Shown piece by piece: positions 1 through 26,589 of a stretch of 26,589 nt of DNA. This stretch comes from a virus. Below the pieces are notes generated by a model. That model was not told where the DNA came from and did no database searches. It was given only the letters and a program-made list of their open reading frames with translations. How positions within the stretch are numbered: the stretch's first letter is position 1; each line of letters starts with the position of its first letter. The position numbers were made by a program, and so were the translations under genes. The DNA lies in IMG/VR virus record IMGVR_UViG_3300032242_000427, positions 1 to 26,589 of that record, one strand, 5' to 3'.

Positions 1-95
1 ACTACTCTGATCCGACCCCATAGATTTGGTGGGCTACTTTTAACCGCCAAAATGTATGTGAAGCATTAAAAATAGTTAATTTCGCCCTGCATTAA

Positions 96-350
96 TTAGA
101 ACGGAATATCATCAGGAAGTCCAGCCAATCCTGCACCACTTGTAACAGGATTACCAGCTCCTGATTGTTTTGGTTTAGGTTCAAAAAAGGATATCCAGCC
201 ATCAAATCCCACAGGCACGGCTTCCATTTTCATAGACAAACCATTGGAGGTTTCAAATACAGCACCTACTTTGACCCAGTTAGGCTTTTCCTCGCCTTGT
301 GCGTTTTTATATGTGCCTACTCTTGCTTTTGCTTCATACTTTAATGCCAT
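96..350 (-). CDS. Small SSB-like protein with acidic C-terminal tip
   Basis: This 84-residue protein ends in D80-D81-I-P-F84, which matches the acidic tip of bacterial single-stranded DNA-binding proteins (DDIPF). SSB uses that tip to recruit recombination and replication partners. Residues 1-58 look beta-rich, with several alternating hydrophobic stretches and aromatic residues, as in a small OB-like domain. Residues 59-77 form a Gly/Pro/Ser/Ala-rich linker like the SSB linker. The start is preceded by AGGAAG at good spacing, and the gene overlaps the exonuclease upstream by 17 bases. It is last in a recombination operon. I infer that it binds single-stranded DNA or mimics the host SSB tail. 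The core is about half the length of a typical SSB, so the fold is not certain. Confidence 0.7.
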   Translation of the reverse strand: MALKYEAKARVGTYKNAQGEEKPNWVKVGAVFETSNGLSMKMEAVPVGFDGWISFFEPKPKQSGAGNPVTSGAGLAGLPDDIPF

Positions 351-966
351 TTTGCTTCCTTTCGTATATAGAAATTAATTCTTGCTCAACTTCAGATAAA
401 AACTGCACCACTTCCAATTCCATATTTTTAATATATTCCTCATCCCGTGGAACTCGGATACAGAAAAATTGGAATTCATCAGGCAGTCGGGGATCAAAAC
501 TGACAAAATCTGTCCATTCCCGTTCCGCCACCCACATTTGCATTTGCATTTGCGGATAATATTTAGTAGGTGCTTTTTGTGCCTTTAAGGTTTGCAGGTG
601 CGTTTTGGTGTGAGGGCATTTAATTTCTAAATTGCCATCCGTTCCAATTAAACCATCAGGGCTTGCTCCTACCCATTTAATAGTAGGATGTCGGATAAAG
701 CCTGTTTGGTCTACAAAGTTACCAGTATTAACTTCATAAGCCATTCGGGCTTGCGCTTCGGTATCAATGCCATGTTGCATAGCATCATTAATATATCCGC
801 CTTCCTCTATATCGTTTGTAATCCTTTGGGTTACAAGCTCCCACCTATAATCTTCACGAGTTTTTGCTTCACCTGATTTGATTTTGGCAAGAACATCGGC
901 TACTCGGCTGGCGGTTACATGACCTAACCTTTCCAATTTCCATTCTATTGTGCCTTGTTCGGTCAT
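334..966 (-). CDS. YqaJ-family recombination exonuclease
   Basis: This 210-residue protein has the features of the YqaJ/lambda-exonuclease nuclease family, which degrades the 5' strand of double-stranded ends to leave 3' tails for annealing. The catalytic signature is visible: E70 in GIDTE, D104 in ASPDG, and E114-x-K116 in LEIKCP. These are followed by the family's YYPQMQMQMW segment near residues 137-145. The length is normal for phage members. Its ATG overlaps the stop of the upstream helix-turn-helix gene as ATGA, indicating translational coupling. An annealing protein lies three genes upstream in the same operon, so the two probably act as an exonuclease/annealase pair. The family call is secure; the pairing is inferred from neighbourhood. 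Confidence 0.9.
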   Translation of the reverse strand: MTEQGTIEWKLERLGHVTASRVADVLAKIKSGEAKTREDYRWELVTQRITNDIEEGGYINDAMQHGIDTEAQARMAYEVNTGNFVDQTGFIRHPTIKWVGASPDGLIGTDGNLEIKCPHTKTHLQTLKAQKAPTKYYPQMQMQMWVAEREWTDFVSFDPRLPDEFQFFCIRVPRDEEYIKNMELEVVQFLSEVEQELISIYERKQNGIKV

Positions 967-1175
967 CTAGCTTCTTTCAAAAGGATATACCTAGCCCATT
1001 TTTTACCTTCGGCTTTTTCAATAATGGTAAAAATATCGTGTCCTTCCGTTTTAAGTTTAAAAATGACATCGGCTAATCGTGTAATATGAAAGTTAGTAAT
1101 GGCATCCCATGAAGTGATCCCCCTTTTTCTTTTTTTCTTTAGCCAAACCAAAACTTGCTCTTTTTGCGTTTTCAT
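963..1175 (-). CDS. Small helix-turn-helix protein (HTH_39-like)
   Basis: This 70-residue basic protein resembles the small phage winged-helix family Pfam HTH_39. It opens with KTQKEQVLVWL, has a middle helix ITSWDAITNF, then HITRLADVIFKLKTEGHDI, which is the recognition helix and wing pattern of that family. Such proteins often sit beside phage recombination genes. It could bind DNA as a regulator or as an accessory recombination factor; the sequence does not decide between these. Both ends show ATGA overlaps, with the exonuclease downstream and a 58-residue gene upstream, so it is translated as part of the coupled operon. Confidence 0.7.
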   Translation of the reverse strand: MKTQKEQVLVWLKKKRKRGITSWDAITNFHITRLADVIFKLKTEGHDIFTIIEKAEGKKWARYILLKEAR

Positions 1176-1348
1176 TCTTTGCTCCTTTCGTTGATAGCAT
1201 TAGAAAAACGATACCTTCTCCACTTTGCTTGATATCTTGGATCCTCACTAGGAGGTTCAAAACCTAACCTTTTAAAAGTTTCCAATACATTAGTTTTATT
1301 AGAAGGAATATATTTATTATCAATATTTAATAATCTAAGTATTCTCAT
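1172..1348 (-). CDS. Small hypothetical protein, 58 aa
   Basis: This is a short open frame of 58 residues starting MRILRLLNID and ending NAINERSKE. Three signs mark it as a real gene. Its TGA stop overlaps the ATG of the helix-turn-helix gene as ATGA. Its start sits inside the last 14 bases of the annealing-protein gene. An AAGGAA ribosome site lies just upstream of the ATG. It fills what would otherwise be the only sizeable gap in the leftward operon. The C-terminal half is rich in Arg, Lys and aromatic residues (AKWRRYRF), which might suit nucleic-acid binding, but I recognise no domain and assign no function. Confidence 0.7.
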   Translation of the reverse strand: MRILRLLNIDNKYIPSNKTNVLETFKRLGFEPPSEDPRYQAKWRRYRFSNAINERSKE

Positions 1349-1877
1349 TTTCTAATTCCTTTTTGCGTAATTCTTTAGCATCATTAATGGCTTTTAAAGC
1401 ATCAGGATATTTTTTACATTGGTTATAAACCAATCCAAAGGTTGCTTTTAACTCATCTAAAGTAGGGCAATTTTCTATTGCTTCCACCATACGAGCTATA
1501 TCATCAGCTTCTAGGTTCTCGGAGGGCAAATCCTCACCGCTGTATATGTATAACCCGATACCAAAGCAAGCAATACACTTGGCTAAACACCGCATCATCG
1601 CCTTATTAACGGCTACCGCATCGGGATTTTTTACGGCTTGATTTCGGTTATCCATAACAGGTAGGTGCATTTGCATGGTTTTTTCAAACGCATAAACTGT
1701 GCAGGACACCATAAGGGTTTCCCCGTAACTGATTGGATCATTAAATGACCAAGTGGCTTTAGGATCATTTTGTAGCAATGTATCTACAGCCCAACTCCAA
1801 GAAAGGTAGGATAAGCCGTTTTTCTTTTCTATATGCTCGCCTACATTTATAAGGCGTAATTCGTCAAAGGTTTTCAT
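1335..1877 (-). CDS. Sak3/DUF1071-type single-strand annealing protein
   Basis: I read this as a phage single-strand annealing protein of the DUF1071 (Sak3) family, distantly related to the RecT/Red-beta group. It carries the family's LSYLSWSWAVD motif near residue 23 and the conserved central block with PVMDNRNQAV, NPDAVAVNKAMMRCLAK and FGIGLYIYSGEDLP. The acidic C-terminal part is helical. A longer frame begins at 1913, but the ATG at 1877 is preferred: it overlaps the upstream TGA as ATGA and has AAGGA seven bases upstream, giving 180 residues. It would anneal complementary strands exposed by the YqaJ exonuclease encoded downstream. Family assignment is from motif recognition only. Confidence 0.82.
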   Translation of the reverse strand: MKTFDELRLINVGEHIEKKNGLSYLSWSWAVDTLLQNDPKATWSFNDPISYGETLMVSCTVYAFEKTMQMHLPVMDNRNQAVKNPDAVAVNKAMMRCLAKCIACFGIGLYIYSGEDLPSENLEADDIARMVEAIENCPTLDELKATFGLVYNQCKKYPDALKAINDAKELRKKELENENT

Positions 1878-1888
1878 ATTTTGTCCTT
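1865..1888 (-). repeat. Duplicated translation-start sequence, copy 1
   Basis: The ribosome site and first codons of the annealing-protein gene read AAGGACAAAATATGAAAAC, then one variable base, then TTTG. The same 24-base stretch, with one mismatch, precedes the upstream 58-residue gene at 2038-2061. Twenty-three of 24 positions match across both untranslated and coding bases, which is more than a shared Shine-Dalgarno motif needs. Confidence 0.7.
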
Positions 1889-2050
1889 TTCTATAATTTC
1901 TTCCAAAAAACATTCTTTTACATCAATACAAGCATCGGGCAAATTGTTATAAAGCTGTAATTGACTTATTTTTTCCCATGCCATTTTTTCTGAATCCGCA
2001 TGAATATGATAAGTAATTTCGGCATTTTCAACAAAAACAAATGTTTTCAT
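1874..2050 (-). CDS. Small hypothetical protein, 58 aa
   Basis: This short frame encodes MKTFVFVENAEITYHIHADS and ends EEIIEKDKI, 58 residues in all. It is supported by an AAGGA ribosome site at correct spacing, an ATGA overlap with the annealing-protein start at 1877, and placement directly after the stop of the 96-residue gene. The layout of an N-terminal beta-strand pair, then an A-D-S turn and a helix (EKMAWEKISQL) resembles small phage proteins of the DpnD/PcfM-like type, in which two strands precede an A-D-x-x-x-A-W/R helix. That resemblance is weak and gives no function. Confidence 0.72.
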   Translation of the reverse strand: MKTFVFVENAEITYHIHADSEKMAWEKISQLQLYNNLPDACIDVKECFLEEIIEKDKI

Positions 2051-2061
2051 ATTTTGTCCTT
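2038..2061 (-). repeat. Duplicated translation-start sequence, copy 2
   Basis: This is the second copy of the 24-base initiation segment described at 1865-1888, lying 173 bases away in the same orientation. It contains AAGGA, a five-base A/T spacer, the ATG of the 58-residue gene and its next four codons. It begins within the stop codon of the upstream 96-residue gene. Confidence 0.7.
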
Positions 2062-2350
2062 AATCTTGTATTTCGGAAGTTGCTTGTGCTTTAGCAAAGG
2101 ATTCCATGTAATCGTATGTAATCGACCAAATTTTTCTGCCAATTTCCTCAAAATTTCTTAAGTCTAGGCATATTTGTAAATCTTCGGAAGTTTTTACATC
2201 CAATTCGCTTAATGCTTCCGCTATGTGTCCCGAATCCCACGGGGTATATTCGGGAGTTTTCATTAAATCGTGGGTTCTTGCTTCGATTTCCTCGATTAAA
2301 ATGTCATCATCTTCGGGTTCATAATACGCATCGTGTCTGCTCATTCCCAT
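2060..2350 (-). CDS. Acidic hypothetical protein, 96 aa
   Basis: I do not recognise this protein. It is strongly acidic at the N-terminus (a YEPEDDDILIEEIEAR stretch near residues 10-25) and mostly helical by composition, with no Cys pairs, membrane segment or nuclease motif. Acidic small early phage proteins are sometimes DNA mimics or inhibitors of host proteins, but nothing here shows that. The start at 2350 has a full AGGAGG site about eight bases upstream, encoded inside the end of the preceding 29-residue gene. A second ATG two codons downstream (2344) is also possible. Confidence 0.65.
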   Translation of the reverse strand: MGMSRHDAYYEPEDDDILIEEIEARTHDLMKTPEYTPWDSGHIAEALSELDVKTSEDLQICLDLRNFEEIGRKIWSITYDYMESFAKAQATSEIQD

Positions 2351-2351
2351 T

Positions 2352-2441
2352 TTAAAATCCTCCTGTTTGCAGGATATAAATGGTCATTAAAAAGACCGAT
2401 ATTGCAAAACCAAATAAACCGCCTATTAAAAAGTCTTTCAT
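2352..2441 (-). CDS. Mini membrane protein, 29 aa
   Basis: A 29-residue frame begins MKDFLIGGLFGFAISVFLMT and ends IYILQTGGF. Nearly all of it after residue 3 is one hydrophobic membrane segment. It has a GGAGA ribosome site directly upstream and is the first gene after the leftward promoter at 2480-2507. Its last codons encode the AGGAGG site of the next gene, so it could also serve as a leader peptide that couples translation. The frame is very short, so the call rests on the ribosome site, position and hydrophobic pattern. No function can be assigned. Confidence 0.55.
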   Translation of the reverse strand: MKDFLIGGLFGFAISVFLMTIYILQTGGF

Positions 2442-2458
2442 GTTTTCTCCTATCGTGT

Positions 2459-2474
2459 TAGGCTTTAGTGCCTA
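2459..2474. promoter_or_regulatory. Imperfect palindrome, possible operator
   Basis: TAGGC-TTTAGT-GCCTA is a 16-base inverted repeat with perfect five-base arms. It sits at the predicted start site of leftward transcription and between the two divergent gene blocks, where a repressor would be expected to bind. It could equally form a small hairpin at the 5' end of the leftward transcript. No other copy of the full palindrome was noticed in the window. Confidence 0.4.
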
Positions 2475-2479
2475 TAAGT

Positions 2480-2507
2480 ATTATATTCATTCCTAGAAAG
2501 GTGTAAA
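2480..2507 (-). promoter_or_regulatory. Sigma70-like promoter for the leftward early operon
   Basis: On the minus strand TTTACA (2507-2502) and a perfect TATAAT (2485-2480) are separated by 16 bases. This is five of six and six of six matches to the sigma70 -35 and -10 boxes. Transcription would start near 2473 and run into the 29-residue gene at 2441. It is the best promoter match I found in the window and lies in the only divergent intergenic region. Confidence 0.7.
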
Positions 2508-2516
2508 CTTTTTTTT

Positions 2517-2861
2517 ATGTTTTTAACAATACCTTATCCACCTAGCGTGAACAGCTATTGGGGCTTTCAAGGACATAGACGATTCCTAACTAAAAAAGCT
2601 GTGGACTTTAAATCCGAAGTATCCAACGCTGTCATAACTCACAATATTCCTAAACTAGGTCAGGAACGCTTGGAAATCGAGATCAAGCTCTTTCCAACCG
2701 ACAAGCGAGTGCGGGACATCGACAATTCTATTAAATCGTGCCTTGACGCTTTATGCCAAGCTGGAGTATTTGATGACGATTCTCAAATTGATGTACTTAT
2801 TGTTAATCGAGGTGAAATTGTTAAGGGTGGTAAAGCGGAAATAAAGATAAAAGTATTGTAA
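2517..2861 (+). CDS. rusA: RusA-like Holliday junction resolvase
   Basis: This 114-residue protein fits the RusA family of small dimeric endonucleases that cut four-way DNA junctions. Typical features are the N-terminal IPYPPSVNSYW, the metal-binding RDIDN at 66-70 (D67 and D69), the helix SIKSCLDALCQAGVF, and DDDSQI at 86-91 supplying a further acidic residue. The length agrees with the family. It is the first gene of the rightward block, and its product would resolve intermediates made by the leftward recombination genes. The ribosome site is weak: GAAAGG lies about fourteen bases upstream of the ATG behind an oligo-T run, so the start is the less certain part. Confidence 0.9.
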   Translation: MFLTIPYPPSVNSYWGFQGHRRFLTKKAVDFKSEVSNAVITHNIPKLGQERLEIEIKLFPTDKRVRDIDNSIKSCLDALCQAGVFDDDSQIDVLIVNRGEIVKGGKAEIKIKVL

Positions 2862-2881
2862 TATTCCGTTCCTCGTTGTAA

Positions 2882-2887
2882 TATAAT
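2882..2887 (+). promoter_or_regulatory. Possible -10 box upstream of replication gene
   Basis: A perfect TATAAT occurs in the 113-base gap between rusA and the DUF1376 gene. No good -35 box stands 16-18 bases upstream; the nearest TTGTAA is 20 bases away. It may be a weak or activator-dependent promoter, or chance in AT-rich DNA. Confidence 0.3.
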
Positions 2888-2898
2888 TTTTGGAAAGG

Positions 2899-2926
2899 CT
2901 AGGTTCATTACCGAAAAGTCGCCTAG
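2899..2926. repeat. Inverted repeat in leader of replication gene
   Basis: CTAGG (2899-2903) and CCTAG (2922-2926) form a five-base inverted repeat with an 18-base loop. It lies downstream of the TATAAT at 2882 and about 50 bases before the DUF1376 start. It may fold in the transcript or bind a regulator. The short arms make this a weak call. Confidence 0.3.
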
Positions 2927-2974
2927 TCACCGACCTGCCATTTCCTTTTAACGACTACCTTTGACAAGGACTTT

Positions 2975-3757
2975 ATGCACTATTTCCAGTTTGAGATAAA
3001 AGAGTGGATTTCTAATACCGCTCACCTCACCTTAGAGGAAGAAGCCGTTTATCTCCGTTTAATAAATTATTATTACGATTCGGAACGCTATATTCCAAAA
3101 GATATACCGCTTATCAGTCGTAAATTAAGAATATCAAATCAACAAGTTACAGAAAGCATTTTGCATGAATTTTTTACAGAATCTGACGAAGGTTATATCC
3201 ACGACCGCTGTGAGCTGGAGATTACCAAATACAGAGCTAAATCAGAACAAGCTAGCCGAGCAGGTAAAGCATCAGCCGAAAAGAGAGCCAACGCCAGCTT
3301 AACGCCCGTTCAACGCCCGAGCAACCAATCATTAATCATAAATCAAGAATCATTAATCAAGAATCATATAAAAACTAACCCTATTGCTCCTAAAGTCGCT
3401 ATTCCTATTGGTGTTTCTGAAGATTTATGGAAAGATTTTTTAACATTAAGAAAATCTAAGAAATTACCCGTAACGCTTACAGCTCTTAAAGGTATTACAA
3501 GAGAAGCAGAAAAAGCTAAAAAATCCATTTCAGAAGTTTTACAAATATGTTGTGAAAGAGGTTGGGGAGGTTTTAAAGCCGAATGGCTTATGGAATCTCC
3601 AGTCAAAGCAGGATCGCCAGTAGTAAAGCAAGATTGGCGAAATAACGATGGTCTTATGTTAGCCAAAGCATCGGAGCTAGGACTTCATACAGTAGGTTTA
3701 CAAAGGTTCGAGATTATTAACAAGATAGATGCCACTTTAAGGAGCAGAGGTTTATGA
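2975..3757 (+). CDS. DUF1376 replication protein
   Basis: Residues 1-80 match DUF1376, a domain found in phage and prophage replication proteins. The recognisable parts are HYFQFEIKEWISNTAHLTLEE, the YLRLINYYYDSE helix and the following winged-helix-like segment to about residue 85. A basic region with KASAEKRANAS follows, then an Asn/Gln/Ser-rich linker at about 115-130. The C-terminal part (135-260) is helical and includes a WGGFKAEWL motif. I infer an initiator or helicase-loader role at the phage origin, since no other initiator is in the window and repeats lie inside the gene. AAGGA precedes the ATG. The stop overlaps the next ATG as ATGA. Confidence 0.78.
   Translation: MHYFQFEIKEWISNTAHLTLEEEAVYLRLINYYYDSERYIPKDIPLISRKLRISNQQVTESILHEFFTESDEGYIHDRCELEITKYRAKSEQASRAGKASAEKRANASLTPVQRPSNQSLIINQESLIKNHIKTNPIAPKVAIPIGVSEDLWKDFLTLRKSKKLPVTLTALKGITREAEKAKKSISEVLQICCERGWGGFKAEWLMESPVKAGSPVVKQDWRNNDGLMLAKASELGLHTVGLQRFEIINKIDATLRSRGL
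3301..3368 (+). repeat. Tandem repeats inside replication gene, candidate origin
   Basis: Two in-frame 21-base units lie end to end at 3327-3347 and 3348-3368, identical at 17 of 21 positions and sharing AATCATTAATCA. Just before them AACGCCCG occurs twice at an 11-base spacing (3301-3308 and 3312-3319). The switch from GC-rich short repeats to AT-rich iterons inside an initiator gene resembles the arrangement of lambda-type origins within gene O. The repeats also encode a low-complexity linker, so a purely coding explanation remains possible. Confidence 0.45.
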
Positions 3758-3981
3758 AAAAACGCACACAAATGACAAAACAAGACCAAGCCAAAGAAAA
3801 ATTGGAGTTGGAATTAGATATGCTAAATGCTAGATTGACTTGGCATAGACGATTAATTAAAGACGCTTGGTGGATTCTTACCGATGTCCAAGAACATGAA
3901 TTAAACGCAGAGCCACATATCCAAGCGGTTGTAATGATGCTTTCTGATATTGCAGTTGATTACATGGATGGAGAAAAATAA
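3754..3981 (+). CDS. Hypothetical protein, 75 aa
   Basis: I do not recognise this protein. It is helical, with a charged N-terminal helix (KQDQAKEKLELELDMLNARL) likely to form a coiled coil, then a Trp-rich stretch and an acidic end. It starts with an ATGA overlap at the end of the DUF1376 gene and ends TAATG into the next gene, so it is translationally coupled on both sides. Its position right after the replication protein makes an accessory replication role plausible, but the sequence itself shows no motif. Confidence 0.7.
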   Translation: MKKRTQMTKQDQAKEKLELELDMLNARLTWHRRLIKDAWWILTDVQEHELNAEPHIQAVVMMLSDIAVDYMDGEK

Positions 3982-4097
3982 TGGTCGGATTATTGGTGGC
4001 TTTTTTCTTATACCACGGCGAAGCTCATTGGATTTGGTGGGTTATTTGGGCAATTATTGAACTTGGAGAATTGGCAAATTTTGTAAGGAATCATTAA
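3981..4097 (+). CDS. Mini membrane protein, 38 aa
   Basis: This 38-residue frame reads MVGLLVAFFLYHGEAHWIWW and ends GELANFVRNH. It joins the preceding gene by TAATG and the following gene by another TAATG, exactly filling the space between them, which argues strongly that it is translated. It holds two short hydrophobic segments split by HGEAH, and is rich in Trp. The likely location is the inner membrane. I know of no function for it. It is one of three mini membrane proteins in the early blocks. Confidence 0.65.
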   Translation: MVGLLVAFFLYHGEAHWIWWVIWAIIELGELANFVRNH

Positions 4098-4330
4098 TGA
4101 AAAATGAACCAGTAGCGTGGACAGATGGCAAAGGTAACTATTTTGATAAAAATAGTTTTTTTCCTTTTGATGACCTTATTCCACTTTACACCCATCCAGC
4201 AAAGACACTAACAGATGAGGAAATAATTGAAATTCGTGATTCTTGTTATGTGGAATCTGGACTTGATGAGTGGGAATATTGCGACATTGAATTTGCTAGA
4301 GCAATACTAAGAAAGGCACAAGAAAAATGA
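4097..4330 (+). CDS. Hypothetical protein with YTHP motif, 77 aa
   Basis: This belongs to a type of small protein common in phage and prophage early regions, recognised by an N-terminal EPVAW, a central PLYTHP and a following LTDEEI. The C-terminal half is an acidic helix containing two Cys and FARAILRKAQEK. Its role is unknown. The start shares TAATG with the mini membrane gene and the stop overlaps the NinB start as ATGA. The translated frame has normal composition, so it is a confident gene without a functional call. Confidence 0.75.
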   Translation: MKNEPVAWTDGKGNYFDKNSFFPFDDLIPLYTHPAKTLTDEEIIEIRDSCYVESGLDEWEYCDIEFARAILRKAQEK

Positions 4331-4701
4331 ACATTTGTCTTTTGCCTGATACTCGGAAAATGGCTATAGATGCGATTAACAACGCACCTGACGGCTCGAT
4401 TTTGGAAATACGGGAATCTAATAGGACTAAATCTCAAAACAGGTTCTATTGGGAGTTACTGAGTGCAATAGAAATGCAACTGGTGAACGAGGGCAGGAGA
4501 TATAGAGCAGAAATATGGCACGAATATTTCAAAGCAAGATACCTTGTGCCAAAAATGATGGAATTACCTAATGGTAAACTCAAAGAAGTGGAACGCACCA
4601 CCACAGATTTGTCAAAAAAAGAATTTTCAGATTATATTGAACAGGTCATGGCTTTTGCATCCGAACATGGTGTAATTAACCTAATGGAGCATCCACGATG
4701 A
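4327..4701 (+). CDS. ninB: NinB-like recombination protein
   Basis: This 124-residue protein resembles lambda NinB (Orf), a mediator that helps load recombination proteins on single-stranded DNA coated by SSB. Supporting features are the N-terminal short beta segment, the RESNRTKSQNRFYWELLSAIE block (28-48) that matches the family's conserved R-S-x-x-Q-N-x-x-x-W helix, and WHEYFKARYLVP near residue 59. The C-terminal part contains TTTDLSKKEFSDYIEQV, typical of the family. It overlaps both neighbours by ATGA and lies in a Nin-like group with RusA and a Ref-like nuclease. Confidence 0.8.
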   Translation: MNICLLPDTRKMAIDAINNAPDGSILEIRESNRTKSQNRFYWELLSAIEMQLVNEGRRYRAEIWHEYFKARYLVPKMMELPNGKLKEVERTTTDLSKKEFSDYIEQVMAFASEHGVINLMEHPR

Positions 4702-4970
4702 AAATACCTATACCTTTTTTTGGCTGGTTAGTTATTACAGGAGATGATGATATGACCACTTTTACAACGGAAGATAGAATGATGGCAGAAATTGATTACG
4801 ATTATGCGGGACCACTCCTGCGTTTGAACGCTTTAATAAAAACATATCATCAATTAATGACTAAAAAAGAATTTCAAAAAGCCTTTGAAGTTTCTTGTGT
4901 AATTAAGGACACCGCAGAAGAAGTGGAAGCCGTTACACAAAATTTTGTAAATAATCCTTATGGCTTCTAA
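4698..4970 (+). CDS. Hypothetical protein, 90 aa
   Basis: I do not recognise this protein. The N-terminus (IPIPFFGWLVITG) is hydrophobic but too short for a clear membrane helix. The rest is acidic and helical, with a long helix from about residue 30 to 80. The start at 4698 gives an ATGA overlap with NinB. An internal ATG at 4752 (MTTFTTED) would drop the hydrophobic start and is a possible alternative. The end overlaps the Ref-like gene by 11 bases. Confidence 0.6.
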   Translation: MKIPIPFFGWLVITGDDDMTTFTTEDRMMAEIDYDYAGPLLRLNALIKTYHQLMTKKEFQKAFEVSCVIKDTAEEVEAVTQNFVNNPYGF

Positions 4971-5235
4971 ACTTGAAAAAGAACATTACAAAAAAGTTGC
5001 TGAATTGGGATGCTCATTATGTAGGCATCAAGGCAATGAGGGAACGCCAGCAGAATTGCATCACATTAGACGAGCTGGTAAACGAAGTAATGCCCCTGTT
5101 ATCCCCCTTTGTCCATACCACCATAGAGGATCAAATACCAGTATTCACGGAATGGGTAGAAAGCAATTTGAGCAAACCTATCAAATCACCGAAGAAGAAT
5201 TATTGGTACAAACCGAAAGTTTAATTAATGAGTAG
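4960..5235 (+). CDS. Ref-like HNH nuclease
   Basis: This 91-residue protein matches the small HNH nuclease family typified by phage P1 Ref, a RecA-dependent nuclease that cuts DNA at displacement loops. Visible features are C18-x-x-C21 in GCSLCRH, AELHHIR (33-39) with the catalytic-type His pair, PLCPYHHRG (49-57) with the second Cys and His cluster, and SIHG followed by KQFEQTYQITEEELL, as in Ref. It is short, equal to the nuclease domain alone. It would act with the phage recombination genes encoded nearby. Whether it depends on RecA is inference from the family. Confidence 0.8.
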   Translation: MASKLEKEHYKKVAELGCSLCRHQGNEGTPAELHHIRRAGKRSNAPVIPLCPYHHRGSNTSIHGMGRKQFEQTYQITEEELLVQTESLINE

Positions 5236-5374
5236 TAATTTAATTATCTTGACAGGGATTATTTACGCATATATTTGCGCAGAAAGTTGCTGGAAAGGTA
5301 ATTTTGGATTGGCTTGGATGTATTTTGGCTATGCCGTTGCTAATTACGGAGCCTATTTAATGGCTACAAAATAA
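5228..5374 (+). CDS. Small membrane protein, 48 aa
   Basis: This 48-residue frame starts MSSNLIILTGIIYAYICAES and ends ANYGAYLMATK. It has two hydrophobic segments (about 4-17 and 27-45) separated by a polar Lys/Gly/Asn turn, so a two-pass membrane hairpin is likely. Its start overlaps the end of the Ref-like gene by eight bases. It is the last gene of the rightward block. The general pattern of ILTGIIYAY followed by GNFGLAWMYFGYA looks like a recurrent small phage membrane protein, but no function is known to me. Confidence 0.65.
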   Translation: MSSNLIILTGIIYAYICAESCWKGNFGLAWMYFGYAVANYGAYLMATK

Positions 5375-5385
5375 CAAATTTGTTA
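5372..5385. repeat. 14-base perfect palindrome between convergent genes
   Basis: TAACAAATTTGTTA is a perfect palindrome that includes the stop codon of the 48-residue gene. It lies in the 38-base gap where rightward and leftward transcription meet. The arms are AT-rich with no loop, and no clear T-run follows on either strand, so it is a poor intrinsic terminator and may instead be a protein site. Confidence 0.35.
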
Positions 5386-5412
5386 CTAATAGGTATCAAT
5401 TTTGTCTAGTAA

Positions 5413-5766
5413 TTACAACTCCAAAGGATCAAATCCTAACTCGGTGGCTACCATTTTGCACCTTCTTCTAAATTCTTTACCATGATGCGCCCATTTGTAA
5501 CCTTTTAAGCGGTAAAAACTCATGTGGACACATTCATGGGCTAAGGTAGTTAAAGCGGTATAAAGGTGTCCGCAACGAGCCGATGAAATGGTAATGGTAT
5601 GTTCATAATCTCCTCCTGTATCGTGCATATATGTGCCTAACGCATCTTTGTCATCAGAAATTTCAAATTCAATTTCCTCAGGCAACGGCATTTTCCATTT
5701 AGAAAATGGATAACAACAATAAAGCGTTGAATACAAATTACGGACTATTTCGGGTGTCAATTTCAT
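5413..5766 (-). CDS. SprT-like zinc metalloprotease
   Basis: This 117-residue protein has the SprT-family zinc protease motif HECVH at 77-81 (H77 and H81 as ligands, E78 catalytic), with a third ligand probably H94 or H95 in AHHGKEF. This spacing fits the SprT/Spartan group rather than other zincins. The protein lacks the C-terminal zinc ribbon of longer SprT proteins. Eukaryotic Spartan digests DNA-protein crosslinks; what phage members do is not established. It is the last gene of the late leftward block, downstream of a metallophosphoesterase and the endolysin. Confidence 0.8.
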   Translation of the reverse strand: MKLTPEIVRNLYSTLYCCYPFSKWKMPLPEEIEFEISDDKDALGTYMHDTGGDYEHTITISSARCGHLYTALTTLAHECVHMSFYRLKGYKWAHHGKEFRRRCKMVATELGFDPLEL

Positions 5767-5785
5767 GCCATAATGCCTTTATGCG

Positions 5786-6799
5786 TTAAACGGAATGAAT
5801 TTTTCCTCTAAATTCCACCTCATCTTGTCCGCAGACTTGTACAAGTTCAGGCATAAGTAATCTACCACGATCAAATGTCAAAAGGGCAAAACCTGAACGC
5901 CAATTTTTAGGGTTGTCCTCGGTGTAATCAAGGAATTGGTCACCATTTGGATCGGCTAAGGTGCCTGTTTGGACACCATAACGGGTTCCACCATTTTCAG
6001 AAAAAGCTGGAGAATAATCGGTAAATGGCTGAACGGCTAATACATGGGTATGACCTGTAACAATATTAACTCCGCCTTGCACCGTATTGTTGTGTCCTGC
6101 GGTGTAGCCACCTTTCCATCGGTGTTTTATTACAGTATCGGTATTAATCCAATATGACCAGCAAGGTTTCCACAAAGGGAAATGGTCTTTTAGGGTAAAC
6201 CCTTGCACACCTTCATATTGTCCAATTTGGTTGGATAGGAAGGTTTCAAAACGGGCATCGTGGTTACCCAATGTCCATATTAATTCACCGCCTCTATTAG
6301 CCTTTTCAATGCCTTCTAAGTAGTATTGGCAGGCTTCCAGTTCCTCTTTAATAGTTGGGGCAGAAGCCCACGAAATTCTTGGATGTCTGCTGGCGGTAGT
6401 TCCATCAAAAGCATCGCCGTTGCATACGATTACGGAAGGTTTAAACTCTTTAATGGTTTCCAATAGGGCTTTATAGGCAGTCGTGGTTTCATCGGGGTAA
6501 AAATGGGCATCCGAAAATACAACAACCCTGCCTTTTTCCATCTCCGTTCCCCGCCTTGCATGATGACGAGTTTGCAGGAGTTTGGCTTCTACATTTTCTT
6601 TTAATTTTTTTAAATCTATTTGAGCTTTCGGTTTATTGTCCTTTGTTTCTAGGACTATTCCATTTTTGTGCTCAATATAACGCCTACGGCGCATCACGGA
6701 ACGGGCATCAATACCTAATGCTTTTGCCACCAAAGAAGGAGATTGTAATTCCTGCCAAATCCTAATAAATTCATCTTCGGGACAGGCAGGTAATGTCAT
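5786..6799 (-). CDS. Calcineurin-like metallophosphoesterase with N-terminal HTH
   Basis: The frame opens at 6853, but the ATG at 6799 overlaps the endolysin stop as TAATG and gives 337 residues, which I prefer. The metal-binding motifs of calcineurin-like phosphoesterases appear in order: SDAHF (D97 and H99), NGDAFDG (D129), GNHD (178-181), GH (H236) and GHTH (249-252). Residues about 10-45 look like a helix-turn-helix (SLVAKALGIDARSVMRRRRYI), so the protein may bind DNA or act on nucleic-acid ends. Its substrate is unknown. Its place in the late block next to lysis genes is unusual for a DNA-repair enzyme. Confidence 0.85.
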   Translation of the reverse strand: MTLPACPEDEFIRIWQELQSPSLVAKALGIDARSVMRRRRYIEHKNGIVLETKDNKPKAQIDLKKLKENVEAKLLQTRHHARRGTEMEKGRVVVFSDAHFYPDETTTAYKALLETIKEFKPSVIVCNGDAFDGTTASRHPRISWASAPTIKEELEACQYYLEGIEKANRGGELIWTLGNHDARFETFLSNQIGQYEGVQGFTLKDHFPLWKPCWSYWINTDTVIKHRWKGGYTAGHNNTVQGGVNIVTGHTHVLAVQPFTDYSPAFSENGGTRYGVQTGTLADPNGDQFLDYTEDNPKNWRSGFALLTFDRGRLLMPELVQVCGQDEVEFRGKIHSV

Positions 6800-7335
6800 T
6801 ATTTCACCATATTTAAAGAATCTTGGCGGACTTTTTCTGATCTTGCTATCCAACCATGTCCGTATATAGGATAAGTTTTTAAGCCTTCATAAAAAGTTTC
6901 TTTTGCCATTGTAAATTTTTTAATTACTTCGGCAGGGTCTTGCTGTTGAATCATTTGTAATGTGCGTGGTCCTATAACTCCATCAGGAACGCAACCAATA
7001 GCCTGTTGCAAAATCTTAACCGCACCGCCAGCTCCGTGGTTTACGGCAAAATCAAATAAACAATAATCAAGACCGCTAAGAAGTACATCACAATAAGAAG
7101 GATTCCAATATTTAATTTTATAAAAAGGAGACACTTTTTCGGGCGTTAGGGCTTGCATATCGGCACGGCTGACAGGATGCCCTAAGTATTCCTCCCAAAC
7201 GGCTTGAGTAACCCCTAAATTGGTGCAACCAGCCCTTCCATCGGGTAAATGATTGCCACTATCTCTTGGATCATCTTGAAAACCTGCTTCTTCTCCTAAC
7301 AGCAATCCCAAACTTTTTTGAAAATTATTTAACAT
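6799..7335 (-). CDS. Endolysin, GH108 type with peptidoglycan-binding domain
   Basis: This 178-residue protein resembles glycoside hydrolase family 108 phage lysozymes, which cut the glycan strands of peptidoglycan. The N-terminal catalytic region (1-95) carries LLLGEEAGFQDDPRDSG, where E16 aligns with the family's catalytic Glu in the EGG motif, followed by TNLGVTQ near 38-44. A short insert (about 28-37) separates these two parts. The C-terminal half (95-178) has FDFAVNHG and VPDGVIGPRT, typical of the type 3 peptidoglycan-binding domain. No signal peptide is visible, so export depends on a holin. It overlaps the Rz-like gene by 11 bases. Confidence 0.88.
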   Translation of the reverse strand: MLNNFQKSLGLLLGEEAGFQDDPRDSGNHLPDGRAGCTNLGVTQAVWEEYLGHPVSRADMQALTPEKVSPFYKIKYWNPSYCDVLLSGLDYCLFDFAVNHGAGGAVKILQQAIGCVPDGVIGPRTLQMIQQQDPAEVIKKFTMAKETFYEGLKTYPIYGHGWIARSEKVRQDSLNMVK

Positions 7336-7738
7336 TTATACCTATTTGTTCATTAATCCACTTTTGTAGCTCAATTAATTGGAGGGTTGTTTCTGAGCAT
7401 TGTCCAGCAAGAATTGAGTAGGCGGAGGTTGCATCAGCGAGGGATTTGGCTGAGGAAATGGTGGGCAAGGTACTGCTACTGGATTTGCGCACCCCGTTAG
7501 CATAATACTGGCGTAACAAAGCCAATTTCGCATCATATTCATCTTGAATTCCTTTGTTTACAAGAGCTTGCTGTTGTTTTTCAGATTCTACTTTAGCTTC
7601 CTGTTGTTTTGCTAGCGTTTCAACTTCATTTTTGTAATTAATGTAGTTTTTATGCTCATAACTGCCATAACCAAAACCAGCAACGGCAATTAGGATCAAT
7701 CCAGCATAAATATAGGTGCTAATAGGTAATGGAAACAT
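7325..7738 (-). CDS. Rz: Rz-like inner-membrane spanin subunit
   Basis: This 137-residue protein has one N-terminal membrane helix (about 8-27) followed by a long charged coiled coil (about 28-85) and a Ser/Ala-rich C-terminal part. That is the layout of an inner-membrane spanin, which links to an outer-membrane lipoprotein and fuses the two membranes in the last step of lysis. The call is strengthened by a complete Rz1-type lipoprotein gene embedded in another frame at 7375-7542, and by the endolysin immediately downstream. Sequence similarity to lambda Rz itself is low, as is usual for these proteins. Confidence 0.82.
   Translation of the reverse strand: MFPLPISTYIYAGLILIAVAGFGYGSYEHKNYINYKNEVETLAKQQEAKVESEKQQQALVNKGIQDEYDAKLALLRQYYANGVRKSSSSTLPTISSAKSLADATSAYSILAGQCSETTLQLIELQKWINEQIGINVK
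7375..7542 (-). CDS. Rz1: Embedded Rz1-like outer-membrane lipoprotein spanin
   Basis: This 55-residue frame lies wholly inside the Rz-like gene in the +1 frame. It begins MNMMRNWLCYASIMLTGC, a short signal peptide ending in the lipobox L-T-G-C (C18 to be lipidated). The mature part is very rich in proline (PCPPFPQPNP, QPPPT), as Rz1 proteins are. AAAGGA stands seven bases before the ATG and an in-frame TAA lies just upstream, fixing the start. The mature protein would be about 38 residues, anchored in the outer membrane and bound to the Rz C-terminus across the periplasm. Lipobox, proline content, ribosome site and nesting together make this a strong call despite its size. Confidence 0.85.
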   Translation of the reverse strand: MNMMRNWLCYASIMLTGCANPVAVPCPPFPQPNPSLMQPPPTQFLLDNAQKQPSN

Positions 7739-7959
7739 TATTGTGGCTCCGTGTCTTTTTTCATCATTACGGATGCACCGCCAGCTCCCGATACTATACC
7801 GAGAGATTCCGCAAGCTCACGGAGACTGACAGCAGTATGAAATACTTGATAACCTGCCAAACAAATGATAGCAATAACACCAAAAAGCCAAGTAACCCGA
7901 CCAATGTCATAGGTTTCATTATCTTTTCCCGTTAATAAATGTTTGAAAAATTCTTTCAT
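7738..7959 (-). CDS. Single-pass membrane protein of lysis cassette, holin candidate
   Basis: This 73-residue protein has an N-terminal polar stretch (MKEFFKHLLTGKDNETYD), one membrane helix at about 22-42 and a C-terminal part with a second moderately hydrophobic Gly/Ala-rich segment (SLGIVSGAGGASVMM). It ends TAATG into the Rz gene and starts with an ATGA overlap from the 77-residue gene. Small membrane proteins just upstream of endolysin and spanins are usually holins or holin partners. I cannot tell which of the two adjacent membrane proteins makes the hole. Confidence 0.6.
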   Translation of the reverse strand: MKEFFKHLLTGKDNETYDIGRVTWLFGVIAIICLAGYQVFHTAVSLRELAESLGIVSGAGGASVMMKKDTEPQ

Positions 7960-8189
7960 TTATCAGCTTTTTGATCTAATTTATCAAGAATACGCTGTAA
8001 AGTTGCTTCTAATTTGTCAAATTTAACTTCTAAATCTACCTTACGAACATAATTCATAGGTAAATCCACTTCAATTTTTTGCACGGATACTTTGAGTTTA
8101 TCTACGGAATCCCAAATTTGTTTACACCACCAACCGATAGCGACAAAAATGGCAGAGCCAATAAAATTAATAACTGGTTGCCATTCCAT
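7956..8189 (-). CDS. Membrane protein with coiled coil, holin-like
   Basis: This 77-residue protein has one membrane helix near residues 6-24 (INFIGSAIFVAIGWW) and a long charged helix afterwards (about 28-75) with heptad-like hydrophobic spacing. The pattern resembles small phage lysis proteins of the XhlA/holin-accessory type. It overlaps the next membrane gene by ATGA. In the order of transcription it comes first of the lysis membrane proteins. It may be the holin, an antiholin or a membrane anchor for lysis; the sequence does not decide. Confidence 0.58.
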   Translation of the reverse strand: MEWQPVINFIGSAIFVAIGWWCKQIWDSVDKLKVSVQKIEVDLPMNYVRKVDLEVKFDKLEATLQRILDKLDQKADK

Positions 8190-8192
8190 GGC

Positions 8193-8345
8193 TTACTCCT
8201 TAACTTCCTCGGGTTTTGGCACTTGTGGCTCACCCTGAGATTTGATTTTAACCATAAGCTGAAAAGCTCCCGATTTGCTCGGTAAATCTCCCAAACTCTC
8301 TAAAATAAAATTAACTTCTTCAATTTCTAAATCTAGCTTAATCAT
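8193..8345 (-). CDS. Small conserved-type phage protein, 50 aa
   Basis: This 50-residue frame starts MIKLDLEIEEVNFILESLGD and ends QVPKPEEVKE. It has a strong AAGGA ribosome site, sits between the last fibre gene and the lysis genes, and its stop is three bases from the next start. The pattern of an amphipathic N-terminal segment, E-V-N-x-I-L, then LPSKSGAFQLMVKIKSQGEPQ is one I associate with small proteins found near tail-fibre and lysis genes in environmental phages. Function is unknown; a fibre-related role is possible from position. Confidence 0.65.
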   Translation of the reverse strand: MIKLDLEIEEVNFILESLGDLPSKSGAFQLMVKIKSQGEPQVPKPEEVKE

Positions 8346-8355
8346 GTCTTTTCCT

Positions 8356-9312
8356 TTATAAAATAACCCAACGGCAACCGCTAGGAACTGTTACTGCTTT
8401 ACCTGTTGCTACTGTTATTGGTCCTACTGACATAGCGTTATCGCCACTAGGAATTGTATAACTATTAGATATAGTTTTGCTATTCAAAATTAAACCATTT
8501 GATGCCTGTATTGCTGGTGCGGACATTTCACCCGTAGATGGGTTGATATTAAATGATGTATTGATGTTTTCTGATGTAATAGTTCCACTTGTTGCTGATG
8601 TAAATGGAATATTAAAAGCACTATTTGTAGTGCTGGAAGAAATAGTGATACCTGCGGTAACAGTTGTCCATGAGGTATTTGTTCCATCCGTTGTCAGATA
8701 TTTACCACTATTTCCTGTTTGACTAGGAGCTAAAGCATTAAAAGCGGCATTTGCGGTCGTTTGTCCTGTGCCACCATTAGCTATATTAAGCGTTCCAGCC
8801 AAAGTAATAGCACCAGTAGTGGCTGTGGAAGGAGTTAATCCTGTTGTTCCTGCGGAGAATGTAGTTACACCGCCAGCCGATCCACTTGATGCGGCAGTAA
8901 TCCTGCCTTGTGCATCTACTGTGATATTGGTGTTGGTATAGCTACCTGCGGTTACTGCTGTATTGGCAAGGGCTATTGTTACGGCTGATGAACCATTATA
9001 GGAGCTACCGCTAAGACCTGTTCCAATGGTTAAAGCATTAGCAACACTACCTACACCCGTTACCGAGCTAGGCGCAAGGTTTACCCAATTGGTTCCGTTG
9101 TAGCTCAGTAAATTAGCCGAGGCTGGAGAAGTTAAAGCAACATCGCCTAATGCGGATAAATTGCCAGCTCCGATTTGAACAACAGCAGTCCCGTTGTTAA
9201 TAAATATCTTTTTATCCGCCATATTAACTCCCAATTCACCTGAGGTGAGATTGGAAGTTGTAGGCGTATTGTTAGCGGTATTTGACCGCTTTGGTTTTAT
9301 TACATTAGCCAT
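8356..9312 (-). CDS. Tail fibre-like protein, 318 aa
   Basis: This 318-residue protein has the low-complexity Gly/Ser/Thr/Asn-rich beta sequence of phage tail fibres. It starts with a short basic head (ANVIKPKRSNTANN) typical of fibre N-termini and contains a repeat module near 90-140 (TIGTGLSGSSYNGSSAVTIALANTAVTAGSY, given here in parts). It also contains ANGGTGQTTANAAFNAL, a common fibre linker. The C-terminus has NSYTIPSGDNAMSVGPITV and VPSGCRWVIL, almost the same as the end of the 155-residue protein at 14351-14818. It is the last of the fibre genes in the direction of transcription. Confidence 0.78.
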   Translation of the reverse strand: MANVIKPKRSNTANNTPTTSNLTSGELGVNMADKKIFINNGTAVVQIGAGNLSALGDVALTSPASANLLSYNGTNWVNLAPSSVTGVGSVANALTIGTGLSGSSYNGSSAVTIALANTAVTAGSYTNTNITVDAQGRITAASSGSAGGVTTFSAGTTGLTPSTATTGAITLAGTLNIANGGTGQTTANAAFNALAPSQTGNSGKYLTTDGTNTSWTTVTAGITISSSTTNSAFNIPFTSATSGTITSENINTSFNINPSTGEMSAPAIQASNGLILNSKTISNSYTIPSGDNAMSVGPITVATGKAVTVPSGCRWVIL

Positions 9313-9328
9313 TTGGCATCCCTATATT

Positions 9329-9340
9329 TGCTATATAGCA
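9329..9340. repeat. 12-base palindrome between two fibre genes
   Basis: TGCTATATAGCA is a perfect palindrome in the 38-base gap between the 454- and 318-residue fibre genes, flanked by CCC and GGG that could extend it imperfectly. It may form an RNA hairpin in the leftward message. No T-run follows, so it is not a clear terminator. Confidence 0.3.
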
Positions 9341-9350
9341 GGGTTAAAAA

Positions 9351-10715
9351 TTAGAATGTTCCACCATCCACATTAATTGTATATTGAGAGGCACTTGTAA
9401 TTTGACCTTGTGCATTAACTGCAATTTGCATTGTAGTTGTGCCATCGGTAGTCCCGTATGTTCCTGCGGTAACTGCCGTATTAGCCAAAGCAACAGTAAC
9501 TGCGCTTGATCCGTTATAGCTTGTGCCACTTAAACCAGTTCCGATTGTCAAAGCAAATAGGCTATTTCCTAATGCCACGCCCGAAATGGTCGAATTGGTT
9601 AATCCGCTATTAGGAATGGTTGAATTAATTTGGCTAGGAGCAATACTAATTGATTGTGCAGATAACGCTGTAAGCTGACCTTGTGCGTTTACTGTTGCAC
9701 TTAATGACTGGCTTGCGCTTCCATAAGAACCAGCGGTAACGGCAGTATTTGTAATGCTAAATACTCCGCCTGATAAAGATAAGCCTGTGCCTGCGGTATA
9801 AGTTCCTGCACCGCTAAACTGAGCCCAAGTTACAGGGGTTGTTCCTAATGTGCCTCCCGGATCAACGGTACATACCCAACCAGTATCGGACTGAGTTGTC
9901 CCTTTTTCCACAAATACAAATGCGGAAACCAATTCATTCCATGTTGCCGCATCGGAAGTTCTTGTCCAAACTGTTGTCTGAACATTATAAATACCGTTGG
10001 CAGAAGGGGCGGCTTGGTTTTTTACCAATACTCGGTCTCCAGCCACAACTGTTACTCCGTCAATGGTTTGACCGCCAACCAATGTAATAGTAGTAGTTGT
10101 AGCGGCTACAACGGCAGATTTAACATTCAAGCCTTGTGCAACGCTGTCCACATAATTTTTAGTGGCGGCATCTTGCGCATTAATTGGATCAGATAAAGAG
10201 GTAATTTTGTAATTACCAAAAGAAACATCACCAGTAGGTGCAGATAAGTCGCTAATGGAAGCTACCGCACCTGCTGTGGCACGACCTTTAGCATCTACTG
10301 TAATCTTGGTATAAGTGCCTGCGGTAACGCCTGTATTGGATAATGTGCCTGTTCCAGTTACATTGGATGTTCCGTCAAAAGAACCTGATGTATAAGCAAG
10401 GTCTCCAGTAATGGAAATGGTGCGACCAGTAGCCAAAGCCGTAGCCGTTCCAGCCAAACCTGTAATAGAACCGCTAATAGTGGAGCTAAAGGTTTTTGTT
10501 CCGCCAATAGTCTGAGCAGAGGTTAAATCTACAAATGCGCCATTACCAGCAATAGGAATAATAGAGGTAGCAGAACCGCCTGTGCCACCTGTGCCTGTTC
10601 CGTAATACAGAATATTAGTCTGTTCATTGAACGCCATTTCAGCGTTTGCCAATGAAGAAGGAGCACCAGCACCACCGCCATTAGCCCGTCTTTTGATTCG
10701 TATGGTATTGCTCAT
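9351..10715 (-). CDS. Tail fibre-like protein, 454 aa
   Basis: This is the largest of the fibre-type proteins after the tip protein. It begins with a basic segment (NTIRIKRRANGG) and an AEMAFNEQTNILYYGTGTG block that looks like a fibre attachment domain. It then carries several copies of a module built around T-A-G-S/T-Y followed by V-D/N-A-Q/K-G (near 125-145, 325-350 and 420-445). A central domain at about 180-300 contains INAQDAATKNYVDS and VAGDRVLVKNQ, known from other phage fibres. It ends IDGGTF-like (NVDGGTF), matching the DGGNF end of the neighbouring 104-residue protein. Receptor binding is a likely role. Confidence 0.78.
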   Translation of the reverse strand: MSNTIRIKRRANGGGAGAPSSLANAEMAFNEQTNILYYGTGTGGTGGSATSIIPIAGNGAFVDLTSAQTIGGTKTFSSTISGSITGLAGTATALATGRTISITGDLAYTSGSFDGTSNVTGTGTLSNTGVTAGTYTKITVDAKGRATAGAVASISDLSAPTGDVSFGNYKITSLSDPINAQDAATKNYVDSVAQGLNVKSAVVAATTTTITLVGGQTIDGVTVVAGDRVLVKNQAAPSANGIYNVQTTVWTRTSDAATWNELVSAFVFVEKGTTQSDTGWVCTVDPGGTLGTTPVTWAQFSGAGTYTAGTGLSLSGGVFSITNTAVTAGSYGSASQSLSATVNAQGQLTALSAQSISIAPSQINSTIPNSGLTNSTISGVALGNSLFALTIGTGLSGTSYNGSSAVTVALANTAVTAGTYGTTDGTTTMQIAVNAQGQITSASQYTINVDGGTF

Positions 10716-10724
10716 TTAATGCTC

Positions 10725-11039
10725 CTAAAAGTTTCCGCCATCGGCTATTTCAAGTTGATTTACATTTATCCATTCGTTACTAACAAACATAAGCGCATCA
10801 AAGTTTTGCGCTCCAGTAATAATAACTGGATAACCACCAATATCTGTTCCGCCACTTGGTCCTTGTGGTCCTGCTGGTCCTTGTGGTCCTATTAATCCTC
10901 TGTCAATGGTAACTTCCGTCTTACCGACTGGAGTAACCTCGACATTTATATTATTTTGTTGAGTAACTGATACATCGGTAGCATTAACCGAAACCGCTAT
11001 ATCGTTTACAGTTCCTTTGGTAATGGATAAGGTTGCCAT
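10725..11039 (-). CDS. Small tail protein with collagen-like repeats
   Basis: This 104-residue protein has a beta-rich N-terminal part (1-48) and then a short run of Gly-x-x triplets, GPQGPAGPQGPSG near 51-63, a collagen-like trimerising segment frequent in phage fibres. The C-terminal part ends DGGNF, shared in form with the end of the adjacent 454-residue fibre. It is probably a trimeric connector or short fibre. It lies one base from the next gene in the leftward fibre operon. Confidence 0.72.
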   Translation of the reverse strand: MATLSITKGTVNDIAVSVNATDVSVTQQNNINVEVTPVGKTEVTIDRGLIGPQGPAGPQGPSGGTDIGGYPVIITGAQNFDALMFVSNEWINVNQLEIADGGNF

Positions 11040-11040
11040 A

Positions 11041-11520
11041 TCAATTTACCACTCCATCTGATCTAACAAGATACAAAAGGAAAATAATCGAATCTTGGGC
11101 TGGATTTGAGCCTACGGCAGGAAATCCAACTTTAATGCGACCACTAAATGCAACAGGATTATCGGCTGAAATATTGAGTTGAGGATCAGTAGAAATGACA
11201 TTCCAAGCGGTTTCGTCAATAACTAAGGTAAATAGTCCATTGGCATTATCTCGGTTTGTAATAGTCAAACTTACTGGAGCAGGTTCGGGAACATAATCGG
11301 CAATATCAAAGGACAAGCCATAGCGAGTATCTTGAAGGTTAGATACATTCCTGCGAATAATTTGGGCATTAATGGTGGCTCCTGTTAAATCAACTGGAAC
11401 GCCATTGGAGGAAAATACTAAATTCCAAAAGGTTTTTTGACCATATACTAATTCGCCAGCAATACATGGATTGTCAAATCCGCTGACCTGCGTAATGGTA
11501 TTTTTGCTAAATAATGCCAT
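11041..11520 (-). CDS. Tail/baseplate structural protein, 159 aa
   Basis: This 159-residue protein looks like a beta-sandwich structural domain similar in pattern to the N-terminal domain of baseplate proteins that bind fibres (BppU-like). It contains TFWNLVFSSNGVPVDLTGATINAQIIRR, given here across residues 30-57, and later FTLVIDETAW and FSGRIKVGFP. Such domains often attach receptor-binding proteins to the tail tip. Position within the fibre group agrees. The ribosome site is GGGA before the ATG. The 85-base gap upstream (11521-11605) holds no gene that I can support. Confidence 0.6.
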   Translation of the reverse strand: MALFSKNTITQVSGFDNPCIAGELVYGQKTFWNLVFSSNGVPVDLTGATINAQIIRRNVSNLQDTRYGLSFDIADYVPEPAPVSLTITNRDNANGLFTLVIDETAWNVISTDPQLNISADNPVAFSGRIKVGFPAVGSNPAQDSIIFLLYLVRSDGVVN

Positions 11521-11605
11521 GATTTATCCCAATTCTCGGTTTTCAGCACTAGGCACTCCCAGTAGCCGCTAATCATGTCTTATTTTATGTATTTATTGTA
11601 TCAAA

Positions 11606-11854
11606 TTATCCTACTAAAGCAGTAATTTCCGCATCTGTTAGACCTAATTTAGCTAATTTATCCAATGCGGAAGCCTTTGCATCTTTAGCAATTTGTTCCT
11701 TTTGAGCATCTAAGGCTTGTAATTCAATTAATTTGGCTTGTGCCTGCTCCATATCATAAGGAACTTCCTTTTCATTAGCGTCATAGGCTATATCGCCACG
11801 AATGGTAACAATAGAGGGATTAATAGCAAAAATGGCTGTATATAAATTAATCAT
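11606..11854 (-). CDS. Fibre-associated protein, possible assembly chaperone
   Basis: This 82-residue protein begins [20 protein letters not shown], a pattern I associate with small proteins encoded beside phage tail fibres, followed by DIAYDANEKEVPYD. The second half is a helix rich in Ala, Lys and Gln and ends in LDKLGLT-like (LAKLGLTDAEITALVG). Similar C-terminal ends occur in fibre assembly or chaperone-like proteins. It overlaps the upstream fibre-type gene by ATGA. The chaperone role is inference from position. Confidence 0.6.
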   Translation of the reverse strand: MINLYTAIFAINPSIVTIRGDIAYDANEKEVPYDMEQAQAKLIELQALDAQKEQIAKDAKASALDKLAKLGLTDAEITALVG

Positions 11855-12342
11855 GAAGCTACCTCTAAAATAGTCAAATAGGAATTGGAATTATCTCCTG
11901 TTACCGTTACATATGATCCATAGGAACTTCTAACTTGTATGCTATAAGTTGTTGAGGATGTTGTGGATGGAGAATCTAAATATTGCAAACTTGCCGTAAA
12001 ATAATTTGCTCCTCCTGATACTGTGTAACCTACCGTTGTTGAACCAGTTGTTGTAATAATTGATCCATTCCTTGCGATTCCTAATGACATTCCTTTTGCA
12101 GAGGCATCAACATAACATTCAGGAATCCACGCAATAATTAAAATTTTGCTAGTTGAGCGAGAAGGTGTAATTGTTGCAGAAAGACCAATATTAACAAACG
12201 AAGTGCTATTTGTTTGAAATCCAGTAGTCGCAACTGCACTTAATGCTTGATAAACTTTAGATGCACTAGGTTGAGTTGTAGATGCTGTTCCTGCCTGTGT
12301 AGGAAAAGTAATGCCATTTGTTCCATCTAAAATAATGCTCAT
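11851..12342 (-). CDS. Tail adhesin-like protein, 163 aa
   Basis: This 163-residue protein starts [18 protein letters not shown], a common beginning of phage tail and receptor-binding proteins. The rest (about 35-163) is a single beta-rich domain with [14 protein letters not shown], an [12 protein letters not shown] strand pair and a C-terminal [11 protein letters not shown], as in short adhesin domains on environmental phage tails. It overlaps both neighbours by ATGA. It probably forms a trimer at the fibre tip. Confidence 0.7.
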
Positions 12343-12506
12343 GCTTTCACCTCATCGGCTGGTAATGGAGTTCCACCTTCTGCAAGGAACTTTAAATATT
12401 GCTGATAATCAACATTGTCAGGGTCAAATGGGATGCAAGCACCATCTGTTGTGCGGATTACACAATTTGCAAGTGTACCATCAAAGTTTTTACATAATTT
12501 ATACAT
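12339..12506 (-). CDS. Small fibre-associated protein, 55 aa
   Basis: The open frame reaches a GTG at 12521, but the ATG at 12506 has GGAA eight bases upstream and follows directly on the TAA of the preceding gene, so I prefer 55 residues. The protein begins [11 protein letters not shown] and contains [30 protein letters not shown]. Small proteins with this I-P-F-D-P-x-N-x-D-Y-Q-x-Y-L-x-W/F-L pattern recur between fibre genes of tailed phages. Their role is not known; fibre assembly or a small structural part are both possible. Confidence 0.68.
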
Positions 12507-12507
12507 A

Positions 12508-13608
12508 TTAAAGTTCCGCACTTAGTAATAAAACTCCAGAACCAGTAGCGTCAGAGCCAGCTAAAAAAGTTCCTGAAGCAGGAAGTCCACTAAAACCGCC
12601 TATTGCAATTCTTCCGCCACCAAAAGTTAAGTTTGCCGATGATACTGATGCACTTGAAGCTGTGTAGTTTGCAGAATAATCATTACCTAAAATGAAACTT
12701 CCTGCTGTACTAAAACTTGCTGTCGGAGCAGAACGCATAGTTACTGGGAATGGAAATCTTGCAACAACAGTAGAAGCCCCTGAACTTGCACCACCACCAG
12801 TACTCATTTGGTCTGTAACTGTTCTTGCATAACGCTGACACAATGCCAACTCTTGACCATACTGTCTATATTCAAATCCAGTAGCACTACTTCCTACTTC
12901 TAGTTGAACACCAGTAATGTAGAAGGTTGCTCCGTTTGTTCCAACTACATTAGTTGAGCCAGTTGTTGCAATATACCAAGCACCAGCCCAAGTATTTGCA
13001 GTTCCTTGACGAGTAGAACCTGAACCAAGAGTAAAATATAAATATAACCCTGTAGAATTATCTGTAGCCCAAGTTCCTGTGGTGTCGCCAGCAACAGTAA
13101 CATTTATTGTTGTCCAAGTATTGGCAGAAGAAATTGTGTAACTAAATGGATAAGACCTGTCTTGCGCTCCGTTGCCAATCATTGCTCCAAAAGTTCCAGT
13201 AAGACTTGAATAAACTTGAAAGCTAATTGTTATTGTTTTAGCGTTTGCAGTTCCCCATCCTAAATCGGCAACATTGTAACCTTCAATTTTTTGAGAAATA
13301 TAAAAATAATCTGTTGAAGTTACTGAATAAGCAGACAATGAAGTAGCACCTAAATATTTAGTAAAGCCTACTGGCGGTGTTACAGAACCAGCATTTTGTT
13401 GAACGCTAAATTTAGATGCTTGAGCGGAATATGTTTGAAATCTATCTAAAGTATATGTTCCATTAACTGCCGTAACACTAGCACCAGCATTTCTTTGGTC
13501 AATAACCATCGCACCATTAATAATACGATTACGCATTACAGAGCTAATAGGTCTTAATACTCCACCATTTGAATCGGAGATATTATCGCCACCATAAGTA
13601 ATAGACAT
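12508..13608 (-). CDS. Receptor-binding/fibre protein, 366 aa
   Basis: This 366-residue protein belongs to a recurrent phage tail type with [16 protein letters not shown] near residue 27, [11 protein letters not shown] next to it, a large beta-sandwich resembling a carbohydrate-binding fold (about 65-235), the signature [18 protein letters not shown] near 230-248 and then [12 protein letters not shown]. The C-terminal 100 residues are a separate beta-rich domain likely to bind the receptor. It joins the upstream 58-residue gene by TAATG. A sugar ligand is likely for this fold but not shown. Confidence 0.78.
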
Positions 13609-13784
13609 TATTTAATCTCCGCTAATTGAGCATCAGTAGGCTTGGCTAATGTAGGATGTTCCCATTTAGCAATATAATCGCCTTTGCCGTCTGAATCGTT
13701 TTGTAAAAGGATGGTTCCTTTAAAATCAAAATCTGAATCAGATAAAGAAGGATAAATTGCTTTGATTTTGTCGTATAAAGTCAT
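13608..13784 (-). CDS. Small fibre-associated protein, 58 aa
   Basis: This 58-residue frame starts MTLYDKIKAIYPSLSDSDFD and ends TDAQLAEIK. It joins both neighbours exactly by TAATG, so it is almost certainly translated. The motif TILLQNDSDGKGDYIAKWEHPTLAKP, in two parts here (TILLQNDSDGKGDYI and AKWEHPTLAKPT), is one I associate with small proteins next to tail fibres in many phages. It may be a fibre chaperone or a minor structural part; I cannot tell. Confidence 0.75.
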   Translation of the reverse strand: MTLYDKIKAIYPSLSDSDFDFKGTILLQNDSDGKGDYIAKWEHPTLAKPTDAQLAEIK

Positions 13785-14341
13785 TATGATGCCCTTATTA
13801 AAGAACCATTAAACCAAGTAACATACGGAGCTGGTGTATTTGCAACAATATTTTGTGTTCCAGCACTTGTATAACACCAAATTTCAAAATAATCTGTTGT
13901 TCCGTTTGCTTGAACCATAGCAGAAATACCAGTAGAAGTGCTTGCTCCGCTTCCACCACCTATAGAATTACCTCTTAAAAATTCAGAACCATTTTTGTAA
14001 ATTTTTATTTGATAAAGTCCTGCTGAGGAATTAGCAAAATATGTAGAAGCATTAAATTGATAATATCCAGCAACAGTTGGAGTAAATCTATAATTTGATG
14101 TGCTCCAATTATTATTTGTATCATACAAAACACCATCAAAAGCTACTTTAGTATTGGTGTTATTGCTTATAGATTGATTTGAATTAGCCAAAACAACACT
14201 AAACGCTGGCATATTACCGCTAACCATAGCGGTTCCAGTAACATCGGGGAATGTGCAAACCTGATTACTATTTGTATTAGGTGCAAGCAGGGTCATAGAA
14301 CCTGTGCCACTTGCTCCGCCTGATGGAATTATTGAACTCAT
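13784..14341 (-). CDS. Fibre protein with C1q/TNF-like domain
   Basis: This 185-residue protein has a short N-terminal region (1-45) with SGGASGTGSMTLLAPNTNSNQ, a usual fibre motif, followed by a C1q-like trimeric jelly roll (about 46-185). The C1q signs are PAFSVVLANSNQSI, VAFDGVLYDTNNNW, YRFTPTVAGYYQFNASTYF and the closing VTWFNGSLIRAS. Such domains bind receptors at fibre tips. AAGGA precedes the ATG. The gene joins the 58-residue gene downstream by TAATG. Confidence 0.78.
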   Translation of the reverse strand: MSSIIPSGGASGTGSMTLLAPNTNSNQVCTFPDVTGTAMVSGNMPAFSVVLANSNQSISNNTNTKVAFDGVLYDTNNNWSTSNYRFTPTVAGYYQFNASTYFANSSAGLYQIKIYKNGSEFLRGNSIGGGSGASTSTGISAMVQANGTTDYFEIWCYTSAGTQNIVANTPAPYVTWFNGSLIRAS

Positions 14342-14350
14342 CTTTTATCC

Positions 14351-14818
14351 TTATGAAATTACCCAACGCTGACCATTAGGAACTGTAACCGATACGCCTG
14401 TATTAATGGTTATAGGACCTACTGATGCCGCATTTTTACCTACTGGAAAAGTGTAATTAGTTGTTACAGTTACGCTATTTTCCACAAAAACCTGATCTCC
14501 GCCACCACCTGTTGCTCCACCGCCAACGGATGTCCAAGTTGAGCCATTATAGCCTTCCCATTGTGCAATATCAGTATTAAATCGGAAATATCCAGCTAAA
14601 GGAGCAGAATCCCGTTGTGCCGTTGTGCCAGTAGGAATGACCTCTGAACCCGTCAAAGAGGTCAATACGCCTAAATCTACTAAAGCTCCAACCGCAGAAT
14701 TTGCTCCTGTTCCACCATTAGCAATAGGCACAGTATTTGCCAAAGCAACGGAAGCATTAAGATGCCCTGTGGAATCAACATAATTAGCCAGTTGTGAAAG
14801 GTTAAATGCTTGCGTCAT
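14351..14818 (-). CDS. Short tail fibre protein, 155 aa
   Basis: This 155-residue protein has a fibre-type head (QLANYVDSTGHLNASVALA), the linker ANGGTGANSAVGALVDLGV, then RDSAPLAGYFRFNTDIAQWEGYNGSTW, a module widespread in phage fibres. The C-terminus (about 120-155) has NYTFPVGKNAASVGPITI and VPNGQRWVIS, which closely repeats the end of the 318-residue fibre at 8356-9312. It overlaps the tip-protein stop by ATGA and is the first fibre gene after it. Confidence 0.75.
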   Translation of the reverse strand: MTQAFNLSQLANYVDSTGHLNASVALANTVPIANGGTGANSAVGALVDLGVLTSLTGSEVIPTGTTAQRDSAPLAGYFRFNTDIAQWEGYNGSTWTSVGGGATGGGGDQVFVENSVTVTTNYTFPVGKNAASVGPITINTGVSVTVPNGQRWVIS

Positions 14819-17800
14819 ACTGGTCCTGTTCTGCTAAAGGTTTGTTGCACCAAAATATTTGCGTTTGTTGTTGGCGTTGTTGTCAAAGTATATTCTCCAG
14901 TTCCTACGGAATAATCTACTGTTTCCAGTTGTAGCACACCATTATTATATAGATTAAAAGCATTAGGATCATAGCTAAATGAATAAATAGTTTGTCCTAC
15001 AACGGTATTAATATCTTCTGTAACTGGAGTGCCATTAGGAACGCCAAGATTATTATTTGTCCATTGAATTACCTGTAAATCTCCTGATGCCGCACCTACA
15101 AAGGATATTGTTTGACCTGCAATATTATAATCTTGGGCATTTACAACAGTCCCGTTAAGGAATAGCAATTCGTTACCACTTGTAATGGTAAACCCTGAGC
15201 AGGTGTAATTTGACTGGTTTGTTAAAGTTACTGTATTCCTTGAAAAAGAAGCATAAACGCCTGTGGAGGTGTTTGACGATTTCATGGAAATAATTGTAAT
15301 AATATCTCCAGCGTGTGCGCCGTGCGATAAGGTTACCGAGCTTGAAGCATCTGTATATTCGGTGGAATCCAAAATAAGACCATTTTGGAACACAAAGCAT
15401 TGACCAACAATATAACCAGCTCCACGGCTTACTGAGAAAAAGGTTTGACCCGATGATGCGGTATATGCGGTCATGGAATAATCAAATACATCGGGAGGCT
15501 CAAAACCTACCACACGCCCATAAATATCCACGGTGATAGTGGCGGCAGAAGCGGTTTTGGTATATACACCTGTGCCAAAGTTCAATAATTGCGCCAGCGA
15601 GGCTACCACTAAGCCCTGATTGTTATTATTAATAGCAATCTGACCATTTCCTACTGTGGTTGTTCCAGTCTGAATTAATTGTCCAGTCCTTTGGTCAAGG
15701 TCAATAATGTTTTCGCCATTAGGTAGGGCTTGCCATATAGATGGATCAAAAGTTGTTGTATCGCTAGGCACATAAGCGGCTGATCCAGCGGCATAGTTTG
15801 CAGGACCTGTCGCAAAACTAAATTTTCTGCCTGTCCGATTATTAAATAAAAGGTGGTTATTTGTGCCAAAGGTAGGATTGGCTAAATACCATGTATAAGC
15901 CGAAGGAGTGCCATTTACTGTGCTATTTGTTTGGTTTACAAAGCCGTAATAGGACTTTCCAGTAGGATCAAAAGAAAAGCCTGATCCAGTAATGGTATTG
16001 GCATAGGCTACCGATAAATACCTGTTGCTATATTGGAAAGTGGTTGGTCGCCATTGTAATACTGCTGAAGCTGGACTATAAGGTGAGGTAGAAATGCTAT
16101 TTACCATTCTAGTAAAGAAATACCAATCACCTGAAGGAATGTTGGCAAGCGTTACTGGTGGAGTGGAAGCATTATTTCCGTAGGGATTACCATTTGGCTG
16201 GATTTCAGTTGTTCCAGCAAGCATTAATTGGCTGGATGTGGGCGTTGGATAAGCTGAATACCATACCTCTGCATATTGGGTAATACCAGCACTTGAAGTG
16301 GTTACATTTACCTGAAAAGATGGAGATGCAATATTGGGCTGTAAATTGCTAATAGTAGGAGCAGGAATCGTTCCGAAGATATTAGGAAGCGATAAGCCAG
16401 TATTGGGTGGTGGTAAATACTGGGTAATCGAAGCATCGTTGTAAACGCTAGGATCATAGGTTTGCAGGATTAAAGCAATAGAAATAGTGCCATCAGAAGC
16501 AAAATTCTGCTCCACTTTTAATATTCTGAATAATTTGGCAGTCCATCCATAATTAACATTGGTAATGGTTACTACATCACCAGCTTCCAATTCAAGACCA
16601 ATATAATTTACGGTGCATTGAACTTGGATATCCATTCGAGCCGCTTTTAGGAAGCGTGTAGCTAATAATTGCGCTTGGACATTATTATTTACTAATGGAA
16701 GTTTGATAGTTTGCTTATTTTGTGGCTCATTTGGGTAAAGCAAGGCAGGATCAACGACCGAAAGGTCAATGGTTGTTGAATTAAATGAGCTATTAAGCGT
16801 TAAATCAGGATATTGGCACTCCGCCACATTATAAGTGTTGGAAATATCCAACGAAGTTATCTGAATGGTGGAAACAATATTGCTATCGTTAATATCCATA
16901 GCAACAGAATAAGCTGGAGTTTGGACAATAACTCCCCATTTTCCGTAAATTTCGTTGTATTTAAGTAAACAATCACAACAGCTTGTCATATCCTGCAAAT
17001 TGGTCAGGATATTTTGGGTGGTATCAATCGTTCCATTGAATTTAAAACGAGGTTGAGTTTGTGGATTACCTAAATAATTATTAAATGTGATGGATTGGTT
17101 GCAATAAGCGGTTAAAGCATTAAGACTATCAATATCAATTTGGCTGGTTGGAACAGCTCCGCCATAAACATCGCTGGTTAAATAATCCAAAATACAGTCG
17201 CCAGCATTATTGCGTGGATTTAAAATTTCAAACTGCGTTTGTTGAATACTGGTTACATTGGCTTGTTGGTTATAGGTTAAATGAACAATAGCAAATACTG
17301 TATTGCTCATTAATTTGGAATTATCCCAAGTATAAGTAAGCCCTGAGGCTTGCATTACGCTAATTGCAGATTGGGAAGTATTTAAACCAGCGTAGGAGCC
17401 GTTGTTATATAGGTAGATATTCAAATAGCCATTAATTGAGGTATCCACCAAGCCAGTCGAAGGGTCGGTTAATCCAGTTACCGATGTGCCATCTAAAGTA
17501 ACCTTTTTACCGCCGTAATATATATCTCCGATGGCTATAGCATCCGAACCGCCTCCAGTTACCTCGCATAACGCTAAAACATAATAAAGTTGTTGGTTAT
17601 CCGATGAAATGGATAAATCAATAATTGTTCCACCAATAAAAGTTGTTCCATATACCACAGGCAGTTTATTGTTTGTAGCTGGAGGAACTTGTAGATTTGT
17701 GCCAGTATTAAGCTGTTGCTGTCCGTTACTTTGAGGTTGTTTTGGTGCGGTTAGTGCGGAAACAACGGAAGAAGCCATCATGGTTAAACCCATAACGACC

Positions 17801-17889
17801 AATTCAGGTTGTCCAGTAACAACGCCTACTACCGCTACAACTGCGCCGATTACCGCACCAATTACGCCACCACCGCCTCCACCGCCCAT
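14815..17889 (-). CDS. Tail tip attachment protein, lambda J-like
   Basis: This 1024-residue protein fills the place of lambda J: directly after the tail-tip genes and before the fibres. It begins with seven glycines (2-8) and a hydrophobic Val/Ala/Gly stretch to about residue 47. This is followed by LPVVYGTTFIGGTIIDL near 74-90, typical of tip proteins. The region to about residue 490 has tail-hub-like beta domains. A fibronectin-III-like part follows around 510-620, and the C-terminal third is fibre-like with repeated beta segments. The length is close to lambda J (about 1130). It forms the central tip and probably carries host specificity together with the fibres. Confidence 0.82.
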   Translation of the reverse strand: MGGGGGGGVIGAVIGAVVAVVGVVTGQPELVVMGLTMMASSVVSALTAPKQPQSNGQQQLNTGTNLQVPPATNNKLPVVYGTTFIGGTIIDLSISSDNQQLYYVLALCEVTGGGSDAIAIGDIYYGGKKVTLDGTSVTGLTDPSTGLVDTSINGYLNIYLYNNGSYAGLNTSQSAISVMQASGLTYTWDNSKLMSNTVFAIVHLTYNQQANVTSIQQTQFEILNPRNNAGDCILDYLTSDVYGGAVPTSQIDIDSLNALTAYCNQSITFNNYLGNPQTQPRFKFNGTIDTTQNILTNLQDMTSCCDCLLKYNEIYGKWGVIVQTPAYSVAMDINDSNIVSTIQITSLDISNTYNVAECQYPDLTLNSSFNSTTIDLSVVDPALLYPNEPQNKQTIKLPLVNNNVQAQLLATRFLKAARMDIQVQCTVNYIGLELEAGDVVTITNVNYGWTAKLFRILKVEQNFASDGTISIALILQTYDPSVYNDASITQYLPPPNTGLSLPNIFGTIPAPTISNLQPNIASPSFQVNVTTSSAGITQYAEVWYSAYPTPTSSQLMLAGTTEIQPNGNPYGNNASTPPVTLANIPSGDWYFFTRMVNSISTSPYSPASAVLQWRPTTFQYSNRYLSVAYANTITGSGFSFDPTGKSYYGFVNQTNSTVNGTPSAYTWYLANPTFGTNNHLLFNNRTGRKFSFATGPANYAAGSAAYVPSDTTTFDPSIWQALPNGENIIDLDQRTGQLIQTGTTTVGNGQIAINNNNQGLVVASLAQLLNFGTGVYTKTASAATITVDIYGRVVGFEPPDVFDYSMTAYTASSGQTFFSVSRGAGYIVGQCFVFQNGLILDSTEYTDASSSVTLSHGAHAGDIITIISMKSSNTSTGVYASFSRNTVTLTNQSNYTCSGFTITSGNELLFLNGTVVNAQDYNIAGQTISFVGAASGDLQVIQWTNNNLGVPNGTPVTEDINTVVGQTIYSFSYDPNAFNLYNNGVLQLETVDYSVGTGEYTLTTTPTTNANILVQQTFSRTGPV

Positions 17890-17890
17890 A

Positions 17891-18313
17891 TTAAATTACC
17901 CAATTATGTCCAGCTTTTTTTAATCCAAGTCTTTCAAACTTGACCTCATTAATGCAGGTAAAGCATACATCAGCCACTTCACCTTTATCCTTCATTTCAT
18001 CACCAATTTCTAGGAACTTATTAAGTAATTCCATTGAAATCCGTTTTGATAATCCATACCAAACTAATTCTTGCAAAATAAACACATTCCGAATCCAAAA
18101 ACTTGACACTTTTGCCGCTATTAATAACCCTTTATTGTTTTCATCTATCAGAATAAAACCTGCTCCAGCCAATATAGGTATTAATTGTTTTTTAGCAAAC
18201 TCCCTGTCCCAAGTTTTTGAATCCCTATACGAATCATTTGGATGCTTTACGCAATAATCCTGTAATAAATCGCATATTGTTTCTAAATCAAATTTATTCG
18301 CTTGTCTAACCAT
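17891..18313 (-). CDS. GNAT-like acetyltransferase in tail operon
   Basis: The frame opens with a TTG at 18322, but the ATG at 18313 gives 140 residues and overlaps the preceding stop by eight bases. The protein starts MVRQANKFDLETICDLLQDY, the usual first strand and helix of a GNAT fold, then has IPILAGAGFILIDENNKGLLIAAKV as the central strand pair, ELVWYGLSKRI as a strand-4-like segment, and a final INEVKFERLGLKKAGHNWVI like the GNAT end. The acetyl-CoA pyrophosphate loop is not in its classical Q/R-x-x-G-x-G/A form, so activity is uncertain. The target is unknown. Confidence 0.65.
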   Translation of the reverse strand: MVRQANKFDLETICDLLQDYCVKHPNDSYRDSKTWDREFAKKQLIPILAGAGFILIDENNKGLLIAAKVSSFWIRNVFILQELVWYGLSKRISMELLNKFLEIGDEMKDKGEVADVCFTCINEVKFERLGLKKAGHNWVI

Positions 18314-18902
18314 TTTTACCAAATGCGTATGTAAGAGTTGAAATTGTTGCCACCCGATTCATAGAGGTATCTCCACTATGGAAAAACTGCCAGCTAGGAT
18401 CGTTTGTAAACCTTCCAACTATCCTATTTTGTAATATCATCTGAATATTTGCCGCACTTACTGTAATAGTGCCTACATACATACGCACTTCTTCCATCCA
18501 TTGTTCGCCAATGTTGAAAGTATTAATAAATCCATAAAAATATTGGTAAAGTCCACCGCTACCGCCTGTGGTAATTAATGTGCCATCGGTGTTAAAAAAC
18601 CCCTTCCACATGGTAATTTGTGCGCCTTTAAAGTTATTTCCCAAAACTTCACCAAGTAACGCCGTATCAATACCTACCAAAGTAATTGTGGTTTGATTTG
18701 CTGTGGATTTAATATCTCGCTGGACTTTACCAATACCTACAAGTTGTCCTAATCCGTCAAAAGGTAAGGAATCTACCGCAGGAACAGTTATAGAATTTGG
18801 AGCCGTAGAAAACCGAAAGGTTGCCGTAGGAGTAACAACACGGACAAAATCCGCATATCGAATGTTGTTTGTGTCTTGTATTGGTGTTATTGGTGTTGTC
18901 AT
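18306..18902 (-). CDS. Tail tip-associated protein, 198 aa
   Basis: This 198-residue protein lies between the tape-measure side and the J-like tip protein, so it is probably part of the tail tip complex. It has a beta-rich pattern with FVRVVTPTATFRFSTAP, GIGKVQRDIKSTANQTTITLVGID and GAQITMWKGFFN, which recalls tail-hub proteins such as the DUF2163/DUF1833 types, although I cannot assign either firmly. It overlaps its upstream neighbour by ATGA. The structural role rests mainly on position. Confidence 0.65.
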   Translation of the reverse strand: MTTPITPIQDTNNIRYADFVRVVTPTATFRFSTAPNSITVPAVDSLPFDGLGQLVGIGKVQRDIKSTANQTTITLVGIDTALLGEVLGNNFKGAQITMWKGFFNTDGTLITTGGSGGLYQYFYGFINTFNIGEQWMEEVRMYVGTITVSAANIQMILQNRIVGRFTNDPSWQFFHSGDTSMNRVATISTLTYAFGKNG

Positions 18903-19582
18903 ATTACGGATTCAAAAGCCTTAAACATACCAGTCCAAGATATAAAAGAATCATTGGTCATTGGCACTAAAGTATAAGTAGGATATTGTTGCAAGATTAC
19001 TGGAAAGGTGCAACCCGTATAAGTATTTCCACCTAAAGCTACCGTTGTGCCATATTGACCTATTACGGCGTTTACAGGGCTTACTAGGACAGTTAATAGG
19101 TTGCGATGAACTGGGATAGTAACTGTTGTCCCTGCGCCTCTAAGGACATCCTGCGTGGCTATGTAGGTATAACGACCTACTTGGCAAAAATCACCTGCCT
19201 TAACAATTACGGCGGTAGATGAAATACTAGGTAAATTTCCTAATACTAAATTTTTATTAGCCGAAGCCGTTTGCCATTGACAGGAAGCAATTTGCACTCC
19301 AGTCATATCGCCTTGATAATTTATATAATTTTGCCAGCCAGTTGAAGCAAAATTTAAGTATTGCTCCATAGATTTGTCAAAATAACGCAAATTAGCCAGT
19401 AAATCTCTATTTTGGCTATAAAGCAGGTAATTCATTGGTTTCATTTCAAACTGAAATGGCACAACGGTTACGATTTCGCTTGTAGATATGCGCTGGTTAC
19501 GGCTAATAGTCTGACCTACAAAGCGTTGGTCATTAATCGTTACTTGTTCCGCAATAGATAGGATGGTAGTTAAATTAGCCAT
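18899..19582 (-). CDS. Tail tip / distal tail-like protein, 227 aa
   Basis: This 227-residue protein is encoded directly after the tape measure, where phages of this kind encode the distal tail protein that starts the tip complex. It contains SRNQRISTSEIVTVVPFQFEMKP near 27-49, a central GWQNYINYQGDMTGVQIASCQW and a beta-rich C-terminal half with KAGDFCQVGRYTYIATQDV. I recognise the general type but not a named family. The two-base gap to the tape-measure stop and the ATGA junction downstream fit one operon. Confidence 0.65.
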   Translation of the reverse strand: MANLTTILSIAEQVTINDQRFVGQTISRNQRISTSEIVTVVPFQFEMKPMNYLLYSQNRDLLANLRYFDKSMEQYLNFASTGWQNYINYQGDMTGVQIASCQWQTASANKNLVLGNLPSISSTAVIVKAGDFCQVGRYTYIATQDVLRGAGTTVTIPVHRNLLTVLVSPVNAVIGQYGTTVALGGNTYTGCTFPVILQQYPTYTLVPMTNDSFISWTGMFKAFESVI

Positions 19583-19584
19583 AA

Positions 19585-21465
19585 TTATCTGCTCTGTGGC
19601 AGTCCTCTTTGTGCCGCTTGATTAGCCGACCATACAGCCACTTGGTTTCTAGCAAGGAATTGAGTAGCAGATTGAGTATCAATGGCAGACATATTAGCAA
19701 TATAAGGACCATTATAGGTAACGCCACCGCTTGAGCTATTCATAACACTACTTAATTGATGATTTGGGATAATTGTGCCTGCTGATTTAGGAATAAATAA
19801 TTCAGGACCATTTTCACCCACGATAGATGGAGTTCCTACGGGTGGATCACCGCCTGATGCAAAACCAGTAATACTAAATATGGATGATGTTCCTGTTCCC
19901 ATCATTCCACTCATACCAGTAATTGCCTTCATTAATAAGGCTTTTAGGATAATTTTTTCTAGGTCTTGCAGAATACTTGCCGCTAAATCGGAAAAGCTCA
20001 GTTTTCCTGTGGTTACAAAGGTATCAATGGCACTATTCATGCTACCTAGCACCGAACTGAACATATCCTGTGCAATTTTGGCGTTATTTCCTGCATCTTC
20101 TTTAAACTGGTTAAATGCTTTTTCCCAACCAAATTCAAAGGTGCGTTGAAAATCAATGGTTGCTTGGACTTCTTCTTTAGTTGCTTGAATATAGGTATCA
20201 CGCAAACTTAAAATAGCGGCTTTTTGTTTTTCGTATTCGGCAATTAATGCTCCACCGCCTTGAGTTCCTTTTGCGGCGGCAATTTGTTTATCAATGGCAT
20301 CAATCGCTTTTTGGTTTTCATTAATAACCTTATTTATAGCCACTTGGACAGATTGCTGATCCTTAGTTAATGTAAGGAGGTCACGGGCTTGTAACGCCTC
20401 TTGGAGGGTCAAATCGGCGTGTTTTTTGTATTCTGCGGTTAAATTCTGAGCTAAACCTAGTTTTTTAGCATTAGCATTAATAATTTCTCGATTAGCGGCA
20501 ATTTCCTGCTCGGATTTTTCAGAGCCACCCTTTTTAGGATTCAATAAATCTTCTGAAAATTTAGCATCGGCTTCCACCATTGCCTTGATTTTGTCATCGT
20601 AGGCTTTATAGGTATCAACAATAGCTCCAAAATTGCCATTTAAGACATTTTTAAGCTCCATTCCTGCCAATTTAAGGGTATCTACTAATCCCACAACAAC
20701 TGTGGTCGTATAACGGAACAATACGCCTAACACATTAATTACATCGGTAATAAAGCCTACAAAACCTCCCGATTCTTTGGTGGTGTCGTTAAACGCTTTA
20801 GCTAAAGCATCTAAGGTAGGTATAAAGGCTTGAGTAAACGCTAGGTTTACCATTCGACCACTAGCTTCCAATCGTAGGTGCAATTCATGTGCCTTGTTTA
20901 CGGATTCTGCGTATTCGTCAAACTTGCCTCTTGATTCTTCCAATGTCTGAGCAAGACCGACAATATCAACGCCACGAATACCTTTTCCTAAAACTTGAAA
21001 AGCAATACCGTTGCGAGTTACGGAATCATTAATTTTTGCCAAGCCAGTAATGGTTTTTTCAAACAAATCCTGCGCTGACAAATGGGCTATATCTTGAAGC
21101 GTTACTCCTAAACGAGCAAACGATTCTTGTGCCTTAGCACTACCTAAAGCGGCAGTTTCAACCTTTTGGTTAAAACCTGAGTATATTCTTCCAGTTTCTT
21201 CGGCACTACCGCCGTTTTCCTCTAATGCTTTGGATAATTCCAAAACGGAAGCTGTGGTTACATCATTAGCTTTTGCGGTTTTAACAATGGAATCGGCAAA
21301 CTCCATTGATTTACTAATTAATTCGCCAAATCCTGCAATAGTGCCTAATTCAAGGAGTTTATCCTTGAAGTTTTCCATCATTTTATTAGCGGAAGCGAGA
21401 TTTTGTTGGAACTCGGTGGTGTCAAGCCCCATCACCACGCCAAGTCGAGCTAGATTGTTACTCAT
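19585..21465 (-). CDS. Tail tape measure protein
   Basis: This 626-residue protein sets tail length and is threaded through the tail tube. It begins LARLGVVMGLDTTEFQQNL, the usual tape-measure start, followed by long helices to about residue 240, then a hydrophobic part (about 232-262) and a charged coiled coil (about 290-440). The C-terminal region from 443 (FEFGWEKAFNQFKED, then VLGSMNSAIDTFVTTGKLSF) matches the lambda gpH C-terminal domain. The GENGPELF motif near 550-557 is found at the end of many tape measures. It overlaps the frameshifted T segment by eight bases. Its length predicts a tail of roughly 90-100 nm by the usual 0.15 nm per residue rule. Confidence 0.9.
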   Translation of the reverse strand: MSNNLARLGVVMGLDTTEFQQNLASANKMMENFKDKLLELGTIAGFGELISKSMEFADSIVKTAKANDVTTASVLELSKALEENGGSAEETGRIYSGFNQKVETAALGSAKAQESFARLGVTLQDIAHLSAQDLFEKTITGLAKINDSVTRNGIAFQVLGKGIRGVDIVGLAQTLEESRGKFDEYAESVNKAHELHLRLEASGRMVNLAFTQAFIPTLDALAKAFNDTTKESGGFVGFITDVINVLGVLFRYTTTVVVGLVDTLKLAGMELKNVLNGNFGAIVDTYKAYDDKIKAMVEADAKFSEDLLNPKKGGSEKSEQEIAANREIINANAKKLGLAQNLTAEYKKHADLTLQEALQARDLLTLTKDQQSVQVAINKVINENQKAIDAIDKQIAAAKGTQGGGALIAEYEKQKAAILSLRDTYIQATKEEVQATIDFQRTFEFGWEKAFNQFKEDAGNNAKIAQDMFSSVLGSMNSAIDTFVTTGKLSFSDLAASILQDLEKIILKALLMKAITGMSGMMGTGTSSIFSITGFASGGDPPVGTPSIVGENGPELFIPKSAGTIIPNHQLSSVMNSSSGGVTYNGPYIANMSAIDTQSATQFLARNQVAVWSANQAAQRGLPQSR

Positions 21466-21817
21466 CTACTTTTTTCTCCGTTAATCTCTTTGGCACATTA
21501 GGTGCTTGTAATACAAACGCTAATAATTGTTGGCTAGCTTGCTCCTTCTTGTCTTCTTCCGATAATGGCGGATAAATATAATCATACGCCTTTGGAATAA
21601 TATCTTTTAATGAGTAAGGTTTAGATCCCTCTTTCCGCATGTAATTATAAACACCTGCGGTCAAATTACCTAGAGTTTCTAATATTCCTTGATTACCAAT
21701 TAATCCTTCATGATATAAAACGCAAATATCATTAAATACTTCTTCCGAGATTGCATCAGGGTCAGCTCCATGTGCCGTTATATAAGCCTTAACCTGCCTA
21801 CGGGCTGACCGAACTAC
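21458..21817 (-). CDS. T segment of frameshifted GT tail assembly chaperone
   Basis: This frame has no good start of its own and is read only after a -1 shift at the GGGAAAG site (21817-21823). After the slip it continues with VVRSARRQVKAYITAHGA and runs 119 residues to a stop at 21458, overlapping the tape-measure start. Joined to the 162-residue G part it gives a GT protein of about 281 residues. In lambda, GT coats the tape measure and recruits tail tube protein during assembly. The only internal start (TTG at 21664) would yield a 68-residue fragment and has no reason to be used. Confidence 0.82.
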   Translation of the reverse strand, partial: VVRSARRQVKAYITAHGADPDAISEEVFNDICVLYHEGLIGNQGILETLGNLTAGVYNYMRKEGSKPYSLKDIIPKAYDYIYPPLSEEDKKEQASQQLLAFVLQAPNVPKRLTEKKVDE

Positions 21818-22302
21818 TTTCCCTTAATTTCCTTATAAGACGGCGAAATAACACTACCAATTTCACCCATTATTTGAATTTGAATTGGAAATGGGAATAA
21901 TTCTTCCACCATATCGTATGTAATAGTTGTCATGTCAAAGTCCTTTTCCTCGGGAACAATTAACTTGAAAAACTCCAAAATACGATTTTCTGTAATAGCT
22001 TTATTCTTGGCGGTTTCCCGCATGGATGTTCCTTTTAACAGAATATCGTTTTCCGTATATTCAATATCCTGTTCCTTTTCAAACTCCTCACGGCGTTCCA
22101 TAAAGGGCTTTGCAAGCTCTTGAAAGTATTTTTCAATGGTAGCTTCATCTGTAACGGCGATTCGAGCTAGGATAGCCTCATATTCAGCCGTAAGTGGCAC
22201 TTTGACCTTAAAAGTATGTCCACCTAGCTCAAATGAACGAGTGCGAACTGCATCTTTGTCCTCTAAAAACTTTTTACCTAATGCACTAGCAAATGTATTC
22301 AT
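21814..22302 (-). CDS. Tail assembly chaperone G
   Basis: This 162-residue protein is in the usual place of the tail chaperone, just before the tape measure. It has a beta-rich N-terminal part (SFELGGHTFKVKVPLTAEYEAIL, residues 23-45) and acidic helices after that, ending SYKEIKGK at a TAG. The final codons hold a slippery heptamer at 21817-21823 that allows extension into the T frame. It acts as the unshifted G form. Lambda G and analogues bind the tape measure during tail assembly and do not remain in the virion. Confidence 0.82.
   Translation of the reverse strand: MNTFASALGKKFLEDKDAVRTRSFELGGHTFKVKVPLTAEYEAILARIAVTDEATIEKYFQELAKPFMERREEFEKEQDIEYTENDILLKGTSMRETAKNKAITENRILEFFKLIVPEEKDFDMTTITYDMVEELFPFPIQIQIMGEIGSVISPSYKEIKGK
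21817..21823 (-). promoter_or_regulatory. Programmed -1 frameshift slippery site GGGAAAG
   Basis: Read on the minus strand, the heptamer G-GGA-AAG sits in the correct zero-frame phase and is followed immediately by the TAG of the G gene. It is the same heptamer used in lambda G/GT. The -1 frame is open from here to 21458. I did not see an obvious stable stem just downstream. Confidence 0.85.
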
Positions 22303-22308
22303 AAATCC

Positions 22309-22800
22309 TCACTTGTTGTATTTTGATTTGTATCTTTCTAAAACTGTCCTAAGGGAATCGGTTAAAACATTGGTTGCCGCTTGACTTTGACCTTCTAAAG
22401 CTGGTCGGAGAAATGGCTTACCGCCCGGTATTTTTGCTGTGCCAAATTCCATAGCTAAAGCACGGAAGTCGGGCTTAAAATCGTTAAATCCCTTTTTTTT
22501 CATAGCACTTGCAGGAGCGGTCGTTACCGTTGCGATTACTACATCGGTGGCATTGACATAGCGGGAATGTTTATCTTTGCTTGTAGGCTTTCTAGCTTCG
22601 ATCCTGAGGGAATCCTGCAAAGCTCCTGAATCTACTGGCACAAGATTACGGGCAAGGCTTAAAACTGGCTCCATAGCCAATCTCATCGCTTTATTCATAA
22701 TATTTTTGGCATCTTTTTCGCCAAAATCTTCCCTGATTTCATTTACCATGTCGGTAAATTCTTGAAAACCCTCAAATTTAAAGGTTACAGAATCAGCCAT
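22309..22800 (-). CDS. HK97 gp10-like neck or tail completion protein
   Basis: The open frame extends to a GTG at 22809, but the ATG at 22800 has GGGTGA at good spacing and gives 163 residues. The protein looks like the HK97 gp10 family: FKFEGFQEFTDMVNEI at the start, a long helix with RLAMEPVLSLARNLVPVDSGALQDSLRI (about 40-68), and the C-terminal AMEFGTAKIPGGKPFLRPALE. This V-P-V-D-S/T-G-x-L plus F-G-T-x-K/x-x-P-x-x-F-L-R-P-A signature is characteristic. Members act at the head-tail interface or in tail completion. Confidence 0.85.
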   Translation of the reverse strand: MADSVTFKFEGFQEFTDMVNEIREDFGEKDAKNIMNKAMRLAMEPVLSLARNLVPVDSGALQDSLRIEARKPTSKDKHSRYVNATDVVIATVTTAPASAMKKKGFNDFKPDFRALAMEFGTAKIPGGKPFLRPALEGQSQAATNVLTDSLRTVLERYKSKYNK

Positions 22801-23023
22801 TTCCATCACCCTTGATTAATTTTTGATATATGGAATTATTTAGTTTAATTACATAATCAGATATTTCATCAGGGGTAAATTTATCAGCGTGATATTTAGC
22901 CATTTCATGTGCCAAATAAATGCCTGTAATACGCTGTTGGGCAAAACCAAACCAATTCTTAACTCCTGAATTGGCTTGGCTTAATAGATAACTTAATAAA
23001 TCTGAACTATTCTCTATGTTCAT
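22793..23023 (-). CDS. Hypothetical protein, 76 aa
   Basis: I do not recognise this protein. The frame begins with a TTG at 23035, but the ATG at 23023 is a more usual start and gives 76 residues (MNIENSSDLL...). It is helical and mostly soluble with WFGFAQQRITGIYLAHEMAKYHADKF near the middle. It overlaps both neighbours (17 bases upstream, eight downstream), so it belongs to the operon between the major tail protein and the gp10-like gene. A small tail assembly role is possible by position. Confidence 0.6.
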   Translation of the reverse strand: MNIENSSDLLSYLLSQANSGVKNWFGFAQQRITGIYLAHEMAKYHADKFTPDEISDYVIKLNNSIYQKLIKGDGNG

Positions 23024-23162
23024 CTGTTGGTTCAATCTTATCTTGTTCTTCAGTTAAAACCGCAGGATTAAATGGGTCATTTCCATCGGCTATACATTTG
23101 GCGATAGCTTCATCGACATCAACCGCTTCATAGGTATTACCATTAGCAAATTTGATTTTCAT
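23007..23162 (-). CDS. Small hypothetical protein, 51 aa
   Basis: The open frame extends to 23264 over the major tail gene, but the sensible start is the ATG at 23162, four bases after that gene's stop, giving 51 residues. It begins MKIKFANGNTYEAVDVDEAI and continues with an acidic, Pro-containing tail. There is no clear ribosome site, so translation probably depends on reinitiation after the major tail protein. Function is unknown. The composition is normal for a small phage structural-operon protein. Confidence 0.58.
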   Translation of the reverse strand: MKIKFANGNTYEAVDVDEAIAKCIADGNDPFNPAVLTEEQDKIEPTDEHRE

Positions 23163-23166
23163 AATA

Positions 23167-23688
23167 TTAAGTATTGTTTGACCAACCGTATTGATTGCCA
23201 CGAGGATGAACTGTAAAAGTGCAAGTTGCTTCTTTACCGGGTGCCGCATCAATTTTAAATTCACTTACACGACCATTAAAAGCATAAGCAACAGTATTTG
23301 ATCCCGATACAGCGGCAACAACAAAAGTGCGGTCAATAATTCCACTATACGCATCAGCACGAATTAACAATAAACCAGCATCGCTTGGATTCCAAGGGGC
23401 AACAATGGTCATTGATGTTGGTTTGCTTTGAGTAGGAATTACATCACTTTGACGACTACCAGCAACCATAAAGTTTGCAGATGCGTCATCTTGACCAAAG
23501 GCAGGGATAGCTTCAACATTTAATTGCTGACCGCCTGATCCAGTTCCGTTTGCCGATGTTCCAACAATAGATGCTACTTGACCTGTCCAAGTAGATAATT
23601 GGGTTAGAGTTAAAGCTGTTGGAGTTGCACCAGTTTGACACCATAACGATGCCGAAAAGCCTGGGAGAATTTGATTTGGAAGTGCCAT
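23167..23688 (-). CDS. Major tail (tube) protein
   Basis: This 173-residue protein has the features of a long-tailed phage tube protein: it lies between the tail terminator and the chaperone genes, is beta-rich with a high content of Gly/Ser/Thr/Ala, and has no Cys-rich or catalytic motif. It begins MALPNQILPGFSASLWCQTG and has a central DDASANFMVAGSRQSD loop and a C-terminal FKIDAAPGKEATCTFTVHPRG. A strong AAAGGA site lies six bases upstream of the ATG, consistent with high expression. I assign it as tube protein mainly from position and size. Confidence 0.72.
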   Translation of the reverse strand: MALPNQILPGFSASLWCQTGATPTALTLTQLSTWTGQVASIVGTSANGTGSGGQQLNVEAIPAFGQDDASANFMVAGSRQSDVIPTQSKPTSMTIVAPWNPSDAGLLLIRADAYSGIIDRTFVVAAVSGSNTVAYAFNGRVSEFKIDAAPGKEATCTFTVHPRGNQYGWSNNT

Positions 23689-23724
23689 TTTAATTCCTTT
23701 AGAAAATAATTAATAAATGCTATT

Positions 23725-24138
23725 TTATGTTGGAATGTCTAAGGTGCAATCCATCACTATCTGTTGCAATCCTACAGTATTATCGTATGTATTGTAAAGC
23801 ATTACTACATCAGCCTTTGCAATATAAAAGCCACTTGAACCGCCAAATTGCCCATTATATCCATGCAAAGATTGTATTATGGAATTGCCAATACTGAAAG
23901 CATCATTCATATTTTGGCAAAAAATGCTAATTTGAAATATAGGGCGATCAATGCCCTTATTATTTTGATTAACACCTGTATAAACGGGTTGGTGGACATT
24001 TCGTAAGTTCCACACCACAAATTTAGGCTCTGATGCAAAATTCCTGTTGAAATTAGCGTAAACAGGAACTGGGTTTACTATACTTTTAAGCTGATATTGA
24101 ATAGCTTTTGCATAATTGACAATATTGTTTTGGCTCAT
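23725..24138 (-). CDS. Tail terminator-like protein (DUF3168-like)
   Basis: This 137-residue protein lies just before the major tail gene and shows the tail-terminator pattern: an N-terminal helix, then FRP-like RPIFQISIFCQNMNDAFSIGNSIIQSLHGYNG (about 65-96) and a final beta part ending VGLQQIVMDCTLDIPT. This resembles DUF3168/lambda gpU-type proteins, which form the hexamer that ends the tail tube and joins it to the head. It overlaps the head-closure gene by ATGA. Confidence 0.72.
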   Translation of the reverse strand: MSQNNIVNYAKAIQYQLKSIVNPVPVYANFNRNFASEPKFVVWNLRNVHQPVYTGVNQNNKGIDRPIFQISIFCQNMNDAFSIGNSIIQSLHGYNGQFGGSSGFYIAKADVVMLYNTYDNTVGLQQIVMDCTLDIPT

Positions 24139-24479
24139 ACTGGCACCACAGGATCATTACGATAGCAAAGGAATGTAATATTCATTTTATCGTTGCTTTC
24201 AAAGCAATCGGTAATACGCCAATCTTTAGCTCGGTATGTAATACTATATAACTGCTGATTATCAACCATTTGTCTTGTCCAAGGCGTGTAATTCATGGTT
24301 AATTTGACTAAATCGGTATATACACGGGTATCCTTGTTGATTTGTAGCCCATTATGGACATCCTGCACCCTTGCCCGTGTGGTAAACCATTTGGACAAAG
24401 TGGTGGTGTATTGACCTAAATCATCAACAGAATTGGTTACATTATTAACATCAACCTGCTCATACCGTGCAATAGCCAT
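24135..24479 (-). CDS. Head closure (head-tail joining) protein
   Basis: This 114-residue protein matches the small beta-barrel head-tail adaptor family (SPP1 gp16 / HK97 gp7-like). Supporting parts are DDLGQYTTTLSKWFTTRARVQDV near 19-41, the middle VKLTMNYTPW and the C-terminal IITYRAKDWRI-like SITYRAKDWRITDCFES. It sits between the connector and the tail terminator, as expected for a head closure ring. Junctions with both neighbours are tight (ATGA upstream to the terminator gene, adjacent stop and start with the connector). Confidence 0.75.
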   Translation of the reverse strand: MAIARYEQVDVNNVTNSVDDLGQYTTTLSKWFTTRARVQDVHNGLQINKDTRVYTDLVKLTMNYTPWTRQMVDNQQLYSITYRAKDWRITDCFESNDKMNITFLCYRNDPVVPV

Positions 24480-25148
24480 TTACATCACCAATGGTTTGTA
24501 TGGGCGTAAAAGTTGATCCACCCCGTATGGAATATTAGCCAATTTGCCGTTAAACGAATTGGAGCGGTTGTTATACAAGTGGGTTAATAAAAGGAGACCA
24601 GCTTGTTTAATTACTGGATATTGGGCAATAGGATTGGCGTTACAGGTATATGTGCAAACAATAGGGCTGGTCATAATCTGACTAGCGGAATCAGGAATAC
24701 CTGATACGATTACCTTATTACCCGTAGGATCATAATAATAGTTTGCAGATGCAATAATTGTATAGACGGGAGGAGTGGCTCCTGAATAATATGCCACTTC
24801 CTTAACCACTACTCCAGCTTGACCTTGAAAGGCTTGGCTTACCTCAGGTAAATCAAGGCTCATTTGTGTGCCTGTCATGCCGTTAAAAGTGCCGTAATAG
24901 ACCTTATATGTAGTTGGGAATATGGACATACCAAGATAGTCCTCAATCGCCATACGGGTCGCCAATTCAAGTCCTTGTAGGTATGAATCTTGGCTTTGAT
25001 CCTCAAACAAGTTTAATTGCTGAGTTATCTCATCAAGAGATAGCCAAGCCGTTTGTAAATCACGGCTTACCTGTTCAATTTTGTCATAGCTGTACGGATT
25101 ACGAGTAGTCCCTAAAAAAGGACCATTTGTAAGACTATCTAATGGCAT
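24480..25148 (-). CDS. Head-tail connector protein (gp6-like)
   Basis: This 222-residue protein resembles the HK97 gp6-like adaptor that forms a ring below the portal. It shows an N-terminal helical part with SLDEITQQLNLFEDQSQDSYL (about 37-57), the following LATRMAIEDYLGMSIFPTTY, a beta region, and a C-terminal PVIKQAGLLLLTHLYNNRSN with IPYGVDQLLRPYKPL. These last motifs are very typical of the family. It lies directly after the capsid gene. Confidence 0.85.
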   Translation of the reverse strand: MPLDSLTNGPFLGTTRNPYSYDKIEQVSRDLQTAWLSLDEITQQLNLFEDQSQDSYLQGLELATRMAIEDYLGMSIFPTTYKVYYGTFNGMTGTQMSLDLPEVSQAFQGQAGVVVKEVAYYSGATPPVYTIIASANYYYDPTGNKVIVSGIPDSASQIMTSPIVCTYTCNANPIAQYPVIKQAGLLLLTHLYNNRSNSFNGKLANIPYGVDQLLRPYKPLVM

Positions 25149-25149
25149 A

Positions 25150-26193
25150 TTAGCCTACCAATCTAACGCCTGCAAACACATCCCGAATGGTGGAAACAAC
25201 CCGTTTTTCACAGAATAATGTCATAAATCCAGGGTTTGTTTGTTCAAACGCTTGAATTTTCATTATTTCGTTGTCCGCAATGGTAACAAAACGATTCCAT
25301 GCACATAAATAAACTGGATTATTTCCTGCTCCTGCAACTTCCATATATGGGTTAGGAATAACTGGGAAACCAAAAATGCGAGTTACAGAACCACCATCCA
25401 TATCTCCAACCTCAAGGAATACTGGCAAACCTGAGCCTGTGCCTGTTAATTCACGGAGATTTTTAATTGTTGTTGGGTGCATCATCCAAGCGGTAGATGG
25501 ATCAGTCCAATATTGAGCTGGTAAAGCAGAAGCAAGATTTCCAATATCGTTATAGGAAACCGCACTAGCAGAGCCTTGTTGTACTTCCAACACGGTATGT
25601 AAACCATTAGTCATAGCTGGACCATTGGTGCCAAAAGCGGCGGCAGTTGTTGAGCCAGCATAAGAATTTAAACCACGCAAGCCCAAAGTGGCACCAGTTT
25701 GTACCGTTGTAGAACCAGCTTGGTCGTTGTTAAACATCATGGAAAGAGCTTCTTGTTGTGCAAATTCCAACATAATGTCGCCCACGATTGCTTCATTGAT
25801 ATTATTAATATCCGACATAACTGCGGTACGAATTGGCACCACAGCGTTTATATCACGGACAGGTAATTGCCAAAAGGAAGTAGCAATACCATTAACCGAA
25901 TTATTACTATTAATTGGATAACCCCACGGGTTATTTGTTCCATTTTGAATGTTGGTGACATCACCAGTTTTAACTACAAAGGCTTCATCTGAGCCAATGG
26001 TGGTAATAACTCTCGCACCAGCATTACGAATTGGGTTGTTTTGACGCAAACTTGCAAAAGCATCGTCATAAATAACACGACCACCAACTCCTGAACCAGA
26101 GCCAGTAAGAGCAGAGCCAGTTTCATTTAAGTTTACTGTAGCTTCACCCTCTTTAAGGGCGGTTTGGATTGCTTCAAGAATTAAATTTGCCAT
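25150..26193 (-). CDS. Major capsid protein, HK97-fold type
   Basis: This 347-residue protein looks like a capsid subunit of the HK97 fold without a long N-terminal scaffold (delta) domain. Features include VRDINAVVPIRTAVMSDI near 112-129, NINEAIVGDIMLEFAQQEALSMMFNND, the A-domain-like MHPTTIKNLRELTG, then GLPVFLEVGDMDGG, IFGFPVIPNPYM and the C-terminal PGFMTLFCEKRVVSTIRDVFAGVR. No protease motif is present. Its C-terminal third is clearly related to the partial protein encoded just upstream. GGAA precedes the ATG. Confidence 0.85.
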   Translation of the reverse strand: MANLILEAIQTALKEGEATVNLNETGSALTGSGSGVGGRVIYDDAFASLRQNNPIRNAGARVITTIGSDEAFVVKTGDVTNIQNGTNNPWGYPINSNNSVNGIATSFWQLPVRDINAVVPIRTAVMSDINNINEAIVGDIMLEFAQQEALSMMFNNDQAGSTTVQTGATLGLRGLNSYAGSTTAAAFGTNGPAMTNGLHTVLEVQQGSASAVSYNDIGNLASALPAQYWTDPSTAWMMHPTTIKNLRELTGTGSGLPVFLEVGDMDGGSVTRIFGFPVIPNPYMEVAGAGNNPVYLCAWNRFVTIADNEIMKIQAFEQTNPGFMTLFCEKRVVSTIRDVFAGVRLVG

Positions 26194-26213
26194 GATATTC
26201 CAAATAAAAAATT

Positions 26214-26239
26214 AAAAAGAGGGGAGGGGTTGCCTCCCC
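26214..26239 (-). terminator. Rho-independent terminator between two capsid-type genes
   Basis: On the minus strand GGGGAGG (26239-26233), a five-base loop CAACC and CCTCCCC (26227-26221) form a seven-pair GC-rich hairpin, followed by TCTTTTT and then more A/T. This is a textbook intrinsic terminator for leftward transcription. It starts eight bases after the upstream capsid-like stop and ends about 20 bases before the major capsid ATG. Confidence 0.85.
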
Positions 26240-26246
26240 CGCTTTC

Positions 26247-26589
26247 TTAGGTTGCTGTACCAGTTGAACGGTAACGGATTGCGCTGAAAGGATCAACTAC
26301 TGATGTTGCCAAACGCTTTTCACCAAAGAAGGTGATGAAGCCTGGCAATGTCTGATCATAACGGCGTAATACCATATTTAAACGATCAACGATTGTGTGG
26401 AAACGAGGCCAATCTCCAAAATACATTGGATATAGGCTGGTTGTTCCAGCAGTACCAGTTGTGGTTTGATATGGTTGGTCAAGATACTTATTAACCACTA
26501 CATCAAAACCAGCAATACGACCAACAATACCTTCATAGACCAATGGATCCATTCTTTCGAAAATTGGTGTGCCATTTGTATCTACCAAG
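26247..26589 (-). CDS. Second capsid-type protein, C-terminal part (partial)
   Basis: Only the last 113 or so residues are inside the window; the frame is open to the right edge, so the start lies outside. The sequence aligns with the end of the neighbouring capsid protein: GTPIFERMDP with GLPVFLEVGD, IAGFDVVVNKY with IFGFPVIPNPY, and PGFITFFGEKRLATSVVDPFSAIR with PGFMTLFCEKRVVSTIRDVFAGVR. It is therefore a second HK97-type subunit and not a duplicate copy, since identity is moderate. It is followed by a strong terminator, as is common after highly expressed capsid genes. Confidence 0.82.
   Translation of the reverse strand, partial: LVDTNGTPIFERMDPLVYEGIVGRIAGFDVVVNKYLDQPYQTTTGTAGTTSLYPMYFGDWPRFHTIVDRLNMVLRRYDQTLPGFITFFGEKRLATSVVDPFSAIRYRSTGTAT

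Follow-up and report, generated by a model that had tools for sequence, protein, structure and literature searches.

The window analysed here is one entire IMG/VR virus contig of 26,589 nucleotides. Two adjacent genes for HK97-type capsid proteins, named MCP1 and MCP2, lie at its right-hand end together with the following features.

24135..24479, minus strand: possible head-completion protein (PF05521, E = 7e-4, under the curated cut-off)
24480..25148, minus strand: gp6-like head-tail connector, directly downstream of MCP2 (PF05135, E = 2e-4; phrog_442, E = 1e-10)
25150..26193, minus strand: MCP2, complete HK97-fold capsid protein of 347 aa (PF05065, TIGR01554, AlphaFold model)
26122..26193, minus strand: MCP2 residues 1-24, remnant of a delta region ending at Glu24 (invariant Glu; prohead I alignment)
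26206..26240, minus strand: terminator-like hairpin (GGGGGAGG-CAACC-CCTCCCCT) with a T-rich tail, in the MCP1-MCP2 intergenic spacer (pairing, fold, conservation)
26247..26589 (ORF to 26588), minus strand: C-terminus only of MCP1, 113 aa, the gene being cut by the contig end (PF05065)

MCP2 matched most of the Phage_capsid domain PF05065 (E = 3e-17, 63.3 bits) and positions 126-374 of the 385 in TIGR01554 (E = 5e-18, 65.3 bits). The MCP1 fragment matched PF05065 at profile positions 181-275 (E = 1e-9). When MCP2 was compared with the rest of the window by BLAST, the MCP1 fragment was found at 41% identity over 91 aa (E = 2e-13), and the likeness is thus far above chance. An earlier note on this DNA had described two adjacent, diverged HK97-type capsid genes, and our searches confirm this description, including the extent of both reading frames and the motifs that MCP2 shares with the fragment. 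A separate run of ORFs after the gpJ-like gene (window 8356-14818), in which 'ALTIGTGLSG', 'NTAVTAGSY' and similar motifs recur, is repeat-rich and tail-fibre-like.

The earlier note also proposed extending the sequence rightwards, and relatives made this possible. Complete copies of MCP1 (~450 aa) are known from them, encoded immediately after an S78 prohead protease (PF04586 Peptidase_S78, E = 8e-10). The closest relative with a complete MCP1 is L083, in which the C-terminus of this protein is 96% identical to that in the window. Its 453 aa matched positions 10-377 of 385 in TIGR01554 (E = 1e-25, 90.3 bits) and PF05065 at 87.9 bits, so both genes of the pair clear the curated cut-offs (24.2 bits for PF05065, 27.5 bits for TIGR01554). 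The partner gene is a capsid protein over its full length, and this TIGR01554 match rules out a likeness confined to the C-terminus of a protein of another kind. In a profile-profile comparison of MCP1 and MCP2, 315 columns were aligned with 100% probability and 40% identity.

The structure of both proteins was predicted, as the earlier note had suggested, with success for MCP2 alone. The AlphaFold model of MCP2 (pLDDT 73.7) has the HK97 fold. Its best match in the PDB was the RcGTA capsid (Z = 22.9, 254 residues, 3.5 Å); HK97 (Z = 16-18; 18.1 for prohead I) and the Family 2B encapsulin fold (Z = 15.8) also matched. Because the model of MCP1 was poor (pLDDT 50), its fold was taken from the profile alignment; the modelled N-terminus is, at low confidence, mostly helical and begins with a long helix. 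In L081 (995-2323) and L082 (5686-7014), the MCP2 ORF is extended at its N-terminus by about 95 residues (MPKPTDAMKAEARRGLEWRKEFG...), a stretch that is absent from other MCP2s; the PF05065 match begins there only at residue 146.

The gene order of a relative, L100, is large terminase, portal, protease (270 aa), MCP1 (453 aa), MCP2 (349 aa) and connector. An ORF of 156 aa lies ahead of the large terminase, in the position of a putative small terminase. The portal and terminase of relatives matched their families in the profile search. The locus carries features of an HK97-type head module, namely an S78 protease gene upstream and an N-terminal delta region on MCP1.

We gathered several hundred loci, taking the best 80 matches per scan, so that the sample covers the nearer phages. 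Both genes were found in 343 of the 362 loci that had either, and the remaining 19 run into contig ends. Some of these loci overlap on one and the same contig; therefore, the 222 distinct complete pairs are the safer count. In all of them (222/222), the genes share a strand and follow the order protease-MCP1-MCP2-connector, with a median gap of 56 nt between the capsid genes. The use of MCP2 as a query does not explain the pairing, because three scans were queried with MCP1 alone, and MCP2 was recovered whenever the contig had room. An assembly artefact at the contig end is ruled out, since the isolate P19250A and all 222 distinct pairs have the same layout.

The carriers of the pair are a widespread group of freshwater tailed phages. 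All matches in the bacterial and archaeal genome collections were contigs of metagenome-assembled genomes, mostly labelled proteobacteria. A search of plasmids found no relative, and a search of the open-access literature found no paper on the MCP1-MCP2 gene pair.

In a few phages, free-standing homing endonuclease genes separate MCP1 from MCP2, and both capsid genes are kept wherever the contig continues. An HNH gene lies in L171 (2096-2422), and the identical ORF is found in L170 (6363-6689). The L170 contig stops after this inserted gene; in its sibling L171, the same gene precedes MCP2. A homing endonuclease of phrog_314 lies in the gap in L096 (5704-6246) and L263 (2197-2889), with a similar ORF in L293 (4324-4956). 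In another record of 75,987 b, IMGVR_UViG_3300022748_000017, about 38 kb separate a match to MCP2 from one to MCP1 (loci L250 and L351). This record may hold a 38-kb genome in two tandem copies, or two joined phages.

We built a tree from 116 MCP1 and 116 MCP2 sequences. One edge (length 0.84, support 1.0) parts all MCP1 from all MCP2 sequences. The tree length is 18.3 for MCP2 and 11.4 for MCP1, which shows that MCP2 is the more diverged. Codon models of 36 pairs gave omega values of 0.129 for MCP1 and 0.122 for MCP2, which are approximate averages on a saturated tree. By this measure, both genes are under strong purifying selection. The single edge and the low omega values indicate that the duplication is older than all sampled phages and that both copies have been kept by selection. 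When the tree was rooted with a Streptococcus phage capsid protein, the root fell between MCP1 and MCP2, with weak support (0.45) on the MCP1 side and a long outgroup branch. The stronger matches of MCP1 to RcGTA and to the family models only suggest that it may be nearer to the ancestor. The distances within MCP1 and MCP2 were correlated (r = 0.65), but not above the correlation found for neighbouring head genes, so this value is no special sign of direct co-evolution between the two proteins.

These results bear on the second half of the earlier note, which had read the pair either as a mixed capsid with a major and a minor or pentamer subunit, or as one new copy that is taking over. A redundant recent duplicate, or replacement of one copy by the other, finds nothing in its favour beyond the adjacency of the genes. 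The split predates the diversification of every sampled phage, both genes are constrained, and neither was seen alone except at contig ends. The tree, the constraint and the universal pairing refute this explanation, which we regard as extremely improbable. The two-paralogue reading is supported by the fixed co-occurrence and the purifying selection, and also by the loss of the scaffold in one copy and the hairpin between the genes, which are described below. The scaffold asymmetry, the invariant Glu common to both proteins and the terminator-like hairpin go beyond what the earlier note had described.

MCP1 has an N-terminal delta or scaffold region of about 106 residues, of which MCP2 keeps only about 24. 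Accordingly, the matches to TIGR01554 start at position 10 for MCP1 and at position 126 for MCP2. The delta domain of HK97 is made up of the first 103 residues. In the alignment of the MCP2 model with HK97 prohead I, residue 1 of MCP2 pairs with residue 77 of the chain. Since this alignment starts inside the delta domain, MCP2 retains only the end of the region.

At the boundary between the scaffold and the shell domain, Glu106 is present in 116/116 MCP1s and the equivalent Glu24 in 116/116 MCP2s (232/232 together). In MCP2, a hydrophobic residue stands two positions before Glu24, and Ala-Ser usually follows it. This Glu is a probable cleavage site of the prohead protease. The prohead proteases of T4, phiKZ and SPN3US all cut after Glu (PMC5694885). 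Cleavage at these positions is predicted to give products of about 347 residues for MCP1 (in L083) and 323 residues for MCP2 of the window.

The hairpin in the window has 8 pairs, 6 of them GC, followed by CTTTTTAATT. Its predicted folding energy is -17.3 kcal/mol; compared with shuffled versions of this GC-rich sequence, the z-score is -1.8. Among the 184 distinct regions that follow MCP1, 178 contain a stable hairpin and a T-rich tail behind it, and the hairpins of these regions comprise 138 different sequences. We also counted hairpins with a stricter rule for the tail. Under this rule, a terminator-like hairpin was found in 85% of the regions after MCP1, 3% after MCP2, 2% after the connector and 0% after the terminase, portal and protease, with 2% for both random 75-mers and shuffles. 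Among the head genes tested, the hairpin after MCP1 is the sole recurrent terminator-like element. With its GC-rich stem and U tract, it has the features of an intrinsic terminator and may be regarded as a putative one.

The position of the hairpin suggests that MCP2 may be made together with low-copy genes. However, the hairpin is not proof of a lower dose of MCP2, because every downstream gene would be affected. The predicted strength of ribosome binding differed only slightly between MCP1 and MCP2 and gave no clear argument on dosage. It is also possible, though rather unlikely, that the hairpin is an mRNA-stabilising end or an operon punctuation after a highly expressed MCP1, which would make it uninformative on MCP2; this explanation competes with the dosage step only. 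Terminators follow phage major capsid genes elsewhere, and in a few members the hairpin stands without a T run, as this explanation would allow. However, the T-rich tails found under the strict rule are as expected for intrinsic termination, and MCP2 lies downstream of the hairpin in every case.

Phage T4 offers the closest comparison for the arrangement, as it also has two HK97-fold paralogues with a long and a short N-terminal propeptide region. The prohead protease of T4 cuts after Glu and in this way removes the propeptides of gp23 (65 aa) and gp24 (10 aa) (PMC9958956, PMC5694885). The pentamers consist of gp24, which is probably the product of a gp23 duplication (PMC9958956). T4 is, according to PMC12407261, the single virus with two HK97-fold proteins in separate roles. 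However, the head of T4 is large and prolate, its scaffold core is separate, and its gp23 and gp24 are only 17-20% identical, whereas the phages here have genomes of about 37-40 kb, a built-in delta-type scaffold, an S78 protease and capsid proteins of about 40% identity. Among the matches listed in Pfam, PHROGs and NCBIfam there was no gp23 or gp24 model; only PF05065, phrog_10/phrog_15928 and TIGR01554 were found. On these matches, MCP1 and MCP2 were not assigned to the gp23/gp24 sequence family.

Among the matches listed from the phage collection, the pair occurred in a single record, P19250A (KX815270), a cultured Methylophilaceae phage of the LD28 clade. It has the identical gene order and both genes, as follows.

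P19250A, 4600-5988: MCP1, annotated as 'gene transfer agent capsid protein'
P19250A, 6066-7124: MCP2, annotated as 'hypothetical protein', 54% identical to MCP2 of the window

The OM43 phage Venkman (L155, MT375522) has been described as a relative of P19250A with synteny. Its head module, however, is unrelated, with a single annotated capsid gene and a scaffolding gene apart from it. The nearest solved folds to MCP2, the RcGTA capsid and HK97 gp5, come from systems with a single major capsid protein each, unlike the pair here.

Family 2B encapsulins, such as Enc1 and Enc2 of Streptomyces lydicus, also consist of two adjacent HK97-fold paralogues that form one shell (PMC12407261). In bacteria they serve as cargo compartments; they carry cNMP-binding domains, and the two proteins tile the shell at random (PMC12407261). 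They lack the phage scaffold, protease and head-gene neighbours. At the present locus, we found no cNMP-binding insertion and no cargo-enzyme operon; PF05065 is the sole domain, and the neighbours are terminase, portal, protease and connector.

Taken together, we consider it probable that these phages have a two-subunit head in which MCP1 is the main protein and MCP2 a minor one, made in smaller amounts and most likely placed at the vertices like gp24 of T4. Such siphovirus heads would be built from two HK97-fold paralogues that originated in an old duplication. MCP1, made at a high level, would form most of the shell with its own delta scaffold of about 106 residues. The prohead protease encoded just upstream would then trim it, probably after Glu106. 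MCP2 would be a derived copy that has lost nearly all of the scaffold, and the roughly 24 residues left would probably be trimmed at Glu24. The hairpin between the genes may cause less MCP2 to be made, and MCP2 would co-assemble with MCP1 into the virion as a minor shell subunit. By analogy with gp24, the pentameric vertices are the most likely single position of MCP2; this would correspond to about 55 copies of MCP2 and 360 of MCP1 if T = 7.

Alternatively, MCP2 could be a shell subunit that is not specific to vertices and is mixed with MCP1 in hexamers or in both types of capsomer. The identity of about 40% between the two proteins, closer than that of gp23 and gp24 (PMC9958956, PMC12407261), and the many conserved fold residues they have in common would permit such mixing, and the random co-assembly of the Family 2B paralogues is a precedent (PMC12407261). 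However, MCP1 and MCP2 differ consistently in the scaffold, in the length of the E-loop and in several loops of the shell domain, and the hairpin suggests unequal dosage. A defined minor position fits these differences better than random mixing, which we think unlikely.

It is still less probable that MCP2 acts outside the capsid lattice, as an internal, assembly or size-determination factor or as an alternative encapsulin-like shell. Such a role would agree with the absence of a delta scaffold, with the short N-terminal helix that aligns with the N-terminus of encapsulins, and with the position of MCP2 beyond the hairpin, among the connector genes. Yet the HK97 fold is kept over most of MCP2, and most of the conserved capsid residues are common to MCP2 and MCP1. 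A minor shell subunit therefore remains the reading that we prefer. A more specific proposal is plausible, though short of probable: that these phages have a fixed two-paralogue capsid independent of T4, with a scaffold-less copy at the vertices and a ratio set by the intergenic terminator.

A head with a major and a minor protein is proven for T4, but not for small phages of the present kind. The MCP2 gene has been overlooked, as it is called a 'hypothetical protein' in P19250A, the only cultured relative. Should MCP2 prove to be a subunit of the shell or of its vertices, these small phages would be a second case, independent of that in T4, and would offer hundreds of natural sequence pairs separated by many different distances. 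It could then be asked how a single HK97 protein gives rise to separate specialists for hexamers and pentamers, and whether a delta-less subunit can be directed into a scaffold-built shell.
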